The notes under the pieces are model-generated. The model did not search any database and was not told the origin of the DNA. It saw only the letters and a program-made list of their open reading frames with translations. From positions 72,689 to 136,688 of the forward strand of contig JASHPK010000017.1 in NCBI GenBank assembly GCA_030038095.1: 64,000 nucleotides of DNA, given 5' to 3'. The position numbers and the translations under genes were made by a program. This document shows, piece by piece, positions 1 through 64,000 of the stretch. The DNA comes from Thermoplasmata archaeon (GTDB lineage Archaea; Thermoplasmatota; Thermoplasmata; Lutacidiplasmatales; UBA184). Position 1 is the first letter of the stretch. Each line of letters opens with the position of its first letter.

Positions 1-67
1 GACTGGATCTCGTCCAGCCCCGTGCGCGGAACATACCGTAAAGAAGGGTGACGCATACCGTTCGAGC

Positions 68-223
68 ATGTGCGACATGGCCGAGGAGGAGTTCGCGGAA
101 TACCTGCGCTGGCGAGAGGCCGAACGCTCCCGCGTCCGCTCGCCCTCGTCCCCCCCGGCGACCCGGACGAAGGCCGTGCCCGCACCGCTCACCGCGCCCC
201 CGATGGAACCGGTCGAGGCGTAG
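68..223 (+). CDS. Small hypothetical protein, 51 aa (MCDMAEEEFAEYLRWREAERSRVRSP...), not in the ORF track
   Basis: ATG at 68, TAG at 221-223; natural-looking composition compared with the overlapping frames; TATA-like gtaaag about 27 nt upstream. Confidence 0.5.
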   Translation: MCDMAEEEFAEYLRWREAERSRVRSPSSPPATRTKAVPAPLTAPPMEPVEA

Positions 224-241
224 TCCCAGGAGACCGCCCCG

Positions 242-2002
242 CTAGGACCCGCCTCGTCGGGCGATCCAGTCCCGGACCCTACGTTCGAGCGCGCTCAGGG
301 GAAGCGCGCCCTCGCTCAGCACGAGGTCGTGGTAGGCCCGGACGTCGAACCGCGCGCCGAGCTCCTGCTCCGCGAGCGTCCGGAGCTCTCGGATCTTGAG
401 CTGGCCCATCTTGTAGGCGAGCGCCTGGCCGGGCCAGACCAGGTACCGGTCGACTTCGACCCCGATGTCCACCTCGCTCTTGCCCGAGTTCTCCCGGAAG
501 AACTGAATCGCGCGCTCCCGGCTCCAGCCGAACGCGTGCATGCCGGTGTCGACGACGAGCCGGATCGATCGCCAGAGATCGTAGTTGAGCTGACCGATCT
601 TCGAGTACGGGTCGTCGTAGAGACCGAGCTCCTCCCCGAGACTTTCCGCGTAGAGGCCCCAGCCCTCCGTGAACGCGGTGGACCCGGTGTTCCGACGGAA
701 CTCCGGCAACGTGTCGAGCTCCTGGGCGAGCGCAATCTGGAGGTGGTGGCCTGGCACCGCCTCGTGGAGGGAGAGCGACTCCATCTCCCACTTCGGTCGG
801 ACCTCCACCCGATAGGTGTTCGTGAAGAAGTAGCCGGCGCGGCCGGTCGCCGGGGCGCCCGGCTGGTAGTAGGCCGTGGGCGAGCTCTCCTCGCGAAACC
901 GGGGCACCGGGAGGACCCCGTACGGAAGCCGGGGCAGACGCCCGAAGAGCCGGCCGAGTTCGGGGTCGACGCGCTTGACGAGCGCGCGGTATCCGACGAG
1001 CAGCTCGTCCGCGGTCGGCCAGAAGAATCGACGGTCGGTGCGCAGGAACTCGTTGAACTCCGCGTAGCCGCCCGAAAAGCCCGTCCGGGCGATCCGGCTC
1101 GCGATCTCGGCGCGAAGTCGCTGGACTTCCGCGAGCCCGATATCGTGCACCTGTTCCGGCGAAAGCTCGGTCGTCGTCTCCCACCGGACCAGGTAGGCGT
1201 ACCACGCGCGGCCGTTGGGCACGTCCGACGCGCCGGCGCTCGTCCGGCACGCCGGTAGGTATCGGGTCTCGAGGTAGTCGGCGAATCGGCGGAGGGCGGG
1301 GCCGACCCGGTCGCTCATGAGGCGGGACGCCCGGTCCTGGATCCGTTCGCGGTCCTCGAGCGCGACGGTGGTCGGAGGGTCCCGGAGGGGCCCGAGCAGC
1401 GGACTGGACTGGGGGTCCTCGGGCGCGAGACGCCGGACCTGCTCCGGGACGCCACGAACCGCGATCCGGGGCGGGGAGTACCCGCGCGCGAGCCCGGCGG
1501 AGAGCAGCGCCTGATTCTGGTCGAGGGCCTCCGGCAGCCGCTCGAGTCGGGCGAGCCGATCCTCGAGATCCCGGACGGTGTCTCGCGGCTGAAGATCCGC
1601 GAGGTCACCCGCCGTGAGGTGGATCCCGTCCATCTGATTCACGGGCATCCACAGGTTGTGAGGCTGCCCGAGGCGGAACGGAAGGGGATCTCCACCGTAC
1701 TGGAGTCCCTCCTGAATCCCCTCGAGATCCTCCCGGTAGAGGTCGTAGTTCAGGACCTCGGAGGGCGGCAGCGCGGACCGGTCGAAACCGCGAACGGTCT
1801 CGAGGCTCGCGGCGAGGTGTCGCATCCGACGGGCGATCCCGTCCGGCGAGTCGTCCGTCCAGCGGTCATTGCGTCCGGGATAGCCGAAGTAGCTGGACAG
1901 CTCGGGGTACTCGTCGAGCCAACGCAGCCAGTCCTGGTCGAGAAACCGCCGAAACTCCTGGCCCGCTCGTTCCGCCGACTCCGACTTCGTGGCCCTCCCC
2001 AC
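242..2002 (-). CDS. DUF885 family protein (putative zinc metallopeptidase-like)
   Basis: Contains HEAVPGHHLQIALAQE and TEGWGLYAESL, characteristic of DUF885; exact start uncertain. Confidence 0.85.
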   Translation of the reverse strand: MGRATKSESAERAGQEFRRFLDQDWLRWLDEYPELSSYFGYPGRNDRWTDDSPDGIARRMRHLAASLETVRGFDRSALPPSEVLNYDLYREDLEGIQEGLQYGGDPLPFRLGQPHNLWMPVNQMDGIHLTAGDLADLQPRDTVRDLEDRLARLERLPEALDQNQALLSAGLARGYSPPRIAVRGVPEQVRRLAPEDPQSSPLLGPLRDPPTTVALEDRERIQDRASRLMSDRVGPALRRFADYLETRYLPACRTSAGASDVPNGRAWYAYLVRWETTTELSPEQVHDIGLAEVQRLRAEIASRIARTGFSGGYAEFNEFLRTDRRFFWPTADELLVGYRALVKRVDPELGRLFGRLPRLPYGVLPVPRFREESSPTAYYQPGAPATGRAGYFFTNTYRVEVRPKWEMESLSLHEAVPGHHLQIALAQELDTLPEFRRNTGSTAFTEGWGLYAESLGEELGLYDDPYSKIGQLNYDLWRSIRLVVDTGMHAFGWSRERAIQFFRENSGKSEVDIGVEVDRYLVWPGQALAYKMGQLKIRELRTLAEQELGARFDVRAYHDLVLSEGALPLSALERRVRDWIARRGGS

Positions 2003-2172
2003 TTCCAGAGCCTCCAGGACGCTCCGAGCGGTAAGAGCATATAGGCAGCGCCCGCCGCGCGGGAGGCCTTTCGGGCCCGCGGACCTCGACCGGCCGAAGG
2101 GTTCGGCCGGGAAACTCTATGGCCCCCTCGAGCCCTAGGGGGTCCCGCGCGGGAGCCGGGGAGGAGACGTCG

Positions 2173-2478
2173 ATGTTCTGCGCTCAGTGTGGGAAGGAAC
2201 TGCCGACCGGAGCGGACCCGTGCCCTGCGTGCGGGTTCTCCCCGGGGGGCGGTGCGCGGACTTCGAGCTCGACGACCATCCACGAGATGGTGAACGAGGC
2301 CCGTCGGGCGGCGCGCGAGCTCGCGGACGCTGCGTCGGACCTCACCCGACAGGTGAAGAAGGAGGCCCGAGCGGCGCAGAAGGACCCGAAGGGCACCACC
2401 CAGCGTGCGATCCGCCGCGCCGCAAAGGAGCTCGAGTCCGCGGTGGACGAGGTCGATCGCCTCATCAAGAAGCTCTAG
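2173..2478 (+). CDS. Small zinc-ribbon protein with helical C-terminus
   Basis: MFCAQCGKELPTGADPCPACGF double-CxxC ribbon at N-terminus; start moved from 2119 to the ATG at 2173. Confidence 0.6.
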   Translation: MFCAQCGKELPTGADPCPACGFSPGGGARTSSSTTIHEMVNEARRAARELADAASDLTRQVKKEARAAQKDPKGTTQRAIRRAAKELESAVDEVDRLIKKL

Positions 2479-2541
2479 CCGGGGCCGCGAGCGGGCCGCC
2501 TCGCCGGTCGGCCTTCCGGTCCGGGGATCGGCGAACCGGGG

Positions 2542-3318
2542 TCAGAGCGTCACGGTCGAAGTGCGGAGCGCGCTCTCGAGCAGCTTCTTTTCGATCAGCG
2601 CGATCGCCTCCGAGACCGAGGACTTGCTCTTGCCGAGCTGTCCCGCGAGCTCGGTGAGGCTGATGCCCCTCGGCACGGCGAAGTACCCGGCCGCCATCGC
2701 CCGGTGGAGAAGCTCCTGCTGGGAGTTCGTGAGCAGCGGAAGGTGGCTGCGGAGCGGACGGCGGCGGATCGAAACGACCTGGAGCTGCGGATCGATCTGC
2801 CGAGCGTAGGCGAGGATCGCCTGGAACTCGGCGTGGCGGGCGACCACTTCCCACTCGATCAGCCCGCCCTGGATGCGCAAGGGAAACTGCAGCGGCATGC
2901 GGAGCTCGCGGTAGACGTAGACGACCCCGGGGTTCCGGTAGGTCACCCGGTAGATGCATCCCTCTCCCACCCCGGCGAGGCTGTCGACGTGCAGCACATC
3001 GGGAAAGCGGGAGATCTCGTTCGCCCAGACCCCCGGGGGCACCCCCGCGATCCAGTAGTCGGAGACGGAGTCGTCCCGGCTCACGTCATGCCGGTTGAGC
3101 ACTTCCAGCCGGATCAGTGGGTGTCGGGTCGAGAACTCCCCGGTCCAGATCGACCTCGGCATGTGGATGCGAAGGGTCGCGAGACGGAGGCGATCGTCCA
3201 CCGGCGCGACGGACGCCGCGCGGCGAAGACGTCGCAGCCGACCTTCCGTCCGGTCGGAATCGTCCGCGGGCTCGGGTCCTCCCGAGGGAACCTCGGTTCG
3301 GCGAGCTGGCGCCTTCAC
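2542..3318 (-). CDS. HTH-10 (bacterio-opsin activator-type) transcriptional regulator
   Basis: C-terminal LTNSQQELLHRAMAAGYFAVPRGISLTELAGQLGKSKSSVSEAI matches the archaeal HTH-10 domain. Confidence 0.75.
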   Translation of the reverse strand: MKAPARRTEVPSGGPEPADDSDRTEGRLRRLRRAASVAPVDDRLRLATLRIHMPRSIWTGEFSTRHPLIRLEVLNRHDVSRDDSVSDYWIAGVPPGVWANEISRFPDVLHVDSLAGVGEGCIYRVTYRNPGVVYVYRELRMPLQFPLRIQGGLIEWEVVARHAEFQAILAYARQIDPQLQVVSIRRRPLRSHLPLLTNSQQELLHRAMAAGYFAVPRGISLTELAGQLGKSKSSVSEAIALIEKKLLESALRTSTVTL

Positions 3319-3465
3319 GGTGCCGTCACTCCTGTTCCCTGCTCGGCGTGGAGAGCCACTCCCCTACTGCGTAGGTCCACCTTATAACCGTCGGAGCCCG
3401 CCCGGCGAGCCCCTCTCGGGCCGCCCGAGGGCCCGATGGACTGCCGGAAGCGTACGTCCCCGGCC

Positions 3466-3555
3466 CCGAACGGGTCCGAAAGGGAGCTCCGATGGGACCG
3501 AACCCGTTCGGTGCTCCGAATCGGTTCGTCCATCTCTCCATATCGTTCGCGAACG
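3466..3555. promoter_or_regulatory. Cluster of inverted CCGAA/TTCGG motifs in the divergent intergenic region
   Basis: CCGAACGGGT (3466-3475) pairs with ACCCGTTCGG (3502-3511); ACCGAA-cccg-TTCGGT local hairpin; perfect palindrome CGTTCGCGAACG (3544-3555). Confidence 0.35.
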
Positions 3556-3617
3556 TGCGGTGGGGTGGAACGCACGAAGATGATGGAGCGCACGTCCCCT
3601 TCGCCGAGGTACCCCCT

Positions 3618-4457
3618 GTGAAACCGACGCTCGTACCCAGTTCCGGTTCCGGACGCCCACCGGCATCCACCGGCAACTTCCCGCCCTCGGGGCCGGACCC
3701 TCGGGGTCGGTCCCTGGGAGGGGAATCGGAAGGGGATGGGACCCCCTTCGGTCCCCTCGGGGCCTCCCGACCCGCCGAACGCAGGGCCGAGCCGCTCTCC
3801 GTCTTCGTCTACGGGCCCTCCCGCCCGCTCGTCGGACTGACGCTCTACGCCCTCGCCCACTCCACGAACCCCGACTTCGTCTGGGTCGATGTGAGGATCC
3901 CCGGCGAGGAGCCCCACCGTCTCGACCCGGTGACGCTCGGCTGGGTTCCGCCGGATCGGGTCGTGCCGCTCGACCGCCTCGAGGCGGCCCGGGCGAACGC
4001 CGCGCTGAGCCCGGCCACGATCTCCGAGTTCCTCGGGCCGGAAGATCCGGCCACGATCGGAGCCGTCACCGAGTTCCTTCGCCTGCCCGAGCCGAGTCAA
4101 CGCCTCCTCACGGGGTTGCCCACGGGGGGCCGGCCCGGACTCGTAGCGGTGTCGAACGCTCAGCGGCTCATCGCGGCGTACGATCCGGCCCGCACGGGCG
4201 CCATCCTCGCGACCCACCGGCGTGCCGGATACTCCGTGTTCGTCGGGTACGCGGATGCGCCCGGCGAATTCCGCATGCTCTTCGACCTGGTTTTTCGTCT
4301 CGATGGGGAGTCGCCGCGGGAGTGGAACGAGGCGACCCTCACCTGCGAGAAGGGGGACCTGACCGGGGCACTGCGGGTCGGCCACCCCGTCCGGCTTCCC
4401 AAACTGCCGTTCCTGGACGCCGTCCTCTCGAAGGCACTCCCGGACGACGGGGACTGA
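3618..4457 (+). CDS. Uncharacterised protein, paralogue A of the 5070-5846 product
   Basis: Probable GTG start at 3618 (ORF opens at 3492); shared blocks with the 5070-5846 protein, e.g. FLRLP..Q.L, FD, W..(A/S)T..CEKG. Confidence 0.65.
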   Translation: MKPTLVPSSGSGRPPASTGNFPPSGPDPRGRSLGGESEGDGTPFGPLGASRPAERRAEPLSVFVYGPSRPLVGLTLYALAHSTNPDFVWVDVRIPGEEPHRLDPVTLGWVPPDRVVPLDRLEAARANAALSPATISEFLGPEDPATIGAVTEFLRLPEPSQRLLTGLPTGGRPGLVAVSNAQRLIAAYDPARTGAILATHRRAGYSVFVGYADAPGEFRMLFDLVFRLDGESPREWNEATLTCEKGDLTGALRVGHPVRLPKLPFLDAVLSKALPDDGD

Positions 4458-4487
4458 GGCGGCTCCCGGGCCCGCCGGCCGCGAGGT

Positions 4488-4979
4488 TCATCGGCGCTGC
4501 TGCGCCCGGTAGTCGCGCTCGAGGGCATCCCGGAAGCTGAGCCAAGCGCGGCGGGTGTCGCGCTCGACCTCGGTCTTCGAGACCCGCCGACCCTTCGGTC
4601 CGGGTCGGCGTCGCCACTTTAGGTCGAGGCGGGTGCGGCCGGAAGAGAGTGGACGGAGGGTGTACTCGAGCTTCGCGTCCCGGTAGTTCCCGACCGAGTC
4701 CGCGTGCCAGCGATCCGGCGGGTACAGGCGCACCACGTACTGAGCCCAGTGCCATCCATCGTTCGACCACTCGAGATCCTCGTAGACGACCCGCTTCGGC
4801 GTCCGATCCAGGATCTTCCGTTCGAACCCCTGCTGCTCGAGGCGCGCGTCATCGGACCGGAAGTCCGTGCACCAGCGGAACGCGAACTCGAGGGGGGCCC
4901 GGAAGACGACCGAGACATGATACTCCGGACCCGGCCACTTCGGGTCGGGACGGCCCGGGCGGGGGGCGGGCGGGCTCAT
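4488..4979 (-). CDS. SRPBCC-like (START/polyketide cyclase fold) protein
   Basis: YHVSVVFRAPLEFAFRWCTDFRSDDARL... N-terminal pattern typical of SRPBCC proteins. Confidence 0.6.
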   Translation of the reverse strand: MSPPAPRPGRPDPKWPGPEYHVSVVFRAPLEFAFRWCTDFRSDDARLEQQGFERKILDRTPKRVVYEDLEWSNDGWHWAQYVVRLYPPDRWHADSVGNYRDAKLEYTLRPLSSGRTRLDLKWRRRPGPKGRRVSKTEVERDTRRAWLSFRDALERDYRAQQRR

Positions 4980-5069
4980 TTCACCGCCCCCGGCCGTCGA
5001 GTGACCTCGCGACCCTGAGGCGATTCGGACTTCTCGCGGCTCTCCCCGGGCCCTCTCCGTACCGACATC

Positions 5070-5846
5070 CTATCCTCGCTCCTTGGAGGCTCCGCGCGGC
5101 AGGGACTCGAGCTCCGCCGAGAGTCCCGGAAACTCGCGCAGCGGGAACTCGGCCTGCGGGGTCAGCAGTCCCTCGCCGACCCCCTTCTCGCATCGCACGG
5201 TCGAATGCGGCCAATCCTCGGGCGCGGGGCCCGACACGTGCAACTCGAAGTCGAAGAATCGACGCCCCGGCGGCGGGGACCCGCGGTAGGTGAGGACGAT
5301 GGAACAGCCGGCCGACAGGATCGCGTGCAGGGTGGGCCCGACCGTGGACTCCGGATACATCGACGCGATGCGGTCCGCATTCCCGAGGACCACGAACCGG
5401 ATGGCGGGTCCCGGCCCCAGGGCGGCAATGAGCCCCTGGGTCCGCGACGGCAACCGGAGGAATCCCTCGAGCCCGAGGAGCGCATCGTGCTCCCGGTCGG
5501 CGCGGACGAGGGTCGCCGCCGCAGCCCCGGCGAGCCGCGCCTCCTCGTCGTTGCGCTCGAGCTCTTCCGGGAGGCTCAGGCTCAGCTGGCCCTCGGGGAT
5601 CCGACCCTCCGCGAGCGGTCCGAGCGGATCGGGGGTCTCCGCGTGAGCCCGCACCTCCGTCCAGTGGTAGTTCGAGTCGCACGCGCGCGCGAGGGCGAGC
5701 GCGAGCCAGCTCGCGAGGGGACGGCACTCGCCGAGGATGAGCACCGAGACCGGGCGTTCTCGGAAGACGGGATTCAGTGCTGGGAGCGCGGCCGGGCGCC
5801 CTCCCGAGCGCGGGCCCTCTCCCACCGTCCCTTCCCGGCGCCCCAA
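5070..5846 (-). CDS. Uncharacterised protein, paralogue B of the 3618-4457 product
   Basis: Collinear similarity with the 3618-4457 protein over most of its length; opposite strand. Confidence 0.65.
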   Translation of the reverse strand: MGRREGTVGEGPRSGGRPAALPALNPVFRERPVSVLILGECRPLASWLALALARACDSNYHWTEVRAHAETPDPLGPLAEGRIPEGQLSLSLPEELERNDEEARLAGAAAATLVRADREHDALLGLEGFLRLPSRTQGLIAALGPGPAIRFVVLGNADRIASMYPESTVGPTLHAILSAGCSIVLTYRGSPPPGRRFFDFELHVSGPAPEDWPHSTVRCEKGVGEGLLTPQAEFPLREFPGLSAELESLPRGASKERG

Positions 5847-5900
5847 GGGACGGTCCCCGGCGCTCCCGCCGGGCGTCGGTCGACGAATCCCGGAGGGACC

Positions 5901-7520
5901 CTATCCCATGAACGGACGCCGCCAGCTCTCCGGCAGTACAGCGTTCTCCTTAATGTTGCGGGGCGTCAACCAACGCAGGACGTTGAGGATCGACCCGGCC
6001 TTGTCGTTCGTTCCGGACCGGCGGGCGCCTCCGAACGGCTGGCGCGCCACGATCGCCCCGGTCGGCTTGTCGTTGATGTAGAAGTTCCCGGAGCTCCAGC
6101 GGAGGATGCGCTCGGCGAGGGCGACGGCGGCCGCGTCCCGAGCGAAGATTGCTCCCGTGAGCGCGTAGGGCGACGTGCTGTCGCACAGGCGGAGCGTCGC
6201 CTCGAACTCGGCGTCCGGATAGACATAGACCGTGAGGACCGGTCCGAAGATCTCCTCCGACATCAGCTTCCCCTTCGGCTCGCTCGTCCGCAGCACGGTC
6301 GGACGGACGAACCAGCCTTTCGCTCCGTCGGACGTGCCCCCGACCACGAACTCGTACTCCTTCGGATGCTGGCGCGCGTAGGCGAGGTACTGCTCGATGT
6401 TGCGGAACGCCGACTCGTCGATGATCGCGCCCATCAGGTTCCCGAGGTCCTCGGTCGGGCCCAGGGTGACCTTCGGCACCTCCTCGCGGAGGATCCGCTC
6501 GATCTCGGGCCACCGGCTCTCGGGGATGTATGCGCGGCTGCACGCCGAGCACTTCTGGCCTTGGTACTCGAACGCCCCCCGGATCAGATTGATCGCCGTA
6601 CCGAGGACGTCGGCCGAGGGATGCATGACGAGGTAGTCCTTCCCACCGGTCTCCCCGACGATGCGGGGGAAGTTCCGGTACTTCTCGAGATTCTGGCCGA
6701 CCCGCTTCCAGATGTGGACGAGCGTGTCGTAGCTCCCCGTGAAATGGATCCCGGCGAGCGCGGGATGGTCGAGCAGCGTGTTCGCGTTCCGGCTCTGGAA
6801 CGGGACGAAGTTGATCACCCCGGGCGGGAGCCCGGCCTCGAGCAGGACCTGGAAGATCTCGTAGTTCGAGAAGATCACGGAGCGGGCCGGCTTCCACAGC
6901 GCGACGTTCCCGACCATCGCCGGCGCGGTCGGGAGGTTGCCGGCGATCGAGTAGAAGTTGAACGGCGGGATGGCGAGGACGAACCCTTCCAGGGGCCGCC
7001 AGTCGAATCGGTTCGTCTCCCCGGGGTACTGACCGGGCTGCATCTCGTAGACCTGCCGGGTGAAGTAGGCGTTGAAGTTCCAGAAATCCACGAGCTCGGC
7101 GAGGTCGATCTCCGCCTCGTACGGGTTCTTCGAGTGGTTGAGCATGATCGCGGCGATGTTCCGCGTGCGCCGCGGGCCGGCGAGCAGCGCCGCCGCCTTC
7201 TGGAAGACCGCGACCCGGTGGTACCAGTCGAGGGAGGCCCAGGCGTCGTGCGCAGCCAGCGCGGTGTCGATGGCCCTCGCGAGCTCGGCCTCGCCGGCGA
7301 TGTGCGCGCGGGCCAGCACCACCGAGTGATCGTGCGGGACGCGGACTTCCTGGATCTCGCCGGAGCGCACCTCCTGGCCGCCGATCACGAGCGGGATCTC
7401 GAGGGGGGTCTCACGCATCGCGGAGAGCTCGTGGGCGAGACGCTCCCGGTCGGCGGATCCCGGTGCATACGATCGAATGGTATTCACGTCGTTGACCGGT
7501 CGTTCGATGTTGTAACTCAT
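5901..7520 (-). CDS. pruA: L-glutamate gamma-semialdehyde (1-pyrroline-5-carboxylate) dehydrogenase
   Basis: ALDH superfamily with P5CDH-type blocks: NFNAYFTRQVYEMQP, GFVLAIPPFNFYSIAGNLP, GETGGKDYLVMHPSAD, GQKCSACSRAYIP. Confidence 0.93.
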   Translation of the reverse strand: MSYNIERPVNDVNTIRSYAPGSADRERLAHELSAMRETPLEIPLVIGGQEVRSGEIQEVRVPHDHSVVLARAHIAGEAELARAIDTALAAHDAWASLDWYHRVAVFQKAAALLAGPRRTRNIAAIMLNHSKNPYEAEIDLAELVDFWNFNAYFTRQVYEMQPGQYPGETNRFDWRPLEGFVLAIPPFNFYSIAGNLPTAPAMVGNVALWKPARSVIFSNYEIFQVLLEAGLPPGVINFVPFQSRNANTLLDHPALAGIHFTGSYDTLVHIWKRVGQNLEKYRNFPRIVGETGGKDYLVMHPSADVLGTAINLIRGAFEYQGQKCSACSRAYIPESRWPEIERILREEVPKVTLGPTEDLGNLMGAIIDESAFRNIEQYLAYARQHPKEYEFVVGGTSDGAKGWFVRPTVLRTSEPKGKLMSEEIFGPVLTVYVYPDAEFEATLRLCDSTSPYALTGAIFARDAAAVALAERILRWSSGNFYINDKPTGAIVARQPFGGARRSGTNDKAGSILNVLRWLTPRNIKENAVLPESWRRPFMG

Positions 7521-7670
7521 GAGGGGCGTACTCCCGTAGAATCTCGATAATGGTTGCGGGAAGAGTCACACTGCCTAGCACGTGCCTCGGGGTTCGGCCC
7601 TCCGGCGCGCTCCGTCGAATCCGTTTGATATGGGGTTAAAGACGCCGCCCCGCCCTGTTTGCTTGAAGGC

Positions 7671-9773
7671 ATGGTCGCACGAGCCCCGGACCGTCTGGAG
7701 CGCCACCCGATCCTCGAGATCCCGGCCCATCCACCGACCGTCGAGTTCTCGTTCAACGGCCGGGGGCTCGAGGCCCGCGAGTCCGAGATGATCTCCTCCG
7801 CGCTCTTTGCGAACGGGATCCACGTCTTCGGCCACCATCCCAGGGACGGCGCTCCGGAAGGGATTTTCTGCGCGAACGGGCAGTGCTCCCAGTGCCTCGT
7901 CCTCGCGGACGGGATCCCGGTGAAGGCCTGCGTCACGGCGGTGCGGCCGGGCCTGGCCGTTCGCTCGCTCGAGGACCTGCCCGAGCTCCCTCCGGACGAC
8001 GTTCCGCTCCATCTGCGTCGGGACGTCTCGATCGTAGAGACCGAGGTTCTGATCGTCGGGGGCGGCCCCGCCGGCCTCGTCGCCGCCGCCGAGCTCGGCC
8101 GCCATGGCGGTCGCGTGATCCTCGCCGACGACAAGCGGCAGCTGGGAGGCAAGCTCAGCCTCCAGACCCACAACTTCTTCGGCTCGGTCCGGGACTGCTA
8201 TGCCGGCACGCGCGGGATGGACATCGGCACCCGCCTCGAGGCGGAGGTGCGCGCGCAGTCCACGGTGGAGGTCTGGACCGACTCCCCCGTCGTCGGGGTG
8301 TTCGAGGGCGGGTTCGTCGGCGTGGTGAAGCAGGGGCGGTTCGTCCTGGTCCATCCCCGCTGCCTTCTCGTCGCGGCCGGCGCCCGTGAGAAAGCGCTCG
8401 CGTTCCCCGGCGCGGACCTCCCTGGCGTCTACGGCGGAGGTGCCTTCCAGACGCTCGTCAACCGGGACCAGGTCAAGCCGGCGAAGCGGCTCTTCATCGT
8501 CGGTGGCGGGAACGTCGGGCTGATCGTCGCGTACCAGGCGCTCCAGGCCGGCATCGACGTCGTAGGTCTGGTCGAGATGCTTCCCGAGTGCGGCGGGTAC
8601 AAGGTCCACCGCGACAAGATCCTGCGCCTCGGGGTGCCGGTCCTCACGTCCCACACCGTGCTCCGGGCCGAGGGGCGGGATCACGTCGAACGCGTGATCG
8701 TCGCGCGGGTGGACCCGCAGTTCCGGCCGATCCCGGGCACGGAGCTCCAGTTCGACGTCGACACCCTGCTCATCGCGGTCGGGCTCTCCTCCGTCAACGA
8801 GCTCTACGAGGAAGGGCGTCGCCTCGGACTCGCGGTCTACGCGGCCGGGGACGCCCAGTCGATCGCGGAGGCGTCCGCCGCGATGTTCTCCGGACGGATC
8901 GTCGCTCGGCGTATCCTCGCCGACCTCGGACGCCCGATCGAGATCCCCTCCGAGTGGGGCGCGATGCTCGAGATGCTCTCCTCCCATCCCGGCCCGGTCC
9001 TCGGCACGTACCCGATCCCGCGGGAGGCGAAGGTCTACCCGGTGATCCGGTGCGCGCAGGAGATCCCGTGCAACCCGTGCACCGAGGTGTGTCCCGACGA
9101 CAGCATCGCGATCCCCGAGGGAACGATCCTCGGCCGGCCGATGTTCTCGGGAAAGTGCGCCGGGTGCCTCAAGTGCGTCGCGATCTGTCCGGGGCTCGCC
9201 ATCGCGATGGTCGACCGACGCGTCGATCCGACGGGCCGGACGGCGAAGGTCACGCTCCCCTGGGAGATGCCCGAGGGGCGGATCGCTCCCGGCGAGACCG
9301 TGGTGACCACCGGCGAGGAGGGAGCGGTGGTGGGGACCGGCAAGGTCGTGCGCATCCTGTCCGGTAAGGCGCTCAACCGTCGGAGGCTCGTGGTCCTCGA
9401 GGTCCCGGCCGCCCAGGCCGACCAGGTCGCCGGGATCCGGGTGCGAGAACCCGGCCCCTTCGTCACCCCGAAGACCGTCCCGCCGACCGACGACTCCGAG
9501 ATCACGATCTGCCGGTGCGAACGGGTCACGAAGGAGATGATCGCCGACTACATCCGGACCTCCGGCGTCCGCGACTTCAACGGCGTCAAGGCGGCGCTCC
9601 GGTGCGGGATGGGCCCCTGCGGCGGACGCACCTGCCTCGAGCTCACCGCGCGGATCTTCCGCGAGCTCGGCATCGACCCGCGTTCGGTGAGCCCACCGAC
9701 CCGTCGCCCGTTCACCCAGGAGGTGCCGCTCGCCGCGTTCCTGGTGGAGGAGGGCGGTGCCGGAGGAGTTTGA
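7671..9773 (+). CDS. Proline dehydrogenase-like alpha subunit: 2Fe-2S, FAD/NAD(P) oxidoreductase, 4Fe-4S ferredoxin and BFD-like domains on one chain
   Basis: N-term GIFCANGQCSQCLVLADGIPVKAC; VLIVGGGPAGLVAAAELGRHGGRV; CNPCTEVCP...CAGCLKCVAICP; CRCERVTKEMI...CGMGPCGGRTC. Confidence 0.85.
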   Translation: MVARAPDRLERHPILEIPAHPPTVEFSFNGRGLEARESEMISSALFANGIHVFGHHPRDGAPEGIFCANGQCSQCLVLADGIPVKACVTAVRPGLAVRSLEDLPELPPDDVPLHLRRDVSIVETEVLIVGGGPAGLVAAAELGRHGGRVILADDKRQLGGKLSLQTHNFFGSVRDCYAGTRGMDIGTRLEAEVRAQSTVEVWTDSPVVGVFEGGFVGVVKQGRFVLVHPRCLLVAAGAREKALAFPGADLPGVYGGGAFQTLVNRDQVKPAKRLFIVGGGNVGLIVAYQALQAGIDVVGLVEMLPECGGYKVHRDKILRLGVPVLTSHTVLRAEGRDHVERVIVARVDPQFRPIPGTELQFDVDTLLIAVGLSSVNELYEEGRRLGLAVYAAGDAQSIAEASAAMFSGRIVARRILADLGRPIEIPSEWGAMLEMLSSHPGPVLGTYPIPREAKVYPVIRCAQEIPCNPCTEVCPDDSIAIPEGTILGRPMFSGKCAGCLKCVAICPGLAIAMVDRRVDPTGRTAKVTLPWEMPEGRIAPGETVVTTGEEGAVVGTGKVVRILSGKALNRRRLVVLEVPAAQADQVAGIRVREPGPFVTPKTVPPTDDSEITICRCERVTKEMIADYIRTSGVRDFNGVKAALRCGMGPCGGRTCLELTARIFRELGIDPRSVSPPTRRPFTQEVPLAAFLVEEGGAGGV

Positions 9774-10923
9774 TGTCATCGTCATCGGGGCGGGCTCGGT
9801 AGGGAACCCGACCGCCTACTTCCTCGCCCGAGAGGGGCTCCGCGTCCTCGTCCTCGACGAGCTCGCGGCGTCCGGCCAGGGCCAGAACAAGGCGGCGATC
9901 GGAGGGGTCCGGGCGACCCACTCCGACCCGGCGAAGATCACCCTCTGCCGGGAGAGCCTCGAGATCTTCGCGGGGTGGAAGGACGCGACCGGGACCGACA
10001 TCGGCTGGAAGAAGGGCGGGTACTGCTTCCCCGCGTTCGACGAGAAGGTCGAGGCGACGGTGCGGGGCCTGCTTCCGACCCAGAAACGCTACCGGCTCAA
10101 CATCGACTGGCTCGACGCTCCCGAGATTGAACGGATCGTCCCCGGGATCAACCCGGACGGACTGCGCGGCGGGACCTACTCGCCGGACGACGGCCAGGTG
10201 AGCCCGCTCCTCGCGGCGGAGTCGTTCACCGGCGAGGCCGCGAAACGCGGGGCGAAGTTCCGCTACCGTGAGCCCGTCCGGGCCCTCCTCCGGGAAGACC
10301 ACGCCGTGGTGGGCGTGGAAACCGACCGGGGGCAGTACCGGGCGGCCACGGTCGTCAACGCCGCCGGGGTCGCGGCGAACCGGATCTCCGCCCTCGCGGG
10401 GCTCGACCTCCCGATCCTCCCCGACAGCCACGAGGGCGGGATCTCCGCGCCGATCCGACCGTTCCTCGACCCGCTGGTGGTGGACCTCCGTCCGGGCCCG
10501 GAGGGGCGGACGCTCAACTTCTACTTCGGTCAGAACTCCGAGGGCCAGATCATCTTCTGCTACACCCCGAGGCCGGTGATCCCGGGCGAGAGCCGCGACT
10601 CGACGTACGAGTTCATGCCGATCGTCGCGGCGCGGATGGTCGAGGTGGTCCCCCGCTTGAAGAACCTCACGATCCGTCGGGTCTGGCGCGGGCTCTACCC
10701 GATGACGCCCGACGGCAGCCCGATCGTGGGGCGCGCCCCCGGCGTCGACGGCTTCGTGCTGGGGGTCGGGATGTGCGGTCAGGGGTTCATGCTCGGGCCG
10801 GGGGTGGGGAAGTGTCTCGCCGCCCTCATCACGCACGGCGCTCCATCGATCCCGAGCGAGGTGTTCGATCTCCTCAGCCCGTCGCGCGACCTCTACGCGG
10901 GGAAGAAGGAAGCCCTGAAGTGA
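9757..10923 (+). CDS. FAD-dependent oxidoreductase, DAO family (proline dehydrogenase/sarcosine oxidase beta-like)
   Basis: DVIVIGAGSVGNPTAYFLAREGLRVLVLDE Rossmann motif; GLYPMTPDGSPIVGRAPGVDGFVLGVGMCGQGFMLGPGVG; overlaps the upstream gene by 17 bp. Confidence 0.88.
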   Translation: MPEEFDVIVIGAGSVGNPTAYFLAREGLRVLVLDELAASGQGQNKAAIGGVRATHSDPAKITLCRESLEIFAGWKDATGTDIGWKKGGYCFPAFDEKVEATVRGLLPTQKRYRLNIDWLDAPEIERIVPGINPDGLRGGTYSPDDGQVSPLLAAESFTGEAAKRGAKFRYREPVRALLREDHAVVGVETDRGQYRAATVVNAAGVAANRISALAGLDLPILPDSHEGGISAPIRPFLDPLVVDLRPGPEGRTLNFYFGQNSEGQIIFCYTPRPVIPGESRDSTYEFMPIVAARMVEVVPRLKNLTIRRVWRGLYPMTPDGSPIVGRAPGVDGFVLGVGMCGQGFMLGPGVGKCLAALITHGAPSIPSEVFDLLSPSRDLYAGKKEALK

Positions 10924-10976
10924 GGCCCGCGGGCCCGTCGCGAACGGGACCGCTCGTGCGCGCGAAGTCCCGCGCC

Positions 10977-11879
10977 TCAACGCATCGTCTTCAGCAGCTC
11001 GGCGATCCCCTCCCGGTACGACGGGTATCGGGGCCTCCATCCGAGCGCTTCGAGTTTCGCCGAGGAGGCCGCCCGGTCCGCCGCGAGATGATGGGCGACC
11101 TCGCGACCGTACCTCGCGGCACCCGACTCGGGGGACACACTCTCGGGGGTAGGACGCGCGACAGCGGTCGCGACGTACTCGATGAACTCCCGCCAGGGGG
11201 CGGGGCGCCCGTCCACGAGGTTGTAGACCTCCCCCGCGGCGCCGCGCTCGAGGATTCGGGCGAACCCGGTTCCCACATCGTCGCGCGCCACGAACGACCA
11301 GCGATTCGCCCCGTCCCCGACGATCCGGTACTCTCCCGCCCGGATCCCATCGAGGGTCGAGCGGAACCACGACCCATCGCCGTAGACCATCCCGGGGCGG
11401 ACGACGAGCACCTCGGGTCCGGAGGCGCCGGCCTCCGTGAGCGCCACCCGTTCGGTCTCGAAGTTGATCCGCGACTCCCCGAGCGGCTCGACCGGGGACC
11501 GTTCCGTGAGCTCGCCGGAACCCCCGCGATAGACCCAGTAGCCCGATCCGATCACGAGGCGGCGAAGCCCTTCCGACCGCGCGACCCGGAGCAGCACCCG
11601 GGCCCCTTCGACTCGCACGCGTTCCGCCCGGCCAGCTTCGCCCGCCGGCTCGTCCGGGGCCGCGGCGAGGTGTACCGCGGCCTCGCACCCCCGGGCGGCC
11701 CGCGCCACCGCGCCCGGGTCCAGCAGGTCCCCGATCTCGGGCGTCGCCCCGGCCGAGCGGAGGCGCTCGGTCTGCGCCGGATTTCGCACGAGGCCCACCA
11801 CGTCCGCGCCATCGGAGGCGAGGGACCGCGCGACCGCATGGCCCAAGAAGCCGCCCGCGCCCGCGACGAGGACCTTCAC
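10977..11879 (-). CDS. NAD(P)-dependent epimerase/dehydratase (extended SDR)
   Basis: GTG start: VKVLVAGAGGFLGHAVARSLASDGADVVGLVR (GxxGxxG); 4-bp GTGA overlap with the upstream gene. Confidence 0.85.
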   Translation of the reverse strand: MKVLVAGAGGFLGHAVARSLASDGADVVGLVRNPAQTERLRSAGATPEIGDLLDPGAVARAARGCEAAVHLAAAPDEPAGEAGRAERVRVEGARVLLRVARSEGLRRLVIGSGYWVYRGGSGELTERSPVEPLGESRINFETERVALTEAGASGPEVLVVRPGMVYGDGSWFRSTLDGIRAGEYRIVGDGANRWSFVARDDVGTGFARILERGAAGEVYNLVDGRPAPWREFIEYVATAVARPTPESVSPESGAARYGREVAHHLAADRAASSAKLEALGWRPRYPSYREGIAELLKTMR

Positions 11880-12841
11880 CGGCCCCTCCCCGGACCGGCA
11901 CCGGCCCGGCGCGCGAGCCGGTAGACCCGGCTCAGGTTGTCCGGGAACATCACCGAGAAGGTCCACTCGGAGTACGCGGACGGAATCGGGGTCTTCCGCA
12001 GGTCCGCGAGAGACCTCCCTTCGCGCCTCGCCCCCGCGACGATGCGGTCGAGCTCTCCGAGATAGCGGATCTCGATCGCGAGATCCCTACGGGTGCCCGG
12101 GACGCCGTGGCCGGGGAGGATGCGGTCGGGGCGCAGACGATCGATGCGCTCGAGGATGTGGATCCACCGGTCGGTCCAGCCGTCGCTGACCGACGGGTGC
12201 ATTCCGACCATCGTGAGATCCCCGGCGAGGACGATCCGCTGGTCCGGGAGGTACCCGAAGACGTCGCTCGGCGAGTGGCCACCCCCGTACGACAGGAGGT
12301 GGAGCGCCCGCCGTGACCCCTCGAGGACCAGCTCGTCCACGAACGTCACATCGGGAAGCACGATGCGGTGCGACCGGGGCATGGCGAGGACCCCCTCGAA
12401 CCAGCCGCGGAGCCCTGGTCGTTCGCGCCGGGGCACCGTAGAGCCCGGTCGAGAGAGCGCCCGGAGCTCCCGGGGGAACTCGCGCCGGCATTCGACGAGC
12501 TGCGCTCGGCTGCGGCGCCGGATCTCCCGGCGGGTCCGGTGGGTCGAGACGACGTGCGCTCCCGAGAAGGCCGAGTTCCCCCAGATATGGTCGCCGTGCC
12601 AGTGGCTGTTCACGACCCAATCGGGCGGACGGCCGGTGAGCCGCGTCGCGGTCCGAGCGAGGACCTGGGCGGCCATCGGGGTCAGCATCGAGTCGAAGAC
12701 GACGGTCGCCCCCCCGAGGTCGACGATCCCGGAATTGCAGAGGGCGTACCCCCTCGGACGGGCGATCGTCGCGTAGACCCCGGGCGCGAGCGACTCGAGC
12801 CGGAAGTGTCGGTTCGTCGGGACGGCGCGAGGGCCGGTCAT
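11876..12841 (-). CDS. MBL-fold metallo-hydrolase
   Basis: VVNSHWHGDHIWGNSAF (HxHxDH); LAGDLTMVGMHP; LPGHG; ATGA overlap with the upstream DUF2252 gene. Confidence 0.88.
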   Translation of the reverse strand: MTGPRAVPTNRHFRLESLAPGVYATIARPRGYALCNSGIVDLGGATVVFDSMLTPMAAQVLARTATRLTGRPPDWVVNSHWHGDHIWGNSAFSGAHVVSTHRTRREIRRRSRAQLVECRREFPRELRALSRPGSTVPRRERPGLRGWFEGVLAMPRSHRIVLPDVTFVDELVLEGSRRALHLLSYGGGHSPSDVFGYLPDQRIVLAGDLTMVGMHPSVSDGWTDRWIHILERIDRLRPDRILPGHGVPGTRRDLAIEIRYLGELDRIVAGARREGRSLADLRKTPIPSAYSEWTFSVMFPDNLSRVYRLARRAGAGPGRGR

Positions 12842-14358
12842 CCTCCGACGCTCCCCGGAAGGCGACCGTGTCGGATCGCCGCGAGCATCGCCCGGTAGTC
12901 CCGCTCCACCTGGATGGCATACGCCTCGGCGTATCGGACCACGGCCTCGTCGAACACGTCCTTCGTCCCGAGGTACCCGGCGATCGCGGGAGCGTCGCCC
13001 GTCCGGGCATGGGCGCGGGCGAGCGCCGCCCCGCAGAGCTCCCCCTTCCCGACCAGGGACCGGGGGGTGGCGTCGGCGACGTCCGGGGAGAACTTCATGT
13101 CCCGCAGCTGGCGGACGTAGAAGTCCTCCGACCGAAGCCGACTCCACCCGAGGAAGATATCGCTCGCCTCCTGGATCAGTCGTTGGCCCACGACGACCCG
13201 CTCGGCGTGGTTCGGGTACGGGCTCCTTCCGAGGTACCGCTCGAGGGCCGACGGGAGGGCCTGCTTCGACTGGAGAAACACCGGGTCCTCCACGTCCGGG
13301 TCGCCGAGGAGGAGCAGCACCGAGCACGCGGTCCCCACGCTGCCGACCCCGACCACCTTCTGGGCCACGTCGACCACGGAGTAGTGGTCGAGCAGCGACC
13401 GACGCTCGTCGGGCAGCGAGCGCAGATAACGCTCGTAGAGGTGGGTCATCCGTTCGTGCGCGTCGCTGGGCGGGTAGTGCACGATGAGCGGGGGGTCGTC
13501 CCGGATCCGGTAGCCGCGGCCGGTACGGCGCGCGAGCCGAGGGAACGCCTCAATCGCGGTCCGGCGGCGCGCCCGTTGCACGTCGAGGCCGACCTCCCGT
13601 CGCGCGAGGCGGCTGACATGCCGGTCGATCTGGTCGCGGTCGAGATGGTCGTACCACACGTCGACGAAACGCATCGAGGCGTAGCGGAGCATCGCCTCCC
13701 GGTACGTCCGTACCGTCCTCCGGACCGCGCGTCGCCCCGTGGATCGCGCGAACCGATGCTCTCGCGCCGCGACCACGATGCTCGTCGCGAGGCGCTTGAC
13801 GTCCCACTCCCAGGGACCCGGGAGCGTCTCGTCAAAATCGTTGACGTCGAACACCGCGTTCCGCTCGGGTGTCGCGAGGATCCCGAAGTTGTTCAGGTGG
13901 GCGTCCCCGCACAACTGGACCCGGAAGCCGGTCGTGGGCCCGCCCGCGAGATCGTGCGTCATCAGGACCGCGGAGCCTCGAAGGAACTCGAACGGCGAGT
14001 GGGCCATCCGGGCGTACCGGATCGGAAGGAGGCGCGCTTCGCGCCGCCGGTCGGACTCCAGCAGCAGTTCGACCGGCTCGGGCCGGTCCCGGGACGGCTC
14101 GAAGACCGCCTGCAGGGACCGGGGCACTCTACGCCGGACCGCCTTGCCCACCGCGGACCGCGCCGCGCGCGACGCTCGGATCAACGGACCCTTTCGGGCA
14201 CGGGCCCGACCCCGGGGCCCGGGAATCGTCCCGAGGGGAAAAGCCCTAGCGTTCCCGGCGGCGGAAGAGACGGACGGCGGCCCACCGCCCTCGATGGGGT
14301 TTATCCGTGAGGACGCGTTCGGACCGGTCGAGGGCAGACAGTCCCCGGGACCGGGCAT
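12838..14358 (-). CDS. DUF2252 family protein
   Basis: RYARMAHSPFEFLRGSAVLMTHDLA...VQLCGDAHLNNFG...FDVNDFDETLPGPWEWDVKRLATS; the true start is probably internal to this ORF. Confidence 0.85.
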   Translation of the reverse strand: MPGPGDCLPSTGPNASSRINPIEGGGPPSVSSAAGNARAFPLGTIPGPRGRARARKGPLIRASRAARSAVGKAVRRRVPRSLQAVFEPSRDRPEPVELLLESDRRREARLLPIRYARMAHSPFEFLRGSAVLMTHDLAGGPTTGFRVQLCGDAHLNNFGILATPERNAVFDVNDFDETLPGPWEWDVKRLATSIVVAAREHRFARSTGRRAVRRTVRTYREAMLRYASMRFVDVWYDHLDRDQIDRHVSRLARREVGLDVQRARRRTAIEAFPRLARRTGRGYRIRDDPPLIVHYPPSDAHERMTHLYERYLRSLPDERRSLLDHYSVVDVAQKVVGVGSVGTACSVLLLLGDPDVEDPVFLQSKQALPSALERYLGRSPYPNHAERVVVGQRLIQEASDIFLGWSRLRSEDFYVRQLRDMKFSPDVADATPRSLVGKGELCGAALARAHARTGDAPAIAGYLGTKDVFDEAVVRYAEAYAIQVERDYRAMLAAIRHGRLPGSVGG

Positions 14359-14392
14359 CCCGAGGGAGCGGAAGTCTCGGAGGGCAGCACGG

Positions 14393-14983
14393 ATGACCGA
14401 GCGGGGGACCTACGTCGTCATCGAGGGAATCGACGGAACCGGAAAGACGGAGCTCGCCGCGCGCCTCGTGCCTCCGCTGCTCGCCCGCGGCCATTCGATC
14501 TCGAGCTTCCGAGAGCCGACGGACAAGTTCCTGCGCTCGGAGTTCGCCCGCCTCCGAAAGATCGACCTGTTCGCGGCAGCCCTCTGCTACACCGTTGATC
14601 GGGCGATGCTCCGGCCGGGAATCGAGCACGCGCTCGACATGGGGGACATCGTCCTTCAGGATCGGTCGTTCTACTCGACGCTCGCCTACCAGTACCCGGG
14701 GCTCAGTCCCGAGGCCTGGCGCGAGGTGGAACGCATCGTGCGGGAGCTCGCGATTGAACCCGACCTCGTCCTGTACCTCGACGCCCCGGTCGAGGTCGCG
14801 ATCCACCGGGTCGAGGCCAGCGGCCAGCGGAACGCGTTCGAGGACGAGCCGTACCTCGAGCGGGTCCGGCACAAGTTCGAACAGATGTTCCAGCCCCCGA
14901 AGTGGGTCCGCCTGAACGCCAGCGGCGGGCCGGATCGGACGCTCGAGCAGGCGATGAACGCCCTCCTTGCGATCGGCCTGTAA
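14393..14983 (+). CDS. tmk: dTMP kinase
   Basis: YVVIEGIDGTGKTELAARL P-loop, FREPTD, DRSFYSTLAYQ, YLDAPVEVAIHR. Confidence 0.9.
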   Translation: MTERGTYVVIEGIDGTGKTELAARLVPPLLARGHSISSFREPTDKFLRSEFARLRKIDLFAAALCYTVDRAMLRPGIEHALDMGDIVLQDRSFYSTLAYQYPGLSPEAWREVERIVRELAIEPDLVLYLDAPVEVAIHRVEASGQRNAFEDEPYLERVRHKFEQMFQPPKWVRLNASGGPDRTLEQAMNALLAIGL

Positions 14984-15116
14984 CGGTCCCCGTCGCGGCT
15001 CCGGCTCCCCGACTCTCGCGGCACGGGGCGGTCCGCCGGCCGACGCGGGTTCGCCCGCTGCATCTGGCCCGATAGATTCATCCCCCGGAACCTTCGGACT
15101 CGTCAGCGACTCCTTC

Positions 15117-16247
15117 ATGGAAGAGCTGATGCTTCCCGGGTCGCCCTCGATCCCCACCCACCGCGCGCACTGGGCGGAGGCTGCCCACCGCCTCGGGCTC
15201 CCGGCGGCCGGGGGCGCCGCCGTAGGCGTCGGGGCGGCCCTCGCGGCGGGAGTTCGCGGTCCGCTCGGGAATCTTGCCGCCGCCGCGCTGATGGCGGCGG
15301 GAGCGGCGGCGCTCGGCGCCTCGGCGGTCGCGCACTGGGCGAAGAGGCGATCCGAGCCGGAGTCCGGGGGGGTCCTTCCCGGCGGCTCGGGAGCTCGGAC
15401 TCCGGCCGACGGAGCTCTCGAGGGCATTCGAACCGCCGCGCGCGAGTTTGACCCGTTCCCGCCCGCTCCAGAGCTATACTTCGCCTCCCAGCACGGCGCG
15501 GCGGGACCGATCTTCTCCGTCTCGACCTCGCCCGGAGATCAACTCTGGAGCAGCTGGAAGAGGGCCGACGCGGACCATCTCCTCGCGCCCCTCGTCGGGC
15601 CGGTCCCCGAGACCGTGTTCCTCTCGCCGAAGCCTGACGAGACCGATCCGTTCGCGGACCGTGCCCCCGCCTTCTCCGTCGATCCCGAGCTTCGGCTGAG
15701 GGCCCGCCCCCCTTCCGGGCCGTTGCCCGGACCCGGACCATATCCGGAAGAGGTGCTCGATCGGTGGTTCCCTCCCGGGGACTCGGCCCGGCCCCCGGCG
15801 TCCGTCGTCGAGGCCATCCCGGACGATCCGCGGTCCGAGCTCGTCGAGGATCCGTACTCCGTCTTCGGCGCCCCCCCCGAACCCGGCTCCTCCTACTTCG
15901 AGGTCCATTTCGAGGCGGTCAACCCTACCCCGCCCCATCTGCGGGCGCCGTCCGGCGGCCGCACCGGTACGCGTTCTCTTCCGGCCGGACGCCCTCGTCC
16001 CCGCACCGCGTCGTTCGGCGCATCGGTCTGTACCTCCTGCGGTCGCGAGGTACCGGACCTTCGAAGCTGGGGACCCTGTCCCGAATGCTTGCGGCCGGTC
16101 TGCAGTCACTGCCTGCTCCAGGCGCTCTGGACGCACGGACAGGGGATCTGCTCCGACTGCGCCGCCGCTCGTCCGGGGGAGGTGGGGTTCGCCCTCGACG
16201 GCGCCTCGATCGAGCGGCTCGCGCTCCCGACGGCGAGCCCGGACTGA
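15117..16247 (+). CDS. Hypothetical protein: N-terminal hydrophobic region, long disordered linker, C-terminal double zinc finger
   Basis: Gly/Ala-rich hydrophobic segments near the N-terminus; C-term CTSCGREVPDLRSWGPCPECLRPVCSHCLLQALWTHGQGICSDC. Confidence 0.5.
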   Translation: MEELMLPGSPSIPTHRAHWAEAAHRLGLPAAGGAAVGVGAALAAGVRGPLGNLAAAALMAAGAAALGASAVAHWAKRRSEPESGGVLPGGSGARTPADGALEGIRTAAREFDPFPPAPELYFASQHGAAGPIFSVSTSPGDQLWSSWKRADADHLLAPLVGPVPETVFLSPKPDETDPFADRAPAFSVDPELRLRARPPSGPLPGPGPYPEEVLDRWFPPGDSARPPASVVEAIPDDPRSELVEDPYSVFGAPPEPGSSYFEVHFEAVNPTPPHLRAPSGGRTGTRSLPAGRPRPRTASFGASVCTSCGREVPDLRSWGPCPECLRPVCSHCLLQALWTHGQGICSDCAAARPGEVGFALDGASIERLALPTASPD

Positions 16248-16363
16248 GGCGGACGCTCCACTATCCCGGGCCGAGCCTAGGCATAGTGAAACCGCCCTGA
16301 CGACAGGCCTATGAGCCGCGGTCCGGCTCGGTACCCCAGGGAGGCGTTCGCACCGGTCCGCCC

Positions 16364-16840
16364 ATGAGAGCCGTCGTCGTTTTTGACAGTCAGTATGGGA
16401 ACACGCGTCTCGTCGGAGAAGAGATTGCCCGAGGGATCTCCGAAGCCGGGAACCTCGAGGTCCTCGCCGCGGACGTCGATCACGTGGCCCTCGACCGGGT
16501 CCGGGCCTGCGACCTCCTCGTGATCGGGTCTCCGAACCATATCGGCCGGGCCACCCGGGCGACCAAGCGGTTCGTCCGGGCGATCGGCGCCGATCTCGGG
16601 CGGAAGCGGGTCGCCGTGTTCGACACCTGCTTCGCGGGCCAGGAAGGCGTGGCGACGCGGGAGATCGAGGCGAACCTGAGGAAGGAGGAGCCCACGTTCG
16701 CGCCCGTGGCCCCCGCCCTGTCGGTCATCGTGGAGCGGATGAAGGGGCCGATCCGTACCGGGGAGCTGCCGAAGGCCCGCGCGTACGGTCGCCGACTCGC
16801 CACCTTGCCCCCCCGCGAGGCGCCGCCGCCCCCGGCGTAG
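16364..16840 (+). CDS. Flavodoxin-like protein (paralogue 1)
   Basis: VVVFDSQYGNTRLVGEEIARGI flavodoxin FMN-loop motif; similar to the 25143-25658 product. Confidence 0.75.
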   Translation: MRAVVVFDSQYGNTRLVGEEIARGISEAGNLEVLAADVDHVALDRVRACDLLVIGSPNHIGRATRATKRFVRAIGADLGRKRVAVFDTCFAGQEGVATREIEANLRKEEPTFAPVAPALSVIVERMKGPIRTGELPKARAYGRRLATLPPREAPPPPA

Positions 16841-16950
16841 GCTTCGACCCCCCCGCCGGCCTCCGAGCCGAGCGTTCGCCGACCGACGCTCGGGGCTCGC
16901 GGCGGGCGCAGGAATATATGAGCGAAGCCAGTGAGGGGGTCGGCGAACCG

Positions 16951-17385
16951 ATGGTCGATTCTTCGCGCAAGGCCGACGCGCTCGCGGCCCTCGAGACGGT
17001 ACCCCTGTTCTCTAGCCTGACGAAGCGGCAGTTGAACTCGATCGCGTCCACCGCGGCCGAGCGGACCTACAAGGCGGGCGAGACGATCGTGAAGCAGGGC
17101 GACAAGGGGATCGGCTTCTACCTGCTCCTCGACGGCAACGCCGACGTCCTCAAATCCGGCCAGAAAGTCGGCGCGGTCCATCAGGGCCAGTTCTTCGGCG
17201 AGATGGCGCTGCTCGAGGAGCAGCCGCGGACCGCCGAGGTGCGAGCCTCGGCCCTGTGCCACTGTCTCGTCCTCAGCCGATGGGAGTTCTGGGGCGCGGT
17301 CGGCAAGGACCCCGAGGTGCTCCGGGCGCTCCTCACGGAGACGGTCCGCCGTCTGCGCGCTCCGGGGCCGGGTCTGAGCGAATGA
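16951..17385 (+). CDS. Single-domain cyclic nucleotide-binding (CNB/cNMP) protein
   Basis: PLFSSLTKRQLNSIA...FGEMALLEEQPRTAEVRA phosphate-binding-cassette pattern; start at 16951 favoured by aatata about 33 nt upstream. Confidence 0.85.
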   Translation: MVDSSRKADALAALETVPLFSSLTKRQLNSIASTAAERTYKAGETIVKQGDKGIGFYLLLDGNADVLKSGQKVGAVHQGQFFGEMALLEEQPRTAEVRASALCHCLVLSRWEFWGAVGKDPEVLRALLTETVRRLRAPGPGLSE

Positions 17386-18130
17386 CTCCGACGGGCGGGC
17401 CCGCCTCCTTTTGGCGGACCGAGAATCGCAGCTCGAAGGCCTCCTGACCTCCCGGGTACTCCTTCGTCGCCACGTTCGTCCGTTGGATGAGGATGCCTCG
17501 CTCCTCGAGGCGGGAGCGCTGCCGGTCGAGCGCTTCGCCGAAGAGGATGTTTGCGACCAGGCGGTTCGCCGCTGCGCGCTCGACCATCCGGCTCGCCCCG
17601 ACGATCGGGGCGCCGATCAGCGTGAGCGAGTCCCCGACCCGAGCGAGCTCGCACGGTCCGCTGTCCGCCCCTAGGGAGAGCCCGACGCCGGTCGGGAAGT
17701 TCCGGGAATTGCCCCGAAGGTTCGCGACGAGCGCCTCGGACGCCGGCAGGACCGCCTGGCAGAACTCGGGGATCCGGACGACCTCCCTCGGCTGGCCCGG
17801 CTCGTGGATCCAGAAGGAGATGAACCCGTCCCCCGTGAACTTGTCGAACCAACCCTCGTTCTCGTGCGTCAGGCTGCGGACCGCCTCCGTGAACCCGATG
17901 ATGAACTTCGCGAACAGCGAAGGCTTGAGCGCCTCCTTGAGCACGAACCCTGAGAGCCGGAGGTCCCCCACGATCACGGTCGCATCGACCTCGGTCGAGC
18001 CCCGGTCGAGGAGGGTGGCGATCGCCGCGTCTCCGAGCTGCGCGCGGCCCTCGGGGGGAGCGTGCCGGCGCAGGAGGCGGTCGAGCTCCCCGCCCGCCGG
18101 GACCCCGCCGCCGGTATCCCCCGCGTCCAA
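17333..18130 (-). CDS. Adenylate/guanylate cyclase (class III) homology-domain protein
   Basis: IVGDLRLSGF...FDKFTGDGFISFW (two metal Asp and adenine-type Lys positions)...GVGLSLGAD...SLTLIGAPIVGASRM. Confidence 0.75.
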   Translation of the reverse strand: MDAGDTGGGVPAGGELDRLLRRHAPPEGRAQLGDAAIATLLDRGSTEVDATVIVGDLRLSGFVLKEALKPSLFAKFIIGFTEAVRSLTHENEGWFDKFTGDGFISFWIHEPGQPREVVRIPEFCQAVLPASEALVANLRGNSRNFPTGVGLSLGADSGPCELARVGDSLTLIGAPIVGASRMVERAAANRLVANILFGEALDRQRSRLEERGILIQRTNVATKEYPGGQEAFELRFSVRQKEAGPPVGVIRSDPAPERADGGPSP

Positions 18131-18242
18131 TGCCCCTCCCTCCCGTACGGTCCCGCTCGCGCCCCCGGCCTGGGCCGGGGCCGTCGGCGGCGCGTGCAGG
18201 GCACCCGCGAGTAAGTAGACTTCGTGGCCGGCGCCGCGACGC

Positions 18243-18806
18243 TCAGTCCCGGATCGTCGCGGTCCACTCCTTAGGGGGACGGAACGGGTCCGCCCAATTG
18301 ATCGGACCCGCCTCGAACCGGTGCTGGAGCCGGCCGAGGACCAGGTCCCAGGCGTGGTCGAAGTAGGCGTACACCTTGTCCCACTTCTCGCCCGAGCCCC
18401 ATCCGAGATGGTCGAGCCGCACCCGAGTGAGATCGACCGCTTGGGGCTCGAGGAGGACGACGACCCAGGTGTGGAAGTGGGCCCGGATGGTGGGATGATT
18501 GGGCGGGGCGTTCCAAGTGAACGACAGCATCTCGGGCGGCAGATAACTCAAGATCTGGAGTCCCTCGCCCCCTTGAGCCCCGGGGGGAGAGTCGAGGTCG
18601 AACAACGGTTCGAACGACCCGCCGATCTCGAGAACGACCCGCGCTTCCGGGGCGAGGAAGCTGCGGAGGCCCTCTTTCGTGGTCCACGCCTTCCACACCT
18701 CGGTCTGCGAACCATGGACCTCCACCGCCTTGTGCAGCCGGCGCCCGCTGAAGCCGGCCGGCCGACGGTAGAGGATCGAACCCCCGCTCACCGACGTTTC
18801 CCCCAA
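18243..18806 (-). CDS. SRPBCC/AHSA1-like protein
   Basis: LHKAVEVHGSQTEVWKAWTTKEGLRSFLAPEARV...FTWNAPPNHP...HAWDLVLGRLQHRFE. Confidence 0.65.
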   Translation of the reverse strand: MGETSVSGGSILYRRPAGFSGRRLHKAVEVHGSQTEVWKAWTTKEGLRSFLAPEARVVLEIGGSFEPLFDLDSPPGAQGGEGLQILSYLPPEMLSFTWNAPPNHPTIRAHFHTWVVVLLEPQAVDLTRVRLDHLGWGSGEKWDKVYAYFDHAWDLVLGRLQHRFEAGPINWADPFRPPKEWTATIRD

Positions 18807-18946
18807 GTCGCCGGAAGTCGTTCGGGCTACATCAACGTGATAGGCGGTCGGCGTAGGTCGTCTCGCGAGCGGGGACCCTCTCCCCCCATCCGCGAACCGA
18901 CCCGCAGCACGGCAGGCGACGCGAGGGACCTCGAAGGATCGACCCG

Positions 18947-19504
18947 ATGTCCACGGAGCACGGTCGCTCGCCCGACTCGGTCGAGCTCATCGACCTCGAA
19001 GGGGCCGCTCGAGAGCGCGCCGTTCCCATCCTCATCGACTCGTTCGTTGGAATCTACCGATGGCACGCGAAGCGGACGCTGCGCCGGGTCTCCACCGTCC
19101 GGGGCGCCGAGGTCGCAGGCGAGCTCGCGGCCGTCGCCATGCTCGAGCGGCTCGTCGAGGGAGTGGGCTACGTCTACTACATCGCGGTCGCGAGCGCCCA
19201 CCGCCGCGAGCGCCTCGGCCAGCGTCTCCTGGACGACGCGCTCGCGCGATTCCAGCGGGACCGGATCCGGATCGTCTACGCGGCGGCCGAGGAGGACAAC
19301 GAGCCGTCGATCGCCCTGTTCCGGTCCCGGGGATTCCGCATCGTGGAGCGGGACGAGCGGAGCTACCTCGAAGGCGGCCTCGGAGCGAAGGGGCTCCGCA
19401 CCCGGATGATGCTCGTCTCGGGGGAGGTGCTGCTGGGCCGGTTCCTGACCGATCCCTCCTCCGTCGCGCCCCGGCAGGATCCCGATCTCTCAGAAAACAG
19501 ATAA
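18947..19504 (+). CDS. GNAT family N-acetyltransferase
   Basis: YYIAVASAHRRERLGQRLLDDALARF (acetyl-CoA loop RxxxxGxxL) ...VYAAAEEDNEPSIALFRSRGFRIVERD. Confidence 0.85.
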   Translation: MSTEHGRSPDSVELIDLEGAARERAVPILIDSFVGIYRWHAKRTLRRVSTVRGAEVAGELAAVAMLERLVEGVGYVYYIAVASAHRRERLGQRLLDDALARFQRDRIRIVYAAAEEDNEPSIALFRSRGFRIVERDERSYLEGGLGAKGLRTRMMLVSGEVLLGRFLTDPSSVAPRQDPDLSENR

Positions 19505-19536
19505 GTCGGGTTCCGCGTCGAGTACCGGGGACGCGC

Positions 19537-21429
19537 GTGATCGAGCTCGCTCGGGCCCCAGCCATCGCCGTCGTCGTTTCGGCGATCGTACTCGGATCGG
19601 CCCTCGTCCCGATCCCCATGTCCGGAGTCGCCCCGCGCTCCGAGGGGTCCGTCCGGTTCTCGACCCTCGGCTCGAACGTCCCGACCGGTCGAGCCGGTAG
19701 CCCCTCCGCGGTGGGGAATCGGGCGAAGGGAACGCCGATGGTCGCCGGACTCCGGGGGGCCGGTATCGCGTCGGAAGTGGTCGACGACCGATCCGCCGCT
19801 CCGGCTCCCTCGGATTCGAACTACGTTCCGGTCACATTCCTGCAGACGGGCCTCGTGCTGGGCACGCGGTGGGACGTGGTCGTGACGGACGTCGGGACGG
19901 TGTACAGCAACGGCACCTCCGCGACCCTCTCGCTCGTCCCCGGGGAGTACGACTGGAGCCCCGGGAGCGTCCAGGGATACGGTTCGAGCGGGGGCGGGAA
20001 TTTCTCGGTGGTGGCCGCCGCGCTCTGGATCACGGTGCGCTACCATGGGAGCCTCTTCACCACGTACCCCGTGACGTTCCGGGCGCCCGAGATGCCGCCC
20101 GGGGTTCCCTGGTACGTCAACTTGAGGAGCGGACCCTCCGCCTCCTCGACGAACTCGACCCTGACGTTCTACGAGACCAACGGATCCTTCGGCTGGTCGA
20201 TCGGGCCCACGGTCCATCTCACGGCGACCCCGGACAGCGGGGTCCTCTTGGTGAACGGAACTCCGCTCACTGAGACCATCGACTGGCTCCTCGCCTCCGG
20301 ATACTACGAGGTCCTCTTCAACGAAACCGGCCTACCGGGGGGGTTCAACTGGTCCGTCACGCTCAACGGGACCACGACGACGACGTTCGCGTCCCCGATC
20401 GGATTCATCGTGCCGAACGGGTCGTATCCCTTCACGGACGAAAGTCCGTCCGGCTTCGAGGCGCATCCCGCGAACGGGACCGCGACGGTCACGGGTGAGG
20501 ATACGGAGTTCCTGATCGTCTTTGGCCCCGAGATCGTCCCCACGTACTCGATCTTCTTCGTGGGGGAGTTCCTGCCTCCGCACGGCACCTGGTCGGTCAC
20601 CCTCGCCGGGTTGACCCTCATCGCGAACGGCCCGAACGTCGGGATGCAGTTCATCGTGCCGAACGGCTCCTACCCCTACCGGGTCCGGCCCCCGTTCGGC
20701 TACATGTCCACCCCGACCAACGGGACCGTGACCGTGAACGGCTCGAACGCGCCGACCGTCGTCCTGACCTTCGCCCTCGCTCCCGTTCCGGAGTACGAGG
20801 TCACGTTCCTCGAGACCGGGCTGCCGAACGGTACCTTCTGGGACGTGATCTGGGCCGGGGCAACCTACTACGAATCCGAGAACCGCACGATCGACTTCGG
20901 CGCGAGCAACGGGACCTACGTCTGGGTGGTCAGCTCGGAGTCTCCCGACATGCCTTCGCCGCCGAGCGGAGAGCTGAACGTCTCGGGCCCGATCGCGGGC
21001 CCGCTCTCGATCCGCTTCGTCGCCCCCCCGCTCCGATTCCCGGTCCACTTCGTGGAGACCGGCCTGCCGAACGGCACGCTCTGGTCGGTCACGATCACCC
21101 CCGGGGCGAGCTACACCTCCCTCAACGCGACGATCGAGTTCACCGAGCCGAACGGGACCTTCCTGTTCCGCGTCAGCAACGTCTCAGGTCTCAATTCGAC
21201 CCCGTGGCAGGGGACGTTCTCCGTGGCCGGCGGACCCCTCGAGATCCCCGTCCGCTGGAGTCCGGTCTCGACCTCGTTCCTCGGGTCCGCGAACTTCTGG
21301 CTCCTGGTGACGCTCGCCTCCGCGACCGCGATCGCCGCGGTCGTCCTCGTCTGGCAGTACCGTCGCCCCCGCCTGCCGTTCTCTCGCCGGGACGCGCGTC
21401 GCCTCCTCCAGAAGGAATTCCGCCACTGA
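19537..21429 (+). CDS. Secreted/surface repeat protein with C-terminal TM anchor
   Basis: GTG start with hydrophobic N-terminus; six V.F.ETGLP.GT.W.V-type units; many N-x-S/T; C-terminal LLVTLASATAIAAVVLVW then basic tail. Confidence 0.75.
   Translation: MIELARAPAIAVVVSAIVLGSALVPIPMSGVAPRSEGSVRFSTLGSNVPTGRAGSPSAVGNRAKGTPMVAGLRGAGIASEVVDDRSAAPAPSDSNYVPVTFLQTGLVLGTRWDVVVTDVGTVYSNGTSATLSLVPGEYDWSPGSVQGYGSSGGGNFSVVAAALWITVRYHGSLFTTYPVTFRAPEMPPGVPWYVNLRSGPSASSTNSTLTFYETNGSFGWSIGPTVHLTATPDSGVLLVNGTPLTETIDWLLASGYYEVLFNETGLPGGFNWSVTLNGTTTTTFASPIGFIVPNGSYPFTDESPSGFEAHPANGTATVTGEDTEFLIVFGPEIVPTYSIFFVGEFLPPHGTWSVTLAGLTLIANGPNVGMQFIVPNGSYPYRVRPPFGYMSTPTNGTVTVNGSNAPTVVLTFALAPVPEYEVTFLETGLPNGTFWDVIWAGATYYESENRTIDFGASNGTYVWVVSSESPDMPSPPSGELNVSGPIAGPLSIRFVAPPLRFPVHFVETGLPNGTLWSVTITPGASYTSLNATIEFTEPNGTFLFRVSNVSGLNSTPWQGTFSVAGGPLEIPVRWSPVSTSFLGSANFWLLVTLASATAIAAVVLVWQYRRPRLPFSRRDARRLLQKEFRH
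19825..21270 (+). repeat. Six-unit protein-coding tandem repeat, period about 240 nt (80 aa)
   Basis: Equivalent codons at 19828, 20068, 20308, 20548, 20797, 21040 (spacing 240, 240, 240, 249, 243). Confidence 0.75.
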
Positions 21430-21498
21430 GCGCTCGACGGTCCTGGGAGGGGTCGAGCCTATCTTGGGCGGCCCCTCTCCTCACCTCGGGGGGAAGGC

Positions 21499-23532
21499 GT
21501 GGGGGCCCGGAGCCCGGCGGTCTCGCTCGGGGCGCTGCCGTTCACCCTTTCCCCTTCGGAGCTGCGCCGGACCGGCCTTAGGCTCCTTGATGAGGCGAAG
21601 GATCGCCTCGACGCGCTCCTCGCCGCCGAACCCCCGGCGACCGTCGGCGGATTCCTCGCCCCGCTCGACCGGATCCTCGCGTCGGTCCGCGAGGCCTCGA
21701 CCCACGGTTCGTTCGTCTTCGCGGTCCATCCGGAGGCCGAGGGACGGACCGCAGGACGGGAGGTCTCGGAGGGGGCGGACCGCTTCTTCAACGCCCTCCG
21801 GGTCGACCCGCGAGTCTACCGACTCCTCGGGGCGATCGCGGTACCGGCCGACGACCGCGAGACGCTCTTCGCGATCGAGAAGATGCGACGCGACATGCGG
21901 CGCGCCGGCGTCGAGCTCGAGCCGTCGGCGCGCGATCGGCTCCTCGAGCTCAGCAATCGGATCGATCGCACCGGCAACGAGTTCCAGGAGAACATCGCCC
22001 GATCGGCCCGGTCGATCCGGGTCTCGGGAGCGGCGGACCTCGCGGGGCTCCCCGCCGACTACCTCTCGTGCCATCCCCCCGGCCCCGACGGCTCGATTCG
22101 GATCACGACCCGGTATCCCGATCTCTACCCGGTCTTGGCGCACGCCGATCACGCCGACGTGCGACGCCGGCTGCTGGCGGAGTTCATGGACACGGCCCAT
22201 CCGGAGAATCTGCCGGTCCTCGCGCGTCTGTGCGCCGAACGGTTCGAGTTCGCCCGCGCCCTCGGCTACCCGAACTTCGCCGCGTACGCGCTCGAGACCA
22301 AGATGCTCGGGAGTCCGCGGGCGGTGAGGGAGCTGCTCGACCGAGTCGCCCGCTTGCTCGCCGAGCCCGCCCATCGGGAGCAGGCGCGTTTGCTGGCGCG
22401 GAAGCGGCAGGACGAGCCCGCAGCGGAGCGGCTCCTGCCCTGGGACTCGGGTTTCCTGGCCGAGGGGTACTACGACGGGAAGGTCCGGGCGGAGGAGTTC
22501 CACGTCGACGCCTCGGTGCTGCGGAACTACCTTCCCTACTCGACGGTCCGCGACGGGCTCTTCGGCCTGTGCGAGGAGCTCTTCGGACTCACGTTCGAGC
22601 GCCTTCCCGACGATGGACTCTGGCACCCCTCGGTCGAGGCCTACGACGTTCGTCAGCGGGGGTCGCTCCTCGGGCGGTGCTATCTCGACCTCGTGCCTCG
22701 GGAGGGGAAGTTCAACCACGCGGCCTGCTTCCCGGTCCGGGTCGGCCTCGCCGGGGAGCGACTGCCGCAGGTCGCGCTCGTCTGCAACTTCGTGCCGCCG
22801 ACGACCCCGCCCGACCGGGCCCGGCTGGAGCACGTCCAGGTCACCACGTTCTTTCACGAGTTCGGCCACCTGCTCCACATGCTCTTCGCGGGCCAGCCGC
22901 GCTGGGTCTACCTCTCGGCGGACTTCCTCGAGTGGGACTTCATCGAAGCCCCCTCGCTCCTCTTCGAAGAGTGGGCGCGGGACCCGGCGACCCTCGCCCG
23001 ATTCGCTCGCGACCCTGACACCGGGCGCGGGATCCCGACCGACCTCCTCGGACGCCTCTCGGCGGCGGACGCGCTCGGCCGCGCGTCGCGATGGATGCGA
23101 CAGCTGGGCCTCGCGGCGGGCTCTCTCGCCCTGTACGATCGGGATCCCGCGGGCGTCGATCTTTCGGAGCTCCTACGCGAGGCGTACGGCCGATACGCGC
23201 CGATCCCCCTCGACCCGGCCTACCACCCGGTGTGCGGTTTCGGCCACCTGAACGGATACTCGGCGTACTACTACACCTACGTCTGGTCCCTCGTGGTCGC
23301 CCGCGATCTCCTCGAGCCGTTCCTCACTCGGGGATCGCTGACCGATCCGGTCCTCGCCGAGCGGTACGCTCGGGAGATCCTCCGCCCGGGGAGCTCCCGC
23401 CCCGCGGTCGACCTCGTCCGCGCGTACCTCGGGCGGGAGCCCGGGTATGAGTCGTTCGAGCGATGGATCGAGGACGGCATCCGAAGTTCCGAGGCTCGGC
23501 CGCCGCCACCGGGCGACGCGCCGGGGCGATAG
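21499..23532 (+). CDS. M3 family oligoendopeptidase (thimet oligopeptidase-like)
   Basis: TTFFHEFGHLLHMLFAGQ (HExxH), FIEAPSLLFEEWARDP, GHLNGYSAYYYTYVWSLVVARDL. Confidence 0.9.
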   Translation: MGARSPAVSLGALPFTLSPSELRRTGLRLLDEAKDRLDALLAAEPPATVGGFLAPLDRILASVREASTHGSFVFAVHPEAEGRTAGREVSEGADRFFNALRVDPRVYRLLGAIAVPADDRETLFAIEKMRRDMRRAGVELEPSARDRLLELSNRIDRTGNEFQENIARSARSIRVSGAADLAGLPADYLSCHPPGPDGSIRITTRYPDLYPVLAHADHADVRRRLLAEFMDTAHPENLPVLARLCAERFEFARALGYPNFAAYALETKMLGSPRAVRELLDRVARLLAEPAHREQARLLARKRQDEPAAERLLPWDSGFLAEGYYDGKVRAEEFHVDASVLRNYLPYSTVRDGLFGLCEELFGLTFERLPDDGLWHPSVEAYDVRQRGSLLGRCYLDLVPREGKFNHAACFPVRVGLAGERLPQVALVCNFVPPTTPPDRARLEHVQVTTFFHEFGHLLHMLFAGQPRWVYLSADFLEWDFIEAPSLLFEEWARDPATLARFARDPDTGRGIPTDLLGRLSAADALGRASRWMRQLGLAAGSLALYDRDPAGVDLSELLREAYGRYAPIPLDPAYHPVCGFGHLNGYSAYYYTYVWSLVVARDLLEPFLTRGSLTDPVLAERYAREILRPGSSRPAVDLVRAYLGREPGYESFERWIEDGIRSSEARPPPPGDAPGR

Positions 23533-23581
23533 GGCCGGCCGCGACCGATCGAGCTCGCCGACCGGTCCGGCGGCCCCGGCC

Positions 23582-24565
23582 CTAGAGGGGCCCGGGGGCG
23601 GAGGCGAGTAGCGAGCCCGACACGTCCGAGATTCGACCGACCCCGGTGAGGAGGAGCGCCGTCGCGAGCTCCTCCTCGAGGAGGCGGAGGAGCCGGGCCA
23701 CCCCCGCCTCTCCGCCGGCGGCGAGCGCCCAGAGCACGGGGCGGCCGAGGCCGACCGCGCGGGCCCCCGAGGCGAGGGCGATCAAGACGTCCGAGCCCCG
23801 CCGCACCCCGCCGTCCAGGTACACCTCCGCCCGGGCGCCGACCGCGGCGACCACCTCGCCGAGGGCGTCGAGGCTCGCCGGGGCGCGATCGAGCTGGCGT
23901 CCCCCGTGGTTCGAGACGATCAGCGCCTTCGCCCCACGGCGGACCGCCTCTCGAGCGTCATCGCCGGACAGGATCCCCTTCACGACGATCGGGAGACGGG
24001 TCGCTTCCCCGATCCGCTCGAGGACCTCCCACGACGCGGCCCCGTCCGCTCGGAGCGCGTACCCCGTCGCGGTGCGCGTCGGGGACCGGGCCGGAGGATG
24101 GACGTCGGGTCCGTTACCGATCGGCATCGACGACTCGATGGCGAACCCGGCCCTCGCCTGGCGGTCGCGGACGCCGAGGACGGGGACGTCCGCGGTCACA
24201 ACGAGGGCCGAGTACCCGGCGCGCTCCGCCCGCCCGACGATCGCGCGGGTCGCCGCGAAGTCGGGCTGGAGGTACAGCTGGAACCATCGCGGTCCCCTCG
24301 GCGAGGCCCGGGCGATCTCTTCGAGGGAGAGCGAGGAGAGCGTGCTGAACACGGCGAGGAGGCCGGCCCCCGCGGCGGCGCGGGCCGTGCCCCCCTCGGC
24401 GTCCGGATGGAGGGCCCCGTGGTACGCGGTGGGCGCGACGAAGATCGGGGACCGTACCCGCTCGCCGAGGAGGGTCGTGGAGAGGTCGATCTCCGTGAGT
24501 CCGGCGAAGACGCGGGGGCGCAGCGCGCGTCGCGCGAACGCACGTCGGTTCGCGTCGCGCGTCAC
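23582..24565 (-). CDS. FMN-dependent alpha-hydroxy acid dehydrogenase/oxidase
   Basis: SPIFVAPTAYHGALHPDAEGGTARAA, LIVSNHGGRQLD, YLDGGVRRGSDVLIALASGARAVGLGRPVLWALA; conserved N-terminal sequence continues upstream of 24565. Confidence 0.8.
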   Translation of the reverse strand: MTRDANRRAFARRALRPRVFAGLTEIDLSTTLLGERVRSPIFVAPTAYHGALHPDAEGGTARAAAGAGLLAVFSTLSSLSLEEIARASPRGPRWFQLYLQPDFAATRAIVGRAERAGYSALVVTADVPVLGVRDRQARAGFAIESSMPIGNGPDVHPPARSPTRTATGYALRADGAASWEVLERIGEATRLPIVVKGILSGDDAREAVRRGAKALIVSNHGGRQLDRAPASLDALGEVVAAVGARAEVYLDGGVRRGSDVLIALASGARAVGLGRPVLWALAAGGEAGVARLLRLLEEELATALLLTGVGRISDVSGSLLASAPGPL

Positions 24566-24766
24566 CTCCTCGCCCGAGCCGCCCTCGACGTACGCCCAGG
24601 CCGCGGGGTCCGCGCGCCGGGCCGCGCACTCCTCGAGGTCGGAGAGGGTGGAAAATCCGGCCCCGTCGTCGTCCGCCGTGGCCGCCCCTCCTCGGGTCCT
24701 ACGGAGATGCGGCGGAAATTAGCTCATCGGCCCGCCTCGGTGGACCGGCGCGGCGCCTCCCGCGGG

Positions 24767-25039
24767 CTACCACTCGGTCCATCGGCGGGCGAAGTTCAAC
24801 CCGAAGGAGATCCACAGGGCGACGATCGTGCCGAAGAGGATCACGAGCGAGGTGAGCACCACGATCACGTTCTGGGCGAGGGAGAAGCCATGGGCCCAGA
24901 ATCCGAGGTAGAGGAGAGTGAAGCTGATCCACGCGGTCCCCCCGACGACCGTCGCGACCAATCGGAGCCGTAGACTACGCAGGGTGCGAGAGATCGGCGA
25001 ACAGAACTCTTGTCCCGGAGCGAAACCGTCAGCGCTCAT
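24767..25039 (-). CDS. Small two-TM membrane protein
   Basis: LVATVVGGTAWISFTLLYLGFW and NVIVVLTSLVILFGTIVALWI hydrophobic segments. Confidence 0.5.
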   Translation of the reverse strand: MSADGFAPGQEFCSPISRTLRSLRLRLVATVVGGTAWISFTLLYLGFWAHGFSLAQNVIVVLTSLVILFGTIVALWISFGLNFARRWTEW

Positions 25040-25142
25040 CGTTCCCCGATCGGGGGGGTCCAGTAAAAGGCCAACTCACGCTCGGTGAGCACCGGGGACG
25101 CTCGGAAGTCGGGGTTTGTGCGGCTCCGGCCGCGCGGGCCGC

Positions 25143-25658
25143 TCACGAAGGCGCGGAGAGCCGCATGCCGAACTGGCGGCATTTCAGCAGATCGCCCTGA
25201 CGGACCGGGCCCTTCGAGCTCTCAACGACCACCGACAGCCCCGAGAGGGAAAGGTGGAGGTTCGGCTCGTTCTCCCGCAGGATCTCCTCCATCTTCCGGA
25301 CCGCGACCCCGGTCTGGTCGGCGTAGCAGGTGTCGAAGAGGGCGACCCGCTTGCGGAGGAGGGCTCCGCCGCCGAGCTGGGGGAGGAAGTCTCGCATCGC
25401 CCTCGACGCGGTGCCGAGATGGTTCGGCGCGCCGAGCACCACGATCGGGAATTCTCGGGCCTTCCTCGCGTCGAACTTGCCGACGCTCGCAATCGTGACC
25501 TCGACGAACCCCGATTGGGCGAGGCCCCGCGCAATCTCTTCGGCCGCGATCCGGGTGTTACCGTAGACCGAGTCGAACACGACGAGTGCCTTCGTCTTCG
25601 GCCCCCCGGGGGAAGCCCCGCGCGGGGGTCTAGCTAGACGGACCAGTTCATAGAGCAT
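25143..25658 (-). CDS. Flavodoxin-like protein (paralogue 2)
   Basis: ALVVFDSVYGNTRIAAEEIARGL; collinear with the 16364-16840 product (LFDTCYADQTGVA vs VFDTCFAGQEGVA). Confidence 0.7.
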   Translation of the reverse strand: MLYELVRLARPPRGASPGGPKTKALVVFDSVYGNTRIAAEEIARGLAQSGFVEVTIASVGKFDARKAREFPIVVLGAPNHLGTASRAMRDFLPQLGGGALLRKRVALFDTCYADQTGVAVRKMEEILRENEPNLHLSLSGLSVVVESSKGPVRQGDLLKCRQFGMRLSAPS

Positions 25659-26064
25659 AGGTCATGGAGAATTGACCGAACCTTGACTTGTCCCGCGCAC
25701 CGGGAACCGGGCCCCGGGGCCGGGACGAGGAAGGAACCGTTCGCGGGCGACCCCCACCCTGCCCGACCGTCCGTTCCGGGATCCACGTTCTCGATCGGAC
25801 CTAGGCCCCCGACGAGCGCTCGCCCGACGAAGGGAGCCCGCTGCCGGAGGACCCCAGCCCCCCGAAGGTCCGAGGCGGCGACGGCGGGCCGGCTGGTCCG
25901 CGATACGGGGGATGGCCCCGCCGGCCGGCCGCGGCCGACGCCCCTCCGACCTCCATTTCCACTGCTTCGAAAGGGATTATACCCCAGAGTCCGACGGACC
26001 ACCATGAACCCCTGCCGGGGACCGCTCGCCGGAAGCTCGGTCCGGGGGCTTCACAGGATCCGCC

Positions 26065-27363
26065 GTGTTCACGCACGAAGTCCGCATACGGGACATCAGC
26101 CGTAATCCGGGTAACGAATGGACCCCGCCCATCGGCGCGATGGGCGGGCCCCCGGCCCACGAACTCTATCGCGACCTCGTGGTCTATGCGGGATTTCGGC
26201 TCCTTCGGGACGGCGAGGGCCGGCCGTGGATCGCCATGCAGGACGGCGAGCGGCGTCGGACCTTCCAGGTCCCGAGCCCCGAGCTACGAGGCGCGCTCGA
26301 CCGGTTCCGGATGCGCCGCAACCTCCGGCCGATCCCCGAGACTGACCTAGAGGACTTCACGCGCATCGTGCAGGCCCGAGTCTCCGACCCGGACATCCGC
26401 ATCCCGAGCCTCCTCGAGACCGCGACCCCGCGGATCGATCCGAACGACGGCTCGTTCCCGGTGTCCGGGGGATTCTCCGCTCCCCCTCGGGGCGTCACCC
26501 CGATCCGCGAGAACGTGCCTGACCCGAAGGAACCGGCGTCACCGCCCGCCGCGGACGCGAGGGTCGGCAGCTTCCTCACCGCGGAGACTCTGGATCCTCC
26601 CCGGCCCGGGCGGGAGGAGGGGCCCCGGGAGACCTCGTACGTCTACGAGAAGGGGATCGCGCGGAACGGGCCGGTCGAGCCAGCCCCGTTGGAGAACCCG
26701 ATCGAGACCCCTTCGACGACCGTCCGACCCGGCCCGTCTTGGGTCATGCACGCGGCCCGTAGCCCCGTCCGCACGAACCCGGAACCGGAACCGGGCCGCT
26801 GGCCGTTGCCCTCGACCCCGGTCGTGGGACCGCCCGCGTGGAAGGAAGAGGGAGTGGAGTCTCGCGACGGGCCAGCCCCGGTCGAGAACCCTGCCCCGTC
26901 ACCGGCGCCGGCGCTCCAGCGGGAGGTCGACGCGCTGCTCGAGGAGCTCGAGGGCGTGCCCGAACGGCGGCCTCGCATCCCCCGTCTTTTGGCCCCCGCG
27001 CCCCCCTGGAGCGAGGGGGAGGAGGTGCCGCCCCCACTCGCGGTGGTCCCCGCGTCGCCCGATTCGATCTCGGGCGGCCGGACCGCGCCGAACGAGGGTT
27101 CCGCGACCCTGCCGCTGTATCTCCGCGTCCTCAAGAACCTCGTGAGCCACGGAGGTTGGCTCGGGACCACTTCCGAGCTCGCCCGCCTCACCGGGGAGGA
27201 CCCCGAGACCGTGTTCGGCGCTCTCCTCCAGTACCGCACCTCGTTCAACCAGAACAACATCGTGGTCGCGACGGTCGAGGTCGAGGACGGCTGGCGCTGG
27301 CTCGCGGTCGACCGCAGCAAGCTCCAGACCGGACGCCCCTCGGACGGCCGCTACGGCCCCTGA
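26065..27363 (+). CDS. Uncharacterised protein with conserved-looking N- and C-terminal segments and a Pro-rich linker
   Basis: Long ORF; N-term YRDLVVYAGFRLL...WIAMQDGERRRTFQVPS; C-term helical region LPLYLRVLKNLVSHGGWLGTTSELARLTGEDPETVFGAL; start uncertain. Confidence 0.6.
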   Translation: MFTHEVRIRDISRNPGNEWTPPIGAMGGPPAHELYRDLVVYAGFRLLRDGEGRPWIAMQDGERRRTFQVPSPELRGALDRFRMRRNLRPIPETDLEDFTRIVQARVSDPDIRIPSLLETATPRIDPNDGSFPVSGGFSAPPRGVTPIRENVPDPKEPASPPAADARVGSFLTAETLDPPRPGREEGPRETSYVYEKGIARNGPVEPAPLENPIETPSTTVRPGPSWVMHAARSPVRTNPEPEPGRWPLPSTPVVGPPAWKEEGVESRDGPAPVENPAPSPAPALQREVDALLEELEGVPERRPRIPRLLAPAPPWSEGEEVPPPLAVVPASPDSISGGRTAPNEGSATLPLYLRVLKNLVSHGGWLGTTSELARLTGEDPETVFGALLQYRTSFNQNNIVVATVEVEDGWRWLAVDRSKLQTGRPSDGRYGP

Positions 27364-27390
27364 CCCGCGCGAGAGGGAGAGAGGAATCCC

Positions 27391-27906
27391 CTAGGGGGCC
27401 GCGTCTTCTCTCGCCCCCCGCTCGTGGGGGTGTGCTGGAGGCCCCGGAGTCCGTTCCATATGGCCGCGATGCGCGCGGGGAGGACGGACGACCAGGACCG
27501 GGCATGGGGCGTTGTTGACCAGCGAGGAGGAGACGCTCCCCATGAGCAGTCGTCGTCCCGGCGTCAGCCCTCGCGAGCCGACGATGACGAGGTCCTGGTG
27601 CTCGACCTCGAGAAAAGCGAGCAGCGCGTCCGCGACGTCGCCGTGGAGGTGCACGGTCCGGAACGACGCCACCTTGCGCGCGAGCGCCTTGTCGTGCGCG
27701 TCGTCGAGCATTCCGGCCAGCGTGCGATTGTCCTCTCCGAACGGTACGAGGCTCTGGAGGAGGGGGTCGGCCGCTTCGGGTCCCTCCAGGTGTACGACGG
27801 CGACGGTGATGGCCGAGCCGAACCGTTCGCCGATCTCGATCGCGGCCTGCAGCGCCCGATGAGACTGGTGGGACCCGTCGAATCCGACCAGGATCTTCCC
27901 GAACAT
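27391..27906 (-). CDS. Universal stress protein (UspA family)
   Basis: KILVGFDGSHQSHRALQAAIEIG...LVIVGSRGLTPGRRLLMGSVSSSLVNNAPCPVLVVR (G-2x-G-9x-GS). Confidence 0.85.
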   Translation of the reverse strand: MFGKILVGFDGSHQSHRALQAAIEIGERFGSAITVAVVHLEGPEAADPLLQSLVPFGEDNRTLAGMLDDAHDKALARKVASFRTVHLHGDVADALLAFLEVEHQDLVIVGSRGLTPGRRLLMGSVSSSLVNNAPCPVLVVRPPRAHRGHMERTPGPPAHPHERGAREDAAP

Positions 27907-28029
27907 CGCCTCCGTCCGCGGGCGAGTCCCTCACGGGTCCCTTCCTCTTGAGGGGAGCGGAGCCTGCCGGGAAGGGAGGCCGAGGCAATCGGCACGAGGA
28001 CCCCCGGGCGAACGGGACCGGGGGTCGGG

Positions 28030-28983
28030 CTAAGCCGAGGGGACCGCGATGACCCGGGGGGCCGGCCGGGCGAGCTCCGCCGCGGGCTTCGGGCGGGTCT
28101 CCGCCTCCATCCGTCCGAGGTGTTCCCAGGTGTAGCGTACCTGCGCCTGGAGCGCTTCGATGTCGGCCGGCGTGAAGTGCCGGAACCGACCCTGCGACTT
28201 CACGTACTCCTCGACCGGCTTCAGCGTGCCGCTCTTCCGGGTGACTCGGTACACCCCATTCTCGACCTCGTAGAGGGGGAAGACGCCCGAGTCGGTGGCG
28301 AGCCGTCCGAGCTCGATCGTCTCCTCCGTGGAGAACTTCCATCCCGGCGGGCAGGGGGCGAAGACGTGGAAGAACCGCGGCCCCGAGAGGGTCCGGCTCT
28401 TCTCGACCTTCTTCAGGAAGTCTTCGGGGAATGCCGGATTGAGCGTCGCGGCGTAGGTGGGGTTGTGGGCGAGGACGATCGCCATGATGTCCTTCTTCGC
28501 CTCGGACTTCCCGTGGCTCGTGGGCCCGACGGGGGTCGTGGTGGTCCAGGCGCCGAGCGGGGTCGCCCCGCTGCGCTGGATCCCGGTGTTCATGTACCCC
28601 TCGTTGTCGTACATCACGAAGATCGCGTTCGTCCGACGCTCGAGCATCCCCGAGAGCGCCTGAAGGCCGATGTCCGCGGTCCCGCCGTCCCCGGCAAACC
28701 CGACGATGTTGAGGTCCTTGTAGCCGAGCGCGTCCGCCGCGGCCCGCAGCCCCGAGATCGACGCCCCGGTCGCCTCGATCGGATTGTCGAGGACGCCGAC
28801 GCCGAGCGCCGTCGTGGGGTACGGCGTGGCGATCACCGTCCAGCAACAGGCCGGGATGGAGAGGATCGTCCGGGGGCCGAGCCCCTTCAAGAGCAGGCGC
28901 ATCGAGAGGGCCGCGCCGCAGCCCGGGCACGCCGCGTGCCCCGAGTACATCAGTTCCGCCGCCGGCAACGTGAGCTTAGCCAT
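28030..28983 (-). CDS. porB: Pyruvate/2-oxoacid:ferredoxin oxidoreductase beta subunit
   Basis: SGHAACPGCGAALSMRLLLK, VGFAGDGGTADIGLQALSG (TPP), MYDNEGYMNTGIQRSGATP, FAPCPPGW. Confidence 0.92.
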   Translation of the reverse strand: MAKLTLPAAELMYSGHAACPGCGAALSMRLLLKGLGPRTILSIPACCWTVIATPYPTTALGVGVLDNPIEATGASISGLRAAADALGYKDLNIVGFAGDGGTADIGLQALSGMLERRTNAIFVMYDNEGYMNTGIQRSGATPLGAWTTTTPVGPTSHGKSEAKKDIMAIVLAHNPTYAATLNPAFPEDFLKKVEKSRTLSGPRFFHVFAPCPPGWKFSTEETIELGRLATDSGVFPLYEVENGVYRVTRKSGTLKPVEEYVKSQGRFRHFTPADIEALQAQVRYTWEHLGRMEAETRPKPAAELARPAPRVIAVPSA

Positions 28984-30157
28984 GGGCCCGTGCCTCCTGT
29001 TCCTCGAGATCGATCCACCGGTTCTCCGAAGGTCCTCCGTGGAGAAGGGCCTCGTACATCCGGCGCACTTCGCCCGGCGTCACGTCGCGCCCTCCGATTC
29101 CGGCGAAGAAGCCGGTGAGCGCCGGCCGGTGCGGGGCGGTGTAGAGCGCCGCGGAGACCTCGGTCTCGACCGGCCCCGTCGCCCCGAACGTGTACGAGCG
29201 GTCGGCGATGCCGAGCCGGTCCACCTCGGCCGCGAGCCGACGGATGCTTTCGGTCGGGAAGGGGCGGAAGAGGCGGAGCTTGGCGAGACCGACCTTCTGA
29301 CCCTCCGACCGCATCTCGTCGACGACCGACCGGGCGGTCGTCGTGGCGGTCCCCATCGTGAGCAGCACGGCATCGGCGTCCTCGACGCGGTAGGTGGTGA
29401 GCGGTCCGCCGTGGTAGCGGCGCATCACTCGACCGTATTCGTCCTCGACCTGCTGGAGCGTCGGGATCACGCGGTCGTTCGCCTTCGCGAGCTCCCGGCG
29501 GAACTCGACGTAGTGGTCGGGTCCCGTGAACGATCCCACGCGGCCCGGCACGCCGGGCACGAGGACCGCCCGCGCGTCGCGCTTGGGCAGGAAGCGATCG
29601 ACGTCAGCCGGGTCGGGAATGTCGACCGGCTCCACGGTGTGGGAGAGGTAGAAGGCGTCCTCGGTGACCATCACGGGCAGCCGGACCGCAGGGTCTTCGG
29701 CCAGCCGGTACGCCATGAGGACCGTGTCGAGCACCTCCTGGTTGCTCTCGGCGTAGAACTGGACCCAGCCGGTGTCGCGCTGCGAGATCGTGTCGGTGTG
29801 ATCGGCGCCGATGTTCCACGGCGGGGCGACGGCACGGTTCACCACGCCCATGATGATCGGGGCGCGGAGCCCCGAGGCCCAGTGCATGAGCTCGTGCATC
29901 AGCAGGAGCCCCTGGCTCGAGGTCGCGGTGTAGGTGCGGGCCCCGAGGGCCGATGCGCTCACGACCACCTGGAGCGCGCTGTGCTCGCTCTCGACCTTGA
30001 CGAACTGCGCGGGTAGCTCGCCCGACGCGACGAAGTCGGCGAGCTTCTCGACGGTGGAGGTCTGCGGGGTGATAGGGTAGGCCGAGATCACCTCGACCCG
30101 GGCGAGCTTCGCGGCGTATGACTGGGCGTAGTTCCCGGAGATCACGATCCGCGCCAT
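28976..30157 (-). CDS. porA: Pyruvate/2-oxoacid:ferredoxin oxidoreductase alpha subunit
   Basis: GNYAQSYAAKLARVEVISAYPITPQTSTVEKLADF, VKVESEHSALQVVVSASALGARTYTATSSQGLLLMHE; start refined to the ATG at 30157. Confidence 0.92.
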   Translation of the reverse strand: MARIVISGNYAQSYAAKLARVEVISAYPITPQTSTVEKLADFVASGELPAQFVKVESEHSALQVVVSASALGARTYTATSSQGLLLMHELMHWASGLRAPIIMGVVNRAVAPPWNIGADHTDTISQRDTGWVQFYAESNQEVLDTVLMAYRLAEDPAVRLPVMVTEDAFYLSHTVEPVDIPDPADVDRFLPKRDARAVLVPGVPGRVGSFTGPDHYVEFRRELAKANDRVIPTLQQVEDEYGRVMRRYHGGPLTTYRVEDADAVLLTMGTATTTARSVVDEMRSEGQKVGLAKLRLFRPFPTESIRRLAAEVDRLGIADRSYTFGATGPVETEVSAALYTAPHRPALTGFFAGIGGRDVTPGEVRRMYEALLHGGPSENRWIDLEEQEARAHG

Positions 30158-30165
30158 GCTCCCTC

Positions 30166-31023
30166 CTAGGCCTCCTCGACCATCTCGATCGTGTGCGGCG
30201 GGCACTCCTTCGCGCAGATCCCGCAGCCCTTGCAGTAGTCGAGCCGGATCACCGGGAAGCCGCGATCGTCGAACCCGATCGCGTCGTCGGGGCAGAACTT
30301 CCAGCAGAAGTTGCACTTCGTGCACTTCTCGAGGTGGATCACCGGCGTAAGGGTCCGCCAGGAGGCGGTCTTGTAGACCTTCTCGCTCGGGACGGTCGCG
30401 AGCGGTCCCTCGGGCATCACGAGGAGCGGAGGCCCGGGCCGCACGCGCGAGCCGGTGAGCGAGTTCGTGCCCTCGATCAGCTTCACCTCGCGGAAGCCGT
30501 CGGCCGCCGCGGCCGCGTTCTCCTTCGGCCGCGCCGGCACGTGGGTCTCGATCGCGTGCTCGACGGAACGGAGGGTCACGACCCCGCTCGCCTGCGCGAG
30601 CGCGCCAAGGACCGCGGTGTTGACGATCGGCTGGGTCACGGACCCGAGCTTGTGGGAGAGCGCGATCCGCGTCGCATCGACGGTGGCCCGACGAACGGAC
30701 GGAGGCACCACGAGCTTTTCCGGATCCTCGCGCGAATTGACGAGGAGAAGCCCGCCGTCCTTGATCCCATCCGTGACGGGCGTCGTCTTCAGCAGGCCGG
30801 GGTCGAGGACGACGACGATGTCCGGCCGGTCGATCGAGGTGCGGACGCCGATCGGCTTGTCGTCGATCCGGGCGTAGGCCGTGACGGGAGCGCCGCGCCG
30901 CTCGACGCCGAAGAACGGAAAGCTCTGGGGCTCCCGGCCGTCCTCGAACGCCGCGTGGGCGAGCAGTTCCGAGGCGATGACCGCCCCCTGACCGCCGCGT
31001 CCGTGGAACCGAATCTCGATCAT
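30166..31023 (-). CDS. 2-oxoacid:ferredoxin oxidoreductase gamma-delta fusion
   Basis: [23 protein letters not shown]...[19 protein letters not shown] (gamma) fused to [12 protein letters not shown]...[12 protein letters not shown] (delta). Confidence 0.9.
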
Positions 31024-31065
31024 GGCCGATCCAAGGGAGCAACGTCGGGGCAAGCACATCAACCG

Positions 31066-31082
31066 CAAGTGAACCGCACTTG
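31066..31082. promoter_or_regulatory. Inverted repeat CAAGTG-AACCG-CACTTG between por operon and ilvE
   Basis: Perfect 6-bp arms, 5-bp spacer, plus an overlapping AACCGCA direct repeat, in the divergent promoter region. Confidence 0.45.
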
Positions 31083-31132
31083 ACGGCGGCGGGCGGCGGG
31101 GAATTATATCGCTTCGATGGCTCGCATCGCGC

Positions 31133-32056
31133 ATGGTGGGGATCCGAGCGCTCAACAAGATCTGGCTCGACGGGAAGCTCGTGGACTGGAACGACGCTCA
31201 GATCCACGTGCTCACCCACGGGCTCCACTACGGATACTCGGTCTTCGAGGGGATCCGGTGCCACGAGACGGCCCGGGGCCCGGCGATCTTCCGCCTCAAG
31301 GAGCACCTCGAACGGTTCCTGAACAGCGCGAAGGTGTACCGGATGGCGATTCCCTACGACCTCCCGACGCTCACCCGCGCGGTGGTCGAGCTCGTGCGCG
31401 CCAACAGGATTCCGACCGCGTACCTCCGGCCCATCGCGTTTTCGGGTTACGGGGAGATGGGCCTCGATCCGACGAAGAGCCCGCTCCGCGTCGCCATCGG
31501 GATGTGGGAGTGGGGCGCGTACCTCGGAGCCGCCGGGGTCGAGAACGGGGTCAAGGCGACGGTATCGAGCTGGGTCCGAATCGATTCGCGCTCGCTGCCT
31601 CCGCAAGCGAAGTGCGGGGCGAACTACGCGAACTCCGCGCTCGCGAAGATGGAAGCGCAGAGCGGCGGGTACGACGAGGCGATCCTCCTCAACTCCGCCG
31701 GCATGGTCGCGGAAGGACCCGGCGAGAACATCTTCCGCGTCAAGAACCGGATCGTGAGCACGCCCCCCGCGAGCTCCGGCATCCTGCGCGGCGTCACCCG
31801 CGACTCGGTGATCCGGTTCGTCGCCGACGAAGGCCTCACGTTCCACCGCACCGACTTCACGCGCGAGGAGCTGTTCACCTCCGACGAGCTCTTCTACTCG
31901 GGCACGGCCGCCGGGATCACGCCGATCCGCGAGGTCGACGGCCGCAAGATCGGCGATGGGCAGTACCCGATCGTCCGGCGCCTGCAGCAGCTCTACGAGG
32001 ACGCGATCCACGGCCGCTCCGCCCGGTACGAGGGCTGGCTCACGTACGTCGAATAG
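31133..32056 (+). CDS. ilvE: Branched-chain amino acid aminotransferase
   Basis: IWLDGKLVDWNDAQIHVLTHGLHYGYSVFEGIR, ANYANSALAKMEAQSGGYDEAILLN, PGENIFRVKN; aattatat at 31102-31109. Confidence 0.92.
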   Translation: MVGIRALNKIWLDGKLVDWNDAQIHVLTHGLHYGYSVFEGIRCHETARGPAIFRLKEHLERFLNSAKVYRMAIPYDLPTLTRAVVELVRANRIPTAYLRPIAFSGYGEMGLDPTKSPLRVAIGMWEWGAYLGAAGVENGVKATVSSWVRIDSRSLPPQAKCGANYANSALAKMEAQSGGYDEAILLNSAGMVAEGPGENIFRVKNRIVSTPPASSGILRGVTRDSVIRFVADEGLTFHRTDFTREELFTSDELFYSGTAAGITPIREVDGRKIGDGQYPIVRRLQQLYEDAIHGRSARYEGWLTYVE

Positions 32057-32147
32057 ACCGCCCCGCCCTCGGTCGGGGCGGGGTCAATCCCGCTCGACTT
32101 AGGCCTTAAGGTCGAAGGCCCCGTCGTACCGGTAGACTGGGACTGCC

Positions 32148-32765
32148 ATGTCGAACGAAGAGGACGTACGGGCCGTTTCGGTGGAACTTCAAAGCGAGCA
32201 TCAGAACATCCTCTATCCTCTCCTCGAGCGCATGGGCACCGTCTCGGCGACGTTGATGGACGGGAACGACGTCGACGCGGAGTACGTGACCACGATGCTC
32301 ACCCTGCTCGGCCGCTACCTCACCGACGTGCACGTCCCCCGAGTGCGAACGCTCCTCAAACCAGCGATCGCCCGCACGGACGTCGCGGCCGGAGTCCGCT
32401 ACCGAGAGATCGTCGGGGACCTCGAACGGGAGAAGGCGTACCTCGAGGACCTGAAGCGCATCCTCCGGTACTACGTCGGCACGCCGTACGCCGGGCGGAT
32501 CATCCTCGCCTCCATGCTGCGGACGGGCGTGGTCTCGGGCCGGACCTGGGCGAAGTACGAGGAGGAGTTCGCGGGGCGGTTCCTGTCGGGCTCCCTGGGC
32601 GAGGAGGCGGACCGGACCCTCCGGGCCTCGGTCGCCGCCTGCCACGAGATCGCGAGCGCGCTGGAGCACGACGTCCGGGAATTCACCGCGCGTCCGGTCC
32701 CATCCCACAAGACGAACGGAGCGCCGCCGTCCGCGCCGCCCCGCATGGCGGCCCCGACCAGCTGA
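32148..32765 (+). CDS. Uncharacterised alpha-helical protein
   Basis: ORF with plausible codon usage; predominantly helical-looking sequence; possible hemerythrin-like EHQNILYPLLERM is only weak. Confidence 0.6.
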   Translation: MSNEEDVRAVSVELQSEHQNILYPLLERMGTVSATLMDGNDVDAEYVTTMLTLLGRYLTDVHVPRVRTLLKPAIARTDVAAGVRYREIVGDLEREKAYLEDLKRILRYYVGTPYAGRIILASMLRTGVVSGRTWAKYEEEFAGRFLSGSLGEEADRTLRASVAACHEIASALEHDVREFTARPVPSHKTNGAPPSAPPRMAAPTS

Positions 32766-32813
32766 GCCGCTGCCTCGAGAGGAGTTTCGCGCTCGGCCGC
32801 CTTCGGCGTCGCG

Positions 32814-33677
32814 TCAACGCACCGTGAGCCCGAGCCAGACCATCCGACCGGCCGCTCCGAGGAGCCGGAGCGCGGGGACTTGGGCCATCCATATCGGATA
32901 GCGGCTGACCTCGCGAAATCCCATCGCCTCGTAGACCGGGCGCCCCATCGCCGAGGCCTGCAGATAGCCGACCCGGGCGCCCGCCCTCCGTCCGGCCTCG
33001 AGGGCCGCCCACGTCATGGCCGCGCCGTACCCCCGCCGGCGAGCTTCCGGCACCGTCGCGACGAACGAGATCCCGGCGACCCCTTCGCTCAGGTACAGCA
33101 GGGAGGAGGCCACCGGTCGACCCCCGACGTATCCGACGAAGAAACGCGGGATCGAACGGCCCGCCTCCGGATCCGAACGGAGCCTCGGCATCGCGACGCG
33201 CAGGATCCAGCGAGGGATGCGGAAGCCGGCGCCGGCCGCATAGCGGAACGCCCGGAGATCCGCCTCGCTCGCGACCTCCCGCACTTCCAGGCCGCTCGGA
33301 ACGGGGGGCGCCGGTGGGATCGGATCGAGGAGGAGGCCCGGGTCCGTCTCACCGGGGTGCAGGCCCCCGCGCTCCGCGGCCGTCCGGACCTCGCCGAGCG
33401 TCTCGGGGATCGCCACCACCTTCCACGGGGTTCCGGGTCCGAAGAACTCGGCGGCGATCGCGAGGAGCGGGGCGACCTCCGTGCCGGGGATCGTAACGAA
33501 AAGCGAGTTCGTGAGCGAGGAGGGGATCGCGTTCGAGAACGCGCTCGCGCCGGGCCAGTCCCGGCGACGGGCGTTGGGCCCGAGCCGGATTAGGGCCCAC
33601 GCGCCGTCGATCGTGTTCCGGTGACAGGCGGCGACGGTCGCCCGCTCCTCAGGGCTCGGCTCGGCTGGGGACGCCAC
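32814..33677 (-). CDS. GNAT family N-acetyltransferase
   Basis: GISFVATVPEARRRGYGAAMTWAALEAGRRAGARVGYLQASAMGRPVYEAMGFREV. Confidence 0.75.
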   Translation of the reverse strand: MASPAEPSPEERATVAACHRNTIDGAWALIRLGPNARRRDWPGASAFSNAIPSSLTNSLFVTIPGTEVAPLLAIAAEFFGPGTPWKVVAIPETLGEVRTAAERGGLHPGETDPGLLLDPIPPAPPVPSGLEVREVASEADLRAFRYAAGAGFRIPRWILRVAMPRLRSDPEAGRSIPRFFVGYVGGRPVASSLLYLSEGVAGISFVATVPEARRRGYGAAMTWAALEAGRRAGARVGYLQASAMGRPVYEAMGFREVSRYPIWMAQVPALRLLGAAGRMVWLGLTVR

Positions 33678-33795
33678 AGCTCGTCGCGAGAGGCCGAACC
33701 TGCTTGACCTCTGCGCTCGAGACGCCGCTGCGGGCCGGGGACCCGCGGCGCCGAGAACGCAGGCTTAAGTCGTCGGCTCCTTCTGTGGCCTGGCC

Positions 33796-34074
33796 ATGGG
33801 GCTCATCGAGCTGTTCATCGCGGTGCTCATCGCCGGGATCTCCGTCGTGAACGCCGCGGTGCCTCTCGGGGCCTGGTTCCGGGCTCGGGACGCCCGGTTC
33901 CTGCTCATCACCGGGGCCAACGCGATGCTCGCGGCCCTCGGGGGGGTATGGATCTGGGGCCAGCTCCCCGTCAGCCCTCCCGGGTACGCCTCGGTCGGGC
34001 TTCCGGTCCTCCTGATCGTGCTCCTGGCCACGCTGCTGTGGCTCGCCTCCAGCCTCTGGCGCCGCCGCGTATAG
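33796..34074 (+). CDS. Small membrane protein (three predicted TM helices)
   Basis: LIELFIAVLIAGISVVNAAVPLGAW...; cttaag box about 30 nt upstream. Confidence 0.6.
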   Translation: MGLIELFIAVLIAGISVVNAAVPLGAWFRARDARFLLITGANAMLAALGGVWIWGQLPVSPPGYASVGLPVLLIVLLATLLWLASSLWRRRV

Positions 34075-34077
34075 CCG

Positions 34078-34605
34078 ATGGAGGACGAACTCCTCGCGCT
34101 TGAGACCCGGCGTCGGATCTTCGAGGCCGCCCGCACCGCGCCCGGGAGCGGCGCCCGGGAGATCCAGCGCGCCGCGGGGACCGCCTGGGGGGAGACCGTG
34201 TACCACCTCGAGCGCCTCACCGAGGCCGGCCTCCTCCACCGGGAGCGGACCGAGCATCAGGACCATTACTTCGCGGCCACCGTGCCGCTCGGGGATCGGA
34301 ACCTGCTGCGCCTGAGCCGATCGCGGTCCGCCCGCCGCGTGCTCGTCACGCTGCTCGAGACCCCGTCCCTCACCGTTCCGGACCTCTCCCAGCGGACGGG
34401 ACTGAGCGCCGGTCGGCTGAGCGTTCACCTCCGGCGCATGCTCGAGACCGGGATCGCCCGCGCCGGTCGGCAGGGACGGTATCGCACCTTCGAGATCGTG
34501 GACCGGGACCGGGTGGCCCGAGTGCTGATCACCTATCGCCGGGGACTCGCGGACGCGTGGATCGACGGGGCGCTCGACACGTGGGCGGAGCTGTTCCGTC
34601 CCTGA
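34078..34605 (+). CDS. Tandem winged-helix transcriptional regulator
   Basis: GARE IQRAAGTAWGETVYHLERLTEAGLLHRER and LTVPDLSQRTGLSAGRLSVHLRRMLETGIARAGRQGRYRTFEI. Confidence 0.75.
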   Translation: MEDELLALETRRRIFEAARTAPGSGAREIQRAAGTAWGETVYHLERLTEAGLLHRERTEHQDHYFAATVPLGDRNLLRLSRSRSARRVLVTLLETPSLTVPDLSQRTGLSAGRLSVHLRRMLETGIARAGRQGRYRTFEIVDRDRVARVLITYRRGLADAWIDGALDTWAELFRP

Positions 34606-34681
34606 TCGGACGCCTTTGGACCAACCGATTCCGCGGTTGAACCAAAAAGGAGGTCCTTCCCGAAGGACCTCGGTCTCTCCG

Positions 34682-35692
34682 ATGGAACGTCGGCGGACCT
34701 CGGGTGCGGGGAGGACGAGCGGGGCGTTCCTTCCGTGGCTTTCGATCGCTTCGGCCCTTGTGCTCGTCCTGCTCTACGTCGCGCCGGCCGCCAGCGCGGC
34801 CGGCGCTTCCCCTTCCCGGCCCTCGATGGGAACGGCGTCCTGGCCGACCGCGGGATCTTCCTGGTCGAACGGGGTCGTTCTTTGCGTGTTCGCGCCGACC
34901 TCTCCCCTGGTCTCGGTCTCCGCGTCCGACCTCGCGAACTCGGGGATGACCGTGGGGATCGCCTCGGTCGAGGAGATCTCGGCCTCGGGCGCGGTGATCG
35001 GAACGACCCCCTCCGCGGGGATCGGCTGGACGGTCACCAACCGCTCGAGCGCTCTCTGGTACGACGAGTCGTACGCAGCCACCCTCCGCGTCGCCCCCTC
35101 CTCCACCGCCAGCTCGTCGCTCGGGACCGTGGACCTGACCCTCGACTTCGTCCTGCCGGTCTCGTACGTCGAGGGGGTCACCGAGAACCTCTCCGCGGTC
35201 ACGATGCAGCTGGGGGTGACGGGCTGGCCCTGGCAGGCAAGCGCCGATCACCTCGTCGTCAACCTCGCGCTCTCCCACGCCTTCGCCGGCACCGAGCATT
35301 TCACCCCGCCGAACTCCACCGGTGCGCTCGTCGCCAGCGTGTCGAACCAGTCGGGACGCGCCCTCGAGTACTTCGCCCCGGAATCCGAGGGGATCGTCCA
35401 GGGGACGACCGGGCCGGCCACCAGCGCGACGGTCGCGCCCAACTGGAGCGTGAGCCCTTCGGCGGTCTCCGTCGCGCTCGCCGTGGCAAGCTCGGTCGCG
35501 GAGTTCCAGTCGTTCAACTACACCGCGCACGTCGGGGTGTTCCTTCCGGCCACGATCGCCGGCATCCCGCTCTCCGACTACGCCGCCGTCGGCGCGGTCG
35601 CGGCCTTGATCGTCGTGGGGGTCGGACTGACCGTCCGGCGCGCCCGCCAGCGGCCCTCGGACCTCGTCTATGCAGAGGAGGAAGACGCATGA
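34682..35692 (+). CDS. Secreted/membrane-anchored protein of unknown function
   Basis: N-terminal hydrophobic signal (WLSIASALVLVLLYVAPAASAAGA) and C-terminal TM (YAAVGAVAALIVVGVGLTV) with basic tail. Confidence 0.65.
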   Translation: MERRRTSGAGRTSGAFLPWLSIASALVLVLLYVAPAASAAGASPSRPSMGTASWPTAGSSWSNGVVLCVFAPTSPLVSVSASDLANSGMTVGIASVEEISASGAVIGTTPSAGIGWTVTNRSSALWYDESYAATLRVAPSSTASSSLGTVDLTLDFVLPVSYVEGVTENLSAVTMQLGVTGWPWQASADHLVVNLALSHAFAGTEHFTPPNSTGALVASVSNQSGRALEYFAPESEGIVQGTTGPATSATVAPNWSVSPSAVSVALAVASSVAEFQSFNYTAHVGVFLPATIAGIPLSDYAAVGAVAALIVVGVGLTVRRARQRPSDLVYAEEEDA

Positions 35693-35907
35693 ACGCGATG
35701 GGAGCGCGAGCTCGATCGGACCTGAACCCGTGGATGATCCATCTGCCGTGCGGCCACGACGTCGCTGTGCCATGCGGCTCGGCGGTGCCGGCCCAGATGG
35801 CCTGCGTCGTCCGTCACCAGAACGAGTGCTTCGAGCCGCTCGACGATACCGCGCCGTCGTGGCGGGCGCCACCGCTCGATCGTCTGAACTTGGTGGAGGA
35901 CCCGTGA
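35689..35907 (+). CDS. Small Cys/His-rich protein, 72 aa
   Basis: LPCGHDVAVPCGSAVPAQMACVVRHQNEC; ATGA overlap with the upstream gene and GTGA overlap with the downstream gene. Confidence 0.5.
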   Translation: MNAMGARARSDLNPWMIHLPCGHDVAVPCGSAVPAQMACVVRHQNECFEPLDDTAPSWRAPPLDRLNLVEDP

Positions 35908-36533
35908 CGCCGAGGCCTCTCCTCGGCCGGCGCGCCCTCCTCGCGAGCCTGGTCGCCGGGCTCCTCGTGGGCTTCGTCCCAGGGATCGCCGCCCCCGCGC
36001 GGCCGCCCGCCATCGGCCCCGGCCTGTCCGCGACGGCCGACTTCGTGAACGTGAGCACGACCTCGAGCTACAGCTTCCAACCCGCGACCTTCTACGTCTA
36101 TCCCGGCGCGATCGTCCACCTCGCGGTCACTCAGCTCGCGGGCTTTGCCCATACGTTCACCCTTTCGAGCGTGCGGAACGGGACGATTCCGCCCGGCGAC
36201 AATGCGACCGAGCTGTACCAATTCTTCCGGACGAACCCGCCGATCGTGAACCTCTCCCTCCCCGGTACGGTGGGGTTCGTGAACTCGACGACCTTCGTCG
36301 CCCCCGCCATCGGAACGTACGAGTTCGTGTGCACGGAGCCGGGGCACTTCCAGTCGGGGATGAAGGGATTCATGTACTCGACCACCTCGCCTCCCGCCGC
36401 GAGCTCGACGTCGTCCCTTCCGACCACCACGTACATCGTCCTCGGGATCGGCGTCGGAGCGGTCGTGATCGTGCTCGGCGTGATCCTCGCCGTGCGGCAC
36501 CGGCGAACCGCCCGCCCCCCGCCTCCGCCGTGA
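35904..36533 (+). CDS. Membrane-anchored cupredoxin (plastocyanin-like) protein
   Basis: N-terminal signal/anchor; AHTFTLSS and YEFVCTEPGHFQSGMKG (His, Cys-x4-His-x4-Met type-1 Cu ligands); C-terminal TM. Confidence 0.8.
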   Translation: MTPRPLLGRRALLASLVAGLLVGFVPGIAAPARPPAIGPGLSATADFVNVSTTSSYSFQPATFYVYPGAIVHLAVTQLAGFAHTFTLSSVRNGTIPPGDNATELYQFFRTNPPIVNLSLPGTVGFVNSTTFVAPAIGTYEFVCTEPGHFQSGMKGFMYSTTSPPAASSTSSLPTTTYIVLGIGVGAVVIVLGVILAVRHRRTARPPPPP

Positions 36534-36584
36534 GGGCGTATCTCGACTTCGCTCGCTCGGGGCGTTCCAGGGGGGTGCGAGGGC

Positions 36585-38708
36585 GTGGATCCACGACAGG
36601 GCGGCTCTCCCTCGCTTTCGGGTCCGGCCGGGCGGACGAGGATCCTCGACGGGGGCGTCGTGGCGTACAACGAAGAGCGCACCCTCGAGCCGGCGGTTCG
36701 CTCGCTGCTCGATCAGGATCTGCCCGACGATCTGCGCTGGGGCACCCTGTGGATCGTCGCGAGCGGATGCACGGACTCGACGGTCCGCATCGCCGAAGGG
36801 CTCGCGGCAACCGATCCGCGGGTCCGGCTCGTGGTCGAGGCGGATCGGAGCGGGAAATCGCACGCCCTCCGCGAGGTCCTCCTTCGGGCCCGCGGCGATC
36901 TTCTCGTCCTCCTGAACGCCGATGCTCGAGCCGAGCCCGGTGCGCTCGCCGCGCTCGTCCGGGCCTCTCTCGACGCGCCCACCCCGTTCGCGGTCATGGC
37001 CCGACCGGTTCCGCCCTCCGGGCACGGGACTCGCTTCGAGCGGGTGGTCGAGCTCCTGTGGAACGTCCACCACGAGCTCCACCTCGAGGTGCCGATCGGC
37101 GCGAGCGGGACGAACCTCTCCGACGAGCTGATGCTGCTCAGCCTCCCTCAAGTTCCGGCGCTTCGGTCCGGGACGATCAACGACGGGGCGTCGCTCGGGG
37201 TGAGCGTGGCGCGGAACCGGGGTGGGGTTCGATACGCGCCCGAAGCTCTCGTCCGCATCTCCACACCGCTGACGTTCGGAGACCTCCTGCGGCAGCGCCG
37301 GCGGATCCGGACCGGGTACGGACAGCTCTCGAAGGAGTTTGGGAGCCGGCCGATGACGCTGCCCCGGCTCTTCGTCGCCGATCCACGTCGCGCCGTTCGC
37401 GTACTGCGGAGAAGCCTCGAGCATGGCGACCATCGTCTGGGGGACCTTCTCGCGCTGGCGATCGGAGAAACGGCCGGTTTCCTCCTCGCGACCTGGGACG
37501 CGCTCCCCCCCCGGAAGGACCACGTGAACTGGGACCGGATTCACACCCCGCCGCCGTCCGTGTCGACGCCGACTCGAGGGGACCGACCGGCCCCCGCGAC
37601 CCCGCGCCCGACGGACGCGCGGCTCGAGACGCTGCTCCGGGTCGCGGGTCAGTATCGATCCGCCCTCGCGGTCGACGAGCTTGTTTCGCTCCTGACCGAT
37701 GACGGCCCGGTCCGACGTGAGGAGGTCCTTCGCTGGATTCAGGATCGGCCGGACCTCGCCCGCTTCGCCGGGGATCGGATCTACCCCGCGGGCACGGACG
37801 CCGCCACGCTCTGGGAACGGCGCGCGCGGGCGGAGCGATACCACGGCGAGGCGCGCCGGCTCGTCGACGAACACCTCGCTCCCGTGCTCCGCTGGGTCCG
37901 ATGCGTCGGGGTCACGGGCTCGACCGCGTACGGGACCCCCGAGGCGGGTGATGACCTCGACCTTCTGGTGATCACCCAGCCGGGGACTCTCTGGGTTTGC
38001 CTCACCTACGCGTATCTCGCGGTCCGATTCCGATTCCTTTCGGCCGGGCGCGAGGACCGTCCCCGGCCGTGCTTCAACTACGTCCTGGACGAGGAGGTCG
38101 CTCGGGCCGAGTTCTCCCGGCCGCAGGGCCTGCTCTTCGCGCGCGAGGCGCTCACGGCCCGGATCCTCCGGGGGGAGGACTACTACGGGGCGCTCCTCGC
38201 CGGAGCACCCTGGCTGAGGGAGGAGTTGCCCCGTCTCTACGAGGGACGGTGCACGACGACCGACGCTCCCGAGCGCGACCCGGTCCCTTGGGCTCTTCGG
38301 GCCCTCAACTCCGCCCTCTTCCTCCCGGTCGCGGCCTACCTGCACCTGGTCGGTCTCCACCGGAACGCGAGGGGCCTCGAGCAGGGCGAGTCCCACGGCG
38401 GGTTCCGGGTCGTCACGGGCCCGGGCCGGATGGCACTCACGACCGCTCGGTTCGAGCACCTACGCTCGGAGTACGAGCATCGGCTCCCCGTCCGGCTCGG
38501 GCCCGAGGCGTCGACCGTGCCGGGCTCGGTCGAACGGGCCTCGCCGGTTTCTCCGTCGGGGTTCGAGCGGGCGCCCGGCCCATCGGCCGGGCCGCGGCGT
38601 GCGCGCCCGACGTCCGGCTCCTCGGTCCCGTGGAACGGCTCGGTCCCTGAAACCGGCCCGATGGCTCCTTCGCCGAACGACCTCGCGAGCGCCGGGGCCC
38701 CACCGTGA
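36585..38708 (+). CDS. Glycosyltransferase family 2 fused to a nucleotidyltransferase-fold domain
   Basis: GT2: VVAYNEERTLEPAVRSLL...WIVASGCTDST...DRSGKSHALRE...DLLVLLNADA; NTase: VGVTGSTAYGTPEAGDDLDLLVITQPGTLWV. Confidence 0.85.
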   Translation: MDPRQGGSPSLSGPAGRTRILDGGVVAYNEERTLEPAVRSLLDQDLPDDLRWGTLWIVASGCTDSTVRIAEGLAATDPRVRLVVEADRSGKSHALREVLLRARGDLLVLLNADARAEPGALAALVRASLDAPTPFAVMARPVPPSGHGTRFERVVELLWNVHHELHLEVPIGASGTNLSDELMLLSLPQVPALRSGTINDGASLGVSVARNRGGVRYAPEALVRISTPLTFGDLLRQRRRIRTGYGQLSKEFGSRPMTLPRLFVADPRRAVRVLRRSLEHGDHRLGDLLALAIGETAGFLLATWDALPPRKDHVNWDRIHTPPPSVSTPTRGDRPAPATPRPTDARLETLLRVAGQYRSALAVDELVSLLTDDGPVRREEVLRWIQDRPDLARFAGDRIYPAGTDAATLWERRARAERYHGEARRLVDEHLAPVLRWVRCVGVTGSTAYGTPEAGDDLDLLVITQPGTLWVCLTYAYLAVRFRFLSAGREDRPRPCFNYVLDEEVARAEFSRPQGLLFAREALTARILRGEDYYGALLAGAPWLREELPRLYEGRCTTTDAPERDPVPWALRALNSALFLPVAAYLHLVGLHRNARGLEQGESHGGFRVVTGPGRMALTTARFEHLRSEYEHRLPVRLGPEASTVPGSVERASPVSPSGFERAPGPSAGPRRARPTSGSSVPWNGSVPETGPMAPSPNDLASAGAPP

Positions 38709-39985
38709 CGGCGAGTGCCTCAGGCCCCACCTCCGCTCTGCCCGAGCTCGCCGAGGGGAACGGTCCGCCCGGAGCGACCGAAGCGGACCCGGAACATCTC
38801 GACCTTCTGGGCCGGAGCGGCTCCGTTCCCCTCGGGTTCGTGCGCACCGAACGACGGATCTACCTCGTGGCCCGGGAACGCTCCGCCCGCTGGCCGGTCT
38901 CGGTCCTTCGGGAGGGCTCCGCGGTCGTACGGATCTCGGGCGAGCTATACTCGGGTCCGGTCGATCTCGTGACCGATCCCGCGGGAAAGCGCGTAGTCCT
39001 CGAGCGCTTCCTCGCGAAGTTCGGCTCGGTCCGGTTCGCCCGATGGTACGACCACCCCGCCCGGATCCTCGAGATCCGCCTCGAGTCACGCGATCCACCC
39101 GAGGCGTCGCCCGCCCCTCCCTACGTCGACTGGCTGACCGCCGAGTTCGACAACGTCGCCGACGACTACGACCGGCACATCGCCGGCAACCGGATCAACG
39201 TTCTCCTGCGAGATCGATCGCTCGCCCACCTCCGGGAGCGGTTCCGGACCTCGCCCTCCCTCCTGGAGATCGGATGCGGCTCCGGGATGGAAACGCTGCC
39301 GCTCCTCGAGGAGGGACACGAGATCTTCTGTCTCGACATCTCGCCCCGGATGCTCGAGGTCGTCCGTGCGAAGGCCCACGCCGCGGGCCTCCAGGAGCGC
39401 CTTCGCACTCGACGGCTGCGCGCCGGGCAGCTCGGCGAGCTCCTCCCCGAGGTCGGCCGGGGGGCCTTCGACGGAGGATACTCCACCTACGGCGCGCTCA
39501 ACTGCGAGGAAGACCTCACGCCGATCCCCGGTGCCCTCCACGAGCTCCTCGGACCCGGGTCGCGGTTCGTGGCGGGCGTCTACAACCGCTGGTGCGCGTT
39601 CGAGGTCCTCGGCTACGCGATCTCGGGCCAGCCGACCCGGGCCCTCGGCCGACTCGGCCGGCCGATCCCCGTCGGTGCCTCGCGGTTCTGCGTGGACGTC
39701 TACGCGCACTCGGTCGGCGACTTCGACCGGCTCTTCGCGCCGTACTTCGATCGGGAGCGTACCGAGGCGGTGCCGGTCCTCCTCCCGCCGTCCGACCTCA
39801 TGGGCTACGCCGAAAGGTTCTCGCGCCATTTCGACCGTCTCTCCCGTTGGGACCGTCGGCTCGGAGCCGCCTGGCCGTTCCGCTTCTTCGGGGACCACTT
39901 CCTCTCGACCTTCCGGCGACGGGACGACCGGGGCAGAGGCGGTCCGAGCGCCCGACGCCCGACCGTCACGCCAGCGCGATCGTGA
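38705..39985 (+). CDS. Class I SAM-dependent methyltransferase with an additional N-terminal domain
   Basis: LLEIGCGSGMETLPLLEEGHEIFCLDISPRMLEVVRAKA; N-terminal RIYLVARERSARWPVSVLREG...VTDPAGKRVVLERFLAKFG; GTGA overlap with the upstream gene. Confidence 0.8.
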   Translation: MTASASGPTSALPELAEGNGPPGATEADPEHLDLLGRSGSVPLGFVRTERRIYLVARERSARWPVSVLREGSAVVRISGELYSGPVDLVTDPAGKRVVLERFLAKFGSVRFARWYDHPARILEIRLESRDPPEASPAPPYVDWLTAEFDNVADDYDRHIAGNRINVLLRDRSLAHLRERFRTSPSLLEIGCGSGMETLPLLEEGHEIFCLDISPRMLEVVRAKAHAAGLQERLRTRRLRAGQLGELLPEVGRGAFDGGYSTYGALNCEEDLTPIPGALHELLGPGSRFVAGVYNRWCAFEVLGYAISGQPTRALGRLGRPIPVGASRFCVDVYAHSVGDFDRLFAPYFDRERTEAVPVLLPPSDLMGYAERFSRHFDRLSRWDRRLGAAWPFRFFGDHFLSTFRRRDDRGRGGPSARRPTVTPARS

Positions 39986-42164
39986 GCCACCCCATCGCCA
40001 CGACCGCGGAGACGTCGAGGCTGTAGCCCCGCACCTCGAAGGTCAGCGAGGGTTCGGTCACCGTCAGGTTGAACCCGACGGTCGTCCAGGGCCCCCAGCC
40101 CGGGGGTCCGCTCCCCCCGCGAAGCTCCGCGTAGCTGAACGTCGTATCGTAGACGGTCGGCTGGCCCCACAGATTCGCGTTGACGGTCAGCACCGGATCG
40201 TCCGGCGCCGGGGGGGATGCGGCATCCCACGCCCCGGTCGAGACCCCGAGGAGGACCGTGTAGTTTCCGGCGGGCAGGTTGACCCCGGGCCCGGATCCTA
40301 CCAGGCCTTCGAGCCCCGGGGTCGAGACGACCGCGCCTCCGCCCGGGTCCCCCGCGAGGTCGGCGACGTACCCGCTGTCGCCCGTGTAGATGGCTCCGGA
40401 GTAGACCCCGGAGGCCGGCGGGGCGGCCCCGTAGAAGGTCCCGAGGTAGCCGGACGGCGCGCCGTAGCTCAAAGCCGGGCCCGTATAGCCCCGCTCGAAC
40501 AGCACGACGGCCCCGGCGGGCGTGGACCACGCGATGCCCCGAACGCCGTAGACCTCGGGATCGTAGACGCTCACCTCCAGCCAGGTGGGGACGAGATAAG
40601 TGCGGGCGACGGACAGCAGGACGAAGGGGGGCTCGTCGGTCGCGTTGAACGGGAGGAGCAGCCGCTGATTCGCCTCGTAGAGCAGCGAATAGGCGTTCAC
40701 GTCGTTCGCGACGAACGGGAAGACATCATCGCTCGCGAGCACGTACGCCCCGGCAGGCACGAGTCCGGCGAGCTTGACCACCTCCCCGTATCCGGGCGGA
40801 GGCGTGTAGGAGAAGGAGTAGGCGGACCCGTACGCGGCCCCGTAGAGCAGGGGGTCCGCGGGAGAGAGGGCGATATTGGCGGCGACCAGGACCCCGAACG
40901 CTGCGACGACCACGGTGGCGCGTCGGCGCCGGCGTCCGCCGCGCGCGGAGACGGCTCTCGCCCAGACCTCAATCTCGGACGCGTCCGGCGTCCGCTCGGG
41001 ACGGCGTGGCCGACCCTCGGCCCATCGGGCGATCGGAACGAGCCCGAACGCGAACCCGATGAGGAGCCCGGAGCCGATGATGAAGCCGTACTGGAACCCG
41101 AGCGCGACGTAGTTCGCGTTGTCGCTGAAGAACGAGAATACGAGCCAGGGCACCGACAGGAGGAGGGTCCGGGGGGCGAGGAGCGGGACGAAGCCGAGGA
41201 GCGCGAAGAAGACGAGCCATGACTCGACCTTCGTCCCGAAGGCGACCCCGAGGTAGCTCGCGCTCAGCTGCAGACCGGCCGGCGTCGTGCCCACCACGTA
41301 GCCGAACGGGTTCGGGGGGTACGCTCCGATCCCCAGCCAACCCGAAAGGTAGTCCTGGCGCACGAGGACGAGGAGCCCGTAGGCGACCACCGAGCCGATC
41401 AGGAGCGTCATCGAGGCGAGGGCGCGACGACTCGCGAACCAGCCGCGCACTTCCGAGCCGGTCCCTCGGCCCCGGCCCCTCCGGAGCGCCGACATCCAGC
41501 GGGCGAGGGTCGGGGACTCCGGCAGGAGGTACATGAGCCCCACGAAGGCGAGCAGGACCGGCCCGAGCTCGAAGGTGAGGTAGCTGAGCCCCGCGACGAG
41601 GAAGCCCCAGCCGTAGCGTCCGCGCTGCCAGAGGAGGACGACCGTGAACACCTCGAGCGGAAGGAACGACTCCGCGTGGAAGTCGTAGAGGTTGGAGGCG
41701 AGGGTCGGCGTCCAGAGGAGGTAGGCGACCGCCGCGAGCAGTGCCCAACGGCCGGAACCGGTCAGGTCCCGTGCGAGGAGGTAGAGCGGCAGCGCCGCGA
41801 GGGCCACCACCGCGGACTGGACCGCGAACAGCGTGAGGGAGGACGGAAGCGCGACATACAACGGGACGAGGAGGTAGAGCAGGAAGACGGAGTGGACCTG
41901 TAAGAGCGAGGAGAATCCCCCCGTCTCGTAGTCCGCGGTCTCCCAGAACGGCCGTCCGTGGGCCGTCGACCAGAGCGCCTGCTGATAGATTCCGAGGTCC
42001 CAGGTGCTCGTACCGAAGTTGAGCGCCCGCAACCAGGAGAAGGCGAACGAGACGGCCGCGTAGAGCAGGATCGCGGCAGCGAGCCAATAGACGGTCGGGA
42101 TCCGGGCGATCCGCTCGGCGCCGTTCGTGGTCTCCCGCGGCGCGAGAGCGGTGGGGGTCTCCAT
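39966..42164 (-). CDS. DUF2079 multi-pass membrane protein
   Basis: NFGTSTWDLGIYQQALWSTAHGRPFWETADYE, SNLYDFHAESFLPLEVF, many TM helices. Confidence 0.8.
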   Translation of the reverse strand: METPTALAPRETTNGAERIARIPTVYWLAAAILLYAAVSFAFSWLRALNFGTSTWDLGIYQQALWSTAHGRPFWETADYETGGFSSLLQVHSVFLLYLLVPLYVALPSSLTLFAVQSAVVALAALPLYLLARDLTGSGRWALLAAVAYLLWTPTLASNLYDFHAESFLPLEVFTVVLLWQRGRYGWGFLVAGLSYLTFELGPVLLAFVGLMYLLPESPTLARWMSALRRGRGRGTGSEVRGWFASRRALASMTLLIGSVVAYGLLVLVRQDYLSGWLGIGAYPPNPFGYVVGTTPAGLQLSASYLGVAFGTKVESWLVFFALLGFVPLLAPRTLLLSVPWLVFSFFSDNANYVALGFQYGFIIGSGLLIGFAFGLVPIARWAEGRPRRPERTPDASEIEVWARAVSARGGRRRRRATVVVAAFGVLVAANIALSPADPLLYGAAYGSAYSFSYTPPPGYGEVVKLAGLVPAGAYVLASDDVFPFVANDVNAYSLLYEANQRLLLPFNATDEPPFVLLSVARTYLVPTWLEVSVYDPEVYGVRGIAWSTPAGAVVLFERGYTGPALSYGAPSGYLGTFYGAAPPASGVYSGAIYTGDSGYVADLAGDPGGGAVVSTPGLEGLVGSGPGVNLPAGNYTVLLGVSTGAWDAASPPAPDDPVLTVNANLWGQPTVYDTTFSYAELRGGSGPPGWGPWTTVGFNLTVTEPSLTFEVRGYSLDVSAVVAMGWLTIALA

Positions 42165-42264
42165 CGGGCCCCGAAGCGAGGCCTCCCCTCGTATAAGGGG
42201 GGCGACGGCGCATCCCGCGCCGGCTTATCCGCGCCGACGGGCTCGGTGCGCGGAGGAGCAGAAG

Positions 42265-42651
42265 ATGCGACCGATCGCCGCGGCGGCCTGCACGATCCTG
42301 GGTGGGTTCTTCATCCTGATCGGGGGCGCCCTGGTCGCTCTCCTCGGGACGCTCGTGGTGTGGTTCCTCGGGGTCGGGGCGGCCTTCTTCTACCTCGGGT
42401 TCGCGGTCGGCCTGCTCGTGATGCTCGTCGGGGCCCTCATGTACCTCGTGCCGAGCGCAGGCAAGGTCTGGGGAGCGATCGCAATAGTGCTCGCGCTCGT
42501 CAGCATTCCGACCGCCCTCGCCGGCCTCGTCGTCGGGTTTGCCCTCGTCCTGATCGGTGGGCTGCTCGCCTGGTCGTACCGGCCTCCGCCCGCACCGGTC
42601 GAGTTCCGCGTGCTTTCCCCCGGGCCGCCGGATGGTGGCCCGTTCCGCTAG
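42265..42651 (+). CDS. Small multi-TM membrane protein
   Basis: Start refined to the ATG at 42265; strongly hydrophobic throughout. Confidence 0.6.
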   Translation: MRPIAAAACTILGGFFILIGGALVALLGTLVVWFLGVGAAFFYLGFAVGLLVMLVGALMYLVPSAGKVWGAIAIVLALVSIPTALAGLVVGFALVLIGGLLAWSYRPPPAPVEFRVLSPGPPDGGPFR

Positions 42652-42693
42652 GCGGGCCCAGAACCGCCATTAGCCGGGGAGCCTGACGGGCGC

Positions 42694-43869
42694 GTGGCCT
42701 CCGCCGCGTCGTCGGACGTCGCGCGTTCGGTCTATCTTTCGACCGCACTCGCGATGGTCTCCTACGCCCTCCTGATCGTCGTACTGCCCTTCCGCTTCGA
42801 GGCCCTCGGCCTGTCGATCGTCGAGTACGGGCTCGCGCTCGCGATCAGCGCCCTCGGCATGCTGCTGACCGAGAGCGTCTGGGGGGCGCTCGCCTTCCGC
42901 ATCGGCCGGCCGCGCACCCTGCTCGCCCTGGGGGGTGCGGTCGCGCTCGTGCTGGTCCTGCTCGGATTCTCGCGCACCTTCCCGGAGGTCGGGCTCGCGC
43001 TCGGCGCGTACGGGGCCCTCGTCGTCTTCCCGATCCCGCTGACCCGGTGGCTCGCGCTGACGGCGATGGGCCCCGGCACCGGCGGGCGCGGGACCGGTCG
43101 CTGGGTCGTCTCCTTCGGCATCGGGCTCGCGGTCGGTTCGGCCATCGGTCCCACGATCTACGCGATGTGGGGGTTCCTCCCGACCATCGCCGCCGCGCTC
43201 CTCGCCTTCCTCGTCTCGGTGGTCGTCATCGCGCGAGTACCGTGGGAGCGGGTCGATCTCCCGGCCCGGCCTCCCTCCCGAGGAGGGATCCGACCGATCC
43301 TGACCCGCCACTTCGCGCTCTGCGTCACGCTCGTCGCCCTCGCTTACGTCGCCTACACGTTGCCCACGAACTTCCTGCAGTACTACTCCGTCTCGGTCTT
43401 CCGCGGGACCGGCGCCGAGGCCGGCTACGTCATCGGCGCGTATCGGGGGGCGCAGATGATCGCGGGCTTCCTCCTCGGCGCGGTCGTCGACCGGCGGGGA
43501 CCGGCCCGGTCCGTCCCGTTCGGGTTCCTCCTGGTCGCGGCCGGAGCGATCGCCACGCTCTTCGCCTCCTCGTACGGCGAGATGGCCGCCGCGACGCTCC
43601 TCTTCGCCCTCGGCACGGGCTGGCTCTCCGCGGCCCTCCTCCCGCTCGCGCTCGAACCGGTCCCGAGGGCGCTGCAGGGAACCGCGATCGGTGCGGTCGG
43701 CTCGTTCGAGGACCTCGGGCTCCTTGTCGGACCGCTCGTCCTCTCGAGCGCGTACGCCGGCCTCGGCGCCGGGAGCCTCTTCGTCCTCGTCGCGGGGATC
43801 GCGTTGGCGGGAGCGGCCATCGCCGCCGCCGCCCGCGGGGCCGGCGTGATCGGGGCGAGCCTCGCTTAG
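42694..43869 (+). CDS. MFS transporter
   Basis: About 12 hydrophobic segments; VVSFGIGLAVGSAIGPTIYAMWGFLPTIAAALLAFLVSV; RGTGAEAGYVIGAYRGAQMIAGFLLGAVVDRRG. Confidence 0.85.
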   Translation: MASAASSDVARSVYLSTALAMVSYALLIVVLPFRFEALGLSIVEYGLALAISALGMLLTESVWGALAFRIGRPRTLLALGGAVALVLVLLGFSRTFPEVGLALGAYGALVVFPIPLTRWLALTAMGPGTGGRGTGRWVVSFGIGLAVGSAIGPTIYAMWGFLPTIAAALLAFLVSVVVIARVPWERVDLPARPPSRGGIRPILTRHFALCVTLVALAYVAYTLPTNFLQYYSVSVFRGTGAEAGYVIGAYRGAQMIAGFLLGAVVDRRGPARSVPFGFLLVAAGAIATLFASSYGEMAAATLLFALGTGWLSAALLPLALEPVPRALQGTAIGAVGSFEDLGLLVGPLVLSSAYAGLGAGSLFVLVAGIALAGAAIAAAARGAGVIGASLA

Positions 43870-44675
43870 GGGATCGGGGTGGCGTCTCGGAGGAGCTGGA
43901 GCACGCCGTCGTGGAGCCGCCCGTTCGTCGAGAGGCTGTCGGGGGAGCGGATGGTCGGCCGACCCTCCCAATCGGTGAACCGACCGCCGGCCTCTTCCAG
44001 GATCGGGAGGAACGGGGCGTTGTCCCAGGGGGCTACGTGGGGGTCCAGCATGGCCTCGGCTCGCCCCGTGGCGACGAGCACGTGGCCGTAGCAGTCGCCC
44101 CAGCCTCGCTGAAAGCCGGAGGCCTCGATCAGGCGGCGGAACGGGATCCCCCGGCGCTCGACCGCACGGACCGAGGTGGTGAGCAGGAGTGCGTCCGAGA
44201 GTCGGTCGACCTCGGACACGTGCGCCGTTCGTCCGTTCCACCGGCAGCCCAGCCCTCGGGCGGCTTCGACCATATCCCCGAGCGCCGGAAGGAACGCCAC
44301 CCCCACGCTCGGATGCCTGTCCACCTCCACCCCGACCAGGACCCCGAACAGGGGAACGCCCCGCACGAACGACTTCGTCCCGTCGATCGGATCGATGATC
44401 CAGACGACCCGGGGGTCGCCCGGCCGGGCCCCGGATTCCTCCCCCAGGATCGAGTGGGTCGGGAACCGACGCAGGATGGTGTCGCGGATCCCCTCCTCCG
44501 AGGCTCGGTCGGCGGGGGTCACGGGCGAGCCGTCGGGCTTCGTTTCCACCGGGAACGCCCGGCCGAAGTACTCGAGCGCCCGACGCCCGCCCTCCCGGGC
44601 CGCCTCGATGGCGACCTGCAGCAACTCGGATCGTTCGGGAAGAGCGCCGGCTCCGGACCGGTCCGTGACCGCCAC
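43866..44675 (-). CDS. Inositol monophosphatase / histidinol-phosphatase-like protein
   Basis: KPDGSPVTPADRASEEGIRDTI, ILGEESG, VWIIDPIDGTKSFVRGVPLFG, APWDNAPFLPILEEAGGRFTDW. Confidence 0.85.
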   Translation of the reverse strand: MAVTDRSGAGALPERSELLQVAIEAAREGGRRALEYFGRAFPVETKPDGSPVTPADRASEEGIRDTILRRFPTHSILGEESGARPGDPRVVWIIDPIDGTKSFVRGVPLFGVLVGVEVDRHPSVGVAFLPALGDMVEAARGLGCRWNGRTAHVSEVDRLSDALLLTTSVRAVERRGIPFRRLIEASGFQRGWGDCYGHVLVATGRAEAMLDPHVAPWDNAPFLPILEEAGGRFTDWEGRPTIRSPDSLSTNGRLHDGVLQLLRDATPIP

Positions 44676-44870
44676 GAGGACCCCGGCCGTGGGAGCGCTC
44701 CCGCCATCTAACGATGACGCTCCGAGCGAGCGTCCCGAGGAGAGCGTTCAAATCCGCGGGGTCTATCCGCGAGGAATCGGGCGCGTCCCACCCCGCCGAT
44801 CCGGAGGATCGATGGGTCCGCCACGCATTCCTCCCGGGACGTCCCCGATTTCGAAACGGAGGGACTCCGA

Positions 44871-45449
44871 GTGACGCCCCCGCTCTACGCCCTCTTGGTG
44901 GGGATGTTGCTCGGCTTTTCCCTCACGATCCCGCCGGGTCCGATGAACGCCCTGATCGTAGCCCGATCGGTCCGGTCGGCCCGGGCCGGCACGCTCACGG
45001 GCCTCGGCGCGATGAGCGCCGACCTCGTCCTCGGAGCCCTCGTCTACGGACTTCGGACCGAGGTCGACCTCGGATCGTACTTTCGCCCCATCTGCGCCCT
45101 CGGCGCCCTGGCGATGGCGTTCCTGGGGTACCGGCTCATCGCCGGGGCGTCGCGGTCGGCCAGCGCCCCGCCGAAGGCCCTCGCGACCTTCTCGCAAGCG
45201 TTCGCCGTCGGGATCACGAACCCGCTCCAGATCCTCTGGTGGCTCACCGCCGGGCTCGCTTTCGCGTACCTGGGCGGGATCCTGCTGTTCCTCGGGATCT
45301 TCGTCGCGATCGCGGTCTGGATCCTCGCCTTCCCGCTCGCGGTGCACGCGGGAACCCGTCGCTTCCCCCGCGGGGAGCGCGGAATCACGATCGCGTCCGG
45401 GGCGATCCTGTTCGCGTTCGCCGGGTACTTCGTCTTCCTCGCGCTGTAG
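44871..45449 (+). CDS. LysE family transporter
   Basis: MLLGFSLTIPPGPMNALIVARSVRSARAGTLTGLGAMSADLVLG. Confidence 0.85.
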   Translation: MTPPLYALLVGMLLGFSLTIPPGPMNALIVARSVRSARAGTLTGLGAMSADLVLGALVYGLRTEVDLGSYFRPICALGALAMAFLGYRLIAGASRSASAPPKALATFSQAFAVGITNPLQILWWLTAGLAFAYLGGILLFLGIFVAIAVWILAFPLAVHAGTRRFPRGERGITIASGAILFAFAGYFVFLAL

Positions 45450-45477
45450 CGCGCGGGACCCCCGACCGGGGGCCCGG

Positions 45478-46050
45478 TCAACCGGTGCGGAGGCGCGCCG
45501 AGTACTGCTTGCGGAACTTGGCGACCTTCGGCGCAATGATCATCTGGCAGTACCCCCGTTCCGGATTTCGCTCGAAGTACCGACGGTGGTACTCTTCCGC
45601 CGGGAAGAACGAGGCGAACAGGGTCACCTCGGTGACGACGGGGTGGCGGTACACCTTCTCTCGCTCGATCTCCGAGATCACGGCCTCGGTCGTCGCCTTC
45701 TGCTCCGAGTTTCGATAGAAGACCCCCGAACGGTACTGCGTGCCGACGTCCGCTCCCTGACGGTCTCGCGTGGTGGGATCGTGGGTCGTGAAGAAGATCA
45801 CCAAGAGGTCGTGCAGCGAGACCTCCCTCGGGTCGAACTCGATCTGCACGGACTCGGCGTGGCCGGTCCGCCCGGTGCACACCTGCTCGTACGACGGATC
45901 CTTGACCGAACCCCCCGAGTAGCCGGGGAGGACCGATCGGACCCCCCGGAGCTCGGAGAAGACCGCCTCGGTGCACCAGAAGCAACCACCGGCGAGCGTG
46001 ATGGTCTCGAGGGCGGGAGGGGAGGCGGTCGGAGCCGAGGTTCCGCTCAT
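45478..46050 (-). CDS. msrA: Peptide-methionine (S)-S-oxide reductase
   Basis: ITLAGGCFWCTEAVFSELRGV...GYSGGSVKDPSYEQVCTGRTGHAESVQIEFDP. Confidence 0.93.
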   Translation of the reverse strand: MSGTSAPTASPPALETITLAGGCFWCTEAVFSELRGVRSVLPGYSGGSVKDPSYEQVCTGRTGHAESVQIEFDPREVSLHDLLVIFFTTHDPTTRDRQGADVGTQYRSGVFYRNSEQKATTEAVISEIEREKVYRHPVVTEVTLFASFFPAEEYHRRYFERNPERGYCQMIIAPKVAKFRKQYSARLRTG

Positions 46051-46208
46051 GCCGAGGTCTCTAGCCGGGCGAGCTTATCCCTTTCGGAAGGCTCGTGGGG
46101 CGAGCGGGCGGGGAAACCGCGGACGGAGTCGTCGGGACCCACGCCCGGGTTCCGATACCGCCTCCCGGAGGTCATCCCTCGTGCGCTAGGCTAATGTAGT
46201 CGTATCGA

Positions 46209-46226
46209 TATTCCGATATCGGAATA
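46209..46226. promoter_or_regulatory. Perfect 18-bp palindrome TATTCCGATATCGGAATA upstream of PadR
   Basis: Reverse complement identical over 18 bp; ends 8 nt before the ATG at 46234; local AT-rich island. Confidence 0.75.
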
Positions 46227-46233
46227 CCGAGCC

Positions 46234-46635
46234 ATGTTGGGGATGCGAAGGAAGCGGGGTCTGCGCAACTGGGTGATCATCATCCTGCGCCGCCAGCCGA
46301 GGAACGGCGCGGAGATCATGGACGACATGGAGGTGATGACCCATGGCTGGTGGCGTCCTTCCCCCGGATCGGTCTATCCGCTCCTCGAGGAGATGGTCCG
46401 GGAGGGGAGCTTGAAGAAGCAGGACGACGGCCGTTACGCGCTCGCGAACGCGCGCATCCCCGATTGGAGCTGGCCCGGCATGGGCGCCCCCCATACCGTC
46501 GAGGATGTCGTCCGGGAGCTCTCGGGACTGACGGCCTACCTCGAGGATCTCAAGCGCACGCAGCCGAAGGTCACTGAACCGATCGGCAGCGAGCTGGACG
46601 CCGTGGTCGAACGACTGCGCAAACTGAGGAACTGA
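46234..46635 (+). CDS. PadR family transcriptional regulator
   Basis: WVIIILRRQPRNGAEIMDDMEVMTHGWWRPSPGSVYPLLEEMVREGSLKK. Confidence 0.8.
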   Translation: MLGMRRKRGLRNWVIIILRRQPRNGAEIMDDMEVMTHGWWRPSPGSVYPLLEEMVREGSLKKQDDGRYALANARIPDWSWPGMGAPHTVEDVVRELSGLTAYLEDLKRTQPKVTEPIGSELDAVVERLRKLRN

Positions 46636-46645
46636 GGAGGATCTC

Positions 46646-47665
46646 ATGCCGACCAACGTCGCCATCGAAGTCGAAGGGCTGAAGAAGATCTACAACGGGA
46701 AGATCACCGCGGTCGACGACATCTCGTTCCAGGTGCGGCACGGGGAGACGTTCGGATTCCTGGGGCCGAACGGCGCCGGCAAGACCACGACGGTCTCGAT
46801 GCTGACCGCCGGACTTCGTCCGACCCACGGGAAGGCGATCGTCGACGGTCTCGACGTCAGCCACGATCCCGAGGAGGTCAAGCGACGCATCGGGGTCATC
46901 TTCCAGGAGTCGACGGCGGACGGGGATCTCACCGGGCGAGAGAACCTGGAGGTCGCGGCGGGATGCTTCGGGATCCCGGGGAGCGAGGGACGCTCCCGCG
47001 CGAAACTGCTCATCGACCAGATGCAGTTGAGCGATGCCGCGGACCGGCCCGCGAAGACCTACTCCGGCGGGATGCGGCGACGCCTCGAGCTCGCGGTCGG
47101 GCTCATCAACCGGCCCCGGATCCTCTTCCTCGACGAGCCGACGCTGGGGCTCGATCCCCAGGGGCGGGCCGGATTCTGGAGCTTCATCCGGAAGCTGCGA
47201 GAGGATGACGGACTCACGGTCTTCGTGACGACCCACTACCTCGACGAGGCGGACGAGATGTGCGATCGGATCGCGATCATCGATCACGGGAAGATCGTCG
47301 CGACCGGCACGCCCACCGAGCTCAAGGACCGGCTCGGCGGAGACGCGGTCAACCTCCGGATCCAGGACGGGGCCCCGGACCTCACGGGGCTCCTCTCGGG
47401 TCAGCCCGGGGTGCTCTCGGTCCAGAAGCAGGACGGGACCTACCGCGTGAAGTGCCAGAAGGGGGAGACGTTCGTCCCGCGGGCCGTCGCGGCCTGTACC
47501 GAGGCCGGCGCCGCGGTGCTCGGGGTCACCGTCAAGCGTCCGAGCCTCGATGAGGTGTTCCTCGAGTACACCGGCCGGGAGTTCCGAGAGGAGGAAGGCC
47601 CGACCGCGACCGACCGGGCGGTCATGCTGCAACGGGTCCAGGGCCAGCTGCGGGGGCGACGCTGA
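46646..47665 (+). CDS. ABC transporter ATP-binding protein (DrrA-type)
   Basis: GPNGAGKTTTVSMLTAGLRPT, YSGGMRRRLELAVGLINRPRILFLDEPTLGLDPQGR. Confidence 0.93.
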   Translation: MPTNVAIEVEGLKKIYNGKITAVDDISFQVRHGETFGFLGPNGAGKTTTVSMLTAGLRPTHGKAIVDGLDVSHDPEEVKRRIGVIFQESTADGDLTGRENLEVAAGCFGIPGSEGRSRAKLLIDQMQLSDAADRPAKTYSGGMRRRLELAVGLINRPRILFLDEPTLGLDPQGRAGFWSFIRKLREDDGLTVFVTTHYLDEADEMCDRIAIIDHGKIVATGTPTELKDRLGGDAVNLRIQDGAPDLTGLLSGQPGVLSVQKQDGTYRVKCQKGETFVPRAVAACTEAGAAVLGVTVKRPSLDEVFLEYTGREFREEEGPTATDRAVMLQRVQGQLRGRR

Positions 47666-48528
47666 TGTTCCGCGAACTGGCCGCCCTCACCCGTCGCGAG
47701 TTCCTGAAGCTCGCCCGGAACCCCCAGGCGATCTTCACGTCGCTGATGCTGCCGCTGCTCTACCTCCTCCTGTTCGGTAACGGCTTCAGCTTCAACGTCG
47801 CGCAGTTCGTCAACCACGCGCTGCCGCCCCCGGAGCAGCAGCAGCAACTCTCCTTCCTGCTCGACCAGTACTTCCGCGGCGCGCCCAACTACTACTCGTA
47901 CTTCGCGGCGGGCATGGTCGGGTTCGTGACGGTGACCGCGACCCTCTTCATCGGGGCGAACGTGATCTTCGACAAGCTCTTCGGCGTGTTCAAGCGCACC
48001 CGCGGCACGCCCGCTCCGTCCGCGGCCGTCTTCGGCTCCCGCTTGATCGCGGGGTCGGCGCAGCCGATCCTGCTCGCGTTCTTCGTGATGGGCCTCGCGC
48101 TCGCCTTCGCCCACGTCTCAGGCCTCCATGGGCTCAGTGTGACGCTCCCGGTGGGTCCCGTCGGTGCGCTCCAGATCGTTGCCGCGATCGTGCTGCTCTC
48201 CGTGATGTTCGCGACGGTCTTCCTCACCTTCGGGGTCCTGATCGACGTCCCGCAGACGTACTTCGCCGCGGTGAACCTGATCAACCTGCCGGTCCTGCTC
48301 ACGTCCGACGCGCTCTACCCGTGGGGAACCATGCCCGCGTGGCTCCAGAACGTCTCGTCGTACAACCCGGTCTCGCTCGCGGTGAACGTCCTCCGCGAGG
48401 TGATGTTCGGGAGCGGCGCGTATCCGTACGGGCCCGGGGTCTACCTGCTCGGCCTCTTCGCCTGGGCGGCCGTGCTGGTGGGGATCGCCATCCTGCTCGT
48501 GCGGCGGGCCCTCCGGCCGCTCGAATGA
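47665..48528 (+). CDS. ABC-2 type transporter permease (DrrB-type)
   Basis: Multi-TM with KLARNPQAIFTSLMLPLLYLLLFGNGF and FKRTRGTPAPSAAVFGSRLIAG; start abuts the ATPase stop. Confidence 0.9.
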   Translation: MFRELAALTRREFLKLARNPQAIFTSLMLPLLYLLLFGNGFSFNVAQFVNHALPPPEQQQQLSFLLDQYFRGAPNYYSYFAAGMVGFVTVTATLFIGANVIFDKLFGVFKRTRGTPAPSAAVFGSRLIAGSAQPILLAFFVMGLALAFAHVSGLHGLSVTLPVGPVGALQIVAAIVLLSVMFATVFLTFGVLIDVPQTYFAAVNLINLPVLLTSDALYPWGTMPAWLQNVSSYNPVSLAVNVLREVMFGSGAYPYGPGVYLLGLFAWAAVLVGIAILLVRRALRPLE

Positions 48529-48571
48529 GCGGACGACGCGCGCCTCGCCGGTCGGCTCGGGGCGACCGGGA

Positions 48572-49024
48572 CTACTTGCGGACGACGACCTGGATCTCGG
48601 TCCGAGCGTAGGCGCGCGGGTCCTTCCACGGGTCCCCGTCGTAGACCTCGCGGTAGTCGCCGATCGATCGGATATCGTGCTCCCGCTTGCGCCACCGCAG
48701 GAAGTCGTAGAGACCGTGGTAGACGATCCGCGGGGAGACCACCCGGGGATCGAAGACGACGCTCGCCACGGTCGCCGCCCGGAAGGTCTTCACCCGGACG
48801 CCAGCCCCGGAAGGGCCGCCTCCCTTCACCTCGATCGCCACCTCGAACGATCGCTCGTCCGGCTCCCGGAAGATCCACTTCCCCGTGCGCAGGTGCCTCG
48901 CGGCGGCCCACTTCGCCACCTTGAGGAAGTGCGCGTGGACGCTTCTATCGCTCCAGGCTCCCTTCCAGGCGATCGACGCGGCTCGGTACTTCGGGACTTT
49001 CTTGAACGCAAAGTCGACCGGCAT
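48572..49024 (-). CDS. GyrI-like/effector-binding-type protein
   Basis: MPVDFAFKKVPKYRAASIAWKGAWS...KWIFREPDERSFEVAIEVKGG...AATVASVVFDPRVVSPRIVYHGLYDFLR; start refined to ATG at 49024. Confidence 0.5.
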   Translation of the reverse strand: MPVDFAFKKVPKYRAASIAWKGAWSDRSVHAHFLKVAKWAAARHLRTGKWIFREPDERSFEVAIEVKGGGPSGAGVRVKTFRAATVASVVFDPRVVSPRIVYHGLYDFLRWRKREHDIRSIGDYREVYDGDPWKDPRAYARTEIQVVVRK

Positions 49025-49119
49025 CGCAGAACCTCGGAGGAGGCAAGGAACCGGCCCAGTTAACGGGTCGCTAGGGGGAGGGGAGGTCTCGGCGATCCGG
49101 CGGGCGCGAGACTTCGTGC

Positions 49120-50073
49120 TCAGGCGCTGGAGGCGGGCGGGCTCTCCTGGAGCGGAACGCTCGCCGCGAGGGCGAAGCCCCGGCGCCGGAATCCGATCTC
49201 CACATCGGTCCCGACGGGGTACTTCGAGAGCGACTCGAGCAGCTGGCGGACGCTCCGGACCCCGAATGGGCCCACCCGGTCCAGGACATCCCCCGCCCGG
49301 AGCCCGGCCCGGTGCGAGGGGGAGCGAGGGACGACCTCGGCGACCAGGAGCCCCGAATCCGGCTCCAAGCCGTGCTGGCGGGCGAGGCCCTCGGTGAGGT
49401 CCGTGACCTTGACCCCGATCCACGGACGGACGATCCGACCCCGTTCGCGCAGCTCGTTCGCGATGCGCTGGGCCGCGTGGATCGGAATGGCGAAGCCGAC
49501 CCCCTGGGCGAACGGCACCATGGCGGTGTTGATCCCCACGACCTCTCCCGAGAGGTCCGCGAGCGGTCCGCCGCTGTTCCCCGGATTGATCGCGGCGTCC
49601 GTCTGGACCAGGCCCTCGAAGACGAAGTCGGAACCGGGCAGGGGGCGTCCGAGCGCGCTCACCACGCCCATCGAGACCGTGGGGCCCCCGGGCAGGCCGA
49701 GCGCGTTCCCGATGGCGAGCACGATCTGGCCCACCCGCAGCCCTTCCGAGTCCCCGAGACGGGCGGCCGCGAGATCGCGCGCGTCGACCCGGACGAGCGC
49801 GATGTCCGTCACCGCGTCCCCTCCCACGACCTCGCCCGGAAGGTCCCGCCCGTCCGAGAGGTGAACGTCGAGCCGCGTCGCTCCGTCGACGACGTGCTGG
49901 TTCGTGAGCAGGAATCCGCCCCGGTCGATGACCACGGCCGTGGCCTCGGCGGGCATCGAGAACGGGCCGATCCCGCGGCGTCGCGCCGGTCGCAGGGTCG
50001 ACACCGAGGCCACACTCGGACCGACCGTCCCAATCGCCGAGACGATCCGGCCCTCGAGGTCGGTGAGCGCCAT
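49120..50073 (-). CDS. HtrA/DegP-like trypsin-type serine protease with PDZ domain
   Basis: TNQHVVDG (His), TDIALVRV (Asp), INPGNSGGPLADL (Ser); C-terminal PDZ VVPRSPSHRAGLRAGDVLDRVG. Confidence 0.88.
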   Translation of the reverse strand: MALTDLEGRIVSAIGTVGPSVASVSTLRPARRRGIGPFSMPAEATAVVIDRGGFLLTNQHVVDGATRLDVHLSDGRDLPGEVVGGDAVTDIALVRVDARDLAAARLGDSEGLRVGQIVLAIGNALGLPGGPTVSMGVVSALGRPLPGSDFVFEGLVQTDAAINPGNSGGPLADLSGEVVGINTAMVPFAQGVGFAIPIHAAQRIANELRERGRIVRPWIGVKVTDLTEGLARQHGLEPDSGLLVAEVVPRSPSHRAGLRAGDVLDRVGPFGVRSVRQLLESLSKYPVGTDVEIGFRRRGFALAASVPLQESPPASSA

Positions 50074-50097
50074 CGTCGGGATTCCGGGGGTGAAGGG

Positions 50098-50178
50098 CTA
50101 GCCCCGGGGTCGGGGCAGCATCGGCTCCGGTCCCACCGGGGGCGCCGGAAACGGCTGCAGCGGGATCGGCGCGACCAT
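50098..50178 (-). CDS. Possible Pro-rich microprotein, 26 aa (MVAPIPLQPFPAPPVGPEPMLPRPRG)
   Basis: ATG 4 nt after the upstream gene's stop, stop 25 nt before HtrA start. Confidence 0.3.
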   Translation of the reverse strand: MVAPIPLQPFPAPPVGPEPMLPRPRG

Positions 50179-50182
50179 CGGA

Positions 50183-50437
50183 TCACTCCGAGAGAAGCTG
50201 CTCGAGCTTGGCGAACAGCTCGTCGACTTCCTTCTCCTTCTTACGACCGCCTTCCCAGCGGGCGTTGACGATCTGGACGAGGACCTCCGCGACCTTGTCC
50301 ATCCAGGGTCCCTCCTGGGCGTCGAATCGCTTCTTGATCTTCTCTCGGAGGAGTTCGTTGTACGCTCGGTACGCGGTCCACACCCACGGACCGTGGTGGG
50401 GTCCACGGCCTTCGCCTTCCCAATCGTTGTCGCTCAT
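50183..50437 (-). CDS. Small hypothetical charged helical protein, 84 aa
   Basis: MSDNDWEGEGRGPHHGPWVWTAYRAYNELLREKIKKRFDAQEGPWMDKVAEVLVQIVNARWEGG... Confidence 0.6.
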   Translation of the reverse strand: MSDNDWEGEGRGPHHGPWVWTAYRAYNELLREKIKKRFDAQEGPWMDKVAEVLVQIVNARWEGGRKKEKEVDELFAKLEQLLSE

Positions 50438-50625
50438 TGCTTGCTCTTCGGAACTCGAGGTTCCGTGATACCCATCTCCGGGTCGAGGATATTGACCGGG
50501 TCGGGGGAGAACCGGTCACGCGGATCGGGTCCCGGTCGCGCCGGCTCGGCCCGGGCTCGAAGCCGGTAGCAGCCTACTCGCGCGTAACCAACCCGCTAAA
50601 TCCCGCGCGGCCGCTCTTCTTGCCG

Positions 50626-51246
50626 ATGGCCATCGAGGACCGGGAGCGGAACCCTGCCGCCTCGAGCGGGGGGCTGGACGAGCGGGTGCTGTCGACGCTC
50701 CAGGGCCTCCAGGGGCGCATCGCGTTCAGCGGGCTCCGCCGCGCGCTCCGCGCGCACCCCGAATCGCTCTCCCGGGCCCTCCGACGGCTCGAGCGAGAAG
50801 GACTGATCGAGCGGGGCGCGGGCGGATACCGGGCCCTCGTGGCCCCGGGCCGGGACCGGTCCCTTTCGACGGAGCTGCGGACGGTCGCGACGATCGACCT
50901 ACCCCCGGGCGTGCCGGCCGAAGTCGTTCGCGGCCGTCTGTCGGGTCGATGGTTCGGTTCGCTCCGGTGGGTCGGTCTCGTCGATCGCCCCGGGGGCGGG
51001 CTCCTCTCCTGGTCGGGACGGGACGGGGTCGGATTCGTCCTGCTCGGGATCGACCACGGGGTCCTCCGCGTCCTCGTTCCCCGCGACTTCGAGGGGGACG
51101 ACCCGGCCGAGTCGGAGGACGCCGCGTACGAGCTCCTCGCCCACGCGGTCGAGGCTCTCCGGTTCTCCGGGGCTCCGCCGCCGAGGGCCGCCGCGCAGCT
51201 CTCGGCCGCACCGGGTCTCGATCCCGCGTGGGGCCTCGAGAACTGA
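50626..51246 (+). CDS. Winged-helix domain protein (putative regulator of the downstream exporter)
   Basis: RVLSTLQGLQGRIAFSGLRRALRAHPESLSRALRRLEREGLIERGAGGYRAL; ctaaat box about 25-30 nt upstream. Confidence 0.6.
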   Translation: MAIEDRERNPAASSGGLDERVLSTLQGLQGRIAFSGLRRALRAHPESLSRALRRLEREGLIERGAGGYRALVAPGRDRSLSTELRTVATIDLPPGVPAEVVRGRLSGRWFGSLRWVGLVDRPGGGLLSWSGRDGVGFVLLGIDHGVLRVLVPRDFEGDDPAESEDAAYELLAHAVEALRFSGAPPPRAAAQLSAAPGLDPAWGLEN

Positions 51247-51296
51247 ACGGGCCGGCGCTCGAGCTAAAGAGCGACCCCCTCCATCGAGTCCTCACG

Positions 51297-52115
51297 ATGC
51301 CCGCCTATTCGCCCGGGGCGCCGCTTCCGTTCGGCGGACCCTCCGGCGGCCCCCCGCTCGAGGTCTGGCAGGTTTCGAAGACGTACGGGACCGTGCAGGC
51401 CCTGACCGACGTGAGCTTCGCGGTGCCCCGGGGTCAGATCGTCGGCCTCCTCGGGCCGAACGGGGCCGGCAAGTCCACGACGATGAAGGCGGTCCTCGGG
51501 CTGATCCGTCCCGACGGGGGCACGATCCGGGTCTTCGGCCGCGAGGTGCACACGGACCCCGTCGCCACGAAGCGAGAGATCGGCTACGTCCCCGAGGCCC
51601 CCTCGCTCTACGAGTTCCTCACCGGGGCCGAGTATCTCGACTTCGTCGCGGACATGTACGGTCTCCCGAGCGCCGTACGTCAGGAGCGGATCCCCCAGTT
51701 CCTCGCCGGTCTCGAGCTCGCGGGTCATGAGAACTCGCTGATCAGCGGCTACTCCCAGGGCATGAAGCAAAAGGTCGCCCTGATCTCGGCGCTCCTCCAC
51801 CGACCGCGGCTCCTCGTGCTGGATGAGCCCCTGAACGGGCTCGACCCCCGCTCGGCGCGCGTCGTGAAGGACCTCCTGCGAAACCTCGCGACGAGCGAGG
51901 GGGTCGGCGTGCTGTTCAGCACCCACGTCCTCGAGATCGCCCAGGCGATCTGCGACCAGGTGGTCATCCTGAGCCATGGAAGCGTGCTCGCGATGGACAC
52001 CGTCGGGGCCCTCCAGGCCCGGGCCGGTCTCGCGGGGTCCGGGCTCGAGGACGTCTTCCTCGCGCTCACCGGGACCGGAGATCTCAGCGAGGTCGTCTCC
52101 GCGCTGTCTCGGTGA
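51297..52115 (+). CDS. ABC transporter ATP-binding protein
   Basis: VGLLGPNGAGKSTTMKAVLGLIRPDGG, YSQGMKQKVALISALLHRPRLLVLDEPLNGLDPRS; start refined to ATG at 51297. Confidence 0.92.
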   Translation: MPAYSPGAPLPFGGPSGGPPLEVWQVSKTYGTVQALTDVSFAVPRGQIVGLLGPNGAGKSTTMKAVLGLIRPDGGTIRVFGREVHTDPVATKREIGYVPEAPSLYEFLTGAEYLDFVADMYGLPSAVRQERIPQFLAGLELAGHENSLISGYSQGMKQKVALISALLHRPRLLVLDEPLNGLDPRSARVVKDLLRNLATSEGVGVLFSTHVLEIAQAICDQVVILSHGSVLAMDTVGALQARAGLAGSGLEDVFLALTGTGDLSEVVSALSR

Positions 52116-52124
52116 GGGTGGGCC

Positions 52125-53723
52125 ATGAACCTCCATCGGGTGCGCCGGCTCGCCTCGGTCCTCGTCGCCTCGCAGCTGCGCAGCGGGCGGAGCACCTCCG
52201 ATCCGAAGAGCTTCCTCGGTCACCCGGCGCTGATCGGGGTGCTCGATGCCGTGCTCGGCCTGCTCGCCTTCTCCCTCGCGGACTTCGGGTTGAGCGCGGC
52301 CGCGCCCCCTTCGAGCCTGCTCGATCCCCTGGTCCATGCGATCCTCCCGTACCTCCCGACGATCGCGGTCGCGGCCGTCCTCGTGGCCGGGGTGATGTTC
52401 GAGCTCACCTCGACGACGAAGTTCTCGGGGAGCGACTCGGCGAACTGGCTGCCGATCACCCCACGGGAGTACGTCGCGGCCTCCTCCGCCGCGGTCGCGT
52501 ACACCTACTCGCCCGCGATGGCGCTCTTCCTCGGCGGGATGCTCCCGTTCGCCCTCGCGACCGGGACCGGGGCGGTCTGGGCGGCCGCGCTCGTGCTCTC
52601 GATCGCGGCGCTCTTCGAGGGGGCCTTTGTCGTGGAGATGGTGCGCTCCGTCACCCAGCGGATGAGCGCGGTCACCGCCGGCCGACGCGGCCACGTGGCG
52701 CTCCTCCTGCGCGCGGTGCTGATCGTCGTGATCATCGTCGCCTTCCAGTTCGCCTTCAACCCCGTCCTGCTCTTCGGACTGCTCCAGCACGCGGCTCTCC
52801 TCGACGTGGTGACGGCGGTCGTGCCGCTCTTCTGGTCGACGCAGGCGCTCACCGACTGGCTGAACGGCTCGGTCGCCCTCGGCCTCGTCTTCAGTGCGGC
52901 CCAGATCGTCTTCGTCGGTCTCCTGCTCGTGCTCGCCGCGCGGTTGCGCACGAAGTACTGGCTGGTGGCGTCGAGCGAGGTCCAGCTCTCCGCCGTCGAG
53001 TACGCCGCCGGCCATCCCGCGTTGCGCGCCATCGGCCTTTCGCGCGAGGAGGCCGCGCTCGCCTCGAAGGACCTCAAGGGCTACCTGCGCCGGCGGGAGC
53101 TGCTCCCGATGCTGGTGATCCCGATCGTGCTGATCCTGATCGTCGTCCTCGAGGGCGGGACCATCGGGGGCCTCGTCGCGATCGTGTGGATCGGCTGGGT
53201 CGCCGGCTTCTTCTCGCTCCTCCTCGCCCTCTCCTCCGTGGGGCAAGAGCGCCGGGCCCTCCAGTCCCTCTACGCCTTCCCGATCACGGCCCGCAACCTG
53301 CTTCGGGCGAAGGCGGCGAGCGTCCTCATCCCCTCCCTCATCGGGGCGGTGGGCACGTCGGTCGTCGTCGGCTTCCTCTTCCGGTTCTCGGCGGCCGCCG
53401 TCCTCGAGATCGCGGTCCTGAACATCGGCGCCGCGGTCGTGCTCGGCTTCTGGGGACTCGTCTTCGCGGGACGATTCTCCGACTTCCAGGAACGCCCTCG
53501 CCCGCAGTACCTCCGCCCCGCGGCGATGCTCGGGGCGATGGGATCCGGCATGATCCTCGTCTTCGCGATCGTGGTGCCCGGCGGAGTGGCCATCCTCTCC
53601 CCGGTGCTCAACGACCTCGGCCTCGTCGCGTGGACCGCGGGGTCGATCGTGGTCCTCGGGGCGCTCGCCGTGCTTTGGGCGCGCTCCGGGTTCGACCGGA
53701 TGCTCCGTGAGCTCCCGTTCTAG
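52125..53723 (+). CDS. Large ABC-2-type membrane component of the exporter
   Basis: About 10 or more hydrophobic segments; adjacent to and co-oriented with the ATPase. Confidence 0.8.
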   Translation: MNLHRVRRLASVLVASQLRSGRSTSDPKSFLGHPALIGVLDAVLGLLAFSLADFGLSAAAPPSSLLDPLVHAILPYLPTIAVAAVLVAGVMFELTSTTKFSGSDSANWLPITPREYVAASSAAVAYTYSPAMALFLGGMLPFALATGTGAVWAAALVLSIAALFEGAFVVEMVRSVTQRMSAVTAGRRGHVALLLRAVLIVVIIVAFQFAFNPVLLFGLLQHAALLDVVTAVVPLFWSTQALTDWLNGSVALGLVFSAAQIVFVGLLLVLAARLRTKYWLVASSEVQLSAVEYAAGHPALRAIGLSREEAALASKDLKGYLRRRELLPMLVIPIVLILIVVLEGGTIGGLVAIVWIGWVAGFFSLLLALSSVGQERRALQSLYAFPITARNLLRAKAASVLIPSLIGAVGTSVVVGFLFRFSAAAVLEIAVLNIGAAVVLGFWGLVFAGRFSDFQERPRPQYLRPAAMLGAMGSGMILVFAIVVPGGVAILSPVLNDLGLVAWTAGSIVVLGALAVLWARSGFDRMLRELPF

Positions 53724-53730
53724 ACTGGGG

Positions 53731-54219
53731 CTACAGCGGCGCGCCGCAGCTGGGGCACCGGCCGTCGACCTCGTTGCCGAGCCGACCGCAGAAGCGGCAC
53801 CGCACCTTGACGACCTGGCGCTCGATGAGGGTCGAGGTGACGACCGGCGCGCCGTAGGGGAGGGCGCGCTTCGCCTCCGAGATCGCTCCCGCCCACGCGT
53901 CGGGGTCCGCGAGATCGAACTGCGGCCGGCCCAGGGCGAGCTCGATCTCGAGGCGCGGACGCCCGAGGCGCCGGCGGGACAGCGTGAGGTCCCGCACATC
54001 GTGCAGCGAAACGTCGATCACCGTCGGACTCGGCTTGCCCCGCGCAAACCCCCGCTTCCCCCCGGACTCGAAGATCAACCGACGGTTCGTGAGATAGAGC
54101 ACCCCTGGACCGCGGGCGGGCGCCGGGATCTCCTCGCCTTCGAGCACGGCGTAGGCGCTGCGGAGGAGGCTCTCTCCGTTACGGAGCAGCATGGGGACGC
54201 GGGGTTCGGGATGGCCCAC
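53731..54219 (-). CDS. PH/GRAM-like domain plus C-terminal zinc ribbon
   Basis: GVLYLTNRRLIFESGGK...IDVSLHDVRDLTLSRRRL typical of PH-like folds; CRFCGRLGNEVDGRCPSCGAPL; ATG at 54192 is an alternative start. Confidence 0.55.
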   Translation of the reverse strand: MGHPEPRVPMLLRNGESLLRSAYAVLEGEEIPAPARGPGVLYLTNRRLIFESGGKRGFARGKPSPTVIDVSLHDVRDLTLSRRRLGRPRLEIELALGRPQFDLADPDAWAGAISEAKRALPYGAPVVTSTLIERQVVKVRCRFCGRLGNEVDGRCPSCGAPL

Positions 54220-54321
54220 CCCCTCTATTATCGTCGCCTCCCCCCGGGGATTCCGGAGAGGGCCCAGAGGGTCGGAGGGCGGGACCAGCGCCCGGCTCGT
54301 CGGACCGCCCCGTCCGGGGCC

Positions 54322-56061
54322 TCACCACCCGACCGGGACACCCTGGTTCTGCTGGTCGAGCCACGCCTTCAGGGGGGCGAAGTACTCGAGGAGACCCCGA
54401 GCCTCCATCCGTCGTTCGCCCGTCAGGGATTCGAGGGCGTCACGCCAGTCGCGGCTCGAGCCCATCTCGAGCATCGCCAGGAGCCGGCGCCCGGCCTCCT
54501 TGGACCCGTAGATCGAGGCGCGGTGGAGCGGCCCGACCGACCCGATGACGCCGGCGAGGGCCCGGTGGAACTGGAACTGGAGGATGTGGGCGAGGAAGTA
54601 CCGCATGTACGGCACGTTCGCGGGGACGTGGTACTTCGCCCCCGCGTCGAACTCGGTCTCGTCGCGCGCCCGGACGGGAGCGATCCCTTGGTAGCGTTCC
54701 CGCAGCGCCCACCAGCTCGCATTCAGCTCCTCGGGACGGATCGCTCCCGAGAAGACCTCCCATCGCCACTTGTCGACGACCAGCCCGAACGGCAGGAAGG
54801 CGATCTTCTCGAGGGCACGGAAGAGGAGCAGGTCGAGGTCGCCTGACGCGTCCGGCGCGCGCTCGATGAGCCCGATCCGTTCGAGATACTCCGGCGTGAC
54901 GCTGAGGGAGATCGTGTCCCCGACCGCCTCGTGGAAGCCGTCGTGGGCGCTGTCGCGGAAGAGGTACGGCTGGTTCGCGTACGCCCGCTGGTAGAAGTTG
55001 TGCCCGAGCTCATGGTGGACGGTGTGAAAGTCCTCCCCGGTGATCTCGATGCACATCTTGATCCGAAGATCCTCGACCAGATCGACGTCCCATGCGCTCG
55101 CGTGGCAGACGACCTCGCGGTCCTTCGGCCGGAGGAGCATCGACCGAGTCCAGAAGCTCTCGGGAAGCGGCGGCAGGCCGAGGGAGATGAAGAACGCCTC
55201 GGCGTACCGCACCATGCCTTCGGCGGTCGTGTGCCGGTCCTGGAGGATGCGGGTGAGATCGATGGGCGGCGTAGAGCGGGGGGGCGCGAGCCGCGGGGTC
55301 AGGGCCTCCCAGGACTGCGCCCACATGTTGCCGAGCAGGTGCGCCGGGATCGGACCGCGCTCGGGGACGTGGTCCGCCCCATAGATCTCCCGCAGGCGAC
55401 GCCGCACGTAGGCGTGCAGCGCAACGTAGAGGGGACGCACCTCCTCCCAGAGCCGATCGACCTCGCGGGCGAACGACGCCGGGGGCATGTCGTACTTCGA
55501 GCGCCACATCGCGCCGGTGTCCTCGAACCCCAGCTCCCGCGCCCCCCGGTTCGCGAGGTCGACGTACCGCACGAAGTCCTTGCGGATCCCGCGGCCGACC
55601 GCATGCCAGCCAGCCCACGCGTCCTCCAGGAGGACCGGGTCACGGCTCTCCGCGAGGATGCGGGATAGGCCCTGGAGGTCCACCGGCTCGCGGGCGCCGA
55701 TCGGCGTGTGTCGCCCCCTCGAGTACGTCCCCTCCATCTGCGTGACGGTCTGCGTGAGCTCCCCGGACGCGGCGGGATCGGACGGCGCGATCAGCGGGAG
55801 CGACAGCCGGAGCAGCCGGACCTTCCGTCGGTCGACGTCCGAGAGCGACTCGGGCGGGAGACCGGTCGACTCCTTGGCGAGCTCGACCGTGGCCGCGATC
55901 AGGCGGGAGTACGCCTTCGCGGCGAGGGCCTCTGTGTCCGAAGTGATGAAGGTCGAATAGACCCAGCTCGCTTGCTGCGACTCGATGGAGAGCTCGAGGA
56001 GACGCGACTCCGTGCGACGAAGAAACTCGGTCGCCTGGGACGTCGAGGTCGCCGTGGGCAC
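54322..56061 (-). CDS. M2 family (angiotensin-converting-enzyme-like) metallopeptidase
   Basis: VHHELGHNFYQRAYANQPYLFRDSAHDGFHEAVGDTISLSVTPEYL; GTG start at 56061 favoured by a TATA-like ttcatatccc upstream (ORF opens at 56151). Confidence 0.85.
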   Translation of the reverse strand: MPTATSTSQATEFLRRTESRLLELSIESQQASWVYSTFITSDTEALAAKAYSRLIAATVELAKESTGLPPESLSDVDRRKVRLLRLSLPLIAPSDPAASGELTQTVTQMEGTYSRGRHTPIGAREPVDLQGLSRILAESRDPVLLEDAWAGWHAVGRGIRKDFVRYVDLANRGARELGFEDTGAMWRSKYDMPPASFAREVDRLWEEVRPLYVALHAYVRRRLREIYGADHVPERGPIPAHLLGNMWAQSWEALTPRLAPPRSTPPIDLTRILQDRHTTAEGMVRYAEAFFISLGLPPLPESFWTRSMLLRPKDREVVCHASAWDVDLVEDLRIKMCIEITGEDFHTVHHELGHNFYQRAYANQPYLFRDSAHDGFHEAVGDTISLSVTPEYLERIGLIERAPDASGDLDLLLFRALEKIAFLPFGLVVDKWRWEVFSGAIRPEELNASWWALRERYQGIAPVRARDETEFDAGAKYHVPANVPYMRYFLAHILQFQFHRALAGVIGSVGPLHRASIYGSKEAGRRLLAMLEMGSSRDWRDALESLTGERRMEARGLLEYFAPLKAWLDQQNQGVPVGW

Positions 56062-56248
56062 ACGCTCCGCAGGGCTCTCGGAACGGGCTACGGGATATGA
56101 ACTGTGGCCGCGGCTCCCGCCGAAAAGGGTCCGTTGGGGGCGCCGGCCCACCCCGGAATCGGTTCCCGCACGACTCCGGGGCCCCCTGCGGTTCCAGTGA
56201 ATGTCGGGGGTTTATGTATGACGTGCGTCTGACACGCTTCGAGAGACC

Positions 56249-56401
56249 GTGTCGGACGTTCTGGAACGATGGACGATCCTCGCCGCTGCCCCGGTCGACT
56301 CGCCGGTCTTCGAGGAACCCCCCTACCCGCTCGCCGTCCTGCCGTGCCTCAAGTCCCGCTTCCTGCCGATCTCGCCGTTCCTCTGGAGTGAGGAGCCGTG
56401 A
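56249..56401 (+). CDS. Small hypothetical protein, 50 aa, not in the ORF track
   Basis: GTG...TGA: MSDVLERWTILAAAPVDSPVFEEPPYPLAVLPCLKSRFLPISPFLWSEEP; GTGA overlap with the next ORF; tttatgta upstream. Confidence 0.4.
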   Translation: MSDVLERWTILAAAPVDSPVFEEPPYPLAVLPCLKSRFLPISPFLWSEEP

Positions 56402-56631
56402 GCGCGGAGCTCCGCAAACCGATTCCCCCGACCCTCAGCGAGGCGAGCGTCCCCTCGGGGCCCCCGCCCAAGTTCATCCTCGGCGTGGGAAGCCCTCGGG
56501 GCTACGGAGTTCGCCCGAAGCTCTCCCCGGACGCCGCAGCGGCCTTTGCGACGTACGTCGATACCGCGAGGGCGCGCGCCGCGGTCGAAGGGCGGACGCT
56601 CGTCTATACGGTGCGCTGGAACGAGGGTTAG
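56398..56631 (+). CDS. Small hypothetical protein, 77 aa
   Basis: GTG start overlapping the upstream small ORF's stop; ends exactly where the convergent rnhA ends. Confidence 0.5.
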   Translation: MSAELRKPIPPTLSEASVPSGPPPKFILGVGSPRGYGVRPKLSPDAAAAFATYVDTARARAAVEGRTLVYTVRWNEG

Positions 56632-57189
56632 CTAACCCTCGGGGTCGTCCTCCAGCCCCTCCTCGTCCGCCGGCGGCTTACCCGATCGGGACGGGCGATA
56701 CCGGCGGGCCTCGTTCGCCGCGAGCGCGAGCGCCGATTTCGACAGGGCGTCCGCTCGGGCGTTCTCGGACCGGGGGACCCACTCGTACCGGACCGACCGG
56801 AACTCCTTCGCGAGCTGAAGGAGCCGCGCGTGGTAGGCCTTCAAGTGCTCCTTGCGGACCTCGTACTCGCCGCGGACCTGCCGGATGACGAGCTGGCTGT
56901 CGCCGGTCAGGATGACGCCCCCCCGGAAGCCGTGCTCGAGGAGCCACTCGAGCGCCCGGATCGCGCCGACGTACTCCGCGACATTGTTGGTCGCCCGCTC
57001 GCTGTACGGGCGGGTGGCGAGACCGGCGTCCTCGTGGTCGAGCCCGACCCCCTCGATCGTGTAGCCGAAGGTCGCGACGCCCCCGCCGCGCGGAGGCTGG
57101 CACGCCCCGTCGAAGTGCACCCGGACCGGAGCGTCGGAGGCGCTCGTGATCCCGCGCGGGAGGCTCGAGTCGTCGAGGGGAACGGTCAT
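56632..57189 (-). CDS. RNase H-like protein (ribonuclease HI family)
   Basis: VHFDGACQPPRGGGVATFGYTIEG, TNNVAEYVGAIRALEWLLEHG, LTGDSQLVIRQVRGEY, VPRSENARADALSKSAL. Confidence 0.85.
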   Translation of the reverse strand: MTVPLDDSSLPRGITSASDAPVRVHFDGACQPPRGGGVATFGYTIEGVGLDHEDAGLATRPYSERATNNVAEYVGAIRALEWLLEHGFRGGVILTGDSQLVIRQVRGEYEVRKEHLKAYHARLLQLAKEFRSVRYEWVPRSENARADALSKSALALAANEARRYRPSRSGKPPADEEGLEDDPEG

Positions 57190-57707
57190 ACGCGTCGCGC
57201 CCCCCGGGCGCTGCTCGCCGTCGCGGCCGCGGCGCGGGCGATCATCGGACAGTTGCAGAACGCCTCCGCCCGGGCGCAGGTCGGGCAGGTCGGGCGATCG
57301 AGCACCATCCCGAGCGGTCGACCGCACCCGCGGCAGCTCCTCGCCCGGGTGCAGCGCGGGCACTGCACGAGCTCGGCGGGAATGTTCGTCCGGCAGTACC
57401 GGCACCCCACCGGTTCCTTCGGATTGTATCGGACCGGGGGCCGGGGCGCCTCGCGGCTCCGCGCCGTGGCAACGGCCCGGAGCACGTTGGCCTCGGAGCT
57501 CCCGAACGCGCCGGAGACCGTCGTGGTCTCGGGGTCGTGCGCGACCGCCCCGAGGAGGATGACCACGAGACCGAACGGGACGACGAACAGTCCGAGCTCC
57601 TGCTCGAGGGTGAACTGCTCGGCCCCGGTGAGGACGATCGGCGAGGCGATGAGCGCGAAGCCGAGGAGGATGAAGCCGACCCCGATGTAGACGATCGAGC
57701 GATTCAT
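57186..57707 (-). CDS. Membrane protein with C-terminal zinc-ribbon cysteines
   Basis: Two N-terminal TM segments; CRYCRTNIPAELVQCPRCTRARSCRGCGRPLGMVLDRPTCPTC; ATGA overlap with downstream rnhA. Confidence 0.65.
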   Translation of the reverse strand: MNRSIVYIGVGFILLGFALIASPIVLTGAEQFTLEQELGLFVVPFGLVVILLGAVAHDPETTTVSGAFGSSEANVLRAVATARSREAPRPPVRYNPKEPVGCRYCRTNIPAELVQCPRCTRARSCRGCGRPLGMVLDRPTCPTCARAEAFCNCPMIARAAAATASSARGARRV

Positions 57708-57825
57708 GGGTCGGTCGCGGCCGGGCTCCGCCGTTGCCAACTCGAAGAGCGAGCCCCTCCGCTTTAAGGGCCTCGCTCGAGCGCCGGCCCCGAGCACCTA
57801 TTACCCCCGGGACTGTCGGGGCGTC

Positions 57826-58296
57826 ATGCCGAACCCCACCGTCACCCTCCGGACGACCCTCGGGGACGTCCGGATCGAGATCTATCGGGACCGGGCGCCG
57901 AAGACCGCCGAGAACTTCCTCTCGCTCGTCCGCAAGGGGTTTTACAACGGGCTCACGTTCCATCGGGTCATTCCCGGCTTCATGATCCAGGGCGGCTGCC
58001 CGAAGGGAACGGGGACCGGGGGTCCGGGCTACGAGATCCCGGACGAGTTCGGTCCCGGGCTGCGGCACGACGGGCCCGGCGTGCTGTCGATGGCGAATGC
58101 CGGTCCGAACACGGGGGGAAGCCAGTTCTTCATCACGCTCGCTCCGACGCCCTGGCTCGACGGCAAGCACGCGATCTTCGGCCGGGTCCGGGGCGGCCAG
58201 GAGGTCATCGAGAAGATCGCGGCCGTGCCTCGAGACGGCAACGACCGGCCGAAGACCCCGGTGCGGATCGTCGAGGCGTCCGCCCAAGGCGTGTGA
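57826..58296 (+). CDS. Peptidyl-prolyl cis-trans isomerase (cyclophilin type)
   Basis: FYNGLTFHRVIPGFMIQGGCPKGTGTGGPGYEIPDEF...GVLSMANAGPNTGGSQFFITLAPTPWLDGKHAIFGRV. Confidence 0.92.
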   Translation: MPNPTVTLRTTLGDVRIEIYRDRAPKTAENFLSLVRKGFYNGLTFHRVIPGFMIQGGCPKGTGTGGPGYEIPDEFGPGLRHDGPGVLSMANAGPNTGGSQFFITLAPTPWLDGKHAIFGRVRGGQEVIEKIAAVPRDGNDRPKTPVRIVEASAQGV

Positions 58297-58320
58297 TCCC
58301 GTAGAACTGGTTCGCGCCCC

Positions 58321-58806
58321 TCAGGGCGGATAGTCGAACGGCAGGCGCTCGCGCGGCGAGCGTACGTCTTCGATCGTGGTGACGATGCCGGCCGCGAGGC
58401 CGAGCCCGGGCACGAGAAGGAGGAGCCCGATTACCCCCTCGACGCCGATCCCGACCGAGATCCCGTGCTGGGGAAGGCCGAAGACGAGGGTCGCGGCGAG
58501 GAAGAAGGTGAGCAGATAGAGGATCGTCACCACCGACACCGCCATCGAGAGTGGGCCGTACGCCCGGGTCGGCTTGAGAATGTAGCGCGCCGTGCTGAGG
58601 ACGGAGATCGCGAGGCCGGCGACCGTCACGGTCAGGATCGAGATCGGCACGTGGAGACCGTGGGTGGAGAGGAACGTCAGGAGGGCTACGGGGATGCCGA
58701 CGAGGATCACGATGAGCGGCAGCAAGCGGAGGCCGCCCGCCAGGATCCGGTAGCTGAGCGACGGGATGCGGTAGCCGATCGGGCGGGGGGGGACTTCCGC
58801 GCTCAC
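58321..58806 (-). CDS. Multi-TM membrane protein of unknown function
   Basis: Four to five hydrophobic helices; overlaps the upstream surface-protein gene by 4 bp. Confidence 0.6.
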   Translation of the reverse strand: MSAEVPPRPIGYRIPSLSYRILAGGLRLLPLIVILVGIPVALLTFLSTHGLHVPISILTVTVAGLAISVLSTARYILKPTRAYGPLSMAVSVVTILYLLTFFLAATLVFGLPQHGISVGIGVEGVIGLLLLVPGLGLAAGIVTTIEDVRSPRERLPFDYPP

Positions 58807-59627
58807 GGGATCGGCTCCGGGGGAAGCGGGATCGTGAGGCCGCCCGAGAGGTACTCCGCGGCAACCGTCCCGCCGGCGGGCGAGCAGCCGGAGACGATCG
58901 ACACGTCCTTCGTTTGGTCGAAGGACCCGCCCGGGGGGACCGAGACGGGGAACGAGCTACCGCCGCAGCTGGGTCCGTTCGCCGACACCACCGAGAAATC
59001 GAGGGTGCCGGCCTCGTCGAACGACGCGTGGTTCTGCCACTGGATCGTCACGGGGACCGCGTAGCCCCCGCTCACCGGGACGGGGGCGCCGACCGACACC
59101 TGGAGGTCGGCGAAGGGGGCTCCCCAGGACTTGTTCGTCTCGACCGCGATCGAGACGGGGATGAGGTACGCGTACGTCGCGTTGCCCCACACGCTGACGT
59201 TCAGGACCTGGTTTTCGGTGAGAAGCGAGGCTCCGGGCCCGGAGGTCTCGATGGGCAGATAGAAGGCGATCGTGATCGGCTGGAGCGCGCCGCTCGCGAG
59301 CGTGACCGGCCCGAACGATCCCTGTCCGAGATAGACCGAGGACTGGTTCAGGACGCGGACATGGACCGAGAAGGCCGAGATCGGGTAGAACCCGTGGTTC
59401 GAGAAGTTGAGATCGCCGGTGACCGCCACCGTGTCGTTCGAGTCGAACGAGGCCGAGAAGTTGCCCGCGGTGGGTCCGGAGCGGACCACCTCGACCGCCG
59501 AGTAGGCGGCGCTAGCGAGGAAGAGGATCACGACGACGAGAATGACGAGGGAGATGCGGCGGAACCACCGCGCGAGTCGGTACAGCCCGGGCGGAGTACG
59601 ACTCTGCGGGAACCACGGGTTGCTCAC
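58803..59627 (-). CDS. Secreted/surface protein with N-terminal TM anchor
   Basis: ISLVILVVVILFLASAAYSAVEVV followed by Ser/Thr/Asn-rich beta-like sequence with several N-x-S/T; GTG start at 59627. Confidence 0.6.
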   Translation of the reverse strand: MSNPWFPQSRTPPGLYRLARWFRRISLVILVVVILFLASAAYSAVEVVRSGPTAGNFSASFDSNDTVAVTGDLNFSNHGFYPISAFSVHVRVLNQSSVYLGQGSFGPVTLASGALQPITIAFYLPIETSGPGASLLTENQVLNVSVWGNATYAYLIPVSIAVETNKSWGAPFADLQVSVGAPVPVSGGYAVPVTIQWQNHASFDEAGTLDFSVVSANGPSCGGSSFPVSVPPGGSFDQTKDVSIVSGCSPAGGTVAAEYLSGGLTIPLPPEPIP

Positions 59628-59722
59628 GAGGGCCCCCCGTTCGTAAGAAACGGGGGTGTCCCCTTTGAAAAGGTTGTGGACCACGGCCTCCGGGCCCGAA
59701 GGGCGTTTCCGGGAGCGCCGGG

Positions 59723-60646
59723 CTAACCGCCGGCGCCCGGGACCGCCCGGGCCGGGGCTTCGACCTCGAAGACCGAGTGCAGGATGCCGAACTCCTCCGC
59801 CATCCGGGACCGAAGGGCGGCGAGGACGGCCATCGAGTCTCGGAGCGAGATCTCGTCGACCTCGACGTGCGCGGTCATGCAGACAAGCGTCGGACACACC
59901 GCCCAGACATGCAGGTCGTGGACCGCGGCCACGTGCGGGATCGAGCGGGCGGCCCGGTCGATCGCGTCGACCGATAGGTTCCGGGGCGTTCGCTCGGTCA
60001 GCACGTCCGCGCCATCGCGGAAGAGCGGCAACGACTCGTAGACGAGGATCGCCGCGATCACCAGGGCCGCGGCGGCGTCGACCCACGTCCAGCCGGGCCG
60101 CCAGAGCAGCAGCGCCCCGTCGGTCACGAGCGCGGCCGTGATGGCGAGGTCGCTCGCGAGGTGGACGACCACGCTACGCAGGTTCAGGTCCCGCGTGCGG
60201 CGAGGGACCCGCCGAATCAGGAGGAGGTTCGTGGCCCGAAGCCCGAAGGTCGGGATCGCCACCAGCAGCAGCCAGACGGCGTCGACCGGCCCGGCGAACG
60301 GGACCGCCCGAACGAGCGAGCCGATCGCCTCGTAGGCGAACACCGAGCCCGTGGCGAGGACGAGGCCGGCATTGAGGAGCCCGGCGAACACCTCGAACCG
60401 GTGGACCCCGAAGGTGAAGCGCTCGCTCGCCCCACGCCCGGTCGCCTGCAAAGCGAACCAGGAGACCGCGAACGCGAGCAGGTCCGGCACGTTGTGGACG
60501 GCATCGACCGTGAGCGAGAGGCTCCGGGAGAGCCAGGCGCCCGCGATCTCGAGGACGAGGACGACGAGGGTGAAGACGAACGCCCACTGAAATCCGGTGA
60601 GAACGAGGGTCTCGGCTTCCGTCTCCCCATGCTCGAGCTCCGGCAT
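59723..60646 (-). CDS. Cation diffusion facilitator (CDF/CzcD-like) transporter
   Basis: LSLTVDAVHNVPDLLAFAVSWFAL; LASDLAITAALVTDGALL; C-terminal HVAAVHDLHVWAV...MTAHVEVDE. Confidence 0.88.
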   Translation of the reverse strand: MPELEHGETEAETLVLTGFQWAFVFTLVVLVLEIAGAWLSRSLSLTVDAVHNVPDLLAFAVSWFALQATGRGASERFTFGVHRFEVFAGLLNAGLVLATGSVFAYEAIGSLVRAVPFAGPVDAVWLLLVAIPTFGLRATNLLLIRRVPRRTRDLNLRSVVVHLASDLAITAALVTDGALLLWRPGWTWVDAAAALVIAAILVYESLPLFRDGADVLTERTPRNLSVDAIDRAARSIPHVAAVHDLHVWAVCPTLVCMTAHVEVDEISLRDSMAVLAALRSRMAEEFGILHSVFEVEAPARAVPGAGG

Positions 60647-61029
60647 TCGGGCCGTCCGCGGTGGGTTCAGGCGGGGAAAGAAGATGAATCTCGGCCTCGA
60701 GAGTCGGACCCGACCGCCCGCCCCCCTTCGCTAGGAAGAACGCTCGCGCTAGCGGCCGTGACCGTCAGGGACCGATCGGAGCTCGAGCTTCGGTCCCCAC
60801 GGCACGGCGGGGCGGGTCGATCCGGGGCGGCGGCCGAGGGGCTTCACGAGCACGATCCCCGAAACCGCGACTCAAGCCAACCACCAGCCGAGAAGAGCCG
60901 AAGCGCCGAGCCCGATCCAGAGCACGGCTGAGCAGGCTCCCGGGTGACGCATCGGGGCACCTCGTTGAGTCCGGTCGATGGACGCCGCCCTCGCACGCGG
61001 CTAAATAGTCGGATTCACCCGGCCGCCTC

Positions 61030-61860
61030 ATGCGGCCCATCACCGAACCTCTGACCCCGCTGGACCCGAGCGGGAGGGCCGCCTTGGCGCGTTGGATGGG
61101 CGACAGCCCGTTCTCGGCGCTCTCCGCCGGTCAGGTGCGAGACGGTCACTGCGAGGCCTACGCGGCCGGGGACCTGGGCGCGCCGGCGATCGCGGTAGTG
61201 CGTTCGGCCGCAGAGCCGACCGAACCCGCGGCCTTCGGCCGCGACGTCGACTCGCTCTGGAGCCTCCTCGCTCGGGTCCCGGGGTGGTACTGCGTCAACG
61301 TGGCCGTGGACCTAGCCCCGGCGGTAGCGAGGCTGTTCCGCCGCCGACTGCAACAACCCGCCCAGATCCTGAGCGAGCGTTACTATGTTCTCGATCGCGA
61401 GGTCGAGAGACTTCCGGGACCAGGAGTACGGCGCCTCGGGCCCGAAGATTCGGAGCTCGTCCACCGCTCGGAGCCGATCTTCCGGTCGTTCTTCTTGGGT
61501 CATGGCAGTCCCGAGCGGACGCTCTCGGAAGGCACGGCCGCGGGCATCGTCGTGGACGACGCTCTGCTCTCCGCGGTGACCACGTCCGCGTGGGCCGGCC
61601 TCCACGTCGATCTCGGCGCGGTGACCGTTCCCAACCGGCGAGGCCAGGGGTTCGCCACCGCCTGCGCTGCCGAGGTGTGCGCCGCGCTCCGAGCTCGAGG
61701 GTTGCGACCGGTCTGGGCCGCCGGTGAGCGGAACATCGCTTCCTGGCGGGTACCGGAAAAACTCGGGTTCGAATTCGTGGGCCGTCGCGAGTACGTGGTC
61801 TTCGAGGGGCTTCGGTCCGAGGGGTACCACCCCGCGCAGGGAGCTTCGGGCCCAGCGTGA
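61030..61860 (+). CDS. GNAT-like N-acetyltransferase
   Basis: VDLGAVTVPNRRGQGFATACAAEVCAALRARGLRPVWAAGERNIASWRVPEKLGFEFVGRREYVVF; ctaaatag at 61001-61008. Confidence 0.7.
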   Translation: MRPITEPLTPLDPSGRAALARWMGDSPFSALSAGQVRDGHCEAYAAGDLGAPAIAVVRSAAEPTEPAAFGRDVDSLWSLLARVPGWYCVNVAVDLAPAVARLFRRRLQQPAQILSERYYVLDREVERLPGPGVRRLGPEDSELVHRSEPIFRSFFLGHGSPERTLSEGTAAGIVVDDALLSAVTTSAWAGLHVDLGAVTVPNRRGQGFATACAAEVCAALRARGLRPVWAAGERNIASWRVPEKLGFEFVGRREYVVFEGLRSEGYHPAQGASGPA

Positions 61861-61948
61861 TCTCGGAGGCCGATGACTCGGAGAACCGAAGGCGAGGCCG
61901 GTGCGCCCCGAGTGCGGGAACATCCCTGCGGCCCGTGAAGGCGGAGGG

Positions 61949-62935
61949 TCACTGGGGTCCGGGGCTCTGTCCCGCGCGGGCCACCCGAGCGAGGACGCTG
62001 AGCGCCTCGACCGTGGCCCAGCGGCTCGGCTCGCCGGGGGGTTCGAGGCGCAGGGGAAACACCGGGCCGGGGAACTCATACCCGCCGCGGCGGGGATCGA
62101 GGTCCGGATGGTCCGCGTCGAGCGCCCACGTCCCGTCCGGCCGCCGCTTCTGTTCGAGCCAACGAAGGGCCGGTCGGAGCCGGGGGTCCGCGCCGTATCC
62201 GAGGCGCGTGAGGACCCGAAGCCCCACGAGGAGGTCGTAGTAGTAGTGGTTCGGATAGTGGATGCGGAACCACGGCGGGTAGCGCACCCTACCTTCCTCC
62301 ATCAAATGGCGGCGGAGATAGAACTCCGCTCCCCGTTCGATCGAGCCGCGCACCGAGTCCTCGCGCGCGTCCTCGGGAATCTCCGCGAGGGCCGCGAGGC
62401 CCTCCCAGCCGTCCAGCGTCCCCGTTCGGGATGGAAAGCAATGCCATCCTCCGTCCGGCTTCTGGGTTCGCACGACCCACGCGATCGAACGCTGGACCGC
62501 GGGGTGTTCGAGGTAACCGAACCGGACCAGCGTCCGGACCGCGTTCCCGGTGACGCAGATCTCTCCCGAATTGCCCGTCAAGACCCCGCCCTTCCCGGTC
62601 CAACGGTCGAGGATCAGTGTTGCCGTCCTCCGGACCCGGGGGTCCGATCGGGTCACGCCGAGATCTCCCAGGACGATTGAGTTCCAGTTCGTCACGATGT
62701 ACTTGGGGCGGTACAGGTCCGTGGCGGAGGATCCCCGGGTCGCCCAGTGGCCGTCCGGGAACTGCCCGCTCAACAGGCGCGCGGCCCAACCCGACCGACC
62801 GATCTGACGTCGGGCGCGTCGCACGCGCGGATCTTCGGAGGGAAGTCCTGCGACGTCGACCCAGAAGCGCCAGCGGACGCTCGGGTCCGAATCTCTTTCC
62901 GTGAGCCAGCGTTGAACTTGTGGGGCGATCTTCAT
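61949..62935 (-). CDS. Alpha/alpha-toroid (prenyltransferase/terpene-cyclase-like repeat) protein
   Basis: Repeated helical units with QFPDGHW, QKPDGGWHCFPSR, KRRPDGTWALD motifs; start refined to ATG at 62935. Confidence 0.55.
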   Translation of the reverse strand: MKIAPQVQRWLTERDSDPSVRWRFWVDVAGLPSEDPRVRRARRQIGRSGWAARLLSGQFPDGHWATRGSSATDLYRPKYIVTNWNSIVLGDLGVTRSDPRVRRTATLILDRWTGKGGVLTGNSGEICVTGNAVRTLVRFGYLEHPAVQRSIAWVVRTQKPDGGWHCFPSRTGTLDGWEGLAALAEIPEDAREDSVRGSIERGAEFYLRRHLMEEGRVRYPPWFRIHYPNHYYYDLLVGLRVLTRLGYGADPRLRPALRWLEQKRRPDGTWALDADHPDLDPRRGGYEFPGPVFPLRLEPPGEPSRWATVEALSVLARVARAGQSPGPQ

Positions 62936-63084
62936 CGAGGAACCGTATCGGACCGGCCTAATCAGGTTCGCTCGCCCCATCCGCCGCCTCAATGGGTCGA
63001 GACCGTTTCCCAGGACCGACGAACGATCGGGAACCGCTCGAGCGCCCTCCGTCTCCGTTTTCTCGAGGCGAGTCGCCCGGAGTT

Positions 63085-63855
63085 CTATCCCATCTCGCGA
63101 AGGGCTGAGGGTTCCCAGACGATGAACCGCTCGAGACGTGGCCCCTTCCACCAGGACCGGTCCGGAACGTTTTCCGTTCCGAGCCGTCGGAGAATCTCCT
63201 GGTGAACCTCGGGCGGTATCGAGCCCCGGACGAACCATCCACCGGCTTCCGCGCGGCGTCGGATCGCCTCTTCGCTCAAGGCAGGGGGCTGGCCTTCGAC
63301 CACCCGAACCTCGCTCGGGGGGGCGATCGCGCGCAGGTCATCGAACGTGTGCCAGAATCGGGGACCCCGTTCGGGCAGCGAGTACCCGAGCTCCTGGGCG
63401 AGCGCGCGGTAACGTCGATAGAATTCGACTCGCGCGTCGCCGGGTCCTCGCGACGGTCGTTCGGGGAGGAGTACCACGACCTTGTGCCGGGCGACGCGGC
63501 CGAGCTCTCGGAGCACGGCCGCCGGCTCGGCGACGAGCTGAAGGACGTGCGCGGTGAACGCGGCGTCGACGGCATCGTCGCGAAGAGGGAGGCGCCTCAG
63601 GTCTCCCCGAACCAAGGCAATGATCCCCTTCGTTCCGGCCCGACGCATCATGGCGACCGATAGGTCCACTCCGAGGACTTCGAATCCGCGGGCGTGCAGC
63701 GGGGCGGCGAAACGGCCGGTCCCGACTCCGCCGTCGACCAGACTGCGGCATCCGCTCAAGAGTTGGACAAGCGAGTCGAGCTCCGTCTCGGAGGGGGGGC
63801 GACGCGTTTCGTCGTAGGTGGGGGCGACGCGGTCAAACTCGACCTCGGGGCTCAT
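63085..63855 (-). CDS. SAM-dependent methyltransferase
   Basis: LVDGGVGTGRFAAPLHARGFEVLGVDLSVAMMRRA...LRRLPLRDDAVDAAFTAHVLQLV; TATA-like box about 27 nt upstream of 63855. Confidence 0.8.
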   Translation of the reverse strand: MSPEVEFDRVAPTYDETRRPPSETELDSLVQLLSGCRSLVDGGVGTGRFAAPLHARGFEVLGVDLSVAMMRRAGTKGIIALVRGDLRRLPLRDDAVDAAFTAHVLQLVAEPAAVLRELGRVARHKVVVLLPERPSRGPGDARVEFYRRYRALAQELGYSLPERGPRFWHTFDDLRAIAPPSEVRVVEGQPPALSEEAIRRRAEAGGWFVRGSIPPEVHQEILRRLGTENVPDRSWWKGPRLERFIVWEPSALREMG

Positions 63856-64000
63856 GGAATGCACAGGGCCGTGGCCGACTTATCCTCCGTCCTCGGGTCC
63901 GGGTCGGGGTGGGAGACCGAGACGATCTCTTCCCGGTCGAATCGTCCCGGGCGTTCCACGAGTCGCTCGCCTCGCGAGATAAGGCGTTCTCCGTCGTCCT

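What the first reader, a model, noticed from the sequence alone, without database searches (positions are those of the whole stretch)
16951..18130. Convergent class III cyclase-like gene and cyclic-nucleotide-binding protein: candidate archaeal cNMP signalling pair
Seen: a stand-alone CNB domain (FGEMALLEEQPRTAEVRA close to the cAMP phosphate-binding consensus) lies tail-to-tail with a single-domain class III cyclase homology protein, with 53 bp of 3' overlap (17333-17385). The cyclase domain keeps both metal Asp positions (GDLRLSGF, TGDGFISFW) and a Lys in the adenine-specifying position (DKFTGDG). By eye the transition-state Asn position (usually VN..AAR) reads as Val, while the Arg is retained (IVGASRM). 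The CNB protein has no fused output domain, so any output would come from protein-protein interaction. Inference: a minimal writer/reader pair with possible 3' antisense cross-regulation.
Basis: partly seen in the sequence, partly recalled or inferred. Interest (0 to 1): 0.62.

Follow-up and report, generated by a model that had tools for sequence, protein, structure and literature searches.

The report
Archaeal cyclic-nucleotide writer and reader pair
In an uncultured soil archaeon, a small protein that should bind cyclic nucleotides sits tail-to-tail with an unusual, conserved relative of the enzymes that make them, and the wider group of archaea carries many more such readers next to ordinary cyclase genes, so cyclic-AMP-type signalling in archaea, hardly studied so far, becomes testable here.

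Summary
Window 16918-17385(+) is a genuine stand-alone CNB domain (PF00027, 7e-19). Window 17333-18130(-) is a genuine single-domain class III cyclase homologue, but so divergent that Pfam Guanylate_cyc misses it. It was identified by 19 aligned family members, an AlphaFold model (pLDDT 82) whose top PDB matches are class III cyclases (CyaB 3e-11), and a profile hit to CyaB (4e-4). Across the family both metal Asp, the ATP-type Thr and the transition-state Arg are invariant; the Lys is kept in 18 of 19. The host belongs with Ca. Lutacidiplasmatales. The convergent pair recurs in 5 of 21 genomes, on four deep branches of the cyclase tree, with almost no other shared neighbours; the 3' overlap is not conserved (53, 11, 11 bp, gaps of 91 and 160 bp), so antisense regulation has no support. 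The CNB family is also enriched beside canonical PF00211 cyclases (18 of 77 within 3 kb; about 1.9 expected). Best reading: a local writer/reader pair inside a larger cNMP network. Whether the Asn-less protein still cyclises is unknown. Pycsar membership fails. New variant of a known kind.

The parts
16918..17385 (+). Stand-alone cyclic-nucleotide-binding (CNB) protein, 155 aa (144 aa if started at ATG 16951); no fused output domain
   Evidence: PF00027 E=7.2e-19; PDB best hits are CNB domains of PKG/PKA regulatory chains; 77 relatives in the order
17194..17247 (+). Phosphate-binding cassette FGEMALLEEQPRTAEVRA (E95 ribose contact, R104 phosphate contact, T105)
   Evidence: sequence; aligned with PKG cassettes; G, E and R roles as described for CNB domains in PMC11224242
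17333..18130 (-). Divergent single-domain class III nucleotide cyclase homologue, 265 aa from TTG; conserved core about residues 16-236
   Evidence: 19-member alignment A1; AF2 pLDDT 82.4; Foldseek CyaB 3r5g 3.4e-11, CyaC, Cya2, Rv1625c; profile vs CyaB 3.7e-4; no Pfam match
17963..17965 (-). D56, first metal-binding Asp
   Evidence: invariant in A1
17828..17842 (-). K97 (adenine-specifying Lys position) to D101 (second metal-binding Asp), motif KFTGD
   Evidence: D101 invariant, K97 in 18 of 19 (Arg in G054)
17621..17623 (-). T170, second substrate-specifying position; Thr as in CyaC and CyaB
   Evidence: invariant in A1; aligned to Thr of CyaB and CyaC
17600..17602 (-). V177, position of the transition-state Asn
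   Evidence: Val in 18 of 19, Ile in G058; aligned with Asn of CyaB
17588..17590 (-). R181, transition-state Arg
   Evidence: invariant in A1
17333..17385 (.). 53-bp convergent 3' overlap of the two genes
   Evidence: not conserved in relatives (11, 11, -91, -160 bp)

Best explanation
The two genes are a local writer/reader pair inside a wider cyclic-mononucleotide network of Ca. Lutacidiplasmatales-type archaea. SHOWN: the minus-strand protein is a conserved divergent class III cyclase homologue with its metal, ATP-type base (Lys/Thr) and Arg residues kept and the Asn replaced by Val/Ile throughout the family. SHOWN: the plus-strand protein is a stand-alone CNB domain with the ribose-contacting Glu and phosphate-contacting Arg. 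SHOWN: the pair is conserved on several deep branches of the cyclase tree, and the CNB family is linked to class III cyclase genes generally. INFERRED: the cyclase homologue dimerises, binds ATP and two metals, and makes a 3',5'-cNMP (cAMP most likely) slowly or on activation. INFERRED: the CNB protein binds that product, probably also cAMP from the canonical cyclases, and passes the signal on by binding a partner protein, since it has no output domain of its own.
For: Fold: Foldseek top hits all class III cyclases; secondary structure places D56 at the end of strand 45-56, D101 in the 94-98/102-109 hairpin, and V177 and R181 on helix 174-184. Residues. Adjacency: convergent pair in G000, G052, G054, G057 and G058, on four of the deep lineages of the A1 tree, while nearly all other neighbours differ. 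Co-occurrence: 20 of 21 A1 genomes carry the CNB family versus 36 of 85 others. CNB family next to canonical cyclases: 18 of 77 within 3 kb against about 1.9 expected, and 55 of 56 CNB genomes have PF00211 genes versus 12 of 50 without; same-strand CNB-then-cyclase arrangements with short spacing in G011, G072, G095 and G035. Bacterial parallel: the Rhizobium relative (24% id, Val at the same position) lies directly upstream of a fused CNB-cyclase gene. Natural class III cyclases without the Asn, such as Rv1900c, are known (PMC4886424).
Against: The Asn is lost in every member, so normal cyclase activity is uncertain. 16 of 21 A1 genes have no CNB beside them, and G039 has A1 with no CNB match at all. 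In G057 the cyclase copy is decayed (D56 to Tyr, second Asp lost, frameshift) beside an intact CNB. The genes are convergent, so not co-transcribed. No output partner was found. Genome co-occurrence is not corrected for phylogeny.
Confidence: 0.5

Rival explanations
1. Pseudo-cyclase: the A1 protein binds nucleotide and metal but no longer cyclises. It regulates (by heterodimerising with a canonical cyclase, by binding the CNB protein, or as an NTP sensor), and the CNB protein reads cAMP made by the genome's canonical cyclases.
For: Asn to Val/Ile in all 19 members; all 21 A1 genomes also carry canonical cyclases, and those read next to CNB genes have K and D at the base-specifying positions, i.e. 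ATP type; CNB relatives sit beside canonical cyclases without A1.
Against: Both metal Asp, Thr170 and Arg181 are invariant and Lys is nearly so, which is more than an inert scaffold would need; natural active cyclases lacking the Asn exist (PMC4886424).
Confidence: 0.3
2. Pycsar-like antiviral system: the A1 protein makes cUMP or cCMP on infection and the CNB protein triggers an abortive response.
For: All 19 members hit PADLOC PycC models (best 1.8e-8) and the CNB hits PycTIR (2.7e-17); pair of cyclase plus CNB.
Against: No TIR or transmembrane effector domain. Canonical cyclases of the same genome match the same PycC model as well or better (5e-10), so the hit is not specific. No viral or phage relatives. 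Confined to one family of archaea at one copy per genome.
Confidence: 0.07
3. The adjacency is accidental: two unrelated signalling genes that happen to converge.
For: 16 of 21 A1 genes are not beside a CNB; other neighbours vary; overlap length not conserved.
Against: With about 1-2 CNB genes per 1.8 Mb genome, convergent contact within 200 bp in 5 of 21 genomes on four deep branches is far above chance.
Confidence: 0.1

Closest known systems
Class III adenylyl cyclases CyaB (P. aeruginosa), CyaC (Spirulina), Cya2
   Same: Fold; both metal Asp; Lys and Thr at the base-specifying positions as in CyaC/CyaB; transition-state Arg
   Different: About 18% identity; Asn replaced by Val; no fused sensor or transmembrane domain; not recognised by PF00211
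DUF2652 (PF10851) nucleotide-cyclase-like proteins of bacteria (PMC4886424)
   Same: Reported there as class III-like, Arg kept, a hydrophobic residue (Ile) in place of the Asn, some members near cNMP-binding genes
   Different: No A1 member matches the DUF2652 model and none was found in 41 genomes of the order (though that search rang in no control)
Pycsar (PycC plus PycTIR/PycTM)
   Same: Two-gene module of a divergent class III cyclase and a CNB protein
   Different: Here the CNB has no effector domain, the genes converge, and the PycC similarity is no greater than that of ordinary cyclases
Rhizobium leguminosarum pRLN3 WP_105009760 / WP_105009759
   Same: Closest non-archaeal full-length relative found (24% over 91%); Val at the Asn position; next gene is a CNB-cyclase fusion
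   Different: Co-directional, overlapping genes; partner carries its own canonical cyclase domain

Membership tests
Class III nucleotide cyclase superfamily | Cyclase-homology fold | tested here: met
   AF2 model; Foldseek 3r5g 3.4e-11, target-normalised TM 0.77
Class III nucleotide cyclase superfamily | Two metal-binding Asp | tested here: met
   D56 and D101 invariant in A1
Class III nucleotide cyclase superfamily | Transition-state Arg and Asn (usual, but absent in some active members such as Rv1900c) | tested here: not met
   Arg invariant, Asn absent (Val/Ile). Member by fold and descent; catalytic membership left open
Class III nucleotide cyclase superfamily | Makes a cyclic nucleotide | not testable with these tools
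   needs an enzyme assay
Pfam Guanylate_cyc PF00211 | Score over the gathering cut-off | tested here: not met
   no hit in any of 19 members
CNB domain (PF00027) | Score over cut-off and intact phosphate-binding cassette | tested here: met
   68 bits vs 27.5; FGEMALLEEQPRTA
CNB domain (PF00027) | Binds a cyclic nucleotide | not testable with these tools
   needs ITC or similar
Pycsar | CNB fused to TIR or transmembrane effector | tested here: not met
   155-aa protein, only PF00027
Pycsar | Specific PycC relationship | tested here: not met
   canonical cyclases of the same genome match the PycC models equally
DUF2652 (PF10851) | Match to the family model | tested here: not met
   not among hits at E up to 10

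The most novel reading that the evidence does not exclude
The A1 family is an unrecognised archaeal branch of the class III cyclases in which the catalytic Asn was replaced once and kept as Val/Ile. It works as a tuned-down or product-altered cyclase (or nucleotide-sensing pseudo-cyclase) coupled to a stand-alone CNB reader, within an archaeal cAMP network that signals only through protein-protein contact.
Probability: 0.3. Interest if true: 0.62.

Novelty: new variant of a known kind. Interest (0 to 1): 0.42.

Why it matters
Cyclic mononucleotides have been measured in archaea but their makers and readers are mostly unknown, and very few archaeal class III cyclases are recorded (PMC8646023). 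Here a whole archaeal group has up to 21 such genes per genome, a genetically linked family of readers, and a conserved Asn-less cyclase branch that domain databases miss. That gives a small set of proteins on which archaeal cNMP signalling, and the need for the transition-state Asn, can be tested directly.

Tried and rejected
Antisense cross-regulation by the 3' overlap: rejected, as overlap varies from 53 bp to a 160-bp gap. Pycsar: rejected. Viral or phage origin: no relatives in viral contigs or phages. A PD-(D/E)XK-like neighbour (my reading of its motif; no significant Pfam match) beside the pair in G052/G058 and beside A1 in G060/G074 looked like an effector, but it is a single-copy gene of 61 of 106 genomes and absent from the window's genome. 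A clade of CNBs specific to A1: not supported, as linked CNBs fall in one subfamily but are not monophyletic. The PADLOC PDLC00734 'fusion' first looked like specific Rosetta-stone evidence, but the profile matches ordinary cyclases and CNBs widely. The Actinobacteria cyclase survey PMC2447327 gave no text on the Asn. Tal et al. 2021 (Pycsar) is not in the library.

Full report
1. The observation. The window lies in a 1.84-Mb, 67-contig archaeal genome with G+C near 70% in the window. Homologous loci are titled Thermoplasmata MAGs. The CNB gene runs from 16918 (or 16951) to 17385 on +, and the cyclase-like gene from 18130 to 17333 on -. They overlap by exactly 53 bp at their 3' ends. Comparison with relatives shows substitutions concentrated at third codon positions for both genes, so neither is an antisense shadow.

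2. The reader protein. P0001 matches PF00027 with 68 bits against a cut-off of 27.5. In the PDB its best matches are the CNB domains of cGMP-dependent protein kinases and PKA regulatory subunits. The cassette FGEMALLEEQPRTAEVRA keeps the Glu and Arg that hold ribose and phosphate. Nothing else is fused to it.

3. The writer-like protein. P0002 has no match in Pfam or NCBIfam. The window copy plus 18 homologues (53-70% identity to it) gave alignment A1. The A1 profile reaches CyaB of P. aeruginosa at 3.7e-4. AlphaFold2 gives pLDDT 82 and pTM 0.79, and the PDB structures listed as best matches are class III cyclases. Asp56, Asp101, Thr170 and Arg181 are invariant, Lys97 is Arg once, and the position of the transition-state Asn is Val in 18 and Ile in 1. 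PMC4886424 points out that cyclases without this Asn, such as Rv1900c, are known, and describes DUF2652 proteins with Ile at that place; A1 does not match DUF2652.

4. Distribution and context. A1 occurs in 21 of 106 genomes of the order, in two genera of one family (a twenty-second hit in G093 at 9e-4 with five stops is discounted), and almost nowhere else in a sample of 390 genomes of the phylum. No relatives were found in viral contigs or phages. The convergent CNB neighbour recurs in G000, G052, G054, G057 and G058. On the A1 tree these sit on four deep branches: G057 with G023; G052 with G058; G000 with G036/G039; G054 with G060/G061/G074. A single ancient link with later losses is the simplest reading. 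The 3' geometry is 53, 11 and 11 bp of overlap and gaps of 91 and 160 bp, and the overlapping cyclase tail is unconserved and has pLDDT below 50, so the overlap has no visible function. In G057 the cyclase copy is decayed while the CNB is intact.

5. The wider network. I collected 77 CNB homologues with flanks. Eighteen have a canonical class III cyclase domain within 3 kb; about 1.9 would be expected from the number of such genes per genome. Some of the eighteen are related loci, so independent events are fewer, perhaps a dozen (my estimate). In G011, G072, G095 and G035 the CNB gene is followed by a canonical cyclase on the same strand, with roughly 50-230 bp between. At the genome level, 55 of 56 CNB genomes have PF00211 genes against 12 of 50 others; this is not corrected for shared ancestry. 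Up to 21 PF00211 matches occur per genome. Those next to CNBs that continue into a TolB-like region resemble rhizobial-type cyclases (my reading of the sequences, not a database result).

6. A bacterial parallel. The best full-length relative found outside archaea is WP_105009760 on a Rhizobium plasmid (24% over 91%, E 5e-5). It too has Val at the Asn position and overlaps by 4 bp with a CNB-cyclase fusion gene. The similarity is weak, and its place in the tree is on a very long branch, so it is suggestive only.

7. Judgement. The pair is real and very unlikely to be accidental, the fold and residues are established, and a writer/reader relation is the best reading (0.5). The main uncertainty is catalysis: a pseudo-cyclase that leaves synthesis to the canonical enzymes is the chief rival (0.3). 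A Pycsar system is unlikely (0.07): the CNB lacks an effector domain, and the PycC matches are no better than those of ordinary cyclases of the same genome.

Noticed in passing
L001-L008 (window's own genome, contigs C13, C23, C30, C36, C48, C64, C67): Eight canonical class III cyclase genes (PF00211) in one 1.84-Mb archaeal genome; up to 21 in relatives (G093), though few archaeal class III cyclases are on record.
   Followed up: partly
L041:7022-7696, L045:9237-9953, L044:3893-4726, L047:1630-2454: Conserved protein of unknown family with a D...EMK motif reminiscent of PD-(D/E)XK nucleases, beside the CNB or the cyclase-like gene in four genomes; single-copy in 61 of 106 genomes, absent from the window's genome.
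   Followed up: partly
L056:7777-8441: In G057 the cyclase-like gene is frameshifted and has lost both metal Asp positions while the convergent CNB gene is intact: a natural pseudogene or an assembly error.
   Followed up: no
L156:4887-6784: Rhizobium leguminosarum pRLN3: Asn-less cyclase homologue overlapping by 4 bp a CNB-cyclase fusion gene, just upstream of a His-Xaa-Ser radical SAM cluster.
   Followed up: partly
L157:3896-4378: Persicobacter plasmid homologue of the cyclase-like gene cut off in mid-domain next to an ORF that looks like a transposase.
   Followed up: no
window 19300-21429: Long Ser/Thr/Gly-rich, probably secreted repeat protein (repeats of the type 'F.ETGLPNGT.W.V' and a C-terminal hydrophobic segment), a surface-protein type also found near several related loci.
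   Followed up: no
window 14967-16247: ORF with a hydrophobic segment and a C-terminal Cys-rich RING/zinc-ribbon-like motif (weak PF25080, E 0.12), upstream of a flavodoxin gene.
   Followed up: no
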